NCBI GenBank assembly: GCA_951813535.1
Contig: OX638345.1
Location: 2,043,158-2,107,157 of the forward strand
DNA from: an uncultured Dehalococcoidia bacterium
Lineage (GTDB): Bacteria; Chloroflexota; Dehalococcoidia; Lucifugimonadales; UBA3495
Length of the DNA stretch: 64,000 bases
Reading direction: 5' to 3'
In this document: in pieces, positions 1 through 64,000 of the stretch
How positions within the stretch are numbered: position 1 is the first letter of the stretch
Layout: every line of letters starts with the position of its first letter
Notes under the pieces: generated by a model
What the model was told of the DNA's origin: nothing
The model's database searches: none
What the model saw: only the letters and a program-made list of their open reading frames with translations
Program-made: the position numbers and the translations under genes

Positions 1-1200
1 ACCGCCAGCACCATCGCCGCTTACGAGGGCCGCACCGTCGTTGATGTCGAAGACGTGCGCGAAGCCGCCCTCATGGCCCTGCTCCATCGCCAGCGCCGCC
101 AGCCCTTCCAGCAGCCTCACCTGGTCACCGAGCAACTGGACAACATGCTGGAGGACTTCCAGAACCAGCAGCGCGACCGCGAGCCGTCGGCCGACGACAA
201 TTCCAGCAACGACGACCCCGGCGACTCCGATAGCGATAGAGAACCCGACCCTCCCGAAGACCAGCCCGATGATCCGGCCGACGCCGCCCTGGGCGACGAG
301 TGGTTCGAGATTGGCGATCCCTACGCCGTTCAGAACCTCCAAGTCCAACCCCCGGACCGCCGCGCCCGCCGCTCATCCGGACGCCGCGCCACCACCATAA
401 GCGGCACGTCCGCCGGGCGGTACGTCGGCGCCCGTGTCCCGGAAGGCCCGGCATCCGACCTCGCGCTGGATGCCACCCTGCGTGCCGCCGCGCCCCACCA
501 GCAGTCCCGCCGTCACGCCGCTGATGCCGACGCCGCTGCCGTCCTCATCGAGCCGTGGGACGTGCGCGAGAAAGTCCGCGAAACCCACACCGGCTCCCTG
601 ATCCTGTTCGTCGTCGACGCCAGCGGCTCCATGGGCGCCCAGCGTCGCATGGTCGCCGTCAAGGGCGCGGTCATGTCGCTGCTGCTCGACGCCTACCAGC
701 GTCGCGACCGGGTCGGCCTGATCGCCTTCCGGGGAACCGGCGCCGAGGTCCTGCTCCCGCCCACCGGCAGCGTCGAAATGGCCCAGTGGTGCCTTCAGGA
801 GATGCCCACCGGTGGCCGGACCCCCTTGGCCCGCGCCATCTATCTCGCCATGGAGACCCTCGAAACTGAGCGCATGAAGGATCGCGACGTCCTGCCCTTG
901 CTGGTTCTCATGTCCGATGGCCGCGCCAACGTCACCCTGGCCGGTGATCAGTCGTCCAACGTCCTCACCCTGCCCGAAGAGGTGCGCCAGCTCGGCGAGA
1001 CCGTCGCGGCCGCTAAAATCCCCGCCGTCGTGGTGGACACCGAGCAGGATTTCATCAAGCTGGAGCTGGCGAAAAATATCGCCGACGCCATGTCTGCCCG
1101 CTACATCAAGCTCGACGACCTTGCCGCCCAGAGCCTCGCCGACGCCGTCCGTCGCGAATTACCTGGCGAGCGGCCCGTGGAAGACCTCGCCCCGGCCTGA
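1..1200 (+). CDS. AAA/VWA metallochelatase subunit (Mg/cobalto-chelatase ChlD/BchD-like), 5' truncated
   Basis: The frame is open at base 1, so the gene starts outside the window. The visible 399 residues begin with the end of an AAA lid helix (around VEDVREAALMALLHR). A Pro/Asp/Glu-rich linker follows (about residues 60-110 of the visible part), and then a C-terminal VWA domain. The VWA metal site is clear: DASGSM is the DxSxS part of MIDAS, followed by a Thr in the GGRTPL stretch and the Asp of LMSDGR. An AAA-acidic linker-VWA order is typical of the D subunit of Mg-chelatase and of single-chain putative cobaltochelatases, which use ATP to drive metal insertion into tetrapyrroles. The Walker motifs lie outside the window, so Mg and Co cannot be told apart. 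It is followed by a dispersed repeat and then glyQS. Confidence 0.85.
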   Translation, partial: TASTIAAYEGRTVVDVEDVREAALMALLHRQRRQPFQQPHLVTEQLDNMLEDFQNQQRDREPSADDNSSNDDPGDSDSDREPDPPEDQPDDPADAALGDEWFEIGDPYAVQNLQVQPPDRRARRSSGRRATTISGTSAGRYVGARVPEGPASDLALDATLRAAAPHQQSRRHAADADAAAVLIEPWDVREKVRETHTGSLILFVVDASGSMGAQRRMVAVKGAVMSLLLDAYQRRDRVGLIAFRGTGAEVLLPPTGSVEMAQWCLQEMPTGGRTPLARAIYLAMETLETERMKDRDVLPLLVLMSDGRANVTLAGDQSSNVLTLPEEVRQLGETVAAAKIPAVVVDTEQDFIKLELAKNIADAMSARYIKLDDLAAQSLADAVRRELPGERPVEDLAPA

Positions 1201-1268
1201 GACCCTCGGGTTTTCGCCCCTCGCCATCACCCTCGCGCGGACGACGATGTCGGGCCGGACCAGGGACC

Positions 1269-1294
1269 GTCATTCCTGCGCAAGCAGGAATCCA
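1269..1294. repeat. Dispersed short palindrome, family 1 (TTCCTGC-GCAA-GCAGGAA)
   Basis: The stem ATTCCTGC/GCAGGAAT encloses a GCAA loop, framed by GTC and CCA. Related copies are seen at 44296-44313 and 54620-54645. It lies between the chelatase stop and the glyQS promoter. It may fold in RNA, but no T-run follows. Confidence 0.7.
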
Positions 1295-1319
1295 TCGCTC
1301 CCTCGTAAGCCGATCCCCG

Positions 1320-1349
1320 TTGAACCAAGCCCGGCAGTGATAACATAAT
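1320..1349 (+). promoter_or_regulatory. Candidate glyQS promoter
   Basis: TTGAAC at 1320-1325 and CATAAT at 1344-1349 are separated by 18 bp and lie about 30 bp before the glyQS ATG. A Shine-Dalgarno-like GAAGAGG follows at about 1368-1374. Pattern match only. Confidence 0.4.
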
Positions 1350-1380
1350 TCCATCCTGATACGCACGAAGAGGTCCCAGT

Positions 1381-2700
1381 ATGCCGCGCACCCTCCCCTA
1401 CGCCGATATGGATAAAGTCCTGTCCCTCTCCAAGCGACGGGGTTTCGTTTTCCAGTCCAGCGAGGTGTACGGCGGCCTCGGATCAACCTGGGACTATGGC
1501 CCCCTCGGCGTCGAACTCAAGCGCAACGTCAAGGAGGCCTGGTGGCGTTCCGTCGTCTCCGAACGCGATGACGTGGTCGGCCTGGACGCAGCCATCCTGA
1601 TGCACCCCCGGGTCTGGGAGGCCAGCGGCCACGTCGAGAATTTCAGCGACCCGCTGGTCGAGTGCCGCCAGTGCCACCGCCGCTTCCGCCAGGATCAGCT
1701 TGAAAGCGGTGTATGTCCTGAGTGCGGCGGCGACTTCACCGAACCCCGCCGTTTCAACCTCATGTTCCGCACGTTCATGGGCCCCGTTGAGGATTCCAGC
1801 AACGAGGTGTTCCTGCGTCCCGAGACCGCCCAGGGCATCTTCGTCAACTTCCAGAACGTCCAGACCGCCACCCGCAAAAAACTGCCCTTCGGCATTGCCC
1901 AGATTGGCAAGGCCTTCCGCAACGAGATCACGCCCGGCAACTTCACCTTTCGCACCCGCGAGTTCGAGCAGATGGAGATCGAGTTCTTCGTCAAGCCCGG
2001 CTCCGACGACGATTGGCTGCAGCAGTGGGTGCAGGCCCGTTTCGACTGGTACGTGAGCTACGGCATTCGCCCCGGCAACCTGCGCCTCCGAGAGCACGCC
2101 GGCGATGAGCTCGCCCACTACGCCAAGGCCACCTACGACATCGAGTATCGCTTCCCCTGGGGCTGGGGCGAGTTGGAAGGCATCGCCAACCGCACCGACT
2201 TCGACCTGGGCCGCCACAAAGAGTTCAGCGGCGAGGACCTCACCTACTTCGACGACGAGATCCACGAGCGTTACCTGCCCTACGTCATCGAGCCCTCCGG
2301 CGGCGTCGATCGCGCCACTCTGGCCTTCTGGCTGGACAGCTACGACGAGGAACCCGACGGCAACGATACCCGGACCGTTCTGCATTTCCACCAGGCACTG
2401 GCCCCGGTCACTGTTGCCGTGCTTCCCCTGAGCCGCAACGCCCGCCTGGCGCCCACCGCCCGCAGCGTCTACGATCTCGTGCGTCGTCGCTTCCGCTGCC
2501 AGTTCGACGACGCCCAGAGCATCGGCCGCCGCTACCGCCGCCAGGACGAGATCGGCACGCCCTACTGCGTCACCGTCGACTTCGACACCCTGGACGACCA
2601 CGCTGTCACCATCCGCGACCGCGACACCATGACCCAGCAGCGCATTCCGGTTGCCCGCCTCCTCGACGTCCTCCAGGACCGCTACGACCACGGCTGGTAA
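1381..2700 (+). CDS. glyQS: Glycine--tRNA ligase, alpha2 type
   Basis: This class II synthetase attaches glycine to tRNA-Gly; it is the homodimeric form found in Gram-positives, archaea and eukaryotes rather than the alpha2beta2 form. The N-terminus [20 protein letters not shown] is the family signature. Two CxxC pairs (C95/C98 and C112/C115) form the zinc-ribbon insertion. Motif 2 reads [20 protein letters not shown], and motif 3 includes [10 protein letters not shown]. The C-terminal 110 residues are the anticodon-binding domain. At 439 residues it is close to the usual bacterial length (about 450-460). The ATG is preceded by GAAGAGG. The antisense 408-codon frame here is a GC-bias shadow. 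Confidence 0.96.
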
Positions 2701-2741
2701 GCCGGTCATCGTGCGGGCCTCCGCTCACATGAACGTCGCGG

Positions 2742-2762
2742 TTTGAGGACACAAACCTCAAA
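2742..2762 (+). terminator. Weak hairpin after glyQS
   Basis: TTTGAGG and CCTCAAA form a 7-bp stem around a 7-nt loop. There is no long T-run, only an AT-rich stretch downstream, so termination is uncertain. Confidence 0.3.
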
Positions 2763-2830
2763 TATCCTGTCCATCCTGCACATCGATTTAAAACTGGCTT
2801 TTCGTCTTGCCCCCGTCAATCGTCGCCCAA

Positions 2831-3610
2831 ATGCTCCGCACCGGCCTGTACACCGCCGTCATCGGCCGGAGTGTGCGCTACTACCAGTCCACCGGCTCGA
2901 CCATGGACGACGTCGCCCAATGGGCTGGCACCGGCGCAGATGAAGGCGTCGTCGTCGTCGCCGAGACCCAAACCGCTAGCCGCGGGCGGTTGGGCCGGCG
3001 CTGGATTTCCGACGAAGGGAACCTCTACTTCTCCGTTCTCTTCCGCCCGGAACCGGAGGCACTGCCGCTGCTCAGCCCGCTGGCTGGCGTCGCCGTGGCC
3101 CGGGCCATTCGCCAGGTCGCTGGACTCTATCCGACCATCAAGTGGCCCAACGACGTCATGATCGACGGCCGCAAGGTTGCGGGCATCCTCGCGGAGAGCG
3201 CCGTGTCCGGCTCCCAGGTTCAGCACGCCGTCGTCGGCGTTGGCGTCAACGTCGCTCTTGACGTCTCTCTAGACGCTGAAATCGCCGCCACCGCTACCAG
3301 CCTGAACCACGCGTCCGGATCCGAAATCGACCGCCCGGAATTGCTGCGCCGCATCCTGCAGCACATGGACGCGCTGTACCTGGACCTGCGACGCGGCCGG
3401 TCTCCCATCGCCGAATGGCGCCGCTGGCTGGATACCCTCGGACAGCGCGTCACCGTCACCCACCATGGCGCGACCGACACCGGCCTCGCCGAGGATATCG
3501 ACGAGCACGGTAACCTATTGCTCCGCACCGACGCCGGCGACTTGTTGACCCTCACCGCCGGAGACATTACCCTCCGTGCAGCCCAAGGAGCGCCCGCAGC
3601 CAATGCTTGA
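2831..3610 (+). CDS. birA: Biotin--[acetyl-CoA carboxylase] ligase, class I (no DNA-binding domain)
   Basis: Biotin protein ligase activates biotin as biotinyl-AMP and transfers it to the lysine of a biotin carrier domain. Catalytic features are present: STGSTMDD near the start, the adenylate-binding loop SRGRLGRRW, the KWPND motif, and the lysine in GRKVAGIL. The last 50 residues form the small SH3-like C-terminal domain. There is no N-terminal winged helix, so it should not act as the biotin repressor. The ATG at 2831 gives 259 residues; an in-frame TTG at 2807 would add eight. Neither has a clear ribosome site. The stop overlaps the next gene's ATG. Confidence 0.92.
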   Translation: MLRTGLYTAVIGRSVRYYQSTGSTMDDVAQWAGTGADEGVVVVAETQTASRGRLGRRWISDEGNLYFSVLFRPEPEALPLLSPLAGVAVARAIRQVAGLYPTIKWPNDVMIDGRKVAGILAESAVSGSQVQHAVVGVGVNVALDVSLDAEIAATATSLNHASGSEIDRPELLRRILQHMDALYLDLRRGRSPIAEWRRWLDTLGQRVTVTHHGATDTGLAEDIDEHGNLLLRTDAGDLLTLTAGDITLRAAQGAPAANA

Positions 3611-4412
3611 AAACCTGTACCTCGACGGCAAAGTTGTCGTGATCACCGGCGGCGGCACCGGTCTCGGCCTCGAAATGGTGCGCGCCCTGACCCGTTCCGG
3701 CGCCAACCTCGCCATCGCCGGTCGCCGGCCGGGGCCCATCGAGGCCGCCTGTGATGAGGTCATCGCTGCCGGCCAGGACGCCATCGCAGTACCCACCGAT
3801 GTTTCCAAATCGTCGGATGCCGATGCTTTAGTCGACGCCGCGATGGCCCACTTTGGCCGCGTGGACGTGCTCATCAACAACGCTGCCATGGTCGCCGACA
3901 ACGTCCTCAAACCCATCTGGGAAATTACGGACGACGACTGGGAATCCGCCATGTCCGTCAACCTCTCCGGCGCTTTCTACTGCGCCCGCGCCGCCGCCAA
4001 GCCCATGGCGGACGCCGGCAAGGGCAAGATCATCAACGTCGCGTCCGGCTTCGGCCTGCGCGGTGGCCGCGACATCTACATGTACTGCTCCTCCAAGGGC
4101 GGCGTGATCCAGCTGACCCGCGTGCTGTCCTTCAGCCTGGCCCGCTACGGCGTCACCGCCAACAGCATCGTCCCCGGCTTCATTCCGACCATCGACCCCG
4201 GCGCGGAGATCAATCGCACCCTGCCCCAATCCGGCGACTTTCTGCCCACCGGGAAGCTCGGCAAACCCGAGGATCTCGGTCCCATCGCCGTGTTTCTCGC
4301 CTCCGACGCCTCCGACTACATGACCGGCGAGATGTTCATCCTCGATGGCGCGGGCCTGGCCGCCGGCATCACCCCCACGGGTCATGCGCCTGTCGCCGGG
4401 CTGGAACCATGA
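3603..4412 (+). CDS. SDR family NAD(P)-dependent oxidoreductase
   Basis: A classical short-chain dehydrogenase/reductase of 269 residues. It has the Rossmann glycine motif TGGGTGLG near the N-terminus, NNAA after the fourth strand, a catalytic Ser in VASGFG, and YCSSK as the YxxxK motif. The C-terminus contains the usual GEMFILDGAG. The substrate is unknown. The ATG at 3603 overlaps the birA stop by 8 bases, suggesting translational coupling; an in-frame GTG at 3576 would extend it by nine residues inside birA. It is followed by a second, degenerate SDR. Confidence 0.9.
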   Translation: MLENLYLDGKVVVITGGGTGLGLEMVRALTRSGANLAIAGRRPGPIEAACDEVIAAGQDAIAVPTDVSKSSDADALVDAAMAHFGRVDVLINNAAMVADNVLKPIWEITDDDWESAMSVNLSGAFYCARAAAKPMADAGKGKIINVASGFGLRGGRDIYMYCSSKGGVIQLTRVLSFSLARYGVTANSIVPGFIPTIDPGAEINRTLPQSGDFLPTGKLGKPEDLGPIAVFLASDASDYMTGEMFILDGAGLAAGITPTGHAPVAGLEP

Positions 4413-4469
4413 CGCCCCAATCCTGCCCGAAAACCGTCACCCATCCGCCCTTGACAGGAGTGTAACGAC

Positions 4470-5252
4470 GTGGCGTTGCCGTCCCGAAACCATCTGCCCG
4501 CCGAGTTCAGTCTGGCCGGCCAAACTGCCATCGTCGCCTCCGCCGGTGGCGATGAATCTCCCTTCCTGGCCGCCGCGCTGGCGGAAGCCGGGGCGGCGGT
4601 GTTCGCCGTGGCACGCCGTGATGCGACCGCCGAAGCCATCGCCGATGCCGTGACCGCCGTCTCCGGGCGTGAAACCGGCTGCCACGTGGGGCGTTGGGAC
4701 ACCCCGGCCGGATCCGCAGCGGTCCTCGAGTCCTTCGCCGCCACACATGCCAGGGTAGACATTCTCGTCAACGACACCCGCAGCTTTTTTGCCAAACCCG
4801 CCGCCGGCATAACCCTCGCGGAGTGGGACGAGCTCCACGCCCGCAACGTGCGAGCCACCTTCATGCTCAGCCAGGCGGTGGGTCAACGCATGCTGGACCA
4901 GCAGTACGGACGCATCGTGAACGTCATCTCCAACCTGGCCGAGCGGGCGGTCATCAACTGCTCCGCCTACAGCGCCACCCAGGCCGCCGTCCTGTCCCTC
5001 ACCCGTTCCCTGGCCGTCGAATGGGGCCGCAGCGAGATCCGCGTCAACGCCGTCGGCTCCGGCTGGTCAATCGCGGAGGACATCCCTCTCGAAACCCAGC
5101 GCGAGGAACTCCTCGTCCGCTACACCCCAATGCGTCGCAAGGGTCATCCCCGCGACCTTGCCGCCATGCTCGTCTACCTCTGCTCGCCCCACTGCGACTA
5201 TCCCTCGGGCCAACCCGTCTACATCGATGGTGGCCTCAACGCGCATCCATGA
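4470..5252 (+). CDS. SDR-fold protein with degraded catalytic motifs
   Basis: A 260-residue SDR-fold protein (start GTG, preceded by AGGAG at 4456-4460). The overall pattern is retained, including the C-terminal YIDGGLNAHP. The key motifs are not: the TGxxxGxG position reads ASAGGDESPF, NNAG reads NDTR, and YxxxK reads YSATQ, so the catalytic lysine is Gln (codon CAG). The Ser about 12 residues earlier remains. It probably cannot catalyse hydride transfer in the usual way and may be a regulatory or structural partner of the intact SDR upstream. That role is inference. Its stop overlaps the possible first ATG of the ATPase gene (ATGA, 5249-5252). Confidence 0.8.
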   Translation: MALPSRNHLPAEFSLAGQTAIVASAGGDESPFLAAALAEAGAAVFAVARRDATAEAIADAVTAVSGRETGCHVGRWDTPAGSAAVLESFAATHARVDILVNDTRSFFAKPAAGITLAEWDELHARNVRATFMLSQAVGQRMLDQQYGRIVNVISNLAERAVINCSAYSATQAAVLSLTRSLAVEWGRSEIRVNAVGSGWSIAEDIPLETQREELLVRYTPMRRKGHPRDLAAMLVYLCSPHCDYPSGQPVYIDGGLNAHP

Positions 5253-5266
5253 TTTGCGGTGCAACC

Positions 5267-6328
5267 ATGCCGGCACTCGAAAACATCACGGTCAGAGGTT
5301 TCAAGAGCATCAGAGCGCTCGAAGGCCTCAAGATGAACCCTATCAACGTTTTGATCGGGCCAAACGGTTCAGGGAAATCCAACTTTATTGAGGTGTTCTC
5401 GCTACTGCGGGACGTGGCAAGGGATCGCGTCGATGAATTTGTGGCGAGGGCTGGTGGAGCCGACCGGATTCTTCACTTTGGATCTCGCACCACGAAACAG
5501 GTGGATCTGACGATTACATTCGACAATGGCGAGACGTACGAGTTGACTATGACCGACACAACCGGAGACTCGTTTGCCAGGAAGCAATACACCGGCAGTC
5601 CTGTAGGGCTGGGACACAGTTTCACGTCGAGGGCTCCTTATGATGAAGAAGTCACGAGCGGAGAATTGCGGTTGGCCGACCCTTGGATCGCCTACCATTT
5701 CCACGACACCGGTCGCGCGTCTCCTATGAAGAGGTTGGGCGATTTGTATGACAACCGCGCTCTACGGACCGATGGCTCCAACTTGGCTGCATTCTTATTT
5801 TTGCTTCAGTCCATTCATCCCGAATCGTATCGGACAATTAGGCGAACAGTTCAGATGGTGGCGCCGTTTTTCGATGATTTCGACTTAGCACCACTGGCGT
5901 TGAACCCAGAAAAGATAATCCTTGAATGGCGACATAAAGGTTCAGACTCTTATTTCAACGCCGCGGCGCTGTCTGATGGCACGCTAAGGTTTATCGCATT
6001 GGCAACCGTCCTGCTACAGCCACCAAGGCTCAAACCTTCGGTGATTCTACTGGATGAGCCGGAACTGGGCTTGCATCCCTATGCCATTACCCTGCTGGCG
6101 TCGTTGGTCAAGCAGGCCTCGGTCGATAGTCAGGTGATCATGGCGACGCAATCGCCGACCCTGCTGGACCATTTTGAGCCGGAAGACGTGATCGTGACTA
6201 ACCGTGTGAACGGAGAGGCTACTTTCGAACGGTTAGACGCCGAAAGATTGGCGGTATGGCTCGAGGACTACAGCATGGGCGAATTGTGGGAAAAGAATGA
6301 AATCGGCGGCCGGCCGGCCCGTGAATGA
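5267..6328 (+). CDS. AAA (ABC/SMC-like) ATPase, partner of DUF4276 protein
   Basis: A 353-residue AAA_15/AAA_21-type ATPase of the OLD/RecF-like class. N-terminal ITVRGFKSI is followed by Walker A GPNGSGKSN (about residues 28-36). The middle region contains the coupling insert. An ABC-signature-like LSDGTLRF, Walker B VILLDEPELGLHP and a switch ATQSP lie in the last third. The start at 5267 matches the family (MPALENITVRGFKSI); an upstream ATG at 5249 overlaps the SDR stop and would add six residues. Base composition is clearly lower in GC than the flanks: I count 28 G+C of 60 in 5821-5880, against 44 of 60 in 12001-12060 in hisD. The DUF4276 gene follows after 15 bases. ATPase plus TOPRIM-like partners are typical of anti-phage dyads. 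Confidence 0.88.
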   Translation: MPALENITVRGFKSIRALEGLKMNPINVLIGPNGSGKSNFIEVFSLLRDVARDRVDEFVARAGGADRILHFGSRTTKQVDLTITFDNGETYELTMTDTTGDSFARKQYTGSPVGLGHSFTSRAPYDEEVTSGELRLADPWIAYHFHDTGRASPMKRLGDLYDNRALRTDGSNLAAFLFLLQSIHPESYRTIRRTVQMVAPFFDDFDLAPLALNPEKIILEWRHKGSDSYFNAAALSDGTLRFIALATVLLQPPRLKPSVILLDEPELGLHPYAITLLASLVKQASVDSQVIMATQSPTLLDHFEPEDVIVTNRVNGEATFERLDAERLAVWLEDYSMGELWEKNEIGGRPARE

Positions 6329-6343
6329 CAAAGATTGCGGTCG

Positions 6344-7039
6344 ATGACGCGGCTCCTGGTCCTCGTTGAGGGACAAACTGAGGAACATTTCGTTAGCAAC
6401 CTGCTCGGACCTCACCTTTACTCGATGGGATATTTGGCGGTCAGTAGCCGGCTGATCGGCAAACAGCGGGCGAGACATCGTCGCGGAGGCATACGGTCTT
6501 GGCCCGAAGCCCGCCGCGATATCGTCAACCATCTCTGCCAGGATTCCGAGGTTGTAGTTACTACGTTGGTAGATTTTTATGGCTTGCCGGCAGATGGACC
6601 GGGAGCCTGGCCAGGACGCTCAGAAGCTGGGCAACTCGAGCGATCTGCTAAAGGCAACTATGTTGAGCAATCTGTGCTCGCCGACGTGGTCAATGAAATG
6701 GAGCCCGGTTTCAATCCTGACCGGTTCCTCCCGTACGTAATGATGCACGAGTTCGAGGCCATGTTGTTCAGCGATTGCGAGGCGTTCGCTCAAGCGATTG
6801 ACCGCCCAGACCTGGCCGTATCTTTCCAGCAAATCAGGGATCGGTTTGACACGCCAGAAGACATCAATGATTCTCCAACAACTGCGCCGTCCAAGAGAAT
6901 CGAGGCTTTGCTGCCCGGTTATCAAAAGCCGCTGATCGGTCCCGCGGTTGCCACCGAAATCGGTTTGCGCGTGATCCGTGCCGAGTGTTTGCATTTCGCA
7001 GAGTGGTTAGCGCGATTGGAACATGCTGCACTACAGTAA
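6344..7039 (+). CDS. DUF4276 family protein (TOPRIM-like), partner of AAA ATPase
   Basis: 231 residues with the DUF4276 landmarks. These are an N-terminal VLVEGQTEEHFV with the conserved Glu, VDFYGLPADGPG about 75 residues in, HEFEAMLFSD about residue 135, and an APSKRIEALLPGYQKP region. In two-gene ATPase modules of the OLD, PARIS and AbiL kind, the second gene is a TOPRIM-like nuclease or effector; DUF4276 is plausibly the same. That role is inferred, not shown. The ATG at 6344 is 15 bases past the ATPase stop; a TTG at 6335 is possible. Its own 3' side is closed by the IS at 7076. Confidence 0.82.
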   Translation: MTRLLVLVEGQTEEHFVSNLLGPHLYSMGYLAVSSRLIGKQRARHRRGGIRSWPEARRDIVNHLCQDSEVVVTTLVDFYGLPADGPGAWPGRSEAGQLERSAKGNYVEQSVLADVVNEMEPGFNPDRFLPYVMMHEFEAMLFSDCEAFAQAIDRPDLAVSFQQIRDRFDTPEDINDSPTTAPSKRIEALLPGYQKPLIGPAVATEIGLRVIRAECLHFAEWLARLEHAALQ

Positions 7040-7065
7040 CCCATCGCGATCGCCCTCCGTTAGCC

Positions 7066-7075
7066 CAACCCTGCC
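7066..7075. repeat. 10-bp target-site duplication, left copy
   Basis: CAACCCTGCC directly abuts the left inverted repeat of the IS and is repeated exactly at 8309-8318 beyond the right one. Confidence 0.93.
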
Positions 7076-8308
7076 CAGGGCAATCGCGTCTTAATATGAT
7101 TTTTAGAAATGTGCTAATGTCCCATGATCTGGTAAAAGTCGTGGAGGTAGGAGGGCATAGCACAACCACCAAAGCCAACAGTGCTCGATCATTTCGCTCA
7201 GTTGGACGATCCCCGAGTAGAACGTACGCGACGCCACAAACTGGTGGACATCCTGGCCATCGCCATCTGCGCCACCATCTGCGGAGCCGATTCCTGGGTC
7301 CATATCGAGCTCTTCGGCAGGAGCAAGCTGACCTGGTTTCAGAGTTTCCTGGAACTGCCCCACGGCATTCCGTCCCACGACACCTTCGGCGATGTCTTCG
7401 CCCGCCTCGACCCAGTGCAGTTGCAGAATTGCTTCGTGTCCTGGACCCAGGCTATCGCTGAGTTGCTGCCCGGCGAGGTGGTGGCCATTGACGGCAAGAC
7501 CGCGCGACGCTCCTACGACCGGGCGGGTAAGAAAGGAGCGATCCACATGGTCAGCGCCTGGGCCACCCAGCAGAGCCTGACCCTGGGTCAGGTCAAGACT
7601 GACGAGAAATCCAACGAGATCACCGCGATTCCTCAACTGCTGGAGTTGCTGGACCTGAATGGCTGCATCGTCACCATTGACGCCATGGGCTGCCAGCGGG
7701 AGATCGCTCAGCAGATCACAGAGGGCGGCGCCGATTACGTGCTGGCGGTGAAGGAGAACCAGGGTAGACTGCACGAGGGTATTCAAGACCTGTTCGAGGG
7801 CGCCGCGGCATTGGGCTTTGACGGAGTGCCCCATGACCACGCTGAGACGGTGGACAAGGGACACGGGCGGGTGGAACGCCGGGAATGCTGGGTAATCACC
7901 GATCCGGACTGCCTGGATTACCTGGACCCCCAGGGACAATGGCCACAACTGAAGGCCGCCGTCAGGGTGGTGGGCCACCGGACCACCGAAGCCGGCGACA
8001 CCCGCCAGCCTCGCTACTACATCAGCAGCCTGGCCGGCTCAGCGGAACAACTGCTGGCCGCCATCAGAAGCCACTGGGGCATCGAAAACTCATTGCACTG
8101 GACCCTGGACGTGACCTTTCGAGAAGACCATTGCCGAATCCGCAAGGATCACGGGCCACAGAATATCAACACCCTGCGCCAGATCGGACACAACCTCCTG
8201 AAAAACGAGACAACCCTGAAAGTGGGCATCCAGGGCAAACGGCTCAACGCCGGTTGGGACGAGGACTACCTCCTCAAAGTCCTCCTCGGATAAGACGCGA
8301 TTGCCCTG
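7076..8308 (+). mobile_element. Complete ISAs1-family insertion sequence, 1233 bp
   Basis: The element is bounded by an 18-bp perfect inverted repeat, CAGGGCAATCGCGTCTTA at 7076-7093 with its reverse complement at 8291-8308. It is flanked by a perfect 10-bp direct repeat, CAACCCTGCC. One transposase gene fills the inside, and its stop codon lies in the right repeat. ISAs1 elements usually leave 8-10 bp duplications, which fits. Intact ends, an intact gene and an unmutated duplication suggest a fairly recent insertion. It sits between the DUF4276 gene and hisZ. Confidence 0.95.
7181..8293 (+). CDS. ISAs1 family transposase
   Basis: A 370-residue DDE transposase. N-terminal LDHFAQLDDPRVERTRRH and the IAICATICGAD segment are typical of the ISAs1/DUF4338-like N-terminal domain. 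The catalytic triad is visible as D in AIDGKTARR, D in TIDAMGCQ and E in HWGIENSLHW. The GTG at 7181 is the first conventional start after an in-frame TAG at 7148; codons upstream (…PPKPT) look family-like, so a non-standard start at about 7157 is possible. No frameshift is visible, so it is probably functional. The stop TAA (8291-8293) is part of the right inverted repeat. Confidence 0.95.
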   Translation: MLDHFAQLDDPRVERTRRHKLVDILAIAICATICGADSWVHIELFGRSKLTWFQSFLELPHGIPSHDTFGDVFARLDPVQLQNCFVSWTQAIAELLPGEVVAIDGKTARRSYDRAGKKGAIHMVSAWATQQSLTLGQVKTDEKSNEITAIPQLLELLDLNGCIVTIDAMGCQREIAQQITEGGADYVLAVKENQGRLHEGIQDLFEGAAALGFDGVPHDHAETVDKGHGRVERRECWVITDPDCLDYLDPQGQWPQLKAAVRVVGHRTTEAGDTRQPRYYISSLAGSAEQLLAAIRSHWGIENSLHWTLDVTFREDHCRIRKDHGPQNINTLRQIGHNLLKNETTLKVGIQGKRLNAGWDEDYLLKVLLG

Positions 8309-8318
8309 CAACCCTGCC
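8309..8318. repeat. 10-bp target-site duplication, right copy
   Basis: CAACCCTGCC immediately follows the right inverted repeat and is identical to 7066-7075. Confidence 0.93.
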
Positions 8319-8341
8319 CTAGCCAATTCTGCACGCGCAGG

Positions 8342-8350
8342 TGCTACAAT
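8342..8350 (+). promoter_or_regulatory. Extended -10 promoter of the his operon
   Basis: TGCTACAAT is an extended -10 element. It ends 8 bases before the hisZ ATG at 8359, so transcription would start at or next to the start codon, giving an almost leaderless mRNA. The IS right end lies only 33 bp upstream, so any -35 or activator region was shortened or replaced by the insertion. Confidence 0.5.
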
Positions 8351-8358
8351 ATTCTGCG

Positions 8359-9768
8359 ATGATTTCCGCCGTTTCTCCCGTCCGCCCTAATCCGGTGCGC
8401 CGATTGCCCGGCATGCGCGATTTCGACGCCGGCTCGTTTCGGCACAAGCAGGAAGTCGAGCGCCGGCTGGTCAATTTCATCGGACGCTTCGGATATTCCA
8501 CCCTGGAAGTCCCGGTCCTGGAGACCACGGAACTGTTCCTGCGCAAATCCGGCGGCGACCTGGCCTCCCAGATGTACTCCTTCGTCGACCCCGGCTCCAA
8601 TTCGGTCAGCTTGCGCCCCGAGTTCACGTCCGCCATCATGCGGCACTATCTGGAGACTCATGGGGACGGCGAAGAGCCCCCGCTGGTTCGCTGGCAGTAC
8701 TGCGGCCCGGTCTTCCGTTACGACACCGGCAGCGCCGCCAATACCGGCCAATTCACCCAGATCGGCGCCGAACTGGTCGGATCCAACAGCATCCTCGCCG
8801 ACGCTGAGCTATTGACCCTGGCCGCCGGCATCCCCGCGCAGTTGGGTATCCCGGACTATCGCGTCCGGCTGGCCGACCTGGACGTGCTGGACAGCGTGCT
8901 GGACACCGTGGGCCTCTCCGACCGTGCCCGCGAGTTCATCGTGGCCAACATGAACCGCATCGGCGAGGGCAGCAACAGTCTCGCGTCCACCCTGAAGCGC
9001 GCTGCGGAACTGCACGTCGTGTCCGGCATTGGCCTGCCCGAGGACGAGAAGCACCTTGCCGTCGCGGTCGACGGCCTCCCTGACGGGTTGGCCCGCTCCG
9101 TCCTGGCCGGCTTCATGCGCTGGAACACGTCGCCGGACATGCCTCTGGGTCGTCGTTCCCCCGACGAGATTGTCGACCGCCTGCTCCGCAAATTGCGCGG
9201 AGGCGATGCCTCCGACGCTGTCGAGCGCGGCCTCGCCCTGGCCGGCCAACTCGCTGGCATCAAGGGCGACCCGGCCCACGCGCTGCCCCAGGCTCAGTCC
9301 ATAGTCGCCGCCGCCGGCGCGGATACGCAGGCGATCGATCGGCTCATGGACTTGACGGCTCTCATCAGCGATGACCCGGCGGTGTCGGGGCGATTGGAGA
9401 TCGATTTCTCCCTGGCCCGTGGTATCGCCTACTACAACGGCATCATTTTCGATATCGTCCGCGGAGCAACTGCGGTCCCGCTCGGTGGAGGCGGGCGGTA
9501 CGACGCCCTCGCCCGTGCCCTCGGCGGCGCCTCCCCCGTGCCCGCCTTGGGTTTTGCCTGCACCCTGGAAGCACTGCTTGTTGCGATGCCCTCGGCTGAC
9601 AAACCGCATCCCGATCCCGACGCCGTGCTCGTTTCTCCCGGTGGCGACGATTCCAACGCCGCCGCCTTGCGCGCCGCGGCTGACATCCGCGATCAGGGAG
9701 GCGTCGCCGTGCTGGACGTGGGCGGAAACGGCACGCACACCGTATGCGGTCGGACGGTCACCGTATAG
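8359..9768 (+). CDS. hisZ: HisZ-like ATP phosphoribosyltransferase regulatory subunit
   Basis: A HisRS-like class II fold of 469 residues. Motif 2 is recognisable (VRWQYCGPVFRYD), the second histidine-binding motif reads LARGIAYYNGIIFD, and motif 3 is ALGFACTLEALL. The loop after motif 2, GRYRQF in true HisRS, reads NTGQF here, losing residues needed for aminoacylation, which points to HisZ. The last 50 residues resemble a short anticodon-domain remnant. HisZ binds short HisG and gives it histidine feedback. The hisG gene follows after 15 bases. I take the ATG at 8359; a GTG at 8341 would overlap the promoter. The oddity is that the HisG here is the long form. Confidence 0.82.
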   Translation: MISAVSPVRPNPVRRLPGMRDFDAGSFRHKQEVERRLVNFIGRFGYSTLEVPVLETTELFLRKSGGDLASQMYSFVDPGSNSVSLRPEFTSAIMRHYLETHGDGEEPPLVRWQYCGPVFRYDTGSAANTGQFTQIGAELVGSNSILADAELLTLAAGIPAQLGIPDYRVRLADLDVLDSVLDTVGLSDRAREFIVANMNRIGEGSNSLASTLKRAAELHVVSGIGLPEDEKHLAVAVDGLPDGLARSVLAGFMRWNTSPDMPLGRRSPDEIVDRLLRKLRGGDASDAVERGLALAGQLAGIKGDPAHALPQAQSIVAAAGADTQAIDRLMDLTALISDDPAVSGRLEIDFSLARGIAYYNGIIFDIVRGATAVPLGGGGRYDALARALGGASPVPALGFACTLEALLVAMPSADKPHPDPDAVLVSPGGDDSNAAALRAAADIRDQGGVAVLDVGGNGTHTVCGRTVTV

Positions 9769-9783
9769 ACACGGAGCAGCGCT

Positions 9784-10803
9784 TTGAGACTGGTCATACC
9801 AAGCGACGGCGAACTGGGCGAGCCCACCATGAGGTTCCTGGCGTCTTGCGGCGTCAAGGTGAACCGGCCTAACTCGCGGCGCTATACCGGTTCCATCCCG
9901 TCCCTGCCCGGCATTGACGTGCTCTTCCAGCGCACCGCCGATATCACCACCAAGGTCGAAGAGGGCAGCGCCGAGATGGGCATCACCGGCCTGGACCGGT
10001 TGATGGAGTACCGCCATGACGACGACTCGGTGGTCCCGGTCATGGAAGATCTCGGGTTTGGCGGTTGCGACTACGTTCTGGCCGTGCCCGATTCCTGGCT
10101 CGACGTAACGTCCATTGACGATTTGGCCGACCTGGCCCTGGAGTTCCACGAACGCGGGCGTCAGCTCCGTATCGCTACCAAATACCCGCGTCTCCTGGGC
10201 CGCTATCTGTTCGAGCGCGGAATCAACCACTTCACCCTCGTTCCGGCCAGCGGCACGCTGGAAGCCGCTCCCATCGCCGGGTATGCCGACCTAATCGCCG
10301 ACCTGTCGGCCACGGGAACCACTCTCCGCGAGAACCGCCTGAAGACCCTGGACGGCGGCACGATCCTCACCTCTCAAGCCTGCCTCATCGCCAATCCGTC
10401 CGCCCTGGCCGGCTGCCCGTCCGATCTCGAACTCGCCCGCTCCTTCACCGAAATGCTGGAGGCCCACCTCCGCGCCGATCCGTACTACCGGATCACCGCC
10501 AACGTCCAGGGCCGCTCCGCCGAGGACGTCAGCGCCATGATCCTCGCCCGTCCCGAAATCGCCGGTATCCAGGGACCCACCGTTGCTCGCGTGTTCAGTG
10601 TCGAAGAGGAGGACTGGTACGCCGTCTCCCTGCTGATCCGCAAGAATCGACTGTTGGACGCCGTCACCCACCTCCGTGAGTGCGGCGGTGTCGATATCGC
10701 CGCGGCCCAGCTCTCTTACCTGTTCAAGGGTGAGTCCCAGGCCTTCGCCGGCTTCATGGACCACATCGCTTCGTTGAACGGGCGGGAGGCCCACCATGCC
10801 TAA
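9784..10803 (+). CDS. hisG: ATP phosphoribosyltransferase, long form
   Basis: Catalyses the first step of histidine synthesis, joining ATP and PRPP. The start is TTG at 9784 (RLVIPSDGEL). Core motifs include GITGLDRL, DLGFGGCDYVLAVP, RIATKYPRLLGRYL and the PRPP loop region ADLIADLSATGTTLREN. At 339 residues it is longer than HisG-S (about 210-230). The last 100 residues (ITANVQGRSAEDV to LSYLF) match the HisG_C regulatory domain of long forms, with an extra tail of about 25 residues. Long HisG normally works without HisZ, yet a HisZ-like gene precedes it. The stop overlaps the next gene's ATG by 8 bases. Confidence 0.92.
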   Translation: MRLVIPSDGELGEPTMRFLASCGVKVNRPNSRRYTGSIPSLPGIDVLFQRTADITTKVEEGSAEMGITGLDRLMEYRHDDDSVVPVMEDLGFGGCDYVLAVPDSWLDVTSIDDLADLALEFHERGRQLRIATKYPRLLGRYLFERGINHFTLVPASGTLEAAPIAGYADLIADLSATGTTLRENRLKTLDGGTILTSQACLIANPSALAGCPSDLELARSFTEMLEAHLRADPYYRITANVQGRSAEDVSAMILARPEIAGIQGPTVARVFSVEEEDWYAVSLLIRKNRLLDAVTHLRECGGVDIAAAQLSYLFKGESQAFAGFMDHIASLNGREAHHA

Positions 10804-11557
10804 CCTGCCGATGCACATCTACCTGTGCCAGCAGGTGGCCACCGAGTTGGATTGGGGCTACGCCCATGATCATCCGGGCGCGGCATACCTTGGCTCCACC
10901 ACGCCCGATATTCGCGCCATGACCAAGTGGGATCGCGCCCGCACCCACTTCTCCGACCTGTCGGTCACCCACGTCGGCGCCGGCGTCGAGAAGATGTTCG
11001 AGCTGCATCCGCACCTGGCCGGTTCCGACAACGGCTTGTCCCCCCAAACCCGATCCTTCCTACTCGGTTACGTGAGCCATCTGGTCGCTGACGAGATGTG
11101 GATCACCACCATGTTCCGTCCCCACTTCGCTCCCGACAGCCGCGTCACCGACACCGAAATCGAGTCGCACATCTGGGACCGTGCCCTCCAGCTTGATATG
11201 GATCGCGTGGTTCTCGACGCAAACGCCCGCCTCACCGTCGAAAACGACGCCATCGCCTCTGTCGACCAGATGCCGGCCCTGCGATTCCTGGAGGACGAGT
11301 TGATCGACGAGTGGCGCGGCTGGGTTGCCCGCCTGCTCGGTTGGGATTTCACCTGGGAACGCTTGAAGCGCGCCCTCAACCGCATGTACCGCGACAACGA
11401 CGAAGTCCAGCAGGTCGTCGACGGTTTCCTCGAACACATGCCCCAGAGCCTCGAGCGTATCTACGAGCGCATTCCCCGCGATCTCATTGACACCTACCGC
11501 CAGCGGGTCATCGACGAAACCAAGGCCCAGGCCCGGGAGTATCTCAGTGCGACTTAA
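10796..11557 (+). CDS. Zinc-dependent phospholipase C-like protein
   Basis: 253 residues. It starts MPNLPMHIYLCQQVA and carries histidine/aspartate motifs typical of the zinc-dependent phospholipase C fold (PF00882): an early His, HDHPGAAYLGSTTPDIR, THFSD, and GYVSHLVADEMW, together a tri-metal site. There is no signal peptide, so a cytoplasmic role is likely. The substrate is unknown. It sits inside the his operon, overlapping hisG upstream and the hisD GTG downstream, so it is translated with them. No histidine-pathway step needs such an enzyme, although the pathway does include phosphatase and hydrolase steps (HisN, HisIE) not seen here. A link to those is speculation. Confidence 0.72.
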   Translation: MPNLPMHIYLCQQVATELDWGYAHDHPGAAYLGSTTPDIRAMTKWDRARTHFSDLSVTHVGAGVEKMFELHPHLAGSDNGLSPQTRSFLLGYVSHLVADEMWITTMFRPHFAPDSRVTDTEIESHIWDRALQLDMDRVVLDANARLTVENDAIASVDQMPALRFLEDELIDEWRGWVARLLGWDFTWERLKRALNRMYRDNDEVQQVVDGFLEHMPQSLERIYERIPRDLIDTYRQRVIDETKAQAREYLSAT

Positions 11558-12893
11558 GATGGTGCGCGGGTTGGCCGCCGCCGAATCGGTTTTGACCCGC
11601 ATCGACCCCCTCGACCTCTCGTCGCTGCCCGACCCTGTGCTGCAGCGCACCCGCGATCTTTTCGGCGACGAGGCCACGCCGGAATCGTCCGTCCTGCAGA
11701 TGCTGCGCGACGTTCGTGCCGGCGGTGACGCCGCCGTCCGCCGTTACGCCCGTCTCCTTGACGACGCCGACCTGGACAGTCTGCAAGTGCCTGAAGCGGA
11801 AGTGGAAGACGCCTGGGACTCTACGCCCGATGACCTCAAACAAGCCCTCGAGTTGGCCGCTCGCCGTATCACCGAGTTCCACGAGGCTACGCTGCCCCGT
11901 GATTGGGTCGACCTCGGCGGCGGTTTGGGAGAACTGGTGCGACCCCTGGAGCGTGTCGGGTTGTACGCTCCCGGCGGAACCGCCGCCTACCCGTCCACCG
12001 TCCTGATGACCGCCATTCCGGCCCGCGTCGCCGGCGTCAGCGAGGTCGTCCTGGCCACGCCCCGCCGCGGTCACGAGCCGTTGAACTCCACTGTCCTTGC
12101 TGCTGCCCGAATTGCCGGCGTCGACGCGGTTTACCAGGTCGGCGGCGTGCCCGCCATCGGCGCCCTGGCCTACGGCACCGAGTCCATACGCAAGGTCGAC
12201 AAGATCTGCGGCCCCGGCAACGTCTTCGTTGCCTACGCCAAGCGCATGGTCCAGGGACAGGTCGACATCGACGGCGTTTTCGGGCCGACCGAGACCATTT
12301 TGCTCGCCGACGACACCGCCAACCCCGTGTTCTGCGCGGCGGATCTCATCGCCCAGGCCGAGCATGACCCCATGGCCTCCGCCATCCTGGTGACCGACTC
12401 CCATCCTTTGATCGACGCGGTGGAAAACGAGATCGACGTGCAGGTCGCCGGAAATCCCCGCGCCGAAACCATCCGCCATTCCCTGGAGCGCCAGGGCTGC
12501 ATCGTCGTGGTTGATGACTTCGATGAGGCCATCGCCGTCGCCAATCGCATCGCCCCCGAGCACCTCTGCCTCATGGTCGCAGACCCGTGGGCCTGGGCCG
12601 GCCAGGTGCGCAACGCTGGCGGCCTCTTCCTCGGCGAGTTCTCGCCCGAGGTCATGGGCGACTACATCGCCGGCCCGTCCCACGTGATGCCCACCGGCGG
12701 CACCGCGCGGTTCAGTTCCGCCCTCAGCGTCCACCACTTCCTGCGCACCATGCCCGTCGTCGGCCTCAGCCCCCAGCGGTTCATCGACCTCGGAGCCGCC
12801 GCCGTCCGCATCGCGGAGGCGGAGGGGCTGCCCGGTCACGCCGGCGCGGTGCAGGCCCGCCTCGACCACATCGCCGCCACCCAAACCCGCTGA
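11547..12893 (+). CDS. hisD: Histidinol dehydrogenase
   Basis: The zinc enzyme that oxidises L-histidinol to histidine in two NAD-dependent steps. Family motifs are ERVGLYAPGGTAAYPSTVLM, a GPGNVFVAYAKRMV segment, DGVFGPTETI, the zinc-binding AEHDP, and catalytic APEHL. About 448 residues, slightly longer than usual. The GTG at 11547 overlaps the upstream stop (11557); an ATG at 11559 would remove four residues. The hisC ATG lies 20 bases downstream. Confidence 0.96.
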   Translation: MRLKMVRGLAAAESVLTRIDPLDLSSLPDPVLQRTRDLFGDEATPESSVLQMLRDVRAGGDAAVRRYARLLDDADLDSLQVPEAEVEDAWDSTPDDLKQALELAARRITEFHEATLPRDWVDLGGGLGELVRPLERVGLYAPGGTAAYPSTVLMTAIPARVAGVSEVVLATPRRGHEPLNSTVLAAARIAGVDAVYQVGGVPAIGALAYGTESIRKVDKICGPGNVFVAYAKRMVQGQVDIDGVFGPTETILLADDTANPVFCAADLIAQAEHDPMASAILVTDSHPLIDAVENEIDVQVAGNPRAETIRHSLERQGCIVVVDDFDEAIAVANRIAPEHLCLMVADPWAWAGQVRNAGGLFLGEFSPEVMGDYIAGPSHVMPTGGTARFSSALSVHHFLRTMPVVGLSPQRFIDLGAAAVRIAEAEGLPGHAGAVQARLDHIAATQTR

Positions 12894-12913
12894 CGCATCT
12901 GGAACGCCTGCTC

Positions 12914-14008
12914 ATGCCTGACATTGAAGAACTGCTCCTCCCCCACATCAGCCGCTTGAAGACCTACCAGGGCGTGTCACCCAGCGAAACGCTGGCCGAG
13001 GAGGCGGGTATTCCGCTGGAACAGGTGATCCGCCTGAACGGCAATGAAAACCCCTACGGCCCGTCGCCACAGGTCGCCGAGGCGCTCGGCAGCTTCCGCG
13101 ACTACAATCATTACCCCGACCCCGCTCAACGGCGGCTGCGCGAGGCTCTGTCCGACTACCTCGGCGTCTCTGAGGACAACATCGTCGCCGGCAACGGCAG
13201 CGATGAGATCATCGACCTCCTGATGCGAATGTTCCTGGCGCCCGGCGATGAGATCATCATTCCGGTGCCAACCTTCGGCATGTACTCGTTCTCCGCCGAC
13301 GTGGCGGGCGCCGAAGCCGTCTCCGTCCCCCGCGATGAGAACTTCGACATCGACATCGAAGCCATTCAGGGAGCCATCACTCCACGCACCAAGGCGATCT
13401 TCTTCCCCACGCCAAACAATCCCACCGGCAACGTGGTCACCGAGGCCCAGGCCCGCGCCCTGCTGGACACCGGCCTTCTGGTCGTCTCCGATGAGGCCTA
13501 CTACGACTTCTGCGGCCAGACCCTGATGCCGCTGCTGCCCGAGTACCGGAACCTCGTCGTCCTGCGAACGTTCAGCAAGTGGGCCGGCCTGGCTGGCCTC
13601 CGCATCGGCGCCGGCGCCATGGACTCGGAGTTGGCCGCCACCATGATGGGCATGAAGCCGCCCTACAACGTCAACCTCGCCGCCGAGATCGCACTCCTGG
13701 CCTCCTTGTCCGACACTGCCCACCTGCTGGATCGCGTGGACGCCATCGTCAAGGAGCGCGGCCGCATGTACCGGTTGCTGTGCGATATCCCCGGGATTAC
13801 CGTTTGGCCCTCCCAGGCGAACTTCATCCTCTGCAAGATGCCCGATGGCCGGGGCCTCGAAGTGTACGAGGCCATGTGCCGCCGTGGCGTCTTCCTGCGC
13901 TACTTCGACAACGACCTCCTGCGCGACTACATCCGCTCCAGCGTTGGCAAGCCCGAGGAAACCGACGCCGTGGTCGCCGGCTTTCGCGCCGTCCTGGGAG
14001 TGGATTAG
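12914..14008 (+). CDS. hisC: Histidinol-phosphate aminotransferase
   Basis: A class I/II PLP aminotransferase of 364 residues that converts imidazole-acetol phosphate to histidinol phosphate. Visible motifs are IRLNGNENPYGPSP, the cofactor loop GNGSDEIID, PNNPTGN, SDEAYYDF, and the PLP lysine in RTFSKWAGLAGLRIG, followed by the C-terminal RSSVGKPEET with the substrate-binding arginine. The ATG at 12914 follows hisD by 20 bases. The open frame extends upstream inside hisD, but only the part from 12914 resembles HisC. Confidence 0.95.
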   Translation: MPDIEELLLPHISRLKTYQGVSPSETLAEEAGIPLEQVIRLNGNENPYGPSPQVAEALGSFRDYNHYPDPAQRRLREALSDYLGVSEDNIVAGNGSDEIIDLLMRMFLAPGDEIIIPVPTFGMYSFSADVAGAEAVSVPRDENFDIDIEAIQGAITPRTKAIFFPTPNNPTGNVVTEAQARALLDTGLLVVSDEAYYDFCGQTLMPLLPEYRNLVVLRTFSKWAGLAGLRIGAGAMDSELAATMMGMKPPYNVNLAAEIALLASLSDTAHLLDRVDAIVKERGRMYRLLCDIPGITVWPSQANFILCKMPDGRGLEVYEAMCRRGVFLRYFDNDLLRDYIRSSVGKPEETDAVVAGFRAVLGVD

Positions 14009-14009
14009 T

Positions 14010-14624
14010 ATGGCCGCCCCGGACCCGTCGCAGCGCATTGCCAGTCTGGAGCGTTCCACCGCAGAGACCAGCATCTCAATTTCCGTGGACCTGGACGGCC
14101 AGGGCCGATATGACGTTGACACCGGCAACGGTTTCCTCGACCACATGGTCAGCCAGATCGCGCGTCACGGCCTGTTCGACATCACCCTGAAAGCCCAGGG
14201 CGACACCCATGTCGGCTGGCATCACCTCGTCGAAGATACCGCCATCATGTTGGGCCGCGCCTTCGGCCAGGCTTTGGGCGAACCTCGCGGCATCCGCCGC
14301 ATGGGACACGCCATCGTCCCCCTCGACGAGACTCTGGTGATGGTCGCCGTCGACTGGAGCGGCCGTCCCTACGTCGCCGTCGACACCACCCTCAACGACA
14401 GCATGGTCGAGACGTTGTCCGGAGACCTCGTCGCCCACTTCCTCGAATCCTTCGCCATCGAGGCGCGCATCAATCTGCACGCCCGGGTGCTGGCCGGCGT
14501 AAGCCCCCATCACAAAGCCGAAGCCCTCTGCAAGGCCCTGGCCCGCGCCCTCCGCGACGCAGTGGAACCCGATCCTCGCGCCGTCGGCCAGGTGCCCAGC
14601 ACCAAGGGGACGCTGGACGCCTGA
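14010..14624 (+). CDS. hisB: Imidazoleglycerol-phosphate dehydratase
   Basis: A manganese enzyme of 204 residues that dehydrates IGP to imidazole-acetol phosphate. Both metal-binding repeats are present: FLDHMVSQIARHG with HHLVEDTAI, and the C-terminal HHKAEALCKALARALRDA. Monofunctional, without the HisN phosphatase domain found in enteric HisB. The ATG follows the hisC stop by one base (TAGTATG), so the two are coupled. Last gene of the his operon; hisH, hisA, hisF, hisI and a histidinol phosphatase are not in the window. Confidence 0.96.
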   Translation: MAAPDPSQRIASLERSTAETSISISVDLDGQGRYDVDTGNGFLDHMVSQIARHGLFDITLKAQGDTHVGWHHLVEDTAIMLGRAFGQALGEPRGIRRMGHAIVPLDETLVMVAVDWSGRPYVAVDTTLNDSMVETLSGDLVAHFLESFAIEARINLHARVLAGVSPHHKAEALCKALARALRDAVEPDPRAVGQVPSTKGTLDA

Positions 14625-14728
14625 CTCCTGCCTCGCGGATGTCCGTGGGATTTCACCGCGATCAGCGCATGCGGAACCTTGCTGCCGCGCACGAGTCTAG
14701 CCGGCTGCTACGCGGCCCTCCGTTCGCG

Positions 14729-14734
14729 TATAAT
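14729..14734 (+). promoter_or_regulatory. TATAAT -10 box before the 90-residue gene
   Basis: A perfect TATAAT lies 44 bases before the ATG at 14779. A good Shine-Dalgarno (AGGAGGG, about 14768-14774) sits between them. No convincing -35 was found. Confidence 0.5.
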
Positions 14735-14778
14735 GGGATTGTCAGAGCCCGATGATCCAGCTTTGACAGGAGGGCACC

Positions 14779-15051
14779 ATGACCATCGTTCACAGCAGCG
14801 TTAATCAGTTCAACCGGGTCCTTGTGAATGTCCTGGACAAGCCTTTTGTGGCCCGCGTATTGTCCCCGTTCCAGCCCATCGCCAACACACTGACCAGTCG
14901 CTACCTCAACTACGCGATGCCCGGCGACTCCCCTCCTGCCTCGTCTCCCGTCGCCTACACCATCATCGACGCTGAGGGCAAAACCAGGTGGAGCGGCGAC
15001 ACTGCCGAGCTCAATGAAAACCCTGAGCACCGCCACCGCAACCCGCGGTGA
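14779..15051 (+). CDS. Small protein of unknown function (90 residues)
   Basis: I do not recognise this protein. It has its own TATAAT box, a strong AGGAGGG ribosome site and a strong terminator just after it, which argues for a real, independently expressed gene. It starts MTIVHSSVNQFNRVLVNVLD, has a moderately hydrophobic first half with no clear membrane span or signal peptide, then a Pro/Ser linker. The polar tail contains IIDAEGKTRWSGDT and is rich in His, Arg, Asn and Pro at the end. Confidence 0.65.
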   Translation: MTIVHSSVNQFNRVLVNVLDKPFVARVLSPFQPIANTLTSRYLNYAMPGDSPPASSPVAYTIIDAEGKTRWSGDTAELNENPEHRHRNPR

Positions 15052-15076
15052 CCGGGCAATGCCAAGCGAAAAGAAA

Positions 15077-15104
15077 CCCTCCCCAAGCGCGGGGAGGGCT
15101 TTTT
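15077..15104. terminator. Rho-independent terminator
   Basis: CCCTCCCC and GGGGAGGG pair around AAGCGC and are followed by CTTTTTG on the plus strand. It ends the small gene and lies 23 bases before the stop of the converging enoyl-CoA hydratase gene; AAAGAAA on the other side could serve that gene. Confidence 0.85.
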
Positions 15105-15126
15105 GTATCTGATATGGGATTGCCGG

Positions 15127-15987
15127 CTACGCGCCACGTACCGGTCGCCCCCTTCGGGCCAGGAAGTCCGGGAACGCCTCTTCCGCCAGGGTGCCGCGCA
15201 GCACGTTGGTGGTGAAGTCCTTCTCGTTCATCCACTGCTGCTCCAGGCTCTCCCCCTTGTGCTGCAGCAACAACCGCTTGATGCCAATCACCGACGGCGT
15301 GTCGTTGGTGGCAATCTCGGTGGCCACCTCCATCGTCTTCTGCCGCAGGCGGTAGGTCGGCACCAGGTGGTTGAGCAGCCCGATGCGGTAAGCCTCTTCC
15401 GCTTCCACGATCCTGGCGGTGAACAGCAACTCTTTAGCCTGAGGCCAGCCCACTTGGTTGGTCAGCGTCCAGGTCGAGTTGATCCGGCCGTACGCCGCCG
15501 CCAGGAACCGGAACCGCGCCGCATCGGATCCGATGCGGATGTCCAGCGACGAGGACAACACCGCGCCGCCGCCGTAGGCCAGTCCGTTGATCATCCCGAT
15601 CACCGGCTTGTCCGAGGCGCTGACTTCGTACCCGCCCCGCTGCCGGCGGGTGGCTCGCTCGTCCATGCCGTCCCGGGTCAGCGTTCCTGAGTTCAGCGCC
15701 GCCTGGTCCTCCCGTTGCTCGTGGATGTCGCCGCCCGCGGTAAACGCGGGAACTCGCGGGTGAGTGTCCGCGCCCGTGACCACGATGCACCCGATCTCCG
15801 GATCCTCGTTCGCACACCTGACCGCGTCGTGAAGCTCTTCCGTCAACTGCCGGTTCATGGCGTTCAGCACTTCCGGCCGGTTCATCGTTAGAAAAGCTAC
15901 GTGTCCTACGGTTTCACGACGCCGGTCACCGCTCCCCTCCCATTTGGAGACACGCTCTTTGTCTGACAGAATGTACTGGTAATCCAT
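15127..15987 (-). CDS. Enoyl-CoA hydratase/isomerase family protein
   Basis: A crotonase-fold protein of 286 residues. Family features are FLTMNRPEVLNAMN near the N-terminus, the first oxyanion-hole segment FTAGGDI, and the second MINGLAYGGGAVL. The usual first catalytic Glu position lies in the segment after GGGAV (LSSSLDIRIGSD) and is not obvious, so hydratase activity is uncertain; isomerase, hydrolase or decarboxylase remain possible. An insert of about 30 residues rich in Arg/Gln/Asp lies between the oxyanion segments. The ATG at 15987 has AGGAG upstream; the frame stays open for 28 more codons with no family similarity. Confidence 0.88.
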   Translation of the reverse strand: MDYQYILSDKERVSKWEGSGDRRRETVGHVAFLTMNRPEVLNAMNRQLTEELHDAVRCANEDPEIGCIVVTGADTHPRVPAFTAGGDIHEQREDQAALNSGTLTRDGMDERATRRQRGGYEVSASDKPVIGMINGLAYGGGAVLSSSLDIRIGSDAARFRFLAAAYGRINSTWTLTNQVGWPQAKELLFTARIVEAEEAYRIGLLNHLVPTYRLRQKTMEVATEIATNDTPSVIGIKRLLLQHKGESLEQQWMNEKDFTTNVLRGTLAEEAFPDFLARRGRPVRGA

Positions 15988-16111
15988 GGAAATCGTCGCT
16001 CCTGTTGCGCTGTTCAAGTGGCCGCATTGTATGGGCAGCCGCCGGCCATAGTCAAACCGCCAGATTGACATACTACGCCGCCGCCCCGATCATAAACTCA
16101 GGTACTCGCTC

Positions 16112-17560
16112 ATGCTCTCCGCTGCCATCAATCGCCGGTCCGTTCGCCCTGTCGTGAGGCGGTGGGCGGTTGTGGCGACTTGCGCCCTCTTCATTTGCCT
16201 CGGCATGTTCGGCCTGGCCGGACCCCGCGGCTTCGTCACAGCGCAGGCTGACACTGTCTTCAATCTCCGGATCGAAAAGACCATCAGCCCGGTAAAGGTC
16301 CGCGTGATCCGGCGCGCCGTCACCCGTGCCAACGAGACCGGCGCGCAGTTGTTGATCATCGGCCTGGATACCCCCGGCGGTCTTTACGACAGCACTCGCG
16401 AGATCGTTGAGATACTTCTCGGCTCGCCTGTTCCGGTCGCGGTGTTCGTCTCGCCGCGCGGCGCCCAGGCCGGCTCCGCCGGAACGTTCATCACCGCGGC
16501 TGCCCACGTGGCGGCCATGACCCCGGGCTCCAATATCGGCGCTGCTACCCCGGTCTCCGGCACCGGCGAGGAGATCAGCGAGACCCTCGCCGACAAGGTC
16601 ACCAACGACGCGGCCGCCCTCATCCGCGCCATCGCCGAGGAGCGTGGCCGCAACCCCGACGCTCTGGAAGAAACCGTGCGCTCAGCCGCCTCCTACAGTT
16701 CCAGCGAAGCCCTGGAGGCCGACATCATCGACCTGATCGCCGATGACATCCCCGCGCTCCTCGTCGCTCTCGACGGCCAGACCGTATCCACCATTGACGG
16801 TGATCGAACACTGCAGGTGGCCGGCGCCGAGGTGCAGGAACTCAAGATGCAATGGCGCGAACGGTTCGTCGATTTCATCTCCAACCCGAACATTGCCTTC
16901 CTGCTGTTGTCCCTGGGCAGCATCGGGCTGATCATCGAGATGCTCACCCCCGGCGCGATAGGTCCTGGCATCGCCGGCATCATCTGCTTGGGTTTGGGAT
17001 TTCTGGCCCTGGGCAACCTGCCGTTCAATTGGGCCGGCGTGGCATTCATCCTTTTGGCAATCGTCCTGGCCGCCCTGGAGATCTTCGTGTCAGGGTTCGG
17101 CGCTTTAGGAATCGGCGCGGCGGTAAGCCTCGTGGTCGGCGGTTTCCTGCTGTTCGGTGATTTCGGTGGCGGCCGGATTACTCCCCCAAGCTTTCCTACG
17201 GTGTCGGTGAACCGTTGGGTGCTGGTCGGAGTCGGCGGAGTAGTGCTGTCCATCGCCGGCTATCTCGCCTACGAGGTGATCATGTCCCGTACGGGCCGAC
17301 GGCTCGGCGCCGGCCGAGGCGGGGGCAGCGGCAGTGACGGGCGGAGTTCGCCCGGAAGTCTCGTCGGGCAGACCGGCGTGGTCACATCTGCTCTCCAACC
17401 TCGGGGCGTCGTGGCTCTCGCCGACGAGACTTGGTCCGGCGTCAGCAACGACGGCCTCACGATCCCAGAAGGGCGTCGCGTGCGGGTGGTCGCCGTGCAG
17501 GGCCTGTTGCTCACCGTGGAGGCTGATGCGGGCCCCGCGGCCGTTGAGGGTCAGGAATGA
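16112..17560 (+). CDS. NfeD family protein with ClpP-class serine protease domain
   Basis: A long-form NfeD membrane protein of 482 residues. An N-terminal signal/anchor (VVATCALFICLGMFGLAG) precedes a ClpP/SppA-fold protease with LDTPGG (85-90), the likely nucleophile Ser122 in AQAGSAGTF and the likely general base Lys162 in ADKVTND. Several transmembrane helices (about 265-390) and a C-terminal soluble OB-fold NfeD domain (about 425-475) follow. NfeD proteases cleave stomatin C-termini in characterised archaeal pairs. The next gene encodes an SPFH protein, matching this partnership. The start ATG lies 40 bases into the divergent gap from the enoyl-CoA hydratase. Confidence 0.92.
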   Translation: MLSAAINRRSVRPVVRRWAVVATCALFICLGMFGLAGPRGFVTAQADTVFNLRIEKTISPVKVRVIRRAVTRANETGAQLLIIGLDTPGGLYDSTREIVEILLGSPVPVAVFVSPRGAQAGSAGTFITAAAHVAAMTPGSNIGAATPVSGTGEEISETLADKVTNDAAALIRAIAEERGRNPDALEETVRSAASYSSSEALEADIIDLIADDIPALLVALDGQTVSTIDGDRTLQVAGAEVQELKMQWRERFVDFISNPNIAFLLLSLGSIGLIIEMLTPGAIGPGIAGIICLGLGFLALGNLPFNWAGVAFILLAIVLAALEIFVSGFGALGIGAAVSLVVGGFLLFGDFGGGRITPPSFPTVSVNRWVLVGVGGVVLSIAGYLAYEVIMSRTGRRLGAGRGGGSGSDGRSSPGSLVGQTGVVTSALQPRGVVALADETWSGVSNDGLTIPEGRRVRVVAVQGLLLTVEADAGPAAVEGQE

Positions 17561-17561
17561 T

Positions 17562-17569
17562 GCTAGAAT
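17562..17569 (+). promoter_or_regulatory. Extended -10 promoter before the SPFH gene
   Basis: TGCTAGAAT begins 2 bases after the nfeD stop and 54 bases before the SPFH ATG. A strong AAGGAGG lies at 17602-17608. The SPFH gene may therefore be transcribed on its own as well as from nfeD. Confidence 0.45.
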
Positions 17570-17615
17570 GGCACCAACACTTCGCCCACGCCGAGCCCCA
17601 TAAGGAGGCACCAAC

Positions 17616-18530
17616 ATGGCCGCAGGGATTGTAGTCGTCCAGCAATACCAGCGCATGGTAGTTCAGCGTTTCGGTTCGTATGTGGGCACCCGAGGGCCCG
17701 GACTGCGCTTGCTTATCCCCATCCTCTACCACGGCACCAAGGTTGACCTTCGCGAACGCGTCACCCGCGTACCCACCCAGAAGTACATCACCGCTGACAA
17801 CGTCGTGGTGGACATGGACTTCGTGATCTACTACCGCGTGATGGAAGACCTCGCTGACCGTGCCGTGCTGGAGGTCCAGAACTTCGAGGCAGCGGTCATC
17901 AACCTCGCGTTCGCGACCCTCCGCTCCGTGATCGGTTCCCTCGACTTGTCCACCACCCTTTCCGAACGCGAGCGTATCCGTGACGATGTCCAGATCCGCA
18001 TGGACGAGGTCACCACCCGATGGGGGGTTAAGGTATCCCAGGTGGAAATCAACGAGGTTGACCCTCCTGTCGGGGTCAAGGCCGCCATGGAACGTCAGAA
18101 ATCCGCCGATGCCATCCGCACCGCAGAGATCACCGAATCCGAGGGGCAGCGTCAGGCTGCCATCAACCTGGCCGAGGGGCAGCGTCAGGCTGCCATCCTC
18201 AATGCGCAGGGTGAGCGTGAGTCGGAAATTCTCCAGGCCGAGGGCGACCAGCAGGCCGCCATCCTCCGCGCCGAGGGTTTCAGCACCGCCCTGGAGCGCA
18301 TCTACAGCGTGGCCAGCACCATCGACGGGCGCACCATGAGCCTCCAATACTTCGAGACCCTCAAGTCCCTGGGCTCGAGCCCGTCCACCAAGTTCATCTT
18401 CCCCATGGAATTCACCTCCATGCTGTCGCCCTTCCTCGGCATGGGTGGCATGAACCAACCGGACGGCAACGGCAGCAACCGCAATAATTCGGGCAACGGC
18501 GCCAGCGCGGACAACGAAACCCGCAACTGA
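17616..18530 (+). CDS. SPFH/Band 7 (stomatin-like) protein
   Basis: A slipin-type membrane-scaffold protein of 304 residues. The SPFH domain covers roughly residues 5-180 (VVVQQYQRMVVQRFG to VEINEVDPP). An Ala/Glu/Gln-rich coiled coil follows (185-235), then a C-terminal Gly/Asn-rich tail. There is no clear N-terminal transmembrane helix, so attachment probably uses a re-entrant segment or a partner. An 11-residue repeat in the coiled coil (EGQRQAAI-x3, twice) is nearly exact at DNA level. The pairing with NfeD upstream is the classical stomatin-protease unit. Confidence 0.92.
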   Translation: MAAGIVVVQQYQRMVVQRFGSYVGTRGPGLRLLIPILYHGTKVDLRERVTRVPTQKYITADNVVVDMDFVIYYRVMEDLADRAVLEVQNFEAAVINLAFATLRSVIGSLDLSTTLSERERIRDDVQIRMDEVTTRWGVKVSQVEINEVDPPVGVKAAMERQKSADAIRTAEITESEGQRQAAINLAEGQRQAAILNAQGERESEILQAEGDQQAAILRAEGFSTALERIYSVASTIDGRTMSLQYFETLKSLGSSPSTKFIFPMEFTSMLSPFLGMGGMNQPDGNGSNRNNSGNGASADNETRN

Positions 18531-18558
18531 AATACATCACCGATACGCGAGTGACGGC

Positions 18559-18589
18559 AAACGGGGCGGCCAATTCGGCCGCCCCGTTT
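18559..18589. terminator. Strong bidirectional terminator hairpin
   Basis: AAACGGGGCGGCC and GGCCGCCCCGTTT pair perfectly (13 bp) around AATTC. The stem carries A and T tracts at both feet, so it can serve the SPFH gene (+) and the converging meaB (-, stop at 18620). Confidence 0.85.
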
Positions 18590-18619
18590 CCATATCGAGC
18601 GGGTGTGTTTCGCGACCAG

Positions 18620-19594
18620 CTAGTCGACGGCCTTGCCACCCGCAAGGTGGGACAAACCCTGTCCATTGGACAGCAACCCCATCGCCGCCCCGAATGGCTC
18701 AGCAGTCTTCCCGTCTATCTGCGTCAGCAGTTCCGCCAGTTCAGCGTCGTCGCCCAGTCGCTCCGTGATCCGCCGGTACAGTTCCTCCTGCACCGTCTCC
18801 AGGAACTCGGCCCGGCGCCGTTCGGCCCTCCGTGTTGCCAGACCGCCCGTGTCGGACATGTAATCGCGGTGCGCGTTGACGCTGTCCCACAGTTCGCCGA
18901 TCCCAACGTTCGCGTACGCCTGGGTCAGCAGAACCGGCGGGTTCCAGCCGTCGCTCAAATCCGATAATTGCAGCATCGCCGTCACCGCGGCCGATAGCTG
19001 ATTGGCCCCGTCCCGATCGGCCTTGTTGATTACATAAAGATCCGCGATCTCCATAACTCCGGCCTTCAGCGTCTGTATCGAATCTCCGGACTCCGGTGTC
19101 ATCGTCACCACCACCGTGTCCGCGACGCCCATGATCCCCAACTCCGTTTGCCCCACGCCCACCGTTTCCACCAGCGTCACGTCCTTCCCGGCCGCGTCCA
19201 GCGCCCGCACCATGCTCTTGACGATGCGCGGCAGCCCACCCGATTGTCCCCTCGTCGCCACACTGCGAATGAACACCCCGTCATCCAGGTAGTGCCGCTG
19301 CATCCGGATACGGTCGCCCAGCAGCGCCCCGCCGGTGAAAGGACTCGTCGGGTCCACCGCCAGGATGCCCACCGTCAGGCCCATCCCGCGCAGGTGCTCC
19401 GCCAGCCGGTCGACCAGCGTGCTTTTGCCCACTCCCGGCGGTCCCGTGATGCCCACCGCGTACCCATCTCCAGTGTGCGGGTCCAGCGCGGCCATCGCCT
19501 CGGCAGCCGCCGGATCGCCACGCTCCAACAGTGTCAGCACCCGCGACAGCGCGCGCAATTCGCCCCTAAGCACCCGTTCGGCCAGTTCGCTCAT
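18620..19594 (-). CDS. meaB: Methylmalonyl-CoA mutase-associated GTPase MeaB (ArgK)
   Basis: A G3E-type P-loop GTPase of 324 residues that protects and reloads B12-dependent acyl-CoA mutases. Motifs are Walker A GPPGVGKST (51-59), AVDPTSPFTGGALLGDRIRM, VETVGVGQTE with the switch Asp/Glu region, and NKAD for base recognition. N-terminal helices and the C-terminal dimerisation arm are present. No mutase gene is in the window. Start ATG at 19594; upstream on the minus strand a TATTAT (19621-19626) could be the -10. It implies methylmalonyl-CoA or a related B12 mutase elsewhere in the genome. Confidence 0.95.
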   Translation of the reverse strand: MSELAERVLRGELRALSRVLTLLERGDPAAAEAMAALDPHTGDGYAVGITGPPGVGKSTLVDRLAEHLRGMGLTVGILAVDPTSPFTGGALLGDRIRMQRHYLDDGVFIRSVATRGQSGGLPRIVKSMVRALDAAGKDVTLVETVGVGQTELGIMGVADTVVVTMTPESGDSIQTLKAGVMEIADLYVINKADRDGANQLSAAVTAMLQLSDLSDGWNPPVLLTQAYANVGIGELWDSVNAHRDYMSDTGGLATRRAERRRAEFLETVQEELYRRITERLGDDAELAELLTQIDGKTAEPFGAAMGLLSNGQGLSHLAGGKAVD

Positions 19595-19769
19595 TCCACA
19601 TCCACGCGACGAATATCGTAATAATAGTAACGAAACACGGCGGCCAATTTAGCATCGGCCCGTTCGATGGTCAAGGATGGCAGTACCGGTCGCCCTTAAC
19701 AACTCCCGCCCCAGCGGTTATCATCTTTGCGCTTCCTGATCCTGAAATCCGAACCCAGAGGTGACCTCC

Positions 19770-20645
19770 ATGACTACCAGATCCGATAGCCTCCAGGGCC
19801 GCGTTGCCATCGTGACCGGCGCCGCCAGCCCCATCGGCATGGGCCGCTCCATCACCACCGGCCTGGTTCGCGCCGGCGCACGCGTCGCCATGCTCGACAT
19901 CAACGAGGACTGGCTCGACCAGACCGCCAACGACATGCGCGAACTGGGCGGCGACGATTGCGTAATGCCCATCATCGCCGATGTCACCGACCCTGAGTCC
20001 GTCCAGAACGCCGTGCAACGCACCATCACCGAAATGGGCGGCCTCCACATCCTCGTCAACAACGCGGGCATCAACCCCCGCACCGCCGGCTTTGGCGGCA
20101 GCGCGGCGGGCAGTCGCACCGGTTTCTTCGATATCGTTCCCGACGCCTGGCTGCGTGTAATTTCCGTCAACCTCAGCGGTCCCTTCCTCATGGCCAATGC
20201 CGTGGCTGGCCACATGATGGAACAGGGTTTTGGCCGCATCATCGGCGTCACCACCAGCATGGACACCATGTGGCGCAAGGGCGGCGCCCCCTACGGCCCG
20301 TCCAAGGCGGGGCACGAGGCTCTCGTCGCCATCATGGCCCAAGACCTCGAGGGCACCGGCGTCACCGCCAACGTGCTCACCCCCGGCGGGGCCACAGCCA
20401 CCAACATGGTACTGCCGCCCGAGGGCGCCACGGCCGAGGCGCTCATTCAGCCCGAGGTCATGCAGGCGCCCGTCGTCTGGATCGCCTCCGAAGACGCCAG
20501 CGAATGGAACGGCCGCCGCATCATCGCCTACTACTGGGACGAATCCTTGCCGTTGGCGGAGCGTCTCGAAAAGTGCGGCGCGCCGGCGGCCTGGCCGCAA
20601 CTAGGCCTCCAGGCCGTCCACCCCGACTGGTTCGGCCGCGGCTGA
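19770..20645 (+). CDS. SDR family oxidoreductase
   Basis: A short-chain dehydrogenase of 291 residues. The cofactor motif is TGAASPIGMG (TGxxxxxGxG variant), NNAG is present (VNNAGINPRT), and the active site has Ser in VTTSMD and YGPSK. The C-terminus is unusual: after the active site it lacks the usual GxxxxVDGG and ends in a longer tail including WNGRRIIAYYWDESLP. Substrate unknown. The ATG at 19770 has GAGG upstream; the GTG at 19761 is less likely. Confidence 0.9.
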   Translation: MTTRSDSLQGRVAIVTGAASPIGMGRSITTGLVRAGARVAMLDINEDWLDQTANDMRELGGDDCVMPIIADVTDPESVQNAVQRTITEMGGLHILVNNAGINPRTAGFGGSAAGSRTGFFDIVPDAWLRVISVNLSGPFLMANAVAGHMMEQGFGRIIGVTTSMDTMWRKGGAPYGPSKAGHEALVAIMAQDLEGTGVTANVLTPGGATATNMVLPPEGATAEALIQPEVMQAPVVWIASEDASEWNGRRIIAYYWDESLPLAERLEKCGAPAAWPQLGLQAVHPDWFGRG

Positions 20646-20669
20646 CCGCTGACGGAAACCTGCAAAATC

Positions 20670-20699
20670 GTAGGGGGCGACGCATGCGTCGCCCCCTAC
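20670..20699. repeat. Dispersed palindrome, family 2, copy 1
   Basis: A perfect 30-bp palindrome beginning GTAGGGGGCGACGC, between two convergent genes (SDR and the cysS fusion). Same layout as copies at 23585, 36227, 45297, 55309 and 57069: GTAGGGGCG, variable centre, CGCCCCTAC. It may double as a bidirectional terminator. Confidence 0.85.
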
Positions 20700-20726
20700 T
20701 GCGTTCGGCCGATGCAATCGGTTACG

Positions 20727-22937
20727 TCAGTGGCGGAATCCCGTGTCGAATCCCCGGGCGTCGGGGTTGATCAGCAGGTCAGGCCGGCCGCCCCACCGCT
20801 TCAGGAACCGGCCAAAGTTCTTGCGGCTCAGCTCGTCCCGCTGGTTCTCCTCCAGCTCCTCCCATTGGCGGTGCTCGTGACGCACCATCGGCAGGCTGCT
20901 GTCGCACACGACCCGGTACCCGGCGTTCTTGAACTGGAAGCAGTAATCAATGTCCAGGTTCCGGTAGAAGCGGAAGGACTCGTGCATCAACCCCACTGAG
21001 GGCAGGTCGGCCCTGCGGAACGCCATGCAATATGCCTGCATCGCGTCGGCGTCGCCCCGGTCCACCTCCTCGTGGAAATGCTGCATGTCGTCGGTAGTCA
21101 ACCCATACGGGCCGAACACGCCGATGCTGTTGTCCGCCAGATGTTCCGCAACCGGGGACAATATATCCCCGACCACCTCGGTCGATGCATCCAACAGCAC
21201 GATGTAGCGGCCTCGAGCCTGCTTCAGCCCGATGTTCTTGCCGGCGGCGTCGCCCACCACGTGGTCGCAATGGATCACCCGCACGTTGTCGTGCTCGGCC
21301 TGGGCTTCTTCCAGGTACTCCGCCGTGCCATCCGTGGAGCCGTTGTCGACCACGATGATCTCCACCGAATCTCCGCCGGTGTGCCGCAGGACCGCCTCCA
21401 CGCACCGCCGCACGTCGTCCACGTAGTCGTAGGCGTTCACCATGAACGTGAAGTCGTAGAGGTCGGGTTCGGCCAGCAGCGACGGCACTTCCCTGGAAGC
21501 GGACACCGAGGGCCACCGCGCCTCCTGCAATTCCAGCGGCGTTTGCGGACGCACCAGCGTCGCCACTCCGGTGTCCTGCACCACCATCCCGCCTTCCACC
21601 ACCTGGGACCGCAGCGCGTCGGCGTCGCGGTACGCTGCCTGTTGTCTCAGCGCCTCCCGGCGCTCCAGGGCGTCGCTGGTCTGCGTGCCGATCTGGTACT
21701 GCTCCGGCACCTGGTCCAGATCCAGGCCGAACACCCGGTCAAAGTCCAGGATCAGGTCCAGCTTTTCGGCGGCCGGCAGGTGCGATCGCACCATGGCCCA
21801 AGTGAGCGCCAGCGCGGTGGGCAGGTCCAGGTCATTGTGGACCGCATCCCAGAATTTGCCGCTCCATACCTGACCGTCCGCGCTCAGGGCATGGTGGCCG
21901 GAGCCGTTTCCGGAAATGTTCCGCCACACCCAGATCCGGTTCCGCAGGCCGGTCAGCGCCTTCTCTGCCGCCCGCAGCGACGTGAAGGTGAAGTTCATCC
22001 GGTGCCGGTACCGCACCGTCATGCACAGATACCGGAACGCCAGCGGGTCAAATCCCCGCGTCGACAGGTCCTCGATCAGGAACACGTTGCCGGCCGACTT
22101 GGCCATCTTGGCTCCGTCCGCCAGCAGGTGCTGTCCGTGCACCCAGTAGTTCACGTGCTGCTGCCCGAACGCTCCTTCACTCTGCGCGATCTCGTCCTCA
22201 TGGTGCGGGAATACGTTGTCGACGCCGCCCGTGTGGATGTCGAACTTTTCGCCCAGATACTTATGCGCCATCGCAGAGCATTCGATGTGCCACCCGGGGA
22301 AGCCCTCTCCCCAAGGGCTGTCCCACTTCACGTCCCGTCCCGGTTCGGCTGCTTTCCAAAGCGTGAAGTCCCTCGGGTCGCGTTTCAACGGGTCGGCTTC
22401 CGCGCGCACCCCCTCCAGCAGGTCGCCGCCGAAGTTGCGCGACAACTTCCCATATTCGGGGTAGCTGTTCACGTCAAAGTAGATATTCCCACCCGCTTCA
22501 TACGCCGCCCCGTTGTTCATCAGCGTGCCCACCATCTCCAGCATCTCCGGAATGTGGTGCGACGCCCAGGGAAACACGTGGGCCGGCAGTATGTTTATCC
22601 GCTCCTCGTCCTGCCAGAAAACGTCCGCGTAGAATTCGCCGATTTCCTGCAGGGACTTGCCCTCGGCCAACGCCGCCATGATCATCTTGTCGCCACCGGC
22701 TTCGGCCAGTTCCTGGCGCATGTGGCCCACATCGGTGATGTTCTTGATGTGGTAGACCTCATTGCCGTCGGCCACCAGGATCCGGCGGATCCAGTCCGCC
22801 ATCAGATAGGTGCGCAGGTTGCCGATGTGGGCATACCGGTACACCGTCGGCCCGCAGGTGTACATCGACACCTTGCCGGGCGTCATCGGCCGGATCTCCT
22901 CGACGTTCTTCGTCAGGGTGTTGTAGATGTGTAACAT
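20727..22937 (-). CDS. cysS: Cysteinyl-tRNA synthetase fused to a family 2 glycosyltransferase
   Basis: One uninterrupted frame of 736 residues. Residues 1-465 are CysRS: zinc ligand C28 in YTCGPTVY, HIGN (37-40) as the HIGH motif, WHIEC (C220) and PHHEDE for zinc, KMAKS (277-281) as KMSKS, and VVQDT near 454, a typical CysRS C-terminal element. From about 495 a GT-A glycosyltransferase (GT2) begins: FTFMVNAYDYVDDVRRCVEA, VVDNGSTDGT (530-538), GKNIGLKQARGRYIVLLDAS and an acceptor part with RNLDIDYCFQFKNAGYR. The expected DxD reads DAS. The ATG at 22937 has GGAGG upstream. No stop or ribosome site separates the halves. The GT substrate is unknown. Confidence 0.93.
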   Translation of the reverse strand: MLHIYNTLTKNVEEIRPMTPGKVSMYTCGPTVYRYAHIGNLRTYLMADWIRRILVADGNEVYHIKNITDVGHMRQELAEAGGDKMIMAALAEGKSLQEIGEFYADVFWQDEERINILPAHVFPWASHHIPEMLEMVGTLMNNGAAYEAGGNIYFDVNSYPEYGKLSRNFGGDLLEGVRAEADPLKRDPRDFTLWKAAEPGRDVKWDSPWGEGFPGWHIECSAMAHKYLGEKFDIHTGGVDNVFPHHEDEIAQSEGAFGQQHVNYWVHGQHLLADGAKMAKSAGNVFLIEDLSTRGFDPLAFRYLCMTVRYRHRMNFTFTSLRAAEKALTGLRNRIWVWRNISGNGSGHHALSADGQVWSGKFWDAVHNDLDLPTALALTWAMVRSHLPAAEKLDLILDFDRVFGLDLDQVPEQYQIGTQTSDALERREALRQQAAYRDADALRSQVVEGGMVVQDTGVATLVRPQTPLELQEARWPSVSASREVPSLLAEPDLYDFTFMVNAYDYVDDVRRCVEAVLRHTGGDSVEIIVVDNGSTDGTAEYLEEAQAEHDNVRVIHCDHVVGDAAGKNIGLKQARGRYIVLLDASTEVVGDILSPVAEHLADNSIGVFGPYGLTTDDMQHFHEEVDRGDADAMQAYCMAFRRADLPSVGLMHESFRFYRNLDIDYCFQFKNAGYRVVCDSSLPMVRHEHRQWEELEENQRDELSRKNFGRFLKRWGGRPDLLINPDARGFDTGFRH

Positions 22938-23017
22938 ACCTCTACCTCCGGCGGGCGCAGTTGGCCCAAGTTTAGCACGCACGTCGCCCGGTTTGCACTC
23001 GCCCCGCCCGCATATGC

Positions 23018-23560
23018 TCACCCGCTTTCCGCACTGTTAGCGCCAATCCTTTTCCGATGGGAACGCGCCAATATTGCCACACCCCCAATCGCCGCCAATC
23101 CGACGCACCAGACCATCACCTGGCGTTGGGAGGCCATCCCGTTCAGCGGATTCCCCTGCCTGATCGGAGCCCACGGTTCCATGTGCGAGTGGGTGGGCGC
23201 ATCCAGCAGGACGTGACCCCACGCTCCTCCGAATGCCGACAGCGCTGTCGCCACCGGAGACAATCTCGGCTCCATGTGCCATTTGCTGCCGGGTGCGGCC
23301 CGCGCGGCCCGGTTCCACCATCTCATCAACGGAAAGATTGCCGGACGGGACAGAAACAACGTGACTGCTGCCACCGCAGTCGCCCCCACAAAGGTGTGCA
23401 ATATCTTGTGAAACGACAAATCTCGGAGAAGCGGATATCCCGCCAGCACTTCGCTATCTATCGCCACTTGCGTGAACCCGTAGACGGGTATGCTGAAGTG
23501 ACGTCCCAAAACCGCTTTGGCTGCCAGCCCGGGTCCCATGTGAAACGGTGTGAATGGCAT
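23018..23560 (-). CDS. Membrane protein, YdjM/DUF4184-like putative metal-dependent hydrolase
   Basis: 180 residues beginning MPFTPFHMGPGLAAKAVLG, an N-terminus shared by small membrane proteins annotated as metal-dependent hydrolases. Conserved-looking histidines occur at FHKILHTFVGA, KWHMEPR and HVLLDAPTHSHME. About three or four hydrophobic segments (for example 55-75, 105-122, 148-165) suggest an inner-membrane protein. Function unknown; family assignment is tentative. It lies 80 bases upstream of cysS on the same strand. Confidence 0.7.
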   Translation of the reverse strand: MPFTPFHMGPGLAAKAVLGRHFSIPVYGFTQVAIDSEVLAGYPLLRDLSFHKILHTFVGATAVAAVTLFLSRPAIFPLMRWWNRAARAAPGSKWHMEPRLSPVATALSAFGGAWGHVLLDAPTHSHMEPWAPIRQGNPLNGMASQRQVMVWCVGLAAIGGVAILARSHRKRIGANSAESG

Positions 23561-23584
23561 CCCTGTGTGCCCTGTAACTCATGC

Positions 23585-23612
23585 GTAGGGGCGAACAATC
23601 ATTCGCCCCTAC
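23585..23612. repeat. Dispersed palindrome, family 2, copy 2
   Basis: GTAGGGGCGAA and TTCGCCCCTAC pair around CAATCA (28 bp). It lies upstream of the membrane-protein gene and downstream of the CoA-transferase stop, both on the minus strand. Confidence 0.85.
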
Positions 23613-23640
23613 CGTCCTTCTGCGGATTTTATTCGGACCC

Positions 23641-25923
23641 CTACGGACTCGGAGCCACCGCTGCTCCCGAGGCCTTCAGCGCCTCAATCTCGGCTGTCGA
23701 GTATCCCGCTTCCGCCAGGATCTCGTCGGTGTGCATCCCGAACCACGGGGCCGGCGGCCCCAGCCTCGGCGGCGTCGCCGACAGCCGCGCCGTGGTGCCC
23801 GAGTGGTCGACGCTGCCCCATACGGTGTGTTCCCGCGTCACGACAAAGCCCGCGTTCCGCACCACGGGGTCGTGGCGGTAGTCTTCCATCGTCAGGTTGG
23901 GGGTTACCGACACGCCCAGCGGACGCAACTCCTGCAACCAGTGCTCGATGGTGTCGCCCTTTATGACTTCCGCGATCGCGTCGCTGTCGTGGTGAATGTC
24001 TCGGAACTTCAAAGCCGACAGCAGCGACCCGTACGCCCCGGCGTCGGGGCAATGGATGTACAGCCACCCGTCGGAAGCCTTGTACAAACGTGAGCCCGCG
24101 GAGTACCCGCGTGCCTCCACTCCCTCGATGTCCTCGCGCTGGTATCCCTCGTAGTCCAGGAAGTACGGCGACTGCAAAATCCCGGCAGTCAGCGCCAGGC
24201 CGCTGTCAACCGACTGGCCCTTGCCGGTCCGGTTCCGCTCGTGCAGCGCCAGCGCCACGGCGTACGCTCCCATCAGGCCGGTGCCGTAGTCATTCACCGC
24301 GTAGGGCGCCAGCATAGGCTTGCCGTCCCGGCCGCCGCGACGCACCTGCATCCCGCTGGTGCCCTGCGCCAGCTGTTCCCATCCGGCCCGCTCCGACCAT
24401 GGCCCGTCGTATCCGAAGGCGTTGAGCGAGGCGTACACGATGTCCGGCTTGACCTTCTTGACTTCCTCGTATCCCAGGCCCAGTCGCTGCACCGCCGACT
24501 TCCGGTTGTTCTCAACGATCACGTCCGCCGACTCGACCAGCTTCCAGAAAACTTCGCGGCCCTCGTCGGTCTTCAGGTTCAGCATGATGCTGCGCTTGCC
24601 GCGGTTGACGTCGATATAGCCAATCGGGTCGAGAATGCGCGTTGGGTCGTCGATCTTGATCACGTCCGCGCCGAACTCGCCCAGCGTGCGCCCGCACGTC
24701 GGTCCGGCCAGGATGATGCATAGGTCCAGGACCCGTACCCCCTGTAGCGCGGACATCACGTCGCCATGTCCGTGGCTGGCGGCCGCCCGGGCCGGCGCGC
24801 TCTCCAGTTCCGCCAGCACTTCGTCGGTGTGCTCGCCCAATTTGGGAGCCCGGCCTTGTATCGACCCCGGGGTGCCCCGCAGCCGCACCTGCACGCCCGG
24901 CTGCTTCATAATGCCGTGCTCGGCGTCCTCCACCTCGGCCACCATCTTGGCATCGACCGCGTGCTCATGCACCAGCCACTCGTCCACGGTCTTGCACACC
25001 GTGCAAGCCCCGCCCTGCGCGTTGATGTCCGCCTCCCACTGCCACGCCGTCCGCTCCTTGAACATCTCGGCGAACCGGTCCTGCCAGAACGCCAGCGTAT
25101 CGCCGTCCACCGGCCGGCCGAACAACGACGTGACTTCCTCAATCCATTCCGTCTTGCCCGCCGCCGTCAGCGTCTGCCGCGCGAACCGCTCGAACATACC
25201 GTGGTGATACACCCACCGCCCGTCGGCGCACTGGTACGGATGCGACATCACCGTGCGCGGAAAGTCGAAAAGGTCAACGTACTCGTAGTTGTTGAACTTG
25301 ATGATTCGGCTGCCCATCGCGGTGAACATCGCCGAGTGCAGCGGCACTTCGATCCGCTGCCCCTTGCTCGAATTGTCCCGCGCGTTGATTGCCATGGCCA
25401 CAGATACCGAACCGAGCAGGGCCGAGAAAGTGCTGGCAACGGGCAGCGGCGTGAACAACGGCTCGCCGTCGCTTTCCGAGGTTTCCGGGTAGAAACCCGT
25501 CTCCGCGCTGATGACGGGATCCCAACCCGGCTCATTGCGGCTCGGGTGTTCCTCGCCATAACCGGGCAGCGAACAGTAGATCAGTCGTTGGTTGCCCGCA
25601 GACAACTCTTGGTATCCGATCCCCAGCCTGTCTGCCACTCCGGGCCGGAAATTTTCGATGACCACATCGGCATTGGCGACCAGCCGGCGCGCGTTCTCCC
25701 GACCGGCGTCTGTCTTCAGGTCCAGCATCACCGATCGTTTGCCGCGGTTCCACGTGGCAAAGGCCGGCTCCGACCGCGCCGGATCGCCGCCGGGTCGCTC
25801 CACCTTGATCACGTGCGCGCCCTGGTCTGCCAGCAACATCCCCAGCATGGGTCCGGGCACGTACTGCCCGAACTCCACCACGTGGATGTCTCGCAATGCG
25901 CCTGTAGTGCCGTTCGTTGTCAT
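23641..25923 (-). CDS. Double-domain CaiB/BaiF (family III) CoA-transferase
   Basis: 760 residues with two complete family III CoA-transferase units, 1-385 and 390-760. Each has the Rossmann-like start (VVEFGQYVPGP; VLDLCIILAGP), GADVIKID-type motif, and RGKRSxMLxLKTDxGR. Family III enzymes move CoA between acids through an active-site Asp. In the second unit this Asp is present in AVNDYGTGLMGAY (about 546). In the first unit the aligned residue is Ser164 (PVASTFSALLG), so that half is probably non-catalytic. Substrate unknown. Start ATG at 25923, four bases after the stop of the small membrane-protein gene. Confidence 0.92.
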   Translation of the reverse strand: MTTNGTTGALRDIHVVEFGQYVPGPMLGMLLADQGAHVIKVERPGGDPARSEPAFATWNRGKRSVMLDLKTDAGRENARRLVANADVVIENFRPGVADRLGIGYQELSAGNQRLIYCSLPGYGEEHPSRNEPGWDPVISAETGFYPETSESDGEPLFTPLPVASTFSALLGSVSVAMAINARDNSSKGQRIEVPLHSAMFTAMGSRIIKFNNYEYVDLFDFPRTVMSHPYQCADGRWVYHHGMFERFARQTLTAAGKTEWIEEVTSLFGRPVDGDTLAFWQDRFAEMFKERTAWQWEADINAQGGACTVCKTVDEWLVHEHAVDAKMVAEVEDAEHGIMKQPGVQVRLRGTPGSIQGRAPKLGEHTDEVLAELESAPARAAASHGHGDVMSALQGVRVLDLCIILAGPTCGRTLGEFGADVIKIDDPTRILDPIGYIDVNRGKRSIMLNLKTDEGREVFWKLVESADVIVENNRKSAVQRLGLGYEEVKKVKPDIVYASLNAFGYDGPWSERAGWEQLAQGTSGMQVRRGGRDGKPMLAPYAVNDYGTGLMGAYAVALALHERNRTGKGQSVDSGLALTAGILQSPYFLDYEGYQREDIEGVEARGYSAGSRLYKASDGWLYIHCPDAGAYGSLLSALKFRDIHHDSDAIAEVIKGDTIEHWLQELRPLGVSVTPNLTMEDYRHDPVVRNAGFVVTREHTVWGSVDHSGTTARLSATPPRLGPPAPWFGMHTDEILAEAGYSTAEIEALKASGAAVAPSP

Positions 25924-25927
25924 CGAT

Positions 25928-26389
25928 CTACTCCTCGGTTGAGTTCTCTCCGTTCAGACTCGGCGGTGGCTCGTCGAAGGGCAGGCCGTTTTCTTCAGCT
26001 TGCCGCTGCCGATCAAGCCACTGCATCCAACGTTCCTGCTGCTCGTGCATCCCCGCCTGCTTGCCAGCTTTCAGACCTTCTGCACGGGCACGCTCACGAG
26101 TTCGTTGCCGATACCAAGATCCGAATACCATGTCGATGACCTCCGTCAGCACGTACGCAACGGGAAGCGCGAAGCCAATGTTCGCAGCACCGGCTGTGAT
26201 AATACCCACGGCCTGTGCGTCCCAACTTTCTCCGCGCAGGGTCGTGACACTGCTATAGCTGCTTATGCCAATCAGTATAAGCCAAACCGTCGTGAAGGTA
26301 CCCGAAAACCACCGGATCAGCCTGGTGGGTATGTTGAGAATACCGGTGCGTTCTTCCCACTGGTCCTGTTCGAGGTCTGCCCGCCTCAT
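25928..26389 (-). CDS. Small membrane protein with charged C-terminal helix, unknown function
   Basis: 153 residues, not recognised. A charged N-terminus is followed by two hydrophobic spans (about 30-50, FTTVWLILIGISSYSSV, and about 62-90, GIITAGAANIGFALPVAYVL). A long Arg/Glu/Gln/Lys-rich tail follows, probably a cytoplasmic helix (RERARAEGLKAGKQAG). A shorter protein at 42544-42852 has a similar membrane-then-charged-helix layout. I prefer the ATG at 26389; a TTG at 26401 is also in frame. It is four bases from the CoA-transferase start. Confidence 0.65.
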   Translation of the reverse strand: MRRADLEQDQWEERTGILNIPTRLIRWFSGTFTTVWLILIGISSYSSVTTLRGESWDAQAVGIITAGAANIGFALPVAYVLTEVIDMVFGSWYRQRTRERARAEGLKAGKQAGMHEQQERWMQWLDRQRQAEENGLPFDEPPPSLNGENSTEE

Positions 26390-26415
26390 GGCCCTGGTCA
26401 AAGCCGCCCGGGCAG

Positions 26416-27546
26416 CTAGCTGGAGCCGGCAAAGCGCCCCGGGTCACACCCTTCCAGGCTGATATCCGTGCTTCCCGACGCCATGATCTCCGCTATCCCC
26501 TTGCCCATCGCCGGGCCCAGCAGGATACCCTTCTTCTGCCCGCCGGTGCAGATGTACACGTTGTCCCACCCGGGAGCCTGTCCGACGAGGGGCAGCCAGT
26601 CCGGCGTGACCGGCCGCAGGCACGCCGTGTGCAGCACCTGTTCCGCGCTGCTCAACGCCGGCATCAATCGCCTCGCCCTCCGCATGATGTCGTCTCGCGC
26701 CTCGTCGGTCAGCGACAGGTCGAAACCCACCTCCTCTTCAGTCGCCCCGCACCAGATCAGTCCGTCGGGCTTCGCGTACATCGAACTGCCGCCGCCAATG
26801 AGCTCGTAGTCCAGCCCCGGGCCGTCCGGTCGCACCCTGATGATCTGTCCCTTCAGCGGATCCACGGGTATCGCGATGTCCAGCCACTGTTCGGCCGTAC
26901 GACACCAAGGGCCGGCCGCGATCAGCACCGCCCCGCAGGCGATCTCGCCGTCGCTGGTCACCACCGACTCCACCTTACCGTTGCCCAGCCGGAATCCCAC
27001 CGCGCTGCCGGCGACCACCGTCGCGCCCAGTTTTTCTGCCCCGGCGGCCAGCGCCTGCGTGAACTCCAGCCCGTCCAGTGCCCCGTTGCCCACTGCCCTG
27101 ATCCCGGCGATGACCTCGGGAGTGATGCGTGGTTCCAATGCCAGCACATCCTCACGCTCCAGCCACTCCGCGGAGAAGCCCGGCTCCGGCGCGCTGTTGA
27201 AGGTTTCCAACGTCGCCCGCAGATCGTCCAGGTCCCCGGGGTCCAGGGCAACCTTGAGGATCGACATGATCCGGCCGTTGTAGTCGATACCGGTCTCCGC
27301 CGGCAGCGCGTCCCACAACTCCTTGTGCAGCGCAAAGGATTGCAGAGCCATCGGCATTAGAGGATCCGGCCAACCGTGCCCTTCCAGCGGATTGAGCCCG
27401 CCGGCGTTGTAACCCGAGGCGTGGCTGGCTATACCCTCCCGTTCGATGACGGTCGCTTTCACGCCGCTGGCCGCCAGGTAGTAGGCGGCAGCGCAACCCG
27501 CTGCTCCCCCGCCGATAATGACTACGTCTGCTGCTTGGTCGCTCAT
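26416..27546 (-). CDS. FAD-dependent oxidoreductase, DAO/glycine-oxidase family
   Basis: 376 residues of the D-amino-acid oxidase fold (glycine/sarcosine oxidase, ThiO group). N-terminal dinucleotide motif IIGGGAAGCAAAYYLA, then SGYNAGGLNP as the second flavin contact. The middle substrate domain is followed by the C-terminal RPVTPDWLPLVGQAPGWDNVYICTGGQ region split over the FAD-binding C-motif (G-H/Q-G type). The TenA gene is about 10 kb away, so a thiazole-synthesis role is only a possibility. Soluble, no signal peptide. Divergent from the FmdB gene. Confidence 0.88.
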   Translation of the reverse strand: MSDQAADVVIIGGGAAGCAAAYYLAASGVKATVIEREGIASHASGYNAGGLNPLEGHGWPDPLMPMALQSFALHKELWDALPAETGIDYNGRIMSILKVALDPGDLDDLRATLETFNSAPEPGFSAEWLEREDVLALEPRITPEVIAGIRAVGNGALDGLEFTQALAAGAEKLGATVVAGSAVGFRLGNGKVESVVTSDGEIACGAVLIAAGPWCRTAEQWLDIAIPVDPLKGQIIRVRPDGPGLDYELIGGGSSMYAKPDGLIWCGATEEEVGFDLSLTDEARDDIMRRARRLMPALSSAEQVLHTACLRPVTPDWLPLVGQAPGWDNVYICTGGQKKGILLGPAMGKGIAEIMASGSTDISLEGCDPGRFAGSS

Positions 27547-27585
27547 GCTGCCGTCCTCAATCTCTCCCGCAAAATTGCGTTAGGA

Positions 27586-27591
27586 TATAAT
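27586..27591 (+). promoter_or_regulatory. TATAAT -10 box before the FmdB-type gene
   Basis: A perfect TATAAT 18 bases before the ATG at 27610, with GGGAGG at 27599-27604 as ribosome site. No good -35. Confidence 0.5.
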
Positions 27592-27609
27592 TCCCATTGG
27601 GAGGTGTCT

Positions 27610-27867
27610 ATGCCAATCTACGAGTACCGTTGCCCTGAATGCGGCGCCGAGTTCGAGTCCATTCGCCCCGTTTCCCGCGCGGACGACCCCATTGATTGCA
27701 AGGAATGCGGGAAGCCCGCCAGCCGCCAGATCTCCAGTTTTTCGTTCAAGTCCGACACGTTCACCGCGCCCAAGCTCAGGAACCGTCCCGGGCAGACCTT
27801 CCGCGGCAATCGCTCCCAATCCCAGGGCGAACCGCAGCAACCCGACGCTGGCCAACCCGCCGTTTAG
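27610..27867 (+). CDS. FmdB/zinc-ribbon regulatory protein family
   Basis: 85 residues. MPIYEYRCPECGAEFE with a second CxxC (CKECGKPA) gives the single zinc ribbon of the FmdB family. A Ser/Arg/Gln/Pro-rich disordered tail follows. These small proteins are common; the name comes from a putative regulator of formamidase, and their real role is mostly unknown. The last four bases overlap the stop of the converging DUF971 gene. Confidence 0.9.
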   Translation: MPIYEYRCPECGAEFESIRPVSRADDPIDCKECGKPASRQISSFSFKSDTFTAPKLRNRPGQTFRGNRSQSQGEPQQPDAGQPAV

Positions 27868-28202
27868 GGCTGCCTGGCCCGGCCCTCGTTGCACGGGATG
27901 CACGTGCAGGCCGCCCGCAGGACCCGGTAGGTGTAGATGCCGGTGTAGTGGGTGTCGCTCCACAGAAACTGGAGCGCGTACTGCCCAACCGCCATCTGGT
28001 CCAACGCCCGCACGTCCTGGGGCACCGCGTCGGGATTGAGCAGCGCCCGGCCCGTCATCTCTTCCACGCATGAGGCGCAAGGGCACCGCAGCCGAAGCAT
28101 GCGGTGCGGATATATGCCCCGGTGCCCGTCGTCCCAGTTGATGATGATCGAGTTTCCGGTAATGTCGACGTCGACCGGTTTGATGATTTCGTTGGTAGCC
28201 AT
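27864..28202 (-). CDS. DUF971 domain protein
   Basis: 112 residues. The motif LRLRCPCASCVEEMTG and the tryptophan/tyrosine-rich TGIYTYRVLRAACTC match DUF971, the N-terminal domain of gamma-butyrobetaine hydroxylase also found as a stand-alone protein beside Fe-S and Mrp-type genes. Cysteines CPCASC and CTCIPC could bind metal. Five bases after the stop of the ThDP enzyme upstream, so it is probably co-transcribed with it. Confidence 0.85.
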   Translation of the reverse strand: MATNEIIKPVDVDITGNSIIINWDDGHRGIYPHRMLRLRCPCASCVEEMTGRALLNPDAVPQDVRALDQMAVGQYALQFLWSDTHYTGIYTYRVLRAACTCIPCNEGRARQP

Positions 28203-28207
28203 CGCGG

Positions 28208-29905
28208 TTATCCGCCCGAACTGGGAGACTGTACCTCGGCCAGCCGCGCCGGCCGGGGCATCTCGTCAGGGTCCGTGGGTATCTCGATGATGCTCGGCCC
28301 GTCCACCGCCAGGGCCTGGGCGAATGCGTCCGCGATGTCCTCCGGCCGGTCGACATAAAATCCCGCGCCGCCGAAGAGTTCCGCGTACTTGTCGAACCGG
28401 GGGTTCACCGTGTCGGCGCCCACGTACCGCTCGTTGAACGCGTATTTCTGGTAGGCCTTCTCGGACCCCCAGCAGTCGTTGTTCATCACGACCGAGATGT
28501 TCTTCAATCCGTAGCGCACCGCGGTCTCGAACTCCTGCGCATTGAAGAGGAACCCGCCGTCGCCGTTGAAGTTCACCACCGGCCGGTCCGGCGCCGCGAA
28601 GTTAGCGCCTATCGACGCCGGGAAGCTGAACCCGAGACCGCCCAGATCCAAAGCCATGATCAGGCTGCGGGGCCGGTAATAGTTCAGCCGGTCCTGCCCG
28701 AAGTTCGGCGCCAGTCCTGCGTCCAGCGCGACGATGGCGTCCCGAGGCATCACCTTGCGCAACTCGGCATACACCCTCTGCGGCTTGATGTAATCCCCGG
28801 TCAAATCGCCCTCTGCTGCCAGGCGGGCCGCCCGCGCGGCGTTCCAGCCGGCCACCCGCCGGGTCCACTCGGGGTCGGGCCGCAGTTCCGCCGCCGCCAC
28901 GATGCCGTTGATCTCGTCCACCACCGCGCCCACGTCGCCCTCGACACCGACCGAGATCGGGTAAATGCGCCCAATCTCCTTGGGATCAATCTCGATGTGC
29001 ACGATCCTGGCGTCGGCGGGTATGAACCGGTGGTCAAAGAACGTTGTGGATTGTCCCAAGCGCGTCCCCGCCGCCACGATCACGTCAGCATTGCGCACGG
29101 CGTCGATAGCCTCCTGCGCTCCCAGCCGGCCCAGGTGACCCAAGTAGTTCGGATGGTCATTGGGCACCGCGTCCGCTCGGCCGTAGGACGTCACTATCGG
29201 CGCGCCCGCCAACTCCGATAACCTCGCCACCTCGCCGTCCGCCAGACTCCACTCCACGCCGCCGCCGGCCACGATCACCGGCCGCTTCGCCGCCAGTATC
29301 TCCTGAGCCGCCGCTTCCACCTGCGCGCGGTCTCCCCGCGAATGCCCCTGGCCGGTGCGGTACGCGGTCGGAGCCATCAGGTCGACGTCCACCTCGGCCC
29401 CGGGCAGCAGGTCACGCGGAATGTCCACCAGCACCGGTCCCATCTTGCCAGACGTGGCGATCCGGAACGCCTGTCGCAGCGCGTCCGGCAGCCGCTCGAT
29501 CTTGTTGATCGAGAAACTGGCCTTGGTGATCGGCTCGAACAGCGCCACCTGGTCGAACTCCTGCGTGGAGTCCAGGTGCTGATGGTCGCGTGACGCCGAC
29601 GGCGCCAGCACCACCACCGGCGAGTGCGCCACGTACGCCGATCCGATTCCGTAGGTCAGGTTCAGCACGCCCGGCCCGTTGGTTACCAGGCAAACTGACG
29701 GCGCGCCGGCGATCCGACTGTACCCGTCGGCCATCAGCGCCGCGCCCTGCTCGTGCCGCACCCCCACGAACTCCATGTCTTCGCGGTCGTACAGCGGGTC
29801 CAGCACGTCCAGGAAAGACGAGCCCACGATCCCAAAGATCTTGCTCACCCCTTCCTGCCGCAGCAGCTCAATGACTGCCTCACCTGCGTTCATCCGTTGG
29901 GCCAT
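28208..29905 (-). CDS. Thiamine diphosphate-binding enzyme, acetolactate synthase-like
   Basis: 565 residues with all three ThDP-enzyme domains. The PYR domain has the cofactor-activating Glu in GVRHEQGAALMADGY, the central domain has the PVIVAGGGVEW pattern, and the PP domain has the Mg-ThDP motif NGDGGFLFN…NND. Likely a 2-oxoacid or oxalyl-CoA-type decarboxylase or lyase; true acetolactate synthase is less likely because no small subunit gene is adjacent. The ATG at 29905 has AAGGAG at proper distance; the TTG at 29911 is too close. Followed by the DUF971 gene. Confidence 0.9.
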   Translation of the reverse strand: MAQRMNAGEAVIELLRQEGVSKIFGIVGSSFLDVLDPLYDREDMEFVGVRHEQGAALMADGYSRIAGAPSVCLVTNGPGVLNLTYGIGSAYVAHSPVVVLAPSASRDHQHLDSTQEFDQVALFEPITKASFSINKIERLPDALRQAFRIATSGKMGPVLVDIPRDLLPGAEVDVDLMAPTAYRTGQGHSRGDRAQVEAAAQEILAAKRPVIVAGGGVEWSLADGEVARLSELAGAPIVTSYGRADAVPNDHPNYLGHLGRLGAQEAIDAVRNADVIVAAGTRLGQSTTFFDHRFIPADARIVHIEIDPKEIGRIYPISVGVEGDVGAVVDEINGIVAAAELRPDPEWTRRVAGWNAARAARLAAEGDLTGDYIKPQRVYAELRKVMPRDAIVALDAGLAPNFGQDRLNYYRPRSLIMALDLGGLGFSFPASIGANFAAPDRPVVNFNGDGGFLFNAQEFETAVRYGLKNISVVMNNDCWGSEKAYQKYAFNERYVGADTVNPRFDKYAELFGGAGFYVDRPEDIADAFAQALAVDGPSIIEIPTDPDEMPRPARLAEVQSPSSGG

Positions 29906-30001
29906 GGCCAAACGCTCCTTTTCGTGCGTAAATCGACCGGAAGTGTAACATAGGGATTAACCGCAAAAGGAACGTGGCGCTAGATCAGGTGACGAACAGC
30001 A

Positions 30002-30844
30002 ATGGTTTCCAGGAACTCGAACAACCGACAAGTGATCGACGAGGCGCTCAATGTGTTCGCCATCGGTTTACGGCCCTTCGTAGCAGAAAGAACGAACCTC
30101 GAAATCGATGAAGATCCGTCCGCGCTGATCAGGTTGATGCTGGACAGGTGGGAGGACGCTTGTCACGAGGTTCTCGGCTATCGGGGCAAAAATCTGCTGT
30201 ATGAAATCAAGGACATTCGTAACGACTGGGCGCACAACAGCCGATCGTTTGATCAGGACGATACTGATCGCAGCTTGGACTCGATCGAGCGACTGTTGGA
30301 GGCGGTCGGAGCCGCTGAGCAGGCCGCTGAGCTGAAGCGGAACAAAGAACAGTATCGCCGAGCCAGATACGGAAGTGCCGGAGTAGGTCGCCAGCCGGCA
30401 CCGGGATCGGGTGATGATGGCAGCAATCGACCCGAGCGCCTGGGTGTCACCGAGACCACCGCACCGTCTGGTACGGCCTACAACATATCTCAAGCCCGCC
30501 GCGCCCTTACGCAATCCGGCTACACGTGCAGTCCGCCTTCTTACGGCACGCAAGACGCTCAAATTTTGGCACGGGTTCCACGCGGAAACATGTCGATAAC
30601 GGTGCGATGCCCTGGACGGGTCGCCATTCAAGCCAAGTTCTTGGAAAGGGACCTTTACGTTTGTTTCCCGGCTCAGGGCGGTTGGTATCTCGTGCCCCAC
30701 GACGACTTGGTCGTGATCGCCGGTGACACCACCCCTTGGCTGGACAGTCATTCGTGGCGAGACAGGGGCGGTTACAGCTCGGCTAGCCCCTCCAAAAGAA
30801 TGTTGGCCCGTTTGGAGCCCTACTCTCTGACCAGCCTTCGCTGA
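30002..30844 (+). CDS. Swt1-type HEPN domain protein
   Basis: 280 residues. The first 105 residues form a helical HEPN domain of the Swt1 type: IDEALNVFAIGLRPFVAER, ALIRLMLDRWEDACHEVL, and EIKDIRNDWAHNS with the catalytic Rx4xH motif (R73-H78, RNDWAH). HEPN proteins are usually RNases in toxin, defence or RNA-processing systems. A charged, disordered linker (105-155) leads to a C-terminal domain I do not recognise, with an aromatic-rich end (GWYLVPHDDLVVIAGDTTPW). Composition is somewhat less GC-rich than its neighbours (36 G+C of 60 in 30121-30180). Stand-alone gene; no antitoxin-like partner is visible. Confidence 0.78.
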   Translation: MVSRNSNNRQVIDEALNVFAIGLRPFVAERTNLEIDEDPSALIRLMLDRWEDACHEVLGYRGKNLLYEIKDIRNDWAHNSRSFDQDDTDRSLDSIERLLEAVGAAEQAAELKRNKEQYRRARYGSAGVGRQPAPGSGDDGSNRPERLGVTETTAPSGTAYNISQARRALTQSGYTCSPPSYGTQDAQILARVPRGNMSITVRCPGRVAIQAKFLERDLYVCFPAQGGWYLVPHDDLVVIAGDTTPWLDSHSWRDRGGYSSASPSKRMLARLEPYSLTSLR

Positions 30845-30865
30845 CCCTTTGTCATTCCGTGCCAT

Positions 30866-30873
30866 GCTATAAT
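30866..30873 (+). promoter_or_regulatory. Extended -10 promoter of the oxoacid oxidoreductase operon
   Basis: TGCTATAAT is a consensus extended -10, 33 bases before the ATG, with GAGGAGG at 30889-30895. No -35 at the proper distance. Confidence 0.6.
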
Positions 30874-30905
30874 GCCGCATCAATCACCGAGGAGGCCTCC
30901 CCAAC

Positions 30906-32129
30906 ATGAGCACAGTGGCAGTGGAGGTGGTGTACCGGGGGATTTTTCAAAAAACCCTGGCCCGGAACATCGTCCGCACCATCGTTTTTGCCGCCCGTAA
31001 AGAAGGCAAAATAGGCACAGCTTTTGGCCGCTACGGCGACTCCCCCGAACGGAACGGCATCCCTGCCAAGCAGTTCGCCATCGTCTCCGACAGCCCCGAG
31101 GAACTCGAGGAAAACCTGGCCGTCTACGAGGCCGGCGAGGTGGATGTCACCATCAACGTCGACGACACCATGTGCAAGGGCATCGAATCCTGGGCCTGGT
31201 ACGGCTTGCAGCCGATCAACGCCCTCACCAAGCCCGGCGGAACCCTCATCGTAACGTCCCGCCAGGAAGCCGATGCCCTCATCGAGGACATCCATCAGAA
31301 GGATTCGCCCTTCAACCTCGCCATCGTACCCGCAACCACCAGTTTCTCCGGCCTGTGGGTGTACAAGGACGATCACACCGACGTCCGCATTCTCGGCGCT
31401 CTTGCGAAGGTTTGCCCCGAGTTGGTCAGCCTCGATTCCATGGTCGCCGCTCTGGAGGACCAGGGCTGGGGCGGCCTTAAGCTGACCTCCGCCCGCAACT
31501 CCTTCGACCGCACCACCCAGCGCCCGGTCGAGCCCGGCGAGGGCAACGACGAAACGCCCTTTACCTTCGAACTGCTCGGGTGGCGCGCCATGGAAGATGG
31601 TCTGGTCATCAGGGGCATCGACGGGGCCACCGGCTTCCGCGGCGGTTCTTTGGCCGAGGATTACGACCCCATCCGCTCCAACGCATCCGGGGACACAGAC
31701 TACCAGCCCACGCGCAACTCGGTATTCAAGAAGTTCAGCACCCGCTCGATGCGACCGGTGATCAACTTCGAGACCTGCATCAAGTGCACCCTGTGCTGGC
31801 TCCAGTGTCCTGATACCTGCTTCGACGTGACCCCCGACGGGCTGTACGACGCCAACATGGACGCCTGCTGCGGCTGCGCCGTCTGCGAGGCGGTTTGCCC
31901 GGTCCCCGACTGCATCACCATGGTCAACGAGGCCGAGTTCAACGACAACGACAGCCAGTGGGAGCACTGGACCCGCGACAAGGACGGCTACGAGAAGTGG
32001 ATGACCGAGTTGATCGAGGTCCAGAAAGCCCACGACGCCGACTCCGAGCGTAGCCACGGCTATCACAGCCCCGGCAAGTACGAAGCCGAATCTGAATCCG
32101 AAGTTGCCCTGACCGGAGACGATGACTGA
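30906..32129 (+). CDS. 2-oxoacid:ferredoxin oxidoreductase, fused gamma-delta subunit
   Basis: 407 residues. The N-terminal 190 residues are the gamma subunit (EVVYRGIFQKTLARNIVRTI, GTAFGRYGDSPERN). After a linker of about 90 residues, a two-cluster ferredoxin domain follows (about 287-335) with CIKCTLCWLQCP and CCGCAVCEAVCPVPDC, enough for two [4Fe-4S] clusters. The acidic C-terminal tail is extra. The complex oxidatively decarboxylates a 2-oxoacid to acyl-CoA, passing electrons to ferredoxin. First gene of a three-gene operon; the alpha ATG overlaps this stop by one base (32129). Confidence 0.9.
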   Translation: MSTVAVEVVYRGIFQKTLARNIVRTIVFAARKEGKIGTAFGRYGDSPERNGIPAKQFAIVSDSPEELEENLAVYEAGEVDVTINVDDTMCKGIESWAWYGLQPINALTKPGGTLIVTSRQEADALIEDIHQKDSPFNLAIVPATTSFSGLWVYKDDHTDVRILGALAKVCPELVSLDSMVAALEDQGWGGLKLTSARNSFDRTTQRPVEPGEGNDETPFTFELLGWRAMEDGLVIRGIDGATGFRGGSLAEDYDPIRSNASGDTDYQPTRNSVFKKFSTRSMRPVINFETCIKCTLCWLQCPDTCFDVTPDGLYDANMDACCGCAVCEAVCPVPDCITMVNEAEFNDNDSQWEHWTRDKDGYEKWMTELIEVQKAHDADSERSHGYHSPGKYEAESESEVALTGDDD

Positions 32130-33346
32130 TGGCCACCGAAACCCTTCCCCAGACCGAGCGCGAGGAGCTCATCAGCGGCAGCGAGGCCATCGCAATCGCG
32201 TGCTCCCTCGCCGACGTCGACGTGATCACCGCCTACCCCATCCGGCCCTATGACACGGTCATGCAGTACGTGTCAAAGCTCAAGGCCGATGGCGCTTTCG
32301 ACTGCGACTTCATCGTCGCCGAGAGCGAACACTCCCAGTTTGAAATCGTCAAGCACGCTTCCGCGGTGGGCGCTCGCACCTTCTGCGGCTCCAGCGGCGT
32401 CGGTTGGTTCTACGCCTTCGAGGCCATCACCGTGACCGCCGGACTGCGCCTTCCTGTGGTCGCCATGGTGGGCAACCGCGCCCTCGACGATCCCGGCGCC
32501 TTCGGCGTCGAGCATAACGATGCCATGGCCGTTCGCGACCTCGGGTGGATGCTCTATTGGGTCGGGACTGCTCAGGAAGCCTTCGACATCGCGCTGCTTG
32601 CCTGGCGCATCGCTGAGGACCCTCGCGTCTTCCTGCCCATGGCCATCTCCTGCGATGGCTCCTTCCTCACCCACTCCCAGGCCATCGTCAATGTGCCGAC
32701 CCAGGAACAGGTCGACCGGTTCCTGCCTCAGTACGACCGGGGCCGCCTGCAACTGCACCCCGACAATCCCATCACCGTCGCGCCGCAGGTCAACGAGGAC
32801 TGGCTCATGGAAATCCGTCGCCAGACCGACGACGCCATGCGCCGCAGCAGCGACGTGATCCGCGAAGCCTACGACGAGTTCAAGCAGCTCTTCGGCCGTG
32901 GCGACGACAGTCCCTTCATTGAAGAGTACATGACCGAGGACGCCGATATCGTTCTGGTCGGCATGGGCACCCTGGCCATGCCCGTCCGCGTCGCCGTCCG
33001 CCGTATGCGTGAGCAGGGCAAGAAGGTCGGCTTCGTCCGCGTCAAGTTCTTCCGCCCCTTCGCCACCGATGAGATCCGCGAGGCCCTCAGCCATTGCAAG
33101 GCCGTGGGTGTCATCGACCGCGACTATTCCTACGGCTCGCCTTCCTATGGCGGCGTGCTGTTCAACGAGATCCGTTCTGCCCTGTATACCCTGGACAACC
33201 GCCCGCTCATGCAGAGCTTCATCGCCGGCCTCGGTGGCCGTGAAGTCCTGGTCCGCGACGTGGAAGAGATGACCTCCATGGTCCAGGACTCAATCGACTC
33301 CGGACAGGTCAAGGAAGAAAACACCTGGATTGGTGTCCGCGAATAG
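32129..33346 (+). CDS. porA: 2-oxoacid:ferredoxin oxidoreductase, alpha subunit
   Basis: 405 residues, the pyrimidine-binding (alpha) subunit. The start has GSEAIAIACSLADVDVITAYP and the cofactor Glu lies in AESEHSQFE. The substrate-loop motif, YPITPST in most family members, reads YPIRPYDT here (R39 replaces the conserved Thr), so a substrate other than pyruvate or an altered mechanism is possible. Domain III is recognisable (VLVGMGTLAMPVRVAVRRMR, RVKFFRPF). ATG follows the fused subunit by a one-base overlap. Confidence 0.92.
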   Translation: MATETLPQTEREELISGSEAIAIACSLADVDVITAYPIRPYDTVMQYVSKLKADGAFDCDFIVAESEHSQFEIVKHASAVGARTFCGSSGVGWFYAFEAITVTAGLRLPVVAMVGNRALDDPGAFGVEHNDAMAVRDLGWMLYWVGTAQEAFDIALLAWRIAEDPRVFLPMAISCDGSFLTHSQAIVNVPTQEQVDRFLPQYDRGRLQLHPDNPITVAPQVNEDWLMEIRRQTDDAMRRSSDVIREAYDEFKQLFGRGDDSPFIEEYMTEDADIVLVGMGTLAMPVRVAVRRMREQGKKVGFVRVKFFRPFATDEIREALSHCKAVGVIDRDYSYGSPSYGGVLFNEIRSALYTLDNRPLMQSFIAGLGGREVLVRDVEEMTSMVQDSIDSGQVKEENTWIGVRE

Positions 33347-33356
33347 GAGTGCCGTT

Positions 33357-34355
33357 ATGACTACCATGACTCAAGAACTCCCCCAGGTTAGGGGCGTCAA
33401 GCAGATCCCGGTGTTCGAAGGCTTTACCTCCGGCCACCGCACCTGCCAGGGCTGCGAATCGGCCCTCGTAATGCGCCTGATGATCAAGGCCGCCGGCCCG
33501 CGCACCATCGTTGTCGGTAGCACCGGCTGCATGTACGTGGCCAACACCACCTACTACAGCACGCCTTGGGTCGTGCCGTGGATGCACACCCAGCTTGGCT
33601 CCAGCGGCTCCGCCGCCACTGGCACCGCTGCCGGCCTGGCCTCCCTCATGCGCAAAGGCAAGATGCAGCAGGAGCCCATCAACGTCATCGCGTTCTGTGG
33701 TGATGGCGGTGGCGTGGACATGGGACTCTCCGCCATTTCCGCTGCCTTGCAGCATGATGAGTACAACCTGCTTATCTTGTGCTACGACAATGAGTCCTAC
33801 GCCAACACCGACATCCAGGTGTCCGGCTCCAGCCCCTGGGGCGCCAACTCCACCTTCTCGCCTCCCGGCAAGGTTCACCGCATTATGAACCGCCGCTGGA
33901 AGAAGAACACGGTCCCCATGCTGGCCGCCGGTCATCCCGACGTCCGCTACGTCGCCACCGCCTGCGGGTCGTACGGTCCTGACTTCACCAACAAGATCCG
34001 TCGCGCCCTCACCATCGGCGGCCCGACCTTTATCCATAGCATCGACCCGTGCCCCAAGGGGTGGGACTACGACCCCAAGTATTCCCACGAGTTGGGCATG
34101 CTGGCCGTGGAAACCGGTATCTGGGTACAGTACGAGATCGTGGACGGCGAACTGATCCTCAACGGCCCATCGCGCGCCATCGCCCGTGGCATCCGGCGCC
34201 GGAAGCCCGTCACCGACTACCTTCAGCGCCAGGGCCGTTTCGCGCACCTCACCGAGGAGGACCTGAAATTCTTCCAGGAGCGTATCGACGAAACCTGGGA
34301 GAAGTGGTGGATTCCGGGGATCGTCCCATTCGGCCCTCACGACGAAGGAGAGTAG
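33357..34355 (+). CDS. porB: 2-oxoacid:ferredoxin oxidoreductase, beta subunit
   Basis: 332 residues, the ThDP-pyrophosphate (beta) subunit. ThDP/Mg motif CGDGGGVDMG (114-123) with YDNESYANT downstream. Cysteines C30 and C33 (TCQGC), C58 (STGC) and a further one in DPCPKGW are the ligands of the proximal [4Fe-4S] cluster. The ATG at 33357 follows TAGGAGT, which overlaps the porA stop; the frame's earlier starts lie inside porA. The operon ends with a terminator at 34388. Confidence 0.93.
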   Translation: MTTMTQELPQVRGVKQIPVFEGFTSGHRTCQGCESALVMRLMIKAAGPRTIVVGSTGCMYVANTTYYSTPWVVPWMHTQLGSSGSAATGTAAGLASLMRKGKMQQEPINVIAFCGDGGGVDMGLSAISAALQHDEYNLLILCYDNESYANTDIQVSGSSPWGANSTFSPPGKVHRIMNRRWKKNTVPMLAAGHPDVRYVATACGSYGPDFTNKIRRALTIGGPTFIHSIDPCPKGWDYDPKYSHELGMLAVETGIWVQYEIVDGELILNGPSRAIARGIRRRKPVTDYLQRQGRFAHLTEEDLKFFQERIDETWEKWWIPGIVPFGPHDEGE

Positions 34356-34387
34356 CCCGCGCCGGGCTTGTCGCGCCAACGTTATTC

Positions 34388-34420
34388 AAGGGCGGGTTCA
34401 ATACCCGCCCTTTTGGTTTT
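34388..34420 (+). terminator. Rho-independent terminator of the por operon
   Basis: AAGGGCGGGT pairs with ACCCGCCCTT around TCAAT and is followed by TTGGTTTT. Located 33 bases after the porB stop. Confidence 0.85.
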
Positions 34421-34463
34421 ATACTTGTAAAGTCGTCTATCCGTCCAACACCTAAACCGTACG

Positions 34464-34491
34464 TTGACCTCTCGTAATAATATGTTAGACT
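34464..34491 (+). promoter_or_regulatory. Candidate promoter of the 162-residue gene
   Basis: TTGACC and TAGACT with a 16-bp spacer, about 32 bases before the ATG at 34523; GAGG lies about 10 bases before the start. One of the few places here with a recognisable -35. Confidence 0.5.
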
Positions 34492-34522
34492 TGTCGCCGA
34501 ACTGACATCGCGAGGTTAAACA

Positions 34523-35011
34523 ATGGTAAAGGTTGCGCTGACATTTGAAGGTGATGCCGATGAAGTGATCGTTGCGATGCGACAAATTGCGCTCGGTGAT
34601 GCCAGTACCGCTTCATCTGTTGTTCATCATGTTGAAACACCCGCAGTGACCGCGTCCGCTGAGTCTTCCGACGATGCCCAGTCAAGCGGATCGCCCCCCG
34701 TCCCCGAAGGCCGTTGGACAATAGAACATGTCCGAGCTTTTTGGGGCTTCTTGGCTGATGATGCCAGGGAAATCTATCAAAGAGTTGCCCAGAGCGCGGG
34801 TTACGTTCTGTCACGCCAGGCGTTGCTGGACGAAATGCATCTGACCGTGCGTCAACTGTCCGGTCGCCTGTCGTCCCAGGGACACGCCGTGCGACGCATA
34901 CGCCGTGTTCACAACGTCTCTCTGCCACACCCGATGTCTTTCGACTCCCAGGCCGACGAGTACAGAATGCTCCCCGACGTCGCCGATGCTATTGTCAGGC
35001 TAAACCTGTAA
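34523..35011 (+). CDS. Orphan protein with probable winged-helix-like C-terminal domain
   Basis: 162 residues. The N-terminus starts VKVALTFEGDADEVIVAMRQ, a short beta-alpha element. A Ser/Ala/Pro-rich linker (35-65) joins a C-terminal helical domain: VRAFWGFLADDAREIYQRV, a turn, then SRQALLDEMHLTVRQLSGRLSSQG, the usual spacing of a helix-turn-helix with the recognition helix in VRQLSGRL, followed by a basic RRIRRV strand. This resembles small winged-helix domains that sense or bind DNA. The assignment is from pattern only. Lower GC than the porB and FMN oxidase genes on both sides; own promoter. Confidence 0.6.
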   Translation: MVKVALTFEGDADEVIVAMRQIALGDASTASSVVHHVETPAVTASAESSDDAQSSGSPPVPEGRWTIEHVRAFWGFLADDAREIYQRVAQSAGYVLSRQALLDEMHLTVRQLSGRLSSQGHAVRRIRRVHNVSLPHPMSFDSQADEYRMLPDVADAIVRLNL

Positions 35012-35072
35012 TGCTACTCTGCGGCATCCCAACAGTTGACCTCGCGATCCAGTCAACGCCCGGAGTATCCCC

Positions 35073-36194
35073 ATGAGAATGGACCCCATTAATCTCTACG
35101 ACTACGAGGCTCGGGCCAAGCAGGTGTTGCCCCACAACAACTGGGAGTTCATCGAAGCCGGCTCAATGGACGAAATCACCACCGCCCGTAATCGTTCCGC
35201 TTTCGAAGCGCTGACCCTTCGCCCGCGTTTCATGCGCGACACCACTGAGCGCAAGGTTTCCACCACCGTCCTCGGCCAGGACATCAGCTTCCCGGTGATG
35301 ATTGCCCCCACCGGCGGTCACGGCAACGCTCACCCCGAAGCCGAGTGCGCAACCGCCCGCGGCGCCGGCATGTCCAACACCCTCATGATGTGCAGCACCT
35401 CCTCCAATTGCAGCATGGAGGAGATCGCCGAGGCGGGCACGGGTCCTCTGTGGTTCCAACTCTACCATCGCGGCTACGACATCACCGAAAACTTGGTGAA
35501 GCGCGCCGAGGCCGCCGGCTTCCGGGCCATCGTCCTGACCGTTGACACGCCGGCCCCGAGCCCCAAGGAGCGCGATATCCGTAACCGCTATGAGCGACCG
35601 GGGGATCTTGGCAACTTCCGGGAACAGCAGGACCAGTTGGCGGCGGTCAGCGGAACCGATGAGTCGCCGCGCTGGGAAATGCCCCAATCACCCCCGCTGA
35701 CGTGGCAGGAAATTGCGTGGCTTCGTGGCCTCACCGATCTCCCGCTGGTTCTCAAGGGCGTTCGCGTCGCTGAGGACGCCCGCATGGCCGTTGAACACGG
35801 AGTCGACGGCGTGTTGGTCTCCACCCACGGCGGCCGCCAGCTTGACAGCACCATGTCCAGCATCGAGATGGTGCCCGAAATCGTCGCCGCCTGCGGGGAC
35901 AAAGCCGAGGTGTACGTCGACTCCGGAGTGCGTCGCGGCAGCGACGTCCTCAAGGCCTTGGCCCTGGGCGCCCGCGCGGTCGCCGTCGGGCGTCCGCTCT
36001 ATTGGGGACTCGCTATCAATGGCGCTGAGGGCGTCCACCACATGCTCGAGCTGCTCCGCGAGGAGTTCAACCGTGCCATGGCCTACTGTGGCCAGAACAG
36101 CGTTGACGAACTGGAAGACCGTCTGCTCAATGTTCCGCGCGAGTGGGGCCCCTTCCGTACCGAGAACGACATCGCGGAGCACCTGCCTTTCTAG
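35073..36194 (+). CDS. FMN-dependent alpha-hydroxy acid oxidase/dehydrogenase family
   Basis: A TIM-barrel FMN protein of 373 residues (glycolate oxidase, lactate oxidase, LldD family). FMN contacts include MIAPTGGHG, QLYHRGY (Tyr131), TVDTP, Lys228 in VLKGV, and DSGVRRGSDVLKALALGA. The catalytic base is His252 in STHGGRQLDS (usually SNHGGRQLD), with Arg255. The N-terminal active-site Tyr of the family is Phe in WEFIEAGSMDE, and the substrate-binding Arg of the loop after TVDTP appears as Lys. Probably oxidises a 2-hydroxy acid; the natural substrate is unknown. ATG at 35073 after CGGAG. Confidence 0.88.
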   Translation: MRMDPINLYDYEARAKQVLPHNNWEFIEAGSMDEITTARNRSAFEALTLRPRFMRDTTERKVSTTVLGQDISFPVMIAPTGGHGNAHPEAECATARGAGMSNTLMMCSTSSNCSMEEIAEAGTGPLWFQLYHRGYDITENLVKRAEAAGFRAIVLTVDTPAPSPKERDIRNRYERPGDLGNFREQQDQLAAVSGTDESPRWEMPQSPPLTWQEIAWLRGLTDLPLVLKGVRVAEDARMAVEHGVDGVLVSTHGGRQLDSTMSSIEMVPEIVAACGDKAEVYVDSGVRRGSDVLKALALGARAVAVGRPLYWGLAINGAEGVHHMLELLREEFNRAMAYCGQNSVDELEDRLLNVPREWGPFRTENDIAEHLPF

Positions 36195-36226
36195 TCGTGT
36201 TCGTTCTAAAGACGACCTGAAATTCC

Positions 36227-36252
36227 CAGGGGCGGATGATCATCCGCCCCTG
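36227..36252. repeat. Dispersed palindrome, family 2, copy 3
   Basis: A perfect 26-bp palindrome starting CAGGGGCGGATGA between the converging FMN oxidase and hydrolase genes; TTGTTTT follows on the plus side, so it can also terminate transcription. Confidence 0.85.
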
Positions 36253-36285
36253 TTGTTTTGGTTGATGTGCCCTCGGATCAGCGCA

Positions 36286-37083
36286 CTAATCGTCCGCGGC
36301 GACGCCCACTGCCCCCACGCCAATCTCTGCCAGGAACCCGGCCAGCAGCCGGTTGAAGATCGCCGGCTGCTCAAAGTGGGTTGAGTGCGCCGCCTCTGCA
36401 ACCACCTCGAGTCGGCTCCCAGGTATCAGCCGGTGCGCCGCCTCGATCACGTGTGGCGGAAATATGCGGTCCTCTTCTCCGACCACGAGTAGCGTGGGCA
36501 CGCGGAACTCCGCCAGATCAGCCGCCTTGGGTCCCGCCGGGTTGCGGAAGAGTCCCGATACGATACTCACCGGCATGGGTGGATTCATTCTGCCGATCGA
36601 TCCAAACAGGAAGGCCAGATCCGGTTGGCTCTCGATGAACCCGTCGCTGAGCGCCCGGCGGAGCGGGTCCTCCGGCGGGTGAACATCCTCCAGCAGCGAC
36701 ACTACGGACGGATCTCCGATGCCTCCGGTCGTGTCCGCCAGCACCAGTCCGGTCACCCGCTCCGGGTGCGCCAACGCGAACCCCAAACTCGTCACGCCGC
36801 CCATGGATTGCGCCACCAGTGCCGCGCGGTCGATCCCCAAGTGGTCCAGCAGCGCTTCCAGGTCAGAGGCGAATGTCGCCGGTTCCGGTTGCCCGCCGGG
36901 TCCCGGCGTCAGCCCCCACCCGCGATGGTCAAACGTCACACAGCGGAATTCGTGCTGAAAAACCGCCACTTGCCGCCACCAGCTCAGGTGGCTTCCGCCC
37001 CGGCCGTGGGCAAAAACCAGCGTCGGTCCGTCGCCATGGCTCTCGTAAAACATCTGCGTCCCGTTGATATCGGCGTATGGCAT
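36286..37083 (-). CDS. Alpha/beta hydrolase
   Basis: 265 residues. HGRGGSHLSW forms the oxyanion region, the nucleophile elbow is AQSMGG (GxSxG variant), the acid is D in VGEEDRIFP, and the base is His in AAHSTHFEQP. These give a complete Ser-Asp-His triad. Similar to 3-oxoadipate enol-lactone hydrolase-like enzymes, but the substrate cannot be told. TenA lies just upstream in the minus direction. Distant similarity in arrangement to the hydrolase at 58018. Confidence 0.9.
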   Translation of the reverse strand: MPYADINGTQMFYESHGDGPTLVFAHGRGGSHLSWWRQVAVFQHEFRCVTFDHRGWGLTPGPGGQPEPATFASDLEALLDHLGIDRAALVAQSMGGVTSLGFALAHPERVTGLVLADTTGGIGDPSVVSLLEDVHPPEDPLRRALSDGFIESQPDLAFLFGSIGRMNPPMPVSIVSGLFRNPAGPKAADLAEFRVPTLLVVGEEDRIFPPHVIEAAHRLIPGSRLEVVAEAAHSTHFEQPAIFNRLLAGFLAEIGVGAVGVAADD

Positions 37084-37152
37084 CTGGCGCCTCCCTCAAT
37101 GTCCGTCGTCTTGTTCCTGGCTACCCCGCGCCCCGGTACGATCGACCGAAAC

Positions 37153-37806
37153 CTAAACTGCCCAGCCCTCGCGCCGGTAGGCGGCGTCCCAGAACATGTA
37201 CTCGTACCGGCTGCTCGCGATGAACGCGTATCGCATCGCCTCCCTCTCCTGCTCCCCGACCCGTTCCGCCATCTCGTCCACGAACCCTGTCCATGCGTCC
37301 ACGCTCGATTGCAGAAACCCCTCGACGTAGAACCGCGTCCATTGCCCGTACAGCGGGTGCTCGGACTGTCCCACCTCGTCCTTCAACAGGTGATACGTCC
37401 AAGGACACGGCAGCAGCGCGGCGGCAGTCGGACCCAACCCGTGCATCGCCGCCGTTACCAGCATGTGGTTCACGTACGCCGTGTTGGTCGGCGACCTGAT
37501 CGCTCCTTCCACTCCCTCCATCGTCAGCCCCGCCGCTTCGATCAATAGGTGATGCAGTGGCCGTTCGACGGGCGTCATCACCCGGTGCGCCAACTCCTGC
37601 AGCAACCCTGCGTCCGGTGCCTTCGCCAGCGACATCGCCACGGCCCGGCCGAACCCTTCCAGGTAATGGTAGTCCTGCCCCAGGTAGTACTGGAAGGTTT
37701 CCAGCGGAAGCGTGCCGTCCTTGATCTCCCGCAGGAAAGGATGCCGGAAGATTGCCTCCCAAATCGGTTCCGCCTCCGCTCGCAATTGCTCGCTGAATCC
37801 CGCCAT
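37153..37806 (-). CDS. tenA: TenA family aminopyrimidine aminohydrolase (thiaminase II)
   Basis: An all-helical protein of 217 residues. The active-site Cys134 is in LLPCPWTYHL (TenA_C type), the pyrimidine-binding Asp45 is in GQDYHYLEGF, and YVEGFLQSSVDAW gives the conserved Tyr region. TenA_C enzymes salvage the pyrimidine of degraded thiamine. Thiamine-dependent enzymes are common in this window (28208, 33357, 55365), but no other thiamine synthesis gene is adjacent. It precedes the alpha/beta hydrolase on the same strand. Confidence 0.9.
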   Translation of the reverse strand: MAGFSEQLRAEAEPIWEAIFRHPFLREIKDGTLPLETFQYYLGQDYHYLEGFGRAVAMSLAKAPDAGLLQELAHRVMTPVERPLHHLLIEAAGLTMEGVEGAIRSPTNTAYVNHMLVTAAMHGLGPTAAALLPCPWTYHLLKDEVGQSEHPLYGQWTRFYVEGFLQSSVDAWTGFVDEMAERVGEQEREAMRYAFIASSRYEYMFWDAAYRREGWAV

Positions 37807-37876
37807 GTTCTTCTCTCCTCATACCGACGCCGCCTGCCGCGCAACTCACGCCGTCGGAGGCGTCCTTGCGTGGCTC

Positions 37877-38623
37877 CTAAAATGCTTCGTTGACCAGCAC
37901 CAGCTCCGCGTAGGAGGCATACCGGCACCCGAAGCCCGCGCCCGCTTCCCGGGCGTGCGCCGTCAGAAACTCGAACGGACTGTTCCCCACGTCTCCCAGG
38001 TTCTGCAGGTACACCTTGTGCTCTCGCAGCGACGCCAGTCCCGTCTCCCAGTGTTCCGACACGTCCACGGCGTGCGTCGGGACCGTCGAGCCAAACACGG
38101 CCACGAAGCGGACTTCATTCCAGGGTTCCAGCCCTTCGTCCAAAAGTTCCGGAAAGATCCAGCGATTCCCGGCGTCTCGCGCCGCATCAAACACCGCCAA
38201 CCCCACCCACCGGTGATCCGCCATGTTCAGATGACCGCTGAAAAACTGCAGGTGATGATTGATGGTGAGCACGACGTCGGGCCGGTGCTTGCGGATCGCC
38301 CGGCTCAGGTCCCGCCGCAACGGCAGACCGTACTCTATCACTCCATCCGTGTGGCCCAGGAATTCCACCGTATCCACACCCACCACCCGGGCGGCATTGA
38401 TCTCTTCCTGAGACCGCAATCGCCCCACCTCCGACGGGTGCATCCCGTCGATCCCGGCCTCGCCCGAGCTGACCATCACGTACGCGATGCGCTTCCCTTG
38501 CGCAGTCCACTTGGCGATGGCCGCGGCTCCGCCGTACTCGAGGTCGTCTGGATGGGCCACAATCGCCAGGCCCCTCTGCCAGTTCTCCGGCACGGGCACG
38601 TTCGGCGCCTCACGTTGCTGCAT
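37877..38623 (-). CDS. PIG-L family deacetylase
   Basis: 248 residues of the LmbE/PIG-L fold. The zinc site motif is IVAHPDDLEYGG, with further His in INHHLQFFSGHLN and MADHRW. This family removes N-acetyl groups from sugars such as GlcNAc-inositol conjugates or their analogues. No mycothiol or bacillithiol synthesis gene is nearby, so the substrate is unknown. ATG at 38623 is preceded by GGAGG at 5 bases; the frame continues nine codons upstream without a ribosome site. Confidence 0.9.
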   Translation of the reverse strand: MQQREAPNVPVPENWQRGLAIVAHPDDLEYGGAAAIAKWTAQGKRIAYVMVSSGEAGIDGMHPSEVGRLRSQEEINAARVVGVDTVEFLGHTDGVIEYGLPLRRDLSRAIRKHRPDVVLTINHHLQFFSGHLNMADHRWVGLAVFDAARDAGNRWIFPELLDEGLEPWNEVRFVAVFGSTVPTHAVDVSEHWETGLASLREHKVYLQNLGDVGNSPFEFLTAHAREAGAGFGCRYASYAELVLVNEAF

Positions 38624-38718
38624 ATATCCTCCGTGGTGTTTGCACTGCAATTGGCTCTAGGGTGAGCCGGCGTCGCCGGCAGTCCCGCGTTGTGCTGCTC
38701 AGGAACGGTCGGTCAAGG

Positions 38719-39549
38719 TCAAATCAGGCGCGGACTCGGCGACTGTACCACGGCCTCCGCCGTCGCCACTCGACAGTCCGCCGCATCCCGAACTGACATG
38801 GCAACCCGCCTTGTCTCTACCCCGCCCGGGTCCGTGTCGTGCCCCATCACCACGCCATCGCAAATCAGCTCAGCGCCCGGCCAAACCTCCCGGTGAAATG
38901 CGATTGACAGTCTGCCGCCCCATCGAAAATCCTCGCCAAATTCGGCTCCCAACAGGCATTCCAGCCATCCTGCCGTCACCGAGGAGAGTCCGTTCCCGTC
39001 GTTCCCCATCTCACACCGGGCCATCTTGTTCGCCAGAGCCCGGTATTCTCGGAGCCGGTCCGAATCCGGCAAGCGCAACCGCCCCAGGAGTCCGCCGTCG
39101 CCGGCCTGACCGTGCGCTAAATGCCCGCTTACAGCTATCTCAGGTGACTCTTTGTCCATCGTCACCGGTTGGGACTGTTCACGCCCAGCTGCGAAAGCGG
39201 CTTCAGACCGCAGGATCTCCGTTCCAATCTCGTCGACAGCAAACGCTGCCGTCTTGATCCACGTTCTGCCGCATTTTCCCCGGATTTCCCTGGCCCAACC
39301 GCCAACCTGTATTCGCCTGCCAACGACTGGCGGTCGCAGAAAATCCAGCCGTTGCCATACCGTGGTCAGAGGCGCCCCCGCAGCGTGCCTTTCCAGCATC
39401 GCCCGGCTGTCTTCGGCCATCAGGTTGGGGAAGCAACCCTCGCTGCCAACCAGCTGTCGATACTGCGCCAGCACTGCCTCATCGACCAGGTATTCCAGGT
39501 TGCCAATCTGGTCGCCGGCGCGGAGCCCATGCCAGGAGTCGCCCGCCAT
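38719..39549 (-). CDS. Hotdog-fold, MaoC-like protein
   Basis: 276 residues with two probable hotdog halves. The N-terminal half reads like a MaoC/FAS1-dehydratase segment (HGLRAGDQIGNLEYLVDEA, LDFLRPPVVGRRIQVGGWAREI). The C-terminal half contains AGWLECLLGAEFGEDFRWGGRLSIAFHREVWPG and a WPGAELICDGVV strand. The usual D-x4-H catalytic pair of MaoC hydratases is not plain, so hydratase activity is uncertain. Its ATG shares a base with the TPR gene stop (39549), pointing to translational coupling. Confidence 0.65.
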   Translation of the reverse strand: MAGDSWHGLRAGDQIGNLEYLVDEAVLAQYRQLVGSEGCFPNLMAEDSRAMLERHAAGAPLTTVWQRLDFLRPPVVGRRIQVGGWAREIRGKCGRTWIKTAAFAVDEIGTEILRSEAAFAAGREQSQPVTMDKESPEIAVSGHLAHGQAGDGGLLGRLRLPDSDRLREYRALANKMARCEMGNDGNGLSSVTAGWLECLLGAEFGEDFRWGGRLSIAFHREVWPGAELICDGVVMGHDTDPGGVETRRVAMSVRDAADCRVATAEAVVQSPSPRLI

Positions 39550-40601
39550 CAGGCGCTACCGCCGGTCCGTCGCGCGTACTCGAGCAGGTCCGCCGCCGCC
39601 GCGTCTTCGTTGCCCAGTTCCCGGTTCGCCAAACCCCGGCCTCGGTATGCGTCCACCAGGTTCTCGTTGAGTCCCACCGCCTTGCCGAATGCGTCGACGG
39701 CCGCCGTGTAGTCTCCCAGCGCCGCCTTGGAGTTGCCCATCGACAGCCACACGCCGGCCAGATCGGCGTTTTTCTCAATCGCGACTTCATACTCCGCGAT
39801 CGCCGCGTCGTGGTCACCCAGGTCTGCCCGCGCCACGCCACGGTTGTGGTACAGGGTCGCCGTATCCATTCCGCAGGTTTGCGCCGTGTCGAAATCGGCA
39901 ATGGCGTCGTTCGGCTCTCCCCGGTTCCGTTTGGCGATCCCCCGATTGTAGAGCGCGTTGGCAAACGTGGGCACCAGCGCGATGGCGGCGTCGTAGTCTT
40001 CTATGGCCGCGTCATACTCCCGGCGGTCGCTGTGGAGGTTGCCTCGGGCATATCGGTAGTCCGGCTCTCCGGGTCGCAGCTCTATCGCCCGATTGTAGTA
40101 GCCCAGCGCCGTATCACGATCACCCGTGTCCCGGTACGCGATTCCCAGATTGTACTGGGCGTTGGCATGATCGGGGTTTATCGTCGTGCACGCCAGGAAG
40201 TCGGCAATCGCATCCTGGTATCGTCCCAGCGAAATCCGGGCTACCCCACGGGCGTAGTAGTAGTCGGGGTCGTCCGGTTCCAATTCGATGGCTGCCGAGT
40301 AGTCGCTGATCGCGTCCTCGTAGAACCCCAGGTGCCTCCGCACCACGCCCCGCGCGTAATAGGGCACCGGATATTCGGGATCCGCAACTATCGCCCGCGT
40401 GTAGTCCGCAATAGCCTGGTTCAGGTCGCCGCCGTTGCGGTAAGCGAGTCCCCGGTAGTAATAGGCCGGCGCGAACTCGTCATTGATTTCCAGCGCGTGG
40501 TTAAAGTCGTCAATCGCCGCGTGCAGTTGGCCCGCCCTGAGCGCCAGTTGCCCCCGCGCCGTGTAGTGAAATTCCGTTGGTAAGTCGCCGCCCGTGGTCA
40601 T
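39549..40601 (-). CDS. TPR-repeat protein
   Basis: 350 residues built almost entirely of nine or ten 34-residue tetratricopeptide repeats (pattern A-YYYRGxAYR-GD-xxAIxDYxxAIxLxP). No signal peptide, no enzymatic domain. Such proteins are scaffolds for protein-protein contact. The partner is probably encoded elsewhere; the coupled hotdog protein downstream (-1 base overlap) is a candidate by position only. Confidence 0.9.
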   Translation of the reverse strand: MTTGGDLPTEFHYTARGQLALRAGQLHAAIDDFNHALEINDEFAPAYYYRGLAYRNGGDLNQAIADYTRAIVADPEYPVPYYARGVVRRHLGFYEDAISDYSAAIELEPDDPDYYYARGVARISLGRYQDAIADFLACTTINPDHANAQYNLGIAYRDTGDRDTALGYYNRAIELRPGEPDYRYARGNLHSDRREYDAAIEDYDAAIALVPTFANALYNRGIAKRNRGEPNDAIADFDTAQTCGMDTATLYHNRGVARADLGDHDAAIAEYEVAIEKNADLAGVWLSMGNSKAALGDYTAAVDAFGKAVGLNENLVDAYRGRGLANRELGNEDAAAADLLEYARRTGGSA

Positions 40602-40721
40602 CTGGTCTGCCTGTTGAGCGTCATCATTTCATCTTGACTCATAACGCAACGCCCCGACTTGGCCCCGGTTCGCCGCTCGCATCGATCCGCGAAGCCCGTA
40701 GCCCAGGGCACACGAAGCAAG

Positions 40722-41180
40722 TCACAACTCGGTTTCATACAGGTCGTATTCCGAATGGCTCATGCCCAGGGCCTCGTAGGTGCGTTTCGCCACCCGATTC
40801 TCCCGCATCACGTATAACCGCATGCCGCGAATGTCCCCGCGCGCATTGGCCATTTCGGTCAGACTCAGGTACAACCTGCTGTACACGCCCTGCCGCCGCG
40901 CTTCGGGCTTGACGTAAACCGATTGGATCCACCAGATCCACCCGTTGCGCCAGTCACTCCATTCCGTTGTGACCATCAGTTGACCCACCGGTTCCCGGTC
41001 AGTCTCGGCCAACAGGTAGAACGCCTTCGACTCGTCTTCCAACGCGGCGTCAACTCCCGCCCGCAGCGTCGCCCGGTCCAGCGATATCCCTTCCGATTCC
41101 AATGCCATCGCGGCATTGAACCTGGTTATGATCTCGCCGTCGTCCACTCCGGCTTGGCGTATGTTCAACTCTGCTGCCAT
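40722..41180 (-). CDS. GNAT family N-acetyltransferase
   Basis: 152 residues. The acetyl-CoA loop is VKPEARRQGVYSRLY (RxxGxx/A region), preceded by the hydrophobic strand WIWWIQSVYV, and followed by MRLYVMRENRVAKRTYEALGM with the conserved Asn/Tyr. Typical length for GNAT. Acceptor unknown. Start ATG at 41180; on its upstream side a TATTAT (minus) overlaps the TATAAT at 41207. Confidence 0.9.
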   Translation of the reverse strand: MAAELNIRQAGVDDGEIITRFNAAMALESEGISLDRATLRAGVDAALEDESKAFYLLAETDREPVGQLMVTTEWSDWRNGWIWWIQSVYVKPEARRQGVYSRLYLSLTEMANARGDIRGMRLYVMRENRVAKRTYEALGMSHSEYDLYETEL

Positions 41181-41206
41181 GGCCTCATAATTCTAGTAAC
41201 CCACGA

Positions 41207-41212
41207 TATAAT
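41207..41212 (+). promoter_or_regulatory. TATAAT/TATTAT region in the gap between GNAT and M20 peptidase
   Basis: TATAAT at 41207-41212 on the plus strand; read on the minus strand the overlapping TATTAT lies 28 bases from the GNAT start. It could drive either gene. The M20 gene starts about 180 bases away, so the GNAT role fits distance better. Confidence 0.35.
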
Positions 41213-41234
41213 AGGCAACCTAACTGCACTGCCT

Positions 41235-41261
41235 ACGCGTACCCGGTTTTGTCACTGCGAG
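41235..41261. repeat. Half copy of the mini-inverted-repeat element
   Basis: ACGCGTACCCGGTTTTGTCA followed by CTGCGAG resembles the left arm of the element at 47675-47811 (ACACGTACCCATTTTGTCA, TCGCGAG). No matching second arm is seen here, so this is a remnant or solo arm. Confidence 0.6.
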
Positions 41262-41395
41262 TTCTGGAACTGCGGGGTACCCCTTCTTTGGCGATGCTTG
41301 CCCTCGCTAAAGGGGTTTGCTCCCAGATTTCGGTGCCGCTGGTACAGCAGCCGGCGCGCAACCAAATTGTACTGTCCGACCGAAGAGGTGCGTCC

Positions 41396-42478
41396 ATGCC
41401 TAACCAGGAACGATTGATCAACGACTTCTGCGACTTGGTCCGTATCGACAGCCCGTCCGGTGAGGAGTGGGACGTCGCCCTCCACGTCTCCGATCGGCTG
41501 TCCAACCTCGGCTTCCAGGTCGCCCGCGACGAACACGGCAATGTCATCGCCCGAGAGGACGGGGACAGCCCCCTCCTGCTCTCTGCCCACATGGACACCG
41601 TCGACCCCGGCCGCAGGATCCAACCCCAGGTCGTCGGCGACCGCGTCACCTCCGATGGCAGCACCATCCTCGGCGGCGATTGCAAGGCCGGAGTCGCCGC
41701 TATCCTCGAGGCGCTCCAGGCTGTCCACGAGGACGCCCGCCCCCGCCGTCCGGTTCAGGTCGTGTTCACCCGCGGCGAGGAGATCGGACTCGTCGGCGCG
41801 TCGAACCTCGACTTTTCGATGATCTCCAGCACCGAGGCTGTCGTCTTCGACGGCAACGGCCCGGTGAACACCATCACCGGCGGCAGTCCCACCTACATGG
41901 CCTTCGATATCGACATCAAGGGACGCGGCGCCCACGCCGGCGTAGAACCCGAGAAGGGCCTGTCCGCCATCCGGATCGCCAGCGACATCATCGCCGAGCT
42001 GCCCCAGGGCCGCATCGACCACGAAACCACCTTCAACGTGGGCACCATCGCCGGTGGTACCGTGCGCAACGCCGTTCCCTCCGAGGCCACCGTGTCCGGC
42101 GAGTTCCGCAGCATGAACATGGAATCCCTGGAGATCCTGCGGATGCAGCTTGTCGCCGCCGTCGACACCATCCGCGGCCGCTACACAGAGGCTGAGATCA
42201 ACGAGAACCTGGAAATGATGTTCCAGATGTACCGCTTGGATCCCAACGAAGCCACCGCGCAGCTCGTCACCCGCGTCATGCGGGACATGGGCCTCAACCC
42301 CGACATCCGGCCCTCCGGTGGCGGTACCGACGGGAACGTATTCCGGCTGCATGGCATCGAGAGCGTCGTGGTCGGCATGTCGACCAACCTCATGCACACC
42401 ATCGATGAGTACGTCGTCGTCCCTGACCTCGTCAACACCGCCCGCTTCTGCGAGGAGCTAATGACCTTCGGTGCCTGA
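41396..42478 (+). CDS. M20 family metallopeptidase (PepT/DapE-like)
   Basis: 360 residues. First metal motif SAHMDTVDPG, bridging Asp in GGDCKAGVAA, the catalytic Glu pair in TRGEEIGLVGASN, and GGGTDGNVF for the C-terminal ligands. The inserted dimerisation domain begins near GRGAHAGVEP. Acts on peptides or N-acyl amino acids; the GGDCKAG form points to the tripeptidase-like/PepT branch. ATG at 41396 with GAAGAGG upstream; the frame is open earlier without similarity. Ends in a short convergent gap. Confidence 0.88.
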   Translation: MPNQERLINDFCDLVRIDSPSGEEWDVALHVSDRLSNLGFQVARDEHGNVIAREDGDSPLLLSAHMDTVDPGRRIQPQVVGDRVTSDGSTILGGDCKAGVAAILEALQAVHEDARPRRPVQVVFTRGEEIGLVGASNLDFSMISSTEAVVFDGNGPVNTITGGSPTYMAFDIDIKGRGAHAGVEPEKGLSAIRIASDIIAELPQGRIDHETTFNVGTIAGGTVRNAVPSEATVSGEFRSMNMESLEILRMQLVAAVDTIRGRYTEAEINENLEMMFQMYRLDPNEATAQLVTRVMRDMGLNPDIRPSGGGTDGNVFRLHGIESVVVGMSTNLMHTIDEYVVVPDLVNTARFCEELMTFGA

Positions 42479-42543
42479 CCCCATCTAAATCAGGGTATTT
42501 AACACCCACTGCGCCGCCGCCCCTCCCCTAAGCTGTCGCCGGA

Positions 42544-42852
42544 TTAACGATCGTCGCCGCTTTCGTCGAATACGTTGGCGGCAACTTCCGGCGTCAGTGT
42601 TACGCCGTTCCGTTCGAGTGCCGACTTGATGCGTTCGTGCTCCTCTTGCCGCACCTGTTCCCGTACCTGTTCGCGCATCTTTGCCAGGATTTCGGCTTTC
42701 TTCGCCTCTCGGATGGCCTTGCCTTTTTCGAACATCTTTCTCCCCCAGTCAAAGGTTGCGGCCAACGGAACTAAAAACGCACAGTAGAGTTTGGTTGTTA
42801 AGGTTTCAAACCACAGGTACAGTAGATGGTCGCTGCCTGACCACAGTTGCAA
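42544..42852 (-). CDS. Small membrane-anchored coiled-coil protein, unknown
   Basis: 102 residues, not recognised. One hydrophobic N-terminal segment (about 15-35, TLTTKLYCAFLVPLAATF) is followed by a long charged helix (MFEKGKAIREAKKAEILAKMREQVREQ) and a short acidic end. Its layout resembles the 153-residue membrane protein at 25928-26389. Start ATG at 42852 assumed; later starts in the helix are possible. Converges with the M20 gene. Confidence 0.55.
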   Translation of the reverse strand: MQLWSGSDHLLYLWFETLTTKLYCAFLVPLAATFDWGRKMFEKGKAIREAKKAEILAKMREQVREQVRQEEHERIKSALERNGVTLTPEVAANVFDESGDDR

Positions 42853-42987
42853 AATCGACAGGCTTGCGCCACCTACGATTGCAAATCCCGCAGCTTTAAC
42901 ACCGATGCCTCGGTCGCCCAGTCCTTCGGAAAGTTCCCCTGTCTTTAGCTTGCCACTCGCCGTTCGAACCCGTCGCGGCGGATATCC

Positions 42988-44127
42988 CTAGTCTATTGTC
43001 GGGACGCGCAGCGCCTTAATCAAGCCTTCCCCAAACTCGCCCCGCTGCCACACCCGTACTTCCCCATCGCCGCCACCCAATTCGATGCCCAGCCGGTCCG
43101 GCCGCAGGGCTATCCTTTCCAGGCTGGGCGTGGGCCAGATGTGGCTGACCGCCAATCCCAGTTCCTGTCCCAGTACCGCTCGCCACTGTTTCAGCGCTTT
43201 CAGGCGCTCTCGGCTTTCCTGTGTCCACGCTTCGTTGCCGCGGTCCGTTCTGGGCGGCTTTGGCGCTTCCGGACCGCTCATCCCCTGCTCGATGGCTTCC
43301 ATCAGCTCGCCGAAGCAACGGGACGCCAGCATTCCGCCAATCCCTCGTGGCGCGCGGCCGTCGCACTGCGCCAGTTCCAACAGGTCGCCGTTGCTCGCCG
43401 CCTGCGTCGGAGGAACGTCCCAGGCGCAGGCCTTCCCATCCCGGAAAGCGTACAACTCCTGCAGTACTGCCGCCTCCCTGGGGTTGAGTCCTTCCCATCC
43501 TTTCACCCGCCGGAACGCTGTCTCCAACGGTTCCTCCGGCGGATATCGAAGCGTTTCAACCCGCGCGCATTCTTCCCGCACCCACTCGGCGCGCCCGAGT
43601 TTGTTCAAGCGGTACTCCAACTCATCTGCCAGCGGAAGCAGGTGGTGCACGTCGCTGGCTGCGTAATCCAGCGCCGGACCCGATAAAGGCCGTAACCCCC
43701 AGTGGGACACCTGCAACTTGGGATCTTTGGCGATCCCTACGCCGCAGAACTCTTCCAGCACTGCGCCCAGGTTTGGTCTGGTTACCCCGAGGAAACGCGC
43801 CGCCAGCCCGGTGTCGAACAGGTTGCTTACCGTAAACCCGAAGTCGCGGTCGAAGTAACGCACGTCCTCTTCGCATCCGTGCATCACGATTGCCACCGCC
43901 GCGTCCGCCAGCAACTCGCCCAGGACGTCCAGCCTTTTTACCGACAGCGGGTCCAACAGGTACGTTCCCCGCCCGTCGGAAATCTGTATCAGGCAGATCC
44001 GTTCCCGGTACGCGAACCGGCCATTTCGCTCAGTATCCAACGCCAGTCGTGGCGCCTGCCGCAACTCGTCCGCCACCGCGTCCCAATCACCCTGTTCGCC
44101 AATATATCTATACTGATTCCGCAACAA
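42988..44127 (-). CDS. rnd: Ribonuclease D
   Basis: 379 residues, 3'-5' exonuclease of the DEDDy class, used in tRNA 3' maturation. Exonuclease motif I ALDTE (D31, E33), motif II HGCEEDVRYFD, motif III YAASDVHHLL (Tyr and Asp). An HRDC-like helical domain follows (about 200-280, including LNPREAAVLQELYAFRDG) and a second, more variable C-terminal part. Length and order agree with bacterial RNase D. Confidence 0.93.
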   Translation of the reverse strand: MLRNQYRYIGEQGDWDAVADELRQAPRLALDTERNGRFAYRERICLIQISDGRGTYLLDPLSVKRLDVLGELLADAAVAIVMHGCEEDVRYFDRDFGFTVSNLFDTGLAARFLGVTRPNLGAVLEEFCGVGIAKDPKLQVSHWGLRPLSGPALDYAASDVHHLLPLADELEYRLNKLGRAEWVREECARVETLRYPPEEPLETAFRRVKGWEGLNPREAAVLQELYAFRDGKACAWDVPPTQAASNGDLLELAQCDGRAPRGIGGMLASRCFGELMEAIEQGMSGPEAPKPPRTDRGNEAWTQESRERLKALKQWRAVLGQELGLAVSHIWPTPSLERIALRPDRLGIELGGGDGEVRVWQRGEFGEGLIKALRVPTID

Positions 44128-44295
44128 CTACCCCGGATTACGCAACCGATTCGATCCGTTTTCCTTCTCAACGCGCCCAGTGTAGCACATCTGACCGCCC
44201 CCGGTTCTGCGCCTGTGCCATCACCCGACGCCCACGCAACGGCAACCCGTCGGCACTGCGCCGGCACAACCGAAACGTCCCCAACCCGCCCTTCG

Positions 44296-44313
44296 TTCCT
44301 GCGAAAGCAGGAA
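44296..44313. repeat. Dispersed short palindrome, family 1, copy 2
   Basis: TTCCTGC-GAAA-GCAGGAA, followed by CCCA. Same core as copies at 1269 and 54620. Located upstream of the aldolase promoter. Confidence 0.65.
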
Positions 44314-44426
44314 CCCAATCGCGATGAAACCAACGCTGTTTCCCACAGCCCGGGACGCAGCCCGCCTTGCCCGCACCACTGGTACACCTCCCCGTTGGTT
44401 GGTCCAAATCAGCTCGAACCACTGCG

Positions 44427-44435
44427 TGCTATACT
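44427..44435 (+). promoter_or_regulatory. Extended -10 promoter of the aldolase gene
   Basis: TGCTATACT, 35 bases before the ATG at 44471; AAGGAG lies about 12 bases before the ATG. No -35. Confidence 0.5.
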
Positions 44436-44470
44436 CCCAGCACATCCCACCGCAAGGAGCAATCCACCCC

Positions 44471-45253
44471 ATGAGCGGCGCAGACCTCAAGCAGACCCTC
44501 AAGCAGGGCGGCCGAATCTTCGGCACCATGATCAGCATCAACCGCAGCCCCCGCTGGATCCCCGTCCTCGATGGCGTCGGCCTAGACTACGTCATCATCG
44601 ACACTGAACACAGTCCCCGCGGCCGTGGCGAGTTGGGCGACTACCTGACCATGTTCAGCACCATCAGCGTGGTGCCCATCGTCCGCATCCCCATCCCCGA
44701 CTCCCACTACGTCACCATGGCCATCGACGCCGGCGCCCAGGGCATCCTCGCCCCATACTGCGAGACCGTCGACCAGGTTCGCGAGGTCGTCAAAGCCGCC
44801 AAGTTCCGTCCTCTTAAAGGCGCGGCCGCCGAAGAGGCCCTGGAATCCGGCAGTTTCCCCAGCGATGCCAGCCAGGACTACCTCGCCAACCGCAACCGCG
44901 ACAACATCTGCATCATCGGCATCGAAAGCCAGGCAGCAGTCGACAACCTCGACGCCATGCTGGCTGTTCCGCACATCGACGCCATTTTCGTCGGCCCTAA
45001 CGACATGAGCATCTCCCTCGGCGTGCCCGACGATTACGCCCAGGAAGTCTACAAGACCACCGTCAAGGGCATCATCGACAAGTGCGAGGCCAGGGGCCTG
45101 CCCACTCTCGTCCATCACCAGACCCCCGAACTCTCCGAATACTGGATCGAGCAGGGCGCCCGTTTCGTCCTCCACGGCACTGACCGCCGCGCCTTGGCCG
45201 AGGGTTTCCGCACCGAGTTCTCTCGCCTCCGCGACAAGGCCGCCTCAGTGTGA
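44471..45253 (+). CDS. HpcH/HpaI aldolase (2-oxo-3-deoxy acid aldolase family)
   Basis: A (beta/alpha)8 class II aldolase of 260 residues. YVIIDTEHSPRG with the conserved Asp-Glu-His, QGILAPYCETVDQ, metal-binding Glu in IIGIES, and FVGPNDMSISLG with the metal-binding Asp. Cleaves 2-oxo-4-hydroxy acids such as 2,4-dihydroxyhept-2-ene-1,7-dioate to pyruvate plus an aldehyde. Specific substrate not assignable. ATG at 44471 fits the promoter and ribosome site; the frame is open upstream over the repeat. Confidence 0.92.
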   Translation: MSGADLKQTLKQGGRIFGTMISINRSPRWIPVLDGVGLDYVIIDTEHSPRGRGELGDYLTMFSTISVVPIVRIPIPDSHYVTMAIDAGAQGILAPYCETVDQVREVVKAAKFRPLKGAAAEEALESGSFPSDASQDYLANRNRDNICIIGIESQAAVDNLDAMLAVPHIDAIFVGPNDMSISLGVPDDYAQEVYKTTVKGIIDKCEARGLPTLVHHQTPELSEYWIEQGARFVLHGTDRRALAEGFRTEFSRLRDKAASV

Positions 45254-45296
45254 TGGCCGGCCTATGAGCGCGGCCAACGCGCCAAGCCAAAGAATC

Positions 45297-45324
45297 GTAG
45301 GGGCGAATGATTATTCGCCCCTAC
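45297..45324. repeat. Dispersed palindrome, family 2, copy 4
   Basis: GTAGGGGCGAAT and ATTCGCCCCTAC around GATT; it lies between the converging aldolase and the 94-residue gene. Confidence 0.88.
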
Positions 45325-45417
45325 TGCATTAGCGTCCCGAATCGCGGGACTATGACCGCCACGCCGTTCGCCGGTAGAGAACCCTATCCCCGAATATCCC
45401 GCCCATCCATGCGATGG

Positions 45418-45702
45418 CTAATTCCGGGAACTACCCTCCCACCGCTCGCGCAGCGATGCGATATAGACCTTTTCGTATTCCCCGTGGTGCCCGTTCGCCG
45501 GATCGTCCGCCAGCCGTTCCGCCCACATGTACTCCACGTCCGCCCACACGATCGGAAACTTTGGCTGGTCGAAAAAAGCCGACACCGCGTCGAACGCATT
45601 CGCGCCTTCCATGTAACCCAGCATCTGGAAGTTGTCGTACAGGTTCCCCTGTTCCGACATGAACCGCCCCCTCATCGCCGCCATGATCATGAAATTCGCC
45701 AT
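45418..45702 (-). CDS. Small protein of unknown function (94 residues)
   Basis: Not recognised. Composition looks like a folded soluble protein: MANFMIMAAMRGRFMSEQGN, then NFQMLGYMEGANAFDAVSAF and DVEYMWAERLADDP, rich in Met, Phe, Tyr and Trp. The ATG at 45702 is chosen because the protein-like pattern begins there; the frame extends 17 codons further without it. It lies 97 bases after the thiolase gene on the same strand. Confidence 0.5.
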   Translation of the reverse strand: MANFMIMAAMRGRFMSEQGNLYDNFQMLGYMEGANAFDAVSAFFDQPKFPIVWADVEYMWAERLADDPANGHHGEYEKVYIASLRERWEGSSRN

Positions 45703-45799
45703 GACCCATCCAACCTGCCGACCAGAAGCCGTCGCCGTAAGCCGCCGCGACATCGAACGCTGTGATTTTGTGCGAAGCGCGGCGATCTTGCAGTCGCAG

Positions 45800-46957
45800 T
45801 CACCGCGTCAGTATGTGCACCGTGGTGACGTCTCCGGCTCCGGAGCACTGCGCCACGCCGACCCGGGCGTTCTCCACCTGCCGTGGCCCGGCTTCGCCCC
45901 GTAGCTGCGTCACAGTCTCGTGCACCATGCGGATCCCGCTGGCTCCGAACGGATGACCCATCGCCAGCAGGCCACCGTCCGTGTTCACCGGAATGTCGCC
46001 GCCCAGCGCCGTTCGCCCTTCTTCCGTCGCTCTCCACGCTTCGCCAAACGGGGTCAGGTGCAACGCTTCAATCTGCTGCAACTCGCCGATGGTCGCCGCG
46101 TCATGGACCTGCGCGATGTCGACGTCCTCCGGACCGATCCCCGCCATCTCGTATGCCTGCAGCGCGGCCGGCTCGGTCCGGTACGGGCTGAACGCGGAAT
46201 GGTCACTGCCGCGCCCGTTGTAGTTGCCCGAGGTCAGAGCGGCGGCCGCCACGCGGATCGCTCGGCTCCGGTCCACGCCATAGGTGTCCAGCGCGTCTGC
46301 CGCGCATAGCACCGCCGCCGCGCCGCCCTCGCTGGTCGGGCAGCACTGGTACAGCGTCAGTGGGTCGGCGATCAGGCGCGAATTCAGCACGTCTTCTACT
46401 GAGTAGGTTTCCTTGCGGTGCGCGTAGGGGTTCATCGACGCCGCGTGCCTCGCCTTTACCGAAACCTGAGCCAGCGCCGACGCCGGCGCTCCCGTCTCCT
46501 CCATGTACCGTTTCATGCGCAGCGCGTATCCCGCCATCATGTGGTCGCCGCCGATGTATCGTGCCGGACTGTTCTCCGCGGTCACCGTCACCGGTCCGCT
46601 CGGCACCTTCTCCGCGCCGAACGCTAGCGCCAGGTCGAATACGCCCGAGGTTATTCCCCAGTACGCCTGCCAGAACGCCGTCGATCCGCTGGAGCACGCG
46701 TTCTCCACGTTGATGATCGGCACGCCGGTCAAACCCAACTGCGCCAGCGTCGTCTCCCCGATCGACATCCCTTGGTAGTAGACGTGCCCGAAGTACGCAA
46801 CGGGTATTGCCGACCAGGGCACGCCCGAATCCCTCAGCGCGTCAACCACAGCGTCCCGCGCCAGATCCGAAAGGTTCTGTTCAGGAAACCTCCCGAAGGC
46901 ATGCAAGCCTACGCCCACCACCATAACGTCGCGCCCCGGCCGAAACTGAGCCATCAT
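45800..46957 (-). CDS. Thiolase family protein (SCP-x/acetyl-CoA acetyltransferase type)
   Basis: 385 residues. Active-site Cys in NVENACSSGSTAF, the second active-site pair in AMGHPFGASGIR and AQCSGAGD with the C-terminal Cys. The SCP-x-like subgroup typically makes a two-gene unit with a DUF35 zinc-ribbon OB-fold protein, which is found directly upstream at 47025-47432. Performs thiolytic cleavage or condensation of acyl-CoA; chain specificity unknown. Start ATG at 46957 (MMAQFRPGRD); Met2 is also possible. Confidence 0.92.
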   Translation of the reverse strand: MMAQFRPGRDVMVVGVGLHAFGRFPEQNLSDLARDAVVDALRDSGVPWSAIPVAYFGHVYYQGMSIGETTLAQLGLTGVPIINVENACSSGSTAFWQAYWGITSGVFDLALAFGAEKVPSGPVTVTAENSPARYIGGDHMMAGYALRMKRYMEETGAPASALAQVSVKARHAASMNPYAHRKETYSVEDVLNSRLIADPLTLYQCCPTSEGGAAAVLCAADALDTYGVDRSRAIRVAAAALTSGNYNGRGSDHSAFSPYRTEPAALQAYEMAGIGPEDVDIAQVHDAATIGELQQIEALHLTPFGEAWRATEEGRTALGGDIPVNTDGGLLAMGHPFGASGIRMVHETVTQLRGEAGPRQVENARVGVAQCSGAGDVTTVHILTR

Positions 46958-47024
46958 TCCTCCATGTCCGAGCGATCGCTGAAGCTATGCCATCTGCCGC
47001 TGCGGCGAGACGATGACATCACCA

Positions 47025-47432
47025 CTATCCCGGCCGCCACTTGTAAACTACGCGCTCCGAGTTTGCCACGCCTTCCATCTCCACCGGCTGCAAAGCCAGC
47101 GTGACCGACATGCCCACCCGCAGGGCGTCGTGGTCGCAGTCAATCACCTCGGCCAGTACGTGCGGGCCTTCCGGCAATTCCACCTCACCCAGCACGTACG
47201 GCACTTGGCCCGGCCAGCCGGGAGGCGGCACTCTCACGATCGTGTAGCTGAACAACGTTCCCTGCTGCGCCAACTCGACCGATTCGAGGTCGGAAGATGT
47301 GCATGACTGACAGAACGTCGCCGGCCCGAAAACGTGCACGCCGCACTGTCGGCACCGCATCCCCAATAGTACGCCGCGCTCACCGCTGTCGTCGGTCAGC
47401 CGCAGGCACTTTTCATCTACCGAAACGAACAT
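47025..47432 (-). CDS. DUF35 (zinc ribbon plus OB-fold) acyl-CoA-associated protein
   Basis: 135 residues. A rubredoxin-like zinc ribbon with GMRCRQCG and FCQSC, then an OB-fold (TLFSYTIVRVPPPGWPGQVPYVLGEVEL). These proteins bind CoA and form complexes with SCP-x thiolases, providing channelling. The thiolase gene follows after 67 bases. ATG at 47432; a TTG at 47450 would add six residues. The plus-strand gap beyond contains a mini-inverted-repeat element. Confidence 0.9.
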   Translation of the reverse strand: MFVSVDEKCLRLTDDSGERGVLLGMRCRQCGVHVFGPATFCQSCTSSDLESVELAQQGTLFSYTIVRVPPPGWPGQVPYVLGEVELPEGPHVLAEVIDCDHDALRVGMSVTLALQPVEMEGVANSERVVYKWRPG

Positions 47433-47674
47433 AAACCTAACTGGACCCAACCTGAAGGCTATCTCAGGATACCGAATGGGCGGCAGAATTTAAAATTCGC
47501 TGCTTTCGCTGTCAATTGCGTCGTCCCTGGTAATTCTCGGGAGTAGTCCCTTTCCTATCCGTGAGACAACCCCATGCTAACTCACGGCCCTCGTCCGCGC
47601 CACATCCGCCGGACGGAATTGTGCCAACCGGCTTCGCGCGCATGTTTGCCTCATGGCTGGCGAGCTTGACGAAC

Positions 47675-47811
47675 CTCACACGTACCCATTTTGTCATCGC
47701 GAGCAGCGAAGCGACGTCGCGATCTCGTTATCGCAGTAGCGTTCGTTGACCCAACGAGATTGCCGCGCTTCGCTCGCAATGACGTTTCCGGTGAAACTGG
47801 GTACGCGTGAG
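47675..47811. repeat. Mini-inverted-repeat element (MITE-like), 137 bp
   Basis: The two ends are imperfect inverted repeats: outer CTCACACGTACCCA versus TGGGTACGCGTGAG. Further in, GTCATCGCGAGCAGCGAAGC versus GCTTCGCTCGCAATGAC, and an inner pair CGCGATCTCGTT versus AACGAGATTGCCGCG. No coding capacity. GAGCTTGAC occurs on both flanks (47662-47670, 47809-47817), but the left copy is several bases from the end, so it may be chance. A half copy is at 41235. Confidence 0.75.
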
Positions 47812-47823
47812 CTTGACAAAATA

Positions 47824-47852
47824 TTGACTGAGTCTCCGGAGACGTGTATCGT
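47824..47852 (+). promoter_or_regulatory. Candidate promoter of the ABC importer
   Basis: TTGACT and TATCGT are 17 bp apart, 54 bases before the ATG at 47907. A second TTGACA at 47813-47818 overlaps the repeat border. Confidence 0.35.
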
Positions 47853-47906
47853 CCGTCGATAACGTGTCCAACGCGCCTCATATGCGTTGGGGATTGGAGG
47901 TACTCT

Positions 47907-49772
47907 ATGTCATTGAAGGCAGTGTGGATCGGATCCTTGACCTTGTCCCTTGCACTCGTCTTGGCCTGCGGAGGAGCAGCTACTCCTGCTGAGCCTCAGA
48001 TCGTCGAGGTCACCCGTGTGGTGACCGAACAGGTGGAGGTTGAAAAGGTCGTCACCGAACAGGTGGAGGTCGAAAAGCAGGTAGAGGTCGAAAGGCAGGT
48101 GGAAGTCACCCGGGAAGTCCTGGTTGTAGCTACACCGGTGCCGCCGGTCGAGGGTGTGGTGCGCCAGCAAGACGATCCCACGGGCACGCTGACCGTGAGC
48201 CTGCAAAATCTCGGTTCACAGGTCACCGACCCGATCCTGCAGGGCCGCGCGGGTCACGCTCAATACCAGGCGCCCATCTACGATGCGCTTCTCGGGTTCA
48301 ACTACGACTCCCAGTACGGCGGCGTCGGCCCCGGAGTGGCTGCGGAATGGGGAATAGACCCCGATGGCAGCAGCTGGACTTTCAATATCGCGCCGGGCCT
48401 GGTGTTCCACAATGGCGAAGTTCTGGATGCGCATGACGTGAAGTTCAGCCTCGAGCGCACCATGTACCACGATGAAAGCGTCGTGGGCGACGGTAACCGC
48501 CTCAACCGGCAGCTCAGACAGCCGTCCGAGGAAGCCATCGAGGTGATTGATGACCTCACCCTGCGGATGCACACCGACGGATCAAAGCCTCACTTCTGGA
48601 GCTTGCTGACTAGGGCGGTGTTCCAAGGCGGCCAGATCATGCCCAAGGACTACATCGAGTCCGTGGGCGACGACGGTTTCCGTGCCGAGCCGATAGGCAG
48701 CGGCCCCTGGATGTACGCCGAGCACTCCGTGGGCGATTACTTCCGCTATGAGGCCTTCGACAAGTCCCACCGCGGCGTCCCTCACTTCGCCAACATGAGC
48801 CTGCTGCTGGTCCCTGAAGAGAGCACGAAGCTGGCCATGGTCCGCACCGGCCAGGCCGACCTCATTGACCTGGTGCCGGAGTCCGCTCCTGAGGTGGAAG
48901 CCTCCGGCGCACAGCTCACGGTCATCGAGGGCGTCGGCATGTTCATCTATCAGTTCTGGGGTCTCTACTACGACGAGGCCCAGGCATTGGCTGTGGGTGA
49001 TATTCGCGTTCGGCAGGCCATGTCACTGGCCATCAATCGCCAGGACATCATCGACTTCACGCTGAACGGCTATGGGCGACCCTCCATGCCCTTTGCCACT
49101 TTCCCCACCAGTGTCGACGTCGATGTTCCCCGGTGGCAGAAATGGGGCGAAGAGGAGTTGGTGTACGATCCGGATCGCGCCCGAGCGTTGCTGGCCGAGG
49201 CCGGATATCCTGACGGATTCGAGGTTACCTTCTGGAGCACTAACTTCTCAGGCACTCCGTACATGAACGACCTCAGCCAGGCCGTCACGGGTTTCTGGGA
49301 AGAGATCGGGATCAAGTCAGACTTGAAGATCATCGAGATTGGCGTGTTCAGTCCCATGACGCGTCGGCCCGGACACGACGAATGGGGCGAAGGCTTTAAC
49401 GGCGCAGTCAGTATCTTCCGCAATGCGGGCCGGCCGCTGCCGGTACCCCGGTATCAGTCCACTTTCCACCCCGATAGCAACCACGTTGCATTCGGCGATC
49501 GCGACAGTCTGACACCGGTGGGAGAGGAATACCTAAGGCTCCACGAGATCGCTATCTCCGAGCGTGACGATGCCAAGCGGGCCGAGGCTACCAACGACAT
49601 CCTCCAGCTGGTCGCCGATCAGTGGATCGGCGTGCCGATTGTCCAGGGAGTCAGCCTGTACGCCTCCAATCCGGAAACCGTGGGACGCTGGCAGGGCATT
49701 TACGGTCGCGGCGAACTCGGTGACGTGTTCCATCGCATACCCCACGCCGAGGGCAATCCCTGGCAACAATAG
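47907..49772 (+). CDS. ABC transporter substrate-binding lipoprotein (peptide/opine family 5)
   Basis: 621 residues of SBP family 5. The lipoprotein signal ends at LVLACGG (Cys lipidated). A 50-residue Val/Glu/Lys spacer with repeated VVTEQVEVEK units follows, a trait often seen in Chloroflexota lipoproteins. The binding domain shows PIYDALLGFNY, the WTFNIAPGLVFHNGEVLDAHDVKFS segment, and IRVRQAMSLAINRQDI. Binds di- or oligopeptides or similar solutes outside the membrane. ATG at 47907 with TTGGAGG. Two permease genes follow. Confidence 0.93.
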   Translation: MSLKAVWIGSLTLSLALVLACGGAATPAEPQIVEVTRVVTEQVEVEKVVTEQVEVEKQVEVERQVEVTREVLVVATPVPPVEGVVRQQDDPTGTLTVSLQNLGSQVTDPILQGRAGHAQYQAPIYDALLGFNYDSQYGGVGPGVAAEWGIDPDGSSWTFNIAPGLVFHNGEVLDAHDVKFSLERTMYHDESVVGDGNRLNRQLRQPSEEAIEVIDDLTLRMHTDGSKPHFWSLLTRAVFQGGQIMPKDYIESVGDDGFRAEPIGSGPWMYAEHSVGDYFRYEAFDKSHRGVPHFANMSLLLVPEESTKLAMVRTGQADLIDLVPESAPEVEASGAQLTVIEGVGMFIYQFWGLYYDEAQALAVGDIRVRQAMSLAINRQDIIDFTLNGYGRPSMPFATFPTSVDVDVPRWQKWGEEELVYDPDRARALLAEAGYPDGFEVTFWSTNFSGTPYMNDLSQAVTGFWEEIGIKSDLKIIEIGVFSPMTRRPGHDEWGEGFNGAVSIFRNAGRPLPVPRYQSTFHPDSNHVAFGDRDSLTPVGEEYLRLHEIAISERDDAKRAEATNDILQLVADQWIGVPIVQGVSLYASNPETVGRWQGIYGRGELGDVFHRIPHAEGNPWQQ

Positions 49773-49855
49773 AGTTCGGATCCGGGTGGGCGGGCCTGCC
49801 TCGGCAGCCAGACCCAACCGGCATTCAACGACACGAACCTTGACGCACACGCTGC

Positions 49856-49889
49856 TCGCGCCGGGAACGGGCTGAACCTCCCGGCGCGA
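49856..49889 (+). promoter_or_regulatory. Intercistronic hairpin
   Basis: TCGCGCCGGGA and TCCCGGCGCGA pair perfectly (11 bp) around a 12-nt loop, between the binding-protein stop and the permease start. No T-run. Such hairpins often protect the upstream mRNA so that binding protein exceeds permease. Confidence 0.5.
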
Positions 49890-49911
49890 ACCATTCCTTG
49901 AGGTCGGGGAT

Positions 49912-50829
49912 TTGCAAAAATACATCCTCAACCGGCTGTTGCAGGGCGTAGTCCTGCTTTTTATTGTCGCCCTGATCGTGTTCGCCCTGGCCAGGGCGAC
50001 CGGCAATCCGGCGGATCTCATGGTGCCCGAAGACGCCACCGAGGAAGAGCGCCAGTTCGTCGAGAGGAACCTCGGCCTCGACCGCCCGTACCACGTCCAG
50101 CTTTTTGTGTTTCTCACCGGCATTGTCCGCGGCGACTTCGGCGACTCCATCGTGTACAAGAAGCCGGCTGCGGAGCTTTTTTTTGAGCGTCTGCCCAACA
50201 CGCTCAAGTTGCTGCCGCTCTCCATGTTCATAGCGGTCAGCATCGCCATTCCGTTGGGCGTCGTGGCGGCAGTCAAACGGGGCACATGGATCGACCAGGT
50301 GGCCGGGGCTATCGCGGTCTTCGGTGTAGCCACACCCAATTTCTGGATCGCCATCGTCTGCATTTACATATTCAGCGTGTGGTTGGACGTGCTCCCGCCC
50401 GGGAGAATGGGCGGGCCCCTCCATTACATTCTGCCGGCGTTCACGCTGGGCACTTTCTCCATCGCCGGGATCATGCGGCTGATCCGGTCCAGCATGCTGG
50501 AGGTGCTGGATACCGAGTACGTCAAGCTCGCCCGGATCAAGGGTTTGCAGGAGTGGAAGGTCTTCTGGAAGCATTGCCTGCGCAACGCCCTGATCCCGGT
50601 GCTGACGCTCTTCGGCGTCTTTGTCGGCGGGTTCGTCACCGGGGCCATCGTTACCGAGACCGTGTTTGCCTGGCCGGGTATAGGCCGCCTCACCATCGAC
50701 GCCGTGGCGCAACGCGACTTTCCCCTGCTGCAGGCGGTGATCCTGCTGGACGCCGTGATAATCCTGGCCGTAAATTTGGTAGTCGACATCCTGTACGCTT
50801 ACGTGAATCCGAGGATCCGGTACGACTAG
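49912..50829 (+). CDS. ABC transporter permease, DppB/OppB type
   Basis: 305 residues with six predicted membrane spans. N-terminal YILNRLLQGVVLLFIVALIVF is the first span; the family dipeptide-permease signature RxxGLDxPYHVQ (NLGLDRPYHVQ) follows. The ATPase-contacting EAA loop is visible in EYVKLARIKGLQEWKVFWKH. The start is TTG at 49912 after TTGAGG. Partner of the DppC-type permease, whose ATG lies eight bases after this stop. Confidence 0.95.
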   Translation: MQKYILNRLLQGVVLLFIVALIVFALARATGNPADLMVPEDATEEERQFVERNLGLDRPYHVQLFVFLTGIVRGDFGDSIVYKKPAAELFFERLPNTLKLLPLSMFIAVSIAIPLGVVAAVKRGTWIDQVAGAIAVFGVATPNFWIAIVCIYIFSVWLDVLPPGRMGGPLHYILPAFTLGTFSIAGIMRLIRSSMLEVLDTEYVKLARIKGLQEWKVFWKHCLRNALIPVLTLFGVFVGGFVTGAIVTETVFAWPGIGRLTIDAVAQRDFPLLQAVILLDAVIILAVNLVVDILYAYVNPRIRYD

Positions 50830-50836
50830 GAGCGAT

Positions 50837-51739
50837 ATGGCCAGCGACCGAATAGAAACTGGCGTGCAGGTGCTGGAGGTTTCCGGCGAACGCCAGGAGC
50901 GGCTGAAATACGAACTCAAGCGGCTGCCCTGGATCCCCGTGGTCATCATTGTGATCATGGTGTTCGCGGCAATATTCGCGCCACTCGTCGCTCCCCATTC
51001 GCCGACCAAGCAGTCGCTGCGCGACAAACTTCAGCCGCCGGCCTGGCAGGCAGAGGGGTCTGCCAAGTATCTGTTGGGCACCGACATTTTGGGTCGGGAC
51101 ATTCTCAGCCGTTTGATCTACGGGGCCAGGGTCAGCTTGATCGTGGCGTTCACTGCCCTCCTGGCCGGCGGCGCGATCGGCGGCGTCCTGGGCCTGCTGT
51201 CGGGCTACGCCGGCGGCAAGACGGACACGTTCATCATGAGGGCGGTGGACGCCACCCTTGCCTTCCCGACAATTCTGTTCGCTTTATTGTTAGCGGTGAC
51301 CATGGGGCAGGGACTGCAAACCGTGGTTCTGGCCGTGACCCTCATCCTGTGGGCAAGGTTCGCGCGAGTCACCCGAGGCGAGGTGCTGGGGCTCAAGGAC
51401 AACGATTTTGTTGCGCTGGCTCAAGTCCACGGTTGCTCCGGCGCTCGGATCATGTTCGTCCACATCATGCCCAACGTCTTCAACTCCTTCATGGTCATGT
51501 TGACGTTGCACGTCGGACTGGTCATCCTGACCGAGGCATCGCTCAGCTTCCTTGGCGCCGGAATCCCACCGCCCACGCCGTCGTGGGGACAGATGGTTGC
51601 GGACGGCCGGGCAAAGGTCGCCACCGCGTGGTGGATTTCCATCATCCCCGGCGTCGCCATAACCATGGTTGTGATCGCGTTCAACGTGTTCGGGGACTGG
51701 CTCAGAGACCGCCTGGATCCCAAGCTGCGCCAATTGTAG
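50837..51739 (+). CDS. ABC transporter permease, DppC/OppC type
   Basis: 300 residues, six spans. N-terminal cytoplasmic tail then PWIPVVIIVIMVFAAIFAPLVAP, the usual LLGTDILGRDILSRLIYGARVSL signature, and the EAA loop in NDFVALAQVHGCSGARIMFVH. ATG at 50837, AGGAG just upstream overlapping the preceding stop. No ATPase gene follows, so the nucleotide-binding subunits must be elsewhere. Confidence 0.95.
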   Translation: MASDRIETGVQVLEVSGERQERLKYELKRLPWIPVVIIVIMVFAAIFAPLVAPHSPTKQSLRDKLQPPAWQAEGSAKYLLGTDILGRDILSRLIYGARVSLIVAFTALLAGGAIGGVLGLLSGYAGGKTDTFIMRAVDATLAFPTILFALLLAVTMGQGLQTVVLAVTLILWARFARVTRGEVLGLKDNDFVALAQVHGCSGARIMFVHIMPNVFNSFMVMLTLHVGLVILTEASLSFLGAGIPPPTPSWGQMVADGRAKVATAWWISIIPGVAITMVVIAFNVFGDWLRDRLDPKLRQL

Positions 51740-51901
51740 GCTCGTGTTGGTTGGCCCGAGAGACGGGTACCGCCGATGCCACTCCCGAGGTACCCTTGGC
51801 GTGCCCGTGCCGGTGGTCCTACGCCGCTCGGCGTCCGCCACTCGAAGATTGTCGTGAAGATTGGGCAGGACCGCTCCCGCCCGTGACGGCTCCCGCGGCG
51901 G

Positions 51902-52165
51902 CTATTTCTGTTGAGTTGCCAGCCTGGTCAGCCGGTCAACAACCAGGCGCGCCAACTCTCTGGACCAGAGCAGCAGCCCGGCGCTGACGAGGATTATGAC
52001 CAAGCCTCCGCCCAGCATGAAACCGTTGACATCGGCGCACAGGCATGGCGTACCCACAGCCACCACGTAGCCACCGGCCAGCATCGCGGCCAGCGATCCC
52101 GCCCAGAATATTGCCGAGGTCAAGGCGATCCAAACGCCTCTGCCAGTTATCTGCAATTCGCGCAC
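51902..52165 (-). CDS. Small membrane protein, unknown
   Basis: 87 residues with two hydrophobic spans (about 14-36, SAIFWAGSLAAMLAGGYVVAV, and about 50-67, LGGGLVIILVSAGLLLW), then a basic tail RELARLVVDRLTRL. No family recognised. Plausible because of the clean membrane topology and Arg-rich cytoplasmic tail. It converges with the permease. Confidence 0.55.
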   Translation of the reverse strand: MRELQITGRGVWIALTSAIFWAGSLAAMLAGGYVVAVGTPCLCADVNGFMLGGGLVIILVSAGLLLWSRELARLVVDRLTRLATQQK

Positions 52166-52444
52166 CCTTCGCGTAGGATTTGATGCTGCTTACTCATGTG
52201 CGAGCAGGGCAATTTTAGCACGGGCAGATATCTGACTGCTGATACGGGGTCATCGATGCAGCGCGAGTCCATCGTCGCTGAAGACGCTCCCGCATGTCGT
52301 CGTGCTGTGGCCGTGCCCATCGGCGCTGTGCCCGCGCCGGACACGTATTTGTCGCTTGACCGCCCCCAACTCGCGTGATAGCGTGAGCCCTACGTAATTC
52401 GTCGCCGGCCGCTGGTTTGCGGACGTTGGATCTCGAGTTTATTT

Positions 52445-54076
52445 ATGAGTAGCATCCTCGGTCTGGAGCCCCTGCCCAACCGCCAGTCATGGGAAAAATC
52501 CCTGGGTGAATTCCTGGAGGTAGTGGTTGGCTCTAACCCCGACAAGACGTTCATCGAAATCGCCGGTCAGGGCATCACTTACGCCGACTTCTATCGCCGT
52601 TGCCGCTCGGCGGCAACCATGTTCCGCGATTTGGGTATCGGTCACGGCGACCGCGTCTGTCTGTTTCTCCCCAACGTTCCCGAGGTCTTGTACTCATGGT
52701 TCGGCCTCGCGCTGATCGGCGGTATCACCGTCACCATCAACACGGCCTACCGCCGCGACGAGATGGCCTTCATCCTCAATAACGCGGACGCCTCCGCGCT
52801 CGTAGCCCATGAGAGCCTGCTCGATGTCGCGGCCCAGGCCGCCGATATGGCTCCGTGCGTGCGCCATCGCCTCTTCGTCGGCGACGATGTCCCGCCGTCC
52901 GGTTGGAGCCGGTACTCCGATCTGCTGACCGCCTCCCCCGAGATCGCCGAACTTCCGCTGGTGTCGCCGACGGACATATCGATGCTCCAGTACACCTCTG
53001 GAACCACCGGCAATCCCAAGGGCGTTCAGGTCACCCACCAGATGTACGTTTCCGCCGGACAGGGTTTCGCCCTCTGGACCCAGGCCACACCCGACGACCG
53101 CTTTTTTACCTGCCTCCCCTACTTCCACGCCAACGCCCAGTACTACAGCACCATGGGCACCCTGGCGTCCGGCGCTACCCTGGTGGTGCAGGACCGTTTC
53201 AGCGCCTCACGCTTTTGGGATCAGGTGCGCGATGCCCGCGCCACCGTGGTCAACTTCATCGGCATGATGATGCCCGTCCTGTCCAAGAATGATCCTCAGC
53301 CCGACGACGCCGACAACACCGTTCGCCTTTTCTACGGCTCTCCGGCCTTTTCGCCAGAGTTCCTTGCCGACTTCGAGCAGCGCTTCGGCACCGACATCAT
53401 CGTCGGTTTCGGAATGACCGAGACCTGCTACGGCACCATCGAGGCGATCCGCGGCGAACGCCGTCCCAACTCCTCCGGCCAGCCCCGCCAGCATCCCGAC
53501 GCCGCCTTTGAAAACACCGTGCGCATCGTTGATGACGCCGGCGCTCCGGTTCCGAACGGCCAGCCCGGCGAGATCACCATCCGCAACCCCGCCACTATGG
53601 CCGGCTACTGGCGGAACGACACCGAAACCAGCGCCTCCCTGCGTGACGGCTGGCTTTTCACCGGAGACCTCGGCTGGCTCGACGACGACGACTACCTGTA
53701 CTTCGTCGACCGCAAGAAGGACGTGATCCGTCGCCGTGGCGAGAACATCTCCTCCCAGGAAGTCGAGGACGTGATCAAGAGCCACGACAGCGTCCTGGAC
53801 TGCGCCATCATCGCCGTCCCGTCGGAGCTCGGCGAGGACGAGGTAAAGGCCTATATCACCCCACGGCCCGGCGCGTCTCCGCAGCCCGAGGACGTCATCT
53901 ACTGGTGCGCCGACCGCCTCGCCTACTTCAAGGTTCCTCGCTACATCGAAATCCGCGACGAACTCCCTCGCACCCCGAGCCTGCGGGTCCGAAAGGACGT
54001 CCTGCGCCAGGAGCGCGAAGACCTGATCTCGGGTTGCTTCGACCGCGAAGCCGCCGGTATCCAAATCCGGAGATAG
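52445..54076 (+). CDS. Acyl-CoA synthetase (AMP-binding), CaiC/fatty-acid type
   Basis: 543 residues of the ANL superfamily. P-loop YTSGTTGNPKGVQVTH, adenine motif GFGMTETCYG, hinge DGWLFTGDLGWLDDDDYLYFVDRKKDVIRRRGENIS, and a C-terminal Lys in PSLRVRKDVL (usually PxTxxGKxxK). Activates a carboxylic acid as acyl-AMP and then acyl-CoA. Similar to CaiC/medium-chain ligases. ATG at 52445; TTGACC and TAGCGT (17-bp spacer, about 52356-52384) may be the promoter. Supplies acyl-CoA for the CoA-dependent enzymes in the window; a specific pathway cannot be assigned. Confidence 0.92.
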   Translation: MSSILGLEPLPNRQSWEKSLGEFLEVVVGSNPDKTFIEIAGQGITYADFYRRCRSAATMFRDLGIGHGDRVCLFLPNVPEVLYSWFGLALIGGITVTINTAYRRDEMAFILNNADASALVAHESLLDVAAQAADMAPCVRHRLFVGDDVPPSGWSRYSDLLTASPEIAELPLVSPTDISMLQYTSGTTGNPKGVQVTHQMYVSAGQGFALWTQATPDDRFFTCLPYFHANAQYYSTMGTLASGATLVVQDRFSASRFWDQVRDARATVVNFIGMMMPVLSKNDPQPDDADNTVRLFYGSPAFSPEFLADFEQRFGTDIIVGFGMTETCYGTIEAIRGERRPNSSGQPRQHPDAAFENTVRIVDDAGAPVPNGQPGEITIRNPATMAGYWRNDTETSASLRDGWLFTGDLGWLDDDDYLYFVDRKKDVIRRRGENISSQEVEDVIKSHDSVLDCAIIAVPSELGEDEVKAYITPRPGASPQPEDVIYWCADRLAYFKVPRYIEIRDELPRTPSLRVRKDVLRQEREDLISGCFDREAAGIQIRR

Positions 54077-54221
54077 CCGGCGCTTCGTAGCGCCGCTCGG
54101 CGAACCAAGCTTGATGGGTCCCGGAGTAGGACGCCTTCGGAAGCCTGGACTTCAATCAGCCAACAACATGCATATTGGACGACATAACGATTACAATTGA
54201 GTCCAGCGAGGTGCAAACCCA

Positions 54222-54566
54222 ATGAATAAAATCGAAGCCATTTTCCGGCCGGAACGTCTCGACGTCGTCAAGAATGCCCTCAGCGAAGTCGGCATAGTGG
54301 GCCTCACCGTGACCCAGGTTTCAGGCCGAGGCAACCAGGGCGGGGTGGAAGTCACTGCGGCCCGCGGTCTCGGAACCTACCGCATCGACATGCTGCCCAA
54401 GGTAAAGGTGGAGGTCGTGGTCAACGACGAGGACACCGACAAGGCGGTGGACGTGATCCGCACTAACGCCATCACCGGCGCCCCCGGCGACGGCAAGATT
54501 TTCCTTTACCCCGTGGGCGACGCCATCCGGATCCGCACCGGCGAGCATGGAACGGATGCCGTGTAG
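54222..54566 (+). CDS. glnB: PII family nitrogen regulatory protein
   Basis: 114 residues. The N-terminal beta-alpha-beta starts MNKIEAIFRPERLDVVKNAL, the T-loop region is SGRGNQGGVEVTAARGLGTYRIDMLPKV, and the B-loop is ITGAPGDGKIF, with the C-loop at the end. The T-loop Tyr that is uridylylated in enteric GlnB (Tyr51) has no equivalent at the aligned position, although GTYRI lies nearby. No amtB next to it. A TACAAT at 54192-54197 may be the -10; GAGGTG precedes the ATG. Confidence 0.93.
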   Translation: MNKIEAIFRPERLDVVKNALSEVGIVGLTVTQVSGRGNQGGVEVTAARGLGTYRIDMLPKVKVEVVVNDEDTDKAVDVIRTNAITGAPGDGKIFLYPVGDAIRIRTGEHGTDAV

Positions 54567-54619
54567 GGCCGCTCGCTACGGCATCCACCGGCGCAGTTAT
54601 TCCCAATCGGTGAGACGTC

Positions 54620-54645
54620 GTCATTCCTGCGAAAGCAGGAATCCA
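54620..54645. repeat. Dispersed short palindrome, family 1, copy 3
   Basis: GTCATTCCTGC-GAAA-GCAGGAATCCA; one base different in the loop from the copy at 1269. Sits in the gap between the PII and EVE genes. Confidence 0.8.
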
Positions 54646-54794
54646 CTCTTGACAGTCTGCCAACCCTACTTCATGCCAGGCCACTAACTCGCGGTCATTC
54701 CTCCTCACCCTGATTTCGTCAATCCCGCGAGATTGGCAACCTGAATCTCATCCACCCTGTTCATCCATGCTAGAGCCGCCCCGGAGTTGACCCG

Positions 54795-55277
54795 ATGCCC
54801 GAACCACGCTATTGGCTGTTCAAGTCCGAGCCGTCTTCCTTCTCCTACGATGACCTGGTGGCCGAGGATGACCAGACGGCCGAGTGGGACGGCGTCCGCA
54901 ATTACCAGGCCCGCAACTTCATGCGCGACGACATGCGCGTCGGCGATTACGTCCTCTTCTACCACAGCAATGCCAAACCCCCCGGCGTCATCGGCACCGC
55001 CCGCATCGTCCGGGAATCCTATCCCGACGACACCGCCTGGGATCCCAACTCCCGCTACTACGATCCCAAATCCGACCCGGGAAACCCGACTTGGCTGATG
55101 GTTGACATCAAGGCGGAACACCGCCTGCCCCGTTTCATCAGCCTCAACGAGCTCAAGGCCAACCCGGCCCTGGCCGACATGCAGGTCATCAAGCGCGGCC
55201 AACGCCTCTCGATCCAGCCCGTGACCCTCGAGCAGTGGGCGGAGGTCCTCGCCATGGCCGACCGGCCGGGATCCTGA
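54795..55277 (+). CDS. EVE domain protein
   Basis: 160 residues. The whole protein is one EVE domain (PUA-like fold): YWLFKSEPSSFSYDDL, WDGVRNYQARNFMRDDMRVGDYVLFYHSN, GVIGTARIV, and the late WLMVDIKAEHRLPRFISL. EVE domains recognise modified bases in DNA or RNA (thymocyte nuclear protein 1 group); the target here is unknown. ATG at 54795. Confidence 0.92.
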   Translation: MPEPRYWLFKSEPSSFSYDDLVAEDDQTAEWDGVRNYQARNFMRDDMRVGDYVLFYHSNAKPPGVIGTARIVRESYPDDTAWDPNSRYYDPKSDPGNPTWLMVDIKAEHRLPRFISLNELKANPALADMQVIKRGQRLSIQPVTLEQWAEVLAMADRPGS

Positions 55278-55308
55278 ACCTCGTTGGAATAGCTCCCTGA
55301 CCGAAACG

Positions 55309-55338
55309 ACAGGGGCGGGTCCGCATACCCGCCCCTGT
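55309..55338. repeat. Dispersed palindrome, family 2, copy 5
   Basis: ACAGGGGCGGGT pairs with ACCCGCCCCTGT around CCGCAT, between converging EVE and ThDP enzyme genes. Confidence 0.85.
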
Positions 55339-55364
55339 CTTATCTCGCCGCTTCGGCGCGCCGG

Positions 55365-57038
55365 CTACAGCGCCCCGCTAATCGTGATGTCCAGCAACGC
55401 CGGCTTTCCGCTGTCAAACGCCCGCTGGATCGCTGGCCCGATTTCCATAGGATCGTCGACCCGCTCGCCGTGGACGCCCATCGCCTGCGCCATCATCGCC
55501 AGGTCCAGCCGGTTCGCGAAGTCCATCCCCACGTAGTCGCTGGCCCGTTCCCGGTCATCCAGCATGTCCCGCAGGTAGACCTCCATGTTCACCTTGAGGA
55601 TGCGGTACGCCTGGTTGTTGCAGATGGCGTAGACCACCGGGATGTTGTATCGGCCCGCCGTCCATAGCGCCTGCACGGTGTACATCGACGCGCCGTCACC
55701 CACCACCGCCAGAACCGGCCGGTCCGGATGGGCCAGTTTCACCCCCAGCGCTCCGGGCATGGCCCAGCCCAGCGCGCCGCCCCTGATGCCGTAGATGTCG
55801 CCGGGCTTCTCGAAGTCAAAGGCCCGGTTCACCGCTGGACGCGAGGTAACCGCTTCGTCGGCGATGATGGTGTTTGGCGGGACCGCGTCCGCCAGTTCGT
55901 GCATCATCCGCTCCACCGGCATCGGTGAGTTGTCCCACGTCGCCGCGATCCGTTCCTGGTATCGCTCCGCGTCCCGCTCCCGCGCCGCCGCCAGCGTGGC
56001 CGCCCGGGTCGCCGCCGCCTCCCGCTGCCCGCCCGTCATGTTCGACTCCAGCGACACCGCCAGATCCGCCATGCCCGCGGCCGGGTCCGCCATGATCCCC
56101 ACTTCCGTCGGGTAGCTCTTTTCGATCTCCCAGTAATTGCTATCCAGGTGGATCAACCTGGTGTCAGGGTTCAAAAACGGCACGTCTACGTACAGGAACG
56201 ACGCGAATACGTCCGTGCCCACCGCCATCACCACGTCGGCGTTCTGGAACTGTCGCGCCGTCGCTGGACTGTTCAGGTTCAGCATCCCGCCCCATTGCGG
56301 GTGCGCCGTTGGGAAGTTCACCTCGGAGTAGGACGTGGCGACGACTCTCGCTCCCGTCTGCTCAGCGACCCGTACCAACTGCTCCACCGCTCCCGACTGC
56401 GCCACCCGGTCCCCAACCACGATCACCGGGTTCTCCGCGCCCGCCAGCAGCTCCGTCGCTCGGTCAACCGCTGCGGCATCGGGCCGGATCCGGAAATACC
56501 CATCCGAAGACGCCACGGCCTCGAAATCTATCTCTTCGTCCAGCGTGTCCCACGGGAACGATACGAACACCGGACCCGTCGGCGGCGTCTTGGCTTCCTT
56601 GAACGCCCGCCGGATCGCCACCGGTATATCCGAGGCATGCCTGATCTCGACGCTCCACTTGGTGTATTGTCGGGTCATCTCCACCAAGTCACCCGAGAGT
56701 ACCGGCTCGTTGATGAGCATCCGCGTGTCCGAGTTTCCCGCCGTCAACACCAGCGGTGTCCCGCCCCGGAACGCGTTGTACAACCCGCTGATCCCGTTCG
56801 CCAAGCCGCCGGCGATGTGAATGTTCGCGAACGCCGGCTTGCCGGTGGCCCGTGCGTACCCGTCGGCCATCCCTACCGCCGTTCCCTCTTGCAGCGCTTG
56901 TATGTACTGTAACTGCGGGAAGTCCTGCAGCCCGTCCAGGAACGGTGTCTCGCTGGTGCCGGGGTTGCCGAAAATATACTCCACACCTTCGGCCGCCAGC
57001 ATCTGTGCCAGGGCGTGCTTGCCAGTCATCCGCGCCAT
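55365..57038 (-). CDS. Thiamine diphosphate-dependent decarboxylase (benzoylformate decarboxylase-like)
   Basis: 557 residues, three ThDP domains. N-terminal MTGKHALAQMLAAEGVEYIFGNPGTSETPF matches benzoylformate decarboxylase-type enzymes; cofactor Glu is in LQEGTAVGMADGYA; the PP domain has VVGDGASMYTVQALWTA…NNQAYRIL. Likely decarboxylates a 2-oxoacid; aromatic substrates are plausible but not shown. ATG at 57038 is preceded by CAGGAG; an upstream ATG at 57056 adds six residues. Different in sequence from the other ThDP gene at 28208, so not a recent copy. Confidence 0.9.
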   Translation of the reverse strand: MARMTGKHALAQMLAAEGVEYIFGNPGTSETPFLDGLQDFPQLQYIQALQEGTAVGMADGYARATGKPAFANIHIAGGLANGISGLYNAFRGGTPLVLTAGNSDTRMLINEPVLSGDLVEMTRQYTKWSVEIRHASDIPVAIRRAFKEAKTPPTGPVFVSFPWDTLDEEIDFEAVASSDGYFRIRPDAAAVDRATELLAGAENPVIVVGDRVAQSGAVEQLVRVAEQTGARVVATSYSEVNFPTAHPQWGGMLNLNSPATARQFQNADVVMAVGTDVFASFLYVDVPFLNPDTRLIHLDSNYWEIEKSYPTEVGIMADPAAGMADLAVSLESNMTGGQREAAATRAATLAAARERDAERYQERIAATWDNSPMPVERMMHELADAVPPNTIIADEAVTSRPAVNRAFDFEKPGDIYGIRGGALGWAMPGALGVKLAHPDRPVLAVVGDGASMYTVQALWTAGRYNIPVVYAICNNQAYRILKVNMEVYLRDMLDDRERASDYVGMDFANRLDLAMMAQAMGVHGERVDDPMEIGPAIQRAFDSGKPALLDITISGAL

Positions 57039-57068
57039 GATTCGTCTCTCCTGCATCAGTAGTCCGTC

Positions 57069-57096
57069 GTAGGGGCGAATGACTATTCGCCCCTGC
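57069..57096. repeat. Dispersed palindrome, family 2, copy 6
   Basis: TAGGGGCGAAT and ATTCGCCCCT pair around GACT. It is between two co-directional (minus) genes, so not only at convergent ends. Confidence 0.85.
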
Positions 57097-57128
57097 TCGC
57101 TTGCTTCTACCCCGCTGGCAACGCCGAT

Positions 57129-57536
57129 TTACTGGTAAACCATCCACTCCAGCAGGTTGTTATCCGGATCCCGGGCGTATAGGCTCACCGCCGGCAGCAC
57201 GCCCCGCTGGCGCGCGCCTTTCCGGGGACCCGGGCCCCGTATGACGTCAACTCCCGCGTCCGAGAGCATTTTCTGGCACTCCTCAACTGTACCGTCCCAG
57301 ACGAAACAGATGTCGGTGCAGCCGGGTACCGCCGTCGGTCCTCGGTAGTCCGCCATGTGTCCTTCGGGATGCACGTTGATCTTGGAGTCTCCGACCTGAA
57401 TGGAGAAGATGTTGGCGGTGCCGGCGCGCCACGCCTCTTCGTCATTGATGGCAAATCCCAGCTTCTTGTAGAACGCCATCAGCTGTTTCGCGTCAGCCGT
57501 GGGCATGGCGATGTGATCGATGCCTACCGTGGTCAC
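57129..57536 (-). CDS. VOC family protein (glyoxalase/dioxygenase fold), copy A
   Basis: 135 residues, two beta-alpha-beta-beta-beta modules. GIDHIAMPT carries the first metal His; FYKKLGF, INVHPEGH and CFVWDG lie in the middle; the last metal Glu is in DPDNNLLEWMVY. Start GTG at 57536 with GAGGAGG at 8 bases; a longer frame begins inside the copy B region. By hand alignment it is about 74% identical to copy B over 135 residues. Metal-dependent ring-opening, isomerase or resistance activity possible; unknown. Confidence 0.85.
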   Translation of the reverse strand: MTTVGIDHIAMPTADAKQLMAFYKKLGFAINDEEAWRAGTANIFSIQVGDSKINVHPEGHMADYRGPTAVPGCTDICFVWDGTVEECQKMLSDAGVDVIRGPGPRKGARQRGVLPAVSLYARDPDNNLLEWMVYQ

Positions 57537-57559
57537 GTTGGGTTCCTCCTCAATCAGTC

Positions 57560-57967
57560 CTATTTGTAAATCATCCATTCCAGCAGGTTGCCGTCCGGGT
57601 CTCGGGCGTACAGGCTCAGCGACGGCGCCGCGCCCCGCCGCCGAGCGCCCTTGCGCGGCACCGGCCCCTGCACCACATCCACCTCAGCCTCTGCCAGCAT
57701 CTCCTGGCAAGCTTCCACTGTGCCGTCCCACACGAAACACATGTCCATGCAGCCCGGCACTGCGGTCGGCCCGCGCAGGTTTGCCATGTACCGCTCCGGG
57801 TGCACGTTTATCTTCGAATCCCCGATCTGGATCGAGAAGATATTCGCCGTCCCGGCCCGCCATTCGGCCTCGTCGTTGATCTCGAAGCCCAGCTTCTTGT
57901 AGAACGCGATGAGTCGCTCGGCGTTCGTCGTGGGCATCGCAACGTGGTCAATGCTCACCGTTGCCAT
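57560..57967 (-). CDS. VOC family protein, copy B
   Basis: 135 residues, same layout: SIDHVAMPT, FYKKLGFEIND, INVHPERY, CFVWDGTVE and DPDGNLLEWMIY. Metal-binding residues are conserved in both copies. ATG at 57967 with GGAGGAA upstream; its stop lies 23 bases before the copy A start, so one mRNA. Different residues cluster at 29-35, 55-60 and 105-120, around the pocket entrance, so the copies may have different ligands. Confidence 0.87.
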   Translation of the reverse strand: MATVSIDHVAMPTTNAERLIAFYKKLGFEINDEAEWRAGTANIFSIQIGDSKINVHPERYMANLRGPTAVPGCMDMCFVWDGTVEACQEMLAEAEVDVVQGPVPRKGARRRGAAPSLSLYARDPDGNLLEWMIYK

Positions 57968-58017
57968 TCGTAGTTCCTCCGTTTGAATGCGCCTCGGCCG
58001 TAGGCTGATAGAGTCGT

Positions 58018-58866
58018 TCAGTTCGCGGCGGCCTGTGCCTGGCCGGCCGAAGCCCGTCGCAGGAACTCCAGGATGATCCGCTGCGTCTCGCCGGCCGCCT
58101 CGTTGGTCATGAGCCCGTGTTCCGCTCCGGCGATTACATGCAACTCCGCCCCGGCGATTCCCGCGGCCAGGCTGCGGCCGCACTCAACCGGTATCCGGCT
58201 GTCCGCGTCCCCGTGGACCACCAGCGTCGGCATCCTCAGTTCGCCCAGCCTGGACTCCAGGGAGTCTCCAATGTCCAGATACGCCTGCTGCGTCGCGGCA
58301 ATCCCGTCGATGCGGGCCAGGTTCTCCGCCGCGATCCGCGCAAACCGCTCCGGATCATCCGCGGCCATCTGCGGAAACCGGTCCGACAGCGCTTGCTCTA
58401 CCGCCGCCGATCTGCCCACCTCCGCGATCCGTTCCTTCAGCTGACGTAGCTCCTGTCGCCGCACTTCCCGTTGGGCTTCTTCCGAGTAACTCATGGTGTT
58501 GATGAGGATCAACGTATCCGTGAGCTCCGGATAATCCAACCCAAATCGCGTCGCGATCGGGCCGCCGGCCGACGATCCCAGGATGTGGGCTTTGCTGATG
58601 CCGAGGTGTCCCAGCAACTCGCGTAGGTCCCGGGCGCAGTTGGCCATGTCGTACCCGTCGGCCGACGTGTTGGACTCCCCGCACGCCCTGCGGTCGTAGA
58701 ACACGCAACGGTACCGTTCGGACAATGCTTCCGCCTGCCGGTTGACGGTATCACGCGCTCCGTCTCCGCCTCCCAAACCCCCGTGTATCAGCGCCAGCGC
58801 CGGCGCGGTTTCGGCCCCGAACACTTCGTAGTGCATTTGGTATCCGTTGATGTCAGCAAAAGCCAT
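58018..58866 (-). CDS. Alpha/beta hydrolase
   Basis: 282 residues. Oxyanion loop IHGGLGGG, nucleophile in LGSSAGGPI (GxSxG), acid D in HGDADSRIP, base His in GAEHGLMTN. N-terminal MAFADINGYQMHYEVFG is similar in pattern to the hydrolase at 36286 (MPYADINGTQMFY), so the two are likely distant paralogs. Substrate unknown. Same strand as the VOC pair with 51 bases between, so possibly one unit. Confidence 0.9.
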   Translation of the reverse strand: MAFADINGYQMHYEVFGAETAPALALIHGGLGGGDGARDTVNRQAEALSERYRCVFYDRRACGESNTSADGYDMANCARDLRELLGHLGISKAHILGSSAGGPIATRFGLDYPELTDTLILINTMSYSEEAQREVRRQELRQLKERIAEVGRSAAVEQALSDRFPQMAADDPERFARIAAENLARIDGIAATQQAYLDIGDSLESRLGELRMPTLVVHGDADSRIPVECGRSLAAGIAGAELHVIAGAEHGLMTNEAAGETQRIILEFLRRASAGQAQAAAN

Positions 58867-59298
58867 GGTTCGTCCCTCGGATGTGGTCTGGGTTGCGGCT
58901 CACTATAGCCGCCGACCCGTGGCGTCGCAAGGCAGACTGTGCAGGGCCCGGCGGCGCAACGCGGCATCGCGGCGGCTGAAATTGTGCGGTTTTGGTTCGG
59001 GCCAACCAGCCAGCGTGGCCGGGTTGGCGGGTTGAGCAATGCCCAATCTTGGGAGTTCTCGCTCGGCCTAGCCTGGGTCCCCGTGGCAATCCTTTGTGCC
59101 GCGTGTTTCGCGACACGGAGAACCGTCGCTTCGAACAGACCACTTCAATCGCAATCGGCCTGCTGGTAACCATCGCGCACGGCGCTTTGTTGTGGTACAA
59201 GCGGCTTCCCTGACGGTGTCTTGATGGTTTATGAGGTGTATGGTAGTCGCCGGCATCCCGCTCCCCCTATGCTAAAATTCAATGTGGCACAACTCGCC
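58867..59298. other. Gene-free interval between hydrolase and cysteine desulfurase
   Basis: 432 bp between divergent genes. Short open frames here show no protein-like pattern. Apart from the extended -10 at 59270-59278 I see no tRNA, hairpin or repeat. Confidence 0.6.
59270..59278 (+). promoter_or_regulatory. Extended -10 promoter of the cysteine desulfurase gene
   Basis: TGCTAAAAT, 20 bases before the ATG at 59299; no clear ribosome site in the short leader. Confidence 0.45.
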
Positions 59299-60495
59299 AT
59301 GACGACACAAAACCACATCTACTTCGATCACGCCGGCACCACGCCCATGGACCAACGTGTCCTCGAGGCGATGCTGCCCTATTTCACGCAGTTGTACGGC
59401 AATGCCTCCAGCGTCCACACCGTGGGGCAGGAGGCGCGCTACGCCCTGGATGCCGCCCGCGAGCGCGTCGCCCGCGTTCTCAACTGCCGGAACCGCGAGG
59501 TGGTTTTCACCAGCGGCGGCACCGAATCGGACAACGCCGCCATTCGCGGGGCGGCCTACGCTCTGGAAGAGACCGGACGCCACGTCATCACCGCGGCCGC
59601 CGAGCACCACGCCGTACTCCACGCTTGCCAGATGCTGGAAAACCGCGGCTGGGAAGTCACCTACCTGCCGGTGGACGATTACGGCCGGGTGGATCCGCAG
59701 CAGGTTGCCAACGCGGTCACCCCCGAAACCGCTCTCGTTTCCATAATGTACGCGAACAACGAGATCGGCACCATCAATCCCATTCCGGAAATATCCGCCG
59801 CGGTCAAGGGGCGCGCCCAGGAACTCAGCCGAACCATCGTCATGCACACTGACGCCGTGCAGGCGGCCGGCTTTCTGGACCTCGATGTTCGTCGTCTCGG
59901 CGTGGACATGATGAGCCTGTCGGGGCATAAATTCTACGGGCCCAAAGGCGTGGGCGTGCTCTTCCTGCGCCGGGGCGTTCCGTATCTCCCTCTGATCACC
60001 GGCGGCGGCCAGGAACGCGAGCGGCGTTCCGGCACCGAAAACGTGGCCGGCATCGTCGGACTGTCCGTGGCCCTCGAGTTGGCGGATAACCAGCGAGACG
60101 AAGTCGGCGCGCAGTGCGCTGCCCTGCGTGACCGCATCATCGCGGAGGTCAATCGTCTCATCCCCGACGCCATCCTGAACGGCCATCCCAGCGACCGGTT
60201 GCCCAACAACGTCAACTTTTCCTTCGACGGTGTGGAAGGCGAATCGATCCTGCTCGGGTTGGACCTCCAGGGCATCGCCGCCAGCAGCGGCAGCGCCTGC
60301 AGCAGCGGCTCTCTGGAACCGTCCCACGTATTGCTGGCCCTGGGGCAAACCGCCGATACCGCCCGGGGCTCGCTCCGCGTCACCCTGGGCAAGCATAACA
60401 CCGACGCCGAGGTGGATCGCCTGCTGTCTGTTCTCAACCAACTCATTGGCGATTTGCGCCAACTGCCTACTTTGACCGGAACCGGCGATGACTAG
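59299..60495 (+). CDS. Cysteine desulfurase (NifS/IscS family)
   Basis: 398 residues. PLP Lys in [12 protein letters not shown], substrate part GGTESDN, cofactor His in AAEHHAVLH, and the sulfur-accepting Cys in [10 protein letters not shown]. Removes sulfur from cysteine for Fe-S clusters and thiolated tRNA. The short active-site loop without a long insertion puts it in the group I (NifS/IscS) class. ATG at 59299 ([15 protein letters not shown]); the frame extends upstream past the promoter. No iscU or mnmA next to it. The stop overlaps the lipoprotein gene start by 8 bases. Confidence 0.93.
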
Positions 60496-61147
60496 TCTCT
60501 GCGGTCGCGTGTTCGCCCGGCGGGCTGCGCCGGTTTTCCTGATGGTGCTGTTAGTCACGGTTGCCGTTCTGGCCTGCTCGTCCCAGTCCCCAAACATCGG
60601 GAAGTACTATAAGGGCCGGATTCTTCACGTCAGCGTCGCGGCATTGGAGCGCACCGACGAATTGCGGTGGACGACGTCAACCCGCTTTCCCGCTCAGGGT
60701 ACCGTCGACGAACCCCTCTACAGGCTTGCCCCGCAATCCGACGAAAACGAGCTCATCTTGCTGCGCGTGAAAGTTGAAAACCACACCGCCACCAGCGCCA
60801 TCGTCAACGTCAACCGCGATTCGGCGCAGTTGCGCGACTTCTTTCAGGGCAAGTACGCCCCCGTCAACGTCGGCGCTCTGGCGCAGGACGCGGAGGTCCC
60901 CGAAAGGCCGTCGGACCGTTGCAACGTACCGGTGAATCCCGAAACGCCATCCGAGTGCGTTCGATTCCTCTGGAACGCCACCTACGAGGAACAACAGCCC
61001 GACGGTCAGATCAAAATAGTCCAGCGTGCCCAGCAACTGCCTCGTGGAACCGGACTGGACGGCTGGATGGTCTTCGAAGTCCCCCGGGACACAGAGTTCC
61101 GCTCTTTTCGTTGGGGCGCCGGCGACACCGTCATCATCGATTTTTAA
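60488..61147 (+). CDS. Putative lipoprotein, unknown function
   Basis: 219 residues. Signal peptide ([20 protein letters not shown]) with lipobox LAC and Cys30. The rest is a beta-rich domain: [32 protein letters not shown], reminiscent of DUF4352-type immunoglobulin-like lipoproteins, and an ending [28 protein letters not shown] typical of that fold. Two further Cys ([13 protein letters not shown]) may form a disulfide. ATG overlaps the desulfurase stop. Function not known. Confidence 0.82.
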
Positions 61148-61247
61148 TCACCGTTGGCGCTGACGGTCAACGAGAAACAGCCCGGATTTCGCGGATGAGC
61201 CACCCTGGCCGATCTGCGGCAGCAGCGCTCCGGTCGGCGTCCCCGGC

Positions 61248-61856
61248 ATGAACCGACCCGCCCGTACCGTTGCCGTACCCGTCGGTCGGCGCGTATTCCA
61301 CCTGGTGGCCGCCAGTTGCACGACGCTGTTGGCCCTCGCGATCCCGGAGCAGCCCTATATGACCCTCGTCGGTGGCGGCGCTCTGCTCGCGCTGGCGCTG
61401 GACGTCGGTCGCCAACGCGCCGGGTTCGTCAACCGGGCCTACGTCGGGATATTCGGCTCCATCCTGAAACCGTCGGAATCCACCGATATAACCGGCGCCA
61501 CCTATCTGCTGATCGCGATCTTCTTCGCGTTCTACTTCTTCGGAATCGAGGTGGCGCTGCCGGTGTTGATGTTCGTCGCCGTCGGAGACCCGGCGGCCGC
61601 CCTGATTGGCGCTCGTTGTCCCGGCTTGCGTGTTTGGGGCAAATCGCCCGCAGGTATCCTCGCTTTCGTCGCCGCTTCCATGGCCGTGTGGGCTGTCCTG
61701 GTGGCGGCGGGATACGGCGCGTGGTCGTGGGCCGTGGTGATCACCGCGATCGTGGCCGCTGCCGTGGAATTTACGCCATTCCCGTTGGATGACAACCTGA
61801 CGGTGCCGCTGATCGCCGGCGGGTTTATGGTGCTGGCGCGTGCTGTTGGGTTATAA
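61248..61856 (+). CDS. Polyprenol/phytol/diacylglycerol kinase-like membrane protein (SEC59/VTE5 type)
   Basis: 202 residues, about six membrane spans. N-terminal RRVFHLVAASCTTLL is the family RKxxH-like start, with VGDPAAALIGARCP, the charged loop WGKSPAGILAF and EFTPFPLDDNLTVPLIAG typical of the CTP-dependent dolichol/phytol kinase family. Phosphorylates a lipid alcohol using a nucleoside triphosphate; substrate unknown. Stand-alone; no carotenoid or tocopherol genes near. Confidence 0.82.
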   Translation: MNRPARTVAVPVGRRVFHLVAASCTTLLALAIPEQPYMTLVGGGALLALALDVGRQRAGFVNRAYVGIFGSILKPSESTDITGATYLLIAIFFAFYFFGIEVALPVLMFVAVGDPAAALIGARCPGLRVWGKSPAGILAFVAASMAVWAVLVAAGYGAWSWAVVITAIVAAAVEFTPFPLDDNLTVPLIAGGFMVLARAVGL

Positions 61857-61868
61857 CCCGACGCCGAG

Positions 61869-63218
61869 CTAGGGAACGGCCCCGTCGTACTCGACGACCT
61901 CCGCCCGCTGGCGCTGGAAGTTTAGGTAAGACGCCTTCGACATCGCCGGGCGGAACGACGTGGTTACTCGCCGGGCCCCTTCGGCGTTGTCGGCCAGCAG
62001 ATCAATCACCGACATCGCCATGATCTTCGCCGGATTGACCACCGCCTGCTGATAGTCCGTGATCAGGTACTCCAGGCTGTGCCCTGGCCCTTCCGCTCCA
62101 GCGGTGTACGGGTGAATGGACGGGATGATATGGCTCAGGTCACCCATGTCGGTGGACCCGCCCCGGTTTCTCGTGGGCGGCATCATCAAAACGCGGTTTT
62201 CCTGCAGCAGCTTCTGCGCGTTTCCTCGGAACGTGTCCATGAGCTGCTGGTCATGCCGCATGGGCAGGTACCCTGGAATGTTGGTGATCGACACCGACGC
62301 TCCCACCGCCAGCGCTCCCGACCGGAAGCACCGATCCACGATGTCCGAATATCGCACCACGGCTTCCGGCGTGCCCGACCTCACGCGCCATTCCAGCCGC
62401 ACGTCCGACGGCACGGAGTTCACGGCTTGCCCGCCGTACGTCATGATGCCGTGGATCCGGACGGTATCCGCCTCCCGGTAGAGCTCCCGGTTGGCGTTGA
62501 TCGCCTGCAGCGCGAAGTTGGCCGCATTCAGGGCATTGATACCCAGGTGCGGCGACGACCCCGCATGGGCCGCCCGTCCGATGAAACGCACGTACTTGAC
62601 CACGTGCCCGTTGCTGGTGCCGCCCATGGCGAACGAGTGTGATCCCATGTCGCTGGCGGTGTGGCACATCATTGCGATATCGACGTCGTCGAATTCGCCC
62701 AGCTTGATGAGCTCCTGTTTTCCGCCCATGAATTCGATCTTGCCGGTCTCGCGCAAATCCAGCCGGCGCGCCACCTCGATGAATTCTTCGGCCGGCACCG
62801 CGAACGGCACGATCTCCCCGTTCAACTCGGGCAACACTTCGGGCGCGGACAGTCCCATCACCGCCCCCAGCATCATGCCGATCTGGCAGTGGTGTCCGCA
62901 GGCATGGGCCGCGTTGGTGGTTTCGGCCGCAAAGGGATGGCCGTCCACGATCAGGCTGTCCAGCTCACCGATGATCGCCACGCGCGGGCCGGGTCCCGCC
63001 CCGCCTTTCAAGGTTCCCTTGAGCCCGGTCAACGCCAGTCCCGCTCGGAATTGCACTCCAAGCTTGGCAAACTGTTCGGCCACGACCCGGGCCGTCCGAT
63101 ATTCGCTGTATCCCGGTTCCGGGTGTTCCAGGATGTCTTTTGCCACCGCGATCAAATCGTCGCTGTGCCGGTCGATTGCGGCGCATGCCGCCTGCTTCAG
63201 TTCTTCACGCGTGGCCAT
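61869..63218 (-). CDS. M20 family amidohydrolase (AbgB/HipO-like), complete copy
   Basis: 449 residues. N-terminal ATREELKQAACAAIDRH; metal ligands in HACGHHCQIGM and PAEEF; an inserted dimerisation domain with VRFIGRAAHAGSSPHLGINALNAA; C-terminal motif STDMGDLSHIIPSIHPY with the last His ligand. Cleaves N-acyl or aminobenzoyl amino acids. A homologue follows at 63311; the two are tandem paralogs. Confidence 0.9.
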   Translation of the reverse strand: MATREELKQAACAAIDRHSDDLIAVAKDILEHPEPGYSEYRTARVVAEQFAKLGVQFRAGLALTGLKGTLKGGAGPGPRVAIIGELDSLIVDGHPFAAETTNAAHACGHHCQIGMMLGAVMGLSAPEVLPELNGEIVPFAVPAEEFIEVARRLDLRETGKIEFMGGKQELIKLGEFDDVDIAMMCHTASDMGSHSFAMGGTSNGHVVKYVRFIGRAAHAGSSPHLGINALNAANFALQAINANRELYREADTVRIHGIMTYGGQAVNSVPSDVRLEWRVRSGTPEAVVRYSDIVDRCFRSGALAVGASVSITNIPGYLPMRHDQQLMDTFRGNAQKLLQENRVLMMPPTRNRGGSTDMGDLSHIIPSIHPYTAGAEGPGHSLEYLITDYQQAVVNPAKIMAMSVIDLLADNAEGARRVTTSFRPAMSKASYLNFQRQRAEVVEYDGAVP

Positions 63219-63310
63219 TCAGTTCGTTCCGTTTTGAGAAGGTGATGCTCCGCTGCCGGTTAACGGTTCGGGCGCTCTGACGCCCTCTTCCGCCGCCCCG
63301 CCCGCGCTCG

Positions 63311-64000
63311 TCATCCCTCGGTGTAAGTTTCTTCCGCCGCCAGGCTCCGCATGAATTGCACGTATTCGCGCGACGTCATGTCCGCCCGATGGTTGGCCAC
63401 AACCTGGTTGGCCTCTTTTGCTCCATCCGCCATCAGGTCGATCACCGTCGATGCCATTGCCTTGGCTCCGGTAACCACGGCCATCTGGTAGTCCTGGATC
63501 ACGTAGTCCGCGCCGTGGCCGATGCCGGTGGCACCGCCCACGTAGGGATGCAGCACCGGCATCAGCGCGCTCACGTCGCCCATGTCGGTGCTTCCGGTCC
63601 TGTGCTCCGTCCGCCCTATGTTCTCGGCGCCCACCAGTTTCTCGGCGTTGGCGCGGAAAATCGCCTGCATCCGGTCGTCCTGCAGCATCGGCAGGTATCC
63701 CGGGATGGTCTGGATATTTACGGTGGCCCCCATCGCCATGGCCCCGGCGCGCAGGGCCCGGTCAACCTTGCGATTGGCGTCCTTGATGGCATCCAGTGTC
63801 TTGCCGCGCACGAACGTCTCCATCCGCACGTCCGCCGGCACCGCGCTCACCGCTTCGCCGCCCTTGGTGATGATGGGATGCACGCGAACCGTGTCGGTGT
63901 CCACGAATGTCTCGCGGTTGAAATGTATCGCGGACATCGCCAGCGTTGCCGCATTCAGCGCGTTGATCCCCAGGTGCGGCGACCCGCCGGCGTGGGCTCC
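63311..64000 (-). CDS. M20 family amidohydrolase, second copy (5' cut by window edge)
   Basis: The frame is open to base 64000, so the start and the first metal motif lie outside. The visible 229 residues start in the dimerisation domain (GAHAGGSPHLGINALNAA, ending with STDMGDVSALMPVLHPYVGG). The visible part matches the complete copy at 61869 in order and motif, so a gene duplication is likely. Its stop is 92 bases upstream (minus direction) of the next gene's start. Confidence 0.88.
   Translation of the reverse strand, partial: GAHAGGSPHLGINALNAATLAMSAIHFNRETFVDTDTVRVHPIITKGGEAVSAVPADVRMETFVRGKTLDAIKDANRKVDRALRAGAMAMGATVNIQTIPGYLPMLQDDRMQAIFRANAEKLVGAENIGRTEHRTGSTDMGDVSALMPVLHPYVGGATGIGHGADYVIQDYQMAVVTGAKAMASTVIDLMADGAKEANQVVANHRADMTSREYVQFMRSLAAEETYTEG

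Follow-up and report, generated by a model that had tools for sequence, protein, structure and literature searches.

The locus analyzed here raises the question of why a cysteinyl-tRNA synthetase (CysRS) should run on in frame into a glycosyltransferase, and what the second domain might do for the first. It lies within a 64,000-nucleotide stretch of DNA from an uncultured Dehalococcoidia bacterium (hereafter the window), in which a first-pass annotation made from the sequence had reported a single 736-codon frame passing without interruption from a CysRS into a family 2 glycosyltransferase (GT2), and had suggested tRNA glycosylation, a mycothiol-like cysteine-sugar step, or a chance fusion among the possible explanations. 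The frame was found exactly where the annotation had placed it and contains no internal stop; its coding part occupies 20730-22937 of the minus strand, which the annotation had not specified. The HIGN, KMAKS, and DNGSTDGT (residues 531-538) motifs and the D583-A584-S585 sequence all appear in the translation as described, and the VVQDT motif placed near residue 454 is located at 452-456. Pfam recognizes both a CysRS catalytic domain (E 6e-96) and a Glycos_transf_2 domain (PF00535) at residues 500-610 (E 6e-22; score 78.8 vs. a cut-off of 23.3). An AlphaFold model of the whole fused protein, a prediction proposed by the annotation, has a mean pLDDT of 79 and contains a complete CysRS fold including the anticodon-binding mini-domain (ABD). 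The coordinates of these features are listed in Table 1. The gene upstream of the fusion (window 23641-25923, minus strand) encodes a 760-residue tandem duplication of CaiB/formyl-CoA-transferase-type domains, and a DDE transposase gene (PF13808 plus PF01609) is found at 7181-8293 on the plus strand.

Table 1. Features of the fused gene and of a second gene discussed in the text (window coordinates; residues refer to the 736-residue protein).
Feature	Window position	Strand	Basis
Whole gene, type II CysRS plus GT2-like domain, 736 aa	20727..22937	(-)	start codon ATG 22937; stop codon 20727-20729
CysRS catalytic domain and helical bundle, residues 1-410	21708..22937	(-)	PF01406 at 16-325; 1u0b alignment
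HIGN (HIGH-type) motif, residues 37-40	22818..22829	(-)	sequence; kept in fused proteins
KMAKS motif, residues 277-281	22095..22109	(-)	sequence; kept in fused proteins
CysRS ABD, residues 418-465	21543..21686	(-)	profile match at 424-456; 1u0b alignment to residue 465; R431, D440, R443, D455 conserved
Linker, residues 466-492	21462..21542	(-)	separates the 1u0b-aligned part from the first GT strand
GT-A (GT2-like) domain, residues 493-736	20730..21461	(-)	PF00535; GT-A fold, Z about 20; kept in family
D583-A-S585 at the site of the DxD motif	21183..21191	(-)	sequence; family conservation
PIG-L de-N-acetylase	37877-38650	(-)	PF02585; closest to BshB1, far under cut-off

Judged from its sequence, the gene product is a true cysteinyl-tRNA synthetase belonging to a distinct subtype, which we refer to as type II. 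Residues 1-465 of the model align with the E. coli CysRS:tRNA-Cys complex (1u0b) at Z 48.2 (2.7 Å, 443 residues aligned, ABD included), which bears out the annotation's description of a full CysRS. The protein scores 403.8 against the cysS model TIGR00435 (cut-off 340) and 225.7 against the MshC model TIGR03447, below its cut-off of 485.1. The CysRS zinc ligands C28, C220, H245, and E249 are present and are conserved in 77-78 of the 78 non-redundant fused proteins used for our conservation counts, and when the HIGN, KMxKS, W/H/E, and ABD residues are considered together with these ligands, the range is 76-78 of 78, with the middle residue of KMxKS being either Ala or Ser. The C-terminal anticodon-binding domain typical of cysS proteins could be recognized by its alignment with 1u0b, by its residues, and by a match to our ABD profile (domain E 1.2e-5), while the Pfam CysS_C model returned no match on the window protein at E 0.01. 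The ABD residues conserved in the fused proteins are the equivalents of E. coli R427, D436, R439, and D451, which we take to be anticodon contacts in 1u0b. The window protein has the catalytic domain, zinc site, signatures, helical bundle, and ABD in common with bacterial CysRS (TIGR00435; 1u0b), but continues after the ABD into a linker (~27 residues) and a GT-A domain (~240 residues).

The host genome, a single 4.38 Mb contig, encodes a second, stand-alone CysRS, not known to the annotation, that is 37% identical to the fused CysRS half. This protein scores 517.7 bits, above the cysS cut-off, and groups with ordinary bacterial CysRS in our tree, whereas the fused CysRS falls in a separate clade. 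Among 48 tRNA matches in the genome, a single tRNA-Cys gene (anticodon GCA, with U73 and A37) and no second tRNA-Cys were detected; the same 48 include two tRNA-Trp(CCA) genes (L257 and L251). MiaA is also encoded. In the wider collection of loci, one short contig (L183) carries a tandem pair of CysRS genes (3075-4442 and 4457-5833) that differ in type.

When modeled alone (pLDDT 78), the GT half matched PcManGT (6yv7; Z 20.3, rmsd 2.9 Å, 193 residues aligned), WrtF (9omh; Z 19.8), 6p61 (Z 19.3), and SpsA (Z 19.1). Both the GT-A fold and the PF00535 match therefore place it with the GT2/GT-A glycosyltransferases, as the annotation had claimed for the region after the linker. It has the fold of these enzymes in common over ~180-190 residues (Z 19-20) as well as the DNGSTDGT motif and, putatively, the position of the general-base Asp, but it is only 19-23% identical to these solved structures and carries the motifs FRFYRxLD, RHEHxxW, and RxxLSxxN, which mark a subfamily. 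It also lacks a canonical DxD, since this site reads D583-x-S585, and Ser replaces the second Asp in 71 of the 78 fused proteins. The annotation had been cautious about catalysis for this reason, and rightly so, although Ser at this site proved to be a conserved family trait rather than a defect of the window gene. As far as sequence can tell, the missing DxD weakens a claim of ordinary GT2 catalysis and leaves the fold assignment intact. Three Actinomycetota copies have DxH instead of DxS, a variant that binds metal in GT27. Within the nucleotide-binding motif, D531 varies more and is replaced by Ala in 12 of the 14 Chloroflexota copies that are separate genes; together with the Ser at the second DxD position, this makes the use of an ordinary UDP-sugar doubtful. 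Conservation elsewhere in the domain is high, as G562, G576, D583, G609, G612, A632, Y658, R659, D662, H689, S704, and N707 are invariant in all 78 fused proteins. The set D583, R642, Y658, R659, D662, H689, S704, and N707 is invariant or nearly so among the fused proteins, and all of these plus H687 occur in 20 of 20 Actinomycetota relatives.

The annotation had proposed counting fused and separate forms across Chloroflexota, and both forms do exist. The full-length fusion was present in all 13 same-genus genomes tested, in 21/22 same-family genomes (one of those counted starts at query residue 31), and in 11/24 same-order genomes, with identity within the order reaching down to 42%. The class and phylum samples yielded 34 of 294 and 36 of 301 genomes with the full-length fusion, respectively, the host not being counted in either. 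The relatives with the fusion are named as SAR202, Dehalococcoidia, or Chloroflexi MAGs. Our CysRS tree groups the fused proteins, along with unfused sisters, in a single Chloroflexota clade. A single fused sequence (L224) was placed outside the fused clade in a quick tree, but the likelihood improved when all fused sequences were constrained to group with one another (p-AU 0.81), a topology compatible with a single origin of the fusion. Genus-level dN/dS ranged from 0.06 to 0.16 in the CysRS half and from 0.03 to 0.11 in the GT half, and both halves are thus under strong purifying selection. A chance fusion, one of the options in the annotation, is rejected on the grounds of conservation across many Chloroflexota families, low dN/dS in both halves, and a tree that allows one fusion event. 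The annotation had also reasoned that the fusion should be dismissed if no other genome carried it; instead, the same uninterrupted frame recurs in dozens of independent assemblies, and with dN/dS far below 1, the probability that it is an assembly, frameshift, or read-through artefact is negligible. Across the 41 loci compared, no gene family was conserved around the fusion beyond scattered housekeeping genes, nor was there a conserved operon with sugar, tRNA-modification, or thiol genes. The genomic context is therefore uninformative about the substrate.

A profile of the GT domain identified non-fused relatives in the Chloroflexota families f113, f122, f123, and f125 (most at ~190-270 bits, a few at 80-130) and, at 176-258 bits, in 30 of the 246 Actinomycetota genomes sampled, while 15 genomes of other phyla having other CysRS relatives yielded GT2 background only (≤60 bits). 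No stand-alone GT adjoined an unfused CysRS in the first loci inspected, but the genome-wide profile search located some elsewhere in the genomes. Most of the stand-alone GTs start with ~45 residues resembling the CysRS C-terminus. We built an ABD profile from the CysRS of loci L060-L106 plus that of E. coli and searched 1591 ORFs with it, which matched 34 of the 38 stand-alone GTs (E 2e-17 to 5e-5); beyond these, it matched only CysRS and, spuriously, one further ORF at E 0.38. Among those scanned, five stand-alone GTs (L310, L317, L333, L335, and L346) also exceeded the gathering threshold of Pfam CysS_C, and positions 419-462 of the NCBIfam cysS model match the N-terminus of stand-alone GTs. 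The equivalents of R423, R427, D436, G446, and D451 are invariant in 34/34 stand-alone ABD-GTs, and that of R439 is Arg in 30 and Lys in 4. The ABD is absent from three apparently complete stand-alone GTs. The stand-alone ABD-GTs of Chloroflexota and Actinomycetota thus have the GT signature and the ABD residues in common with the window protein, but are encoded by separate genes without the synthetase catalytic domain. On our best reading, the conserved evolutionary unit is the ABD plus GT, rather than the whole synthetase plus GT.

Several of these loci have features of their own. Three f122 copies (L317, L318, and L319) are degenerate, having lost Y658, R659, and H689, and genome G451 contains one degenerate f122-type ABD-GT copy in addition to an intact fusion. 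In three Actinomycetota loci (L333, L335, and L348), MaoC-type dehydratase genes precede the ABD-GT gene, and an ECF sigma/zinc-finger anti-sigma pair and then secE-nusG-rplK-rplA come after it; cysS sits near the latter genes in some bacteria. In a further group (L343 and its relatives L338, L340, L341, L351, and L352), the genes close to the ABD-GT gene encode a probable FtsH, a sigma factor of the SigH_actino/SigR type, an anti-sigma factor resembling RsrA (score 60.4; cut-off 62.5), and a PIG-L protein, a neighborhood that could hint at thiol-stress regulation.

Whether fused or unfused, the GT travels with type II CysRS. With a match of at least 370 bits defining a type II carrier among the 246 Actinomycetota genomes, the GT was found in 24 of 29 carriers vs. 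6 of 217 other genomes (Fisher 5e-23, relatedness not corrected), the exceptions being five carriers with no GT detected and six GT carriers without a full type II match. Type II was the only CysRS match at E 1e-40 in 17 of the 246 genomes, 16 of which have the GT, with some of the 17 being draft assemblies from which a second copy could be missed in single cases. Because it is the sole CysRS found in these 17 genomes, type II very probably charges tRNA-Cys there, and type II CysRS are probably tRNA-Cys charging enzymes. In family f125 (L301, L306, L307, and L320), the ABD-GT gene and an unfused type II CysRS gene are arranged tail to tail. The unfused f125 CysRS has a longer, divergent stretch between its catalytic part and its ABD.

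Of the options raised in the annotation, tRNA glycosylation is the one we favor, because the stand-alone GTs bear the CysRS anticodon-binding domain; the catalytic activity that this option implies is putative. As a leading but tentative hypothesis, to which we assign somewhat less than an even chance, the ABD-GT module is predicted to be aimed at tRNA-Cys and to be most likely an anticodon-arm glycosyltransferase. The ABD would hold tRNA-Cys by its anticodon arm and deliver it to the GT domain, which would in turn transfer a sugar to an anticodon-arm nucleotide. As the GT directly follows the ABD, it is probably near the anticodon end, and the anticodon arm is its likely target. Within the GT, D662 may serve as the general base, and D583, H689, and R659 may form an altered donor or metal site. 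One candidate acceptor is a modified A37, because the host tRNA-Cys has A37 and MiaA is encoded. The queuosine-tRNA glycosyltransferases (galQ/manQ), which act on Q34 of GUN-anticodon tRNAs, are likened here by function and not by sequence, and anticodon-loop tRNA glycosylation would be common to both only if our leading hypothesis holds. Since the anticodon of tRNA-Cys is GCA, Q34 cannot be the acceptor in this case. In the fused form, the charging and modification of tRNA-Cys would be combined in one protein. With slightly less assurance still, we suggest that these proteins may form a new tRNA-modifying class, namely CysRS-ABD-bearing glycosyltransferases acting on tRNA-Cys, which would be stand-alone in Actinomycetota and some Chloroflexota and fused in SAR202 and other Chloroflexota, where one protein would both modify and charge.

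The main rival to tRNA glycosylation, which we consider unlikely though to be taken seriously, is that the GT-A domain is catalytically dead and is appended to CysRS as a structural, tRNA-binding, or regulatory (sugar-nucleotide-sensing) domain. Synthetases commonly bear non-catalytic appended domains, and this possibility would account for the DxS, the variability of the nucleotide-binding D531, and the persistence of f122 copies without Y658, R659, and H689. However, the polar set, including the putative base D662 along with H689 and R659, is near-invariant across two phyla, which is beyond the needs of a scaffold, and the DxH of the three Actinomycetota copies also speaks against a dead domain. 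A considerably less probable scenario is that the GT acts upon Cys-tRNA-Cys or its thiol, for example by S-glycosylation of the charged cysteine to yield a modified aminoacyl-tRNA. Some GT2 enzymes do glycosylate cysteine thiols (SunS type), and the GT is tied to cysteine charging by fusion, neighborhood, and co-occurrence, but a GT that follows the ABD is expected, given general tRNA geometry, at the anticodon end and far from the acceptor end, and the modified residue would have to compete with ordinary cysteine on the sole tRNA-Cys.

Improbable as well, though less so than action on the charged cysteine, is a mycothiol- or bacillithiol-like pathway in which the GT would make an amino-sugar glycoside, PIG-L would deacetylate it, and a CysRS paralogue would ligate cysteine in the manner of MshC. 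MshC, the cysteine:GlcN-Ins ligase of mycothiol synthesis (TIGR03447; 3c8z), is itself a CysRS paralogue and has the CysRS-like catalytic fold in common with the window protein (Z 43.9), and the best support for such a pathway comes from those Actinomycetota ABD-GT genes that neighbor the SigR-type, RsrA-like, and PIG-L genes. In contrast, the window protein passes the cysS model and not the MshC model and retains the ABD that MshC lacks, as the MshC structures align only to residue 407, while type II relatives are the sole CysRS found in many genomes. The PIG-L gene that the annotation had linked to this pathway is real, but it lies 15 kb from the fusion and scores far below the BshB, MshB, and Mca cut-offs; with PF02585 as its only assignment, we rejected it as a partner of the fusion. 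BshC is absent from the host genome, and the fusion has no conserved thiol-gene neighbors. Collectively, these observations disfavor the mycothiol-like option of the annotation. Lastly, the two CysRS of the host bring to mind a second, orthogonal cysteine-coding system like that of Desulfobacterales, in which CysRS* (cysS*) lacks the ABD and pairs with a selC* tRNA (PMC7609411). A second CysRS copy per genome is common to both, but neither the ABD loss nor the selC* pairing is seen here: the window CysRS has its ABD, and the 48 tRNA matches include one ordinary tRNA-Cys with a GCA anticodon. We therefore rejected membership in this system, and an orthogonal code of this kind is very improbable.

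Our search of the open-access literature found neither a CysRS-GT fusion, in SAR202/Chloroflexi or elsewhere, nor an ABD-GT protein, which is weak evidence of novelty. Synthetases bearing appended domains are an already known kind, but a synthetase joined to a glycosyltransferase and a glycosyltransferase bearing a synthetase ABD both appear to be new. The family also presents an annotation trap, as the host has two CysRS genes and stand-alone ABD-GTs would pass as ordinary glycosyltransferases. Even if the GT is non-catalytic, the common ABD offers an explanation for the fusion that is concrete and testable, and it shows the CysRS anticodon-binding domain to be a portable module. If the GT does act on tRNA-Cys, bacteria would possess a kind of tRNA glycosylation not yet described, and a synthetase would here be equipped with its own tRNA-modifying enzyme, in a family present in SAR202, a marine lineage that is abundant and uncultured, as well as in some of the Actinomycetota.
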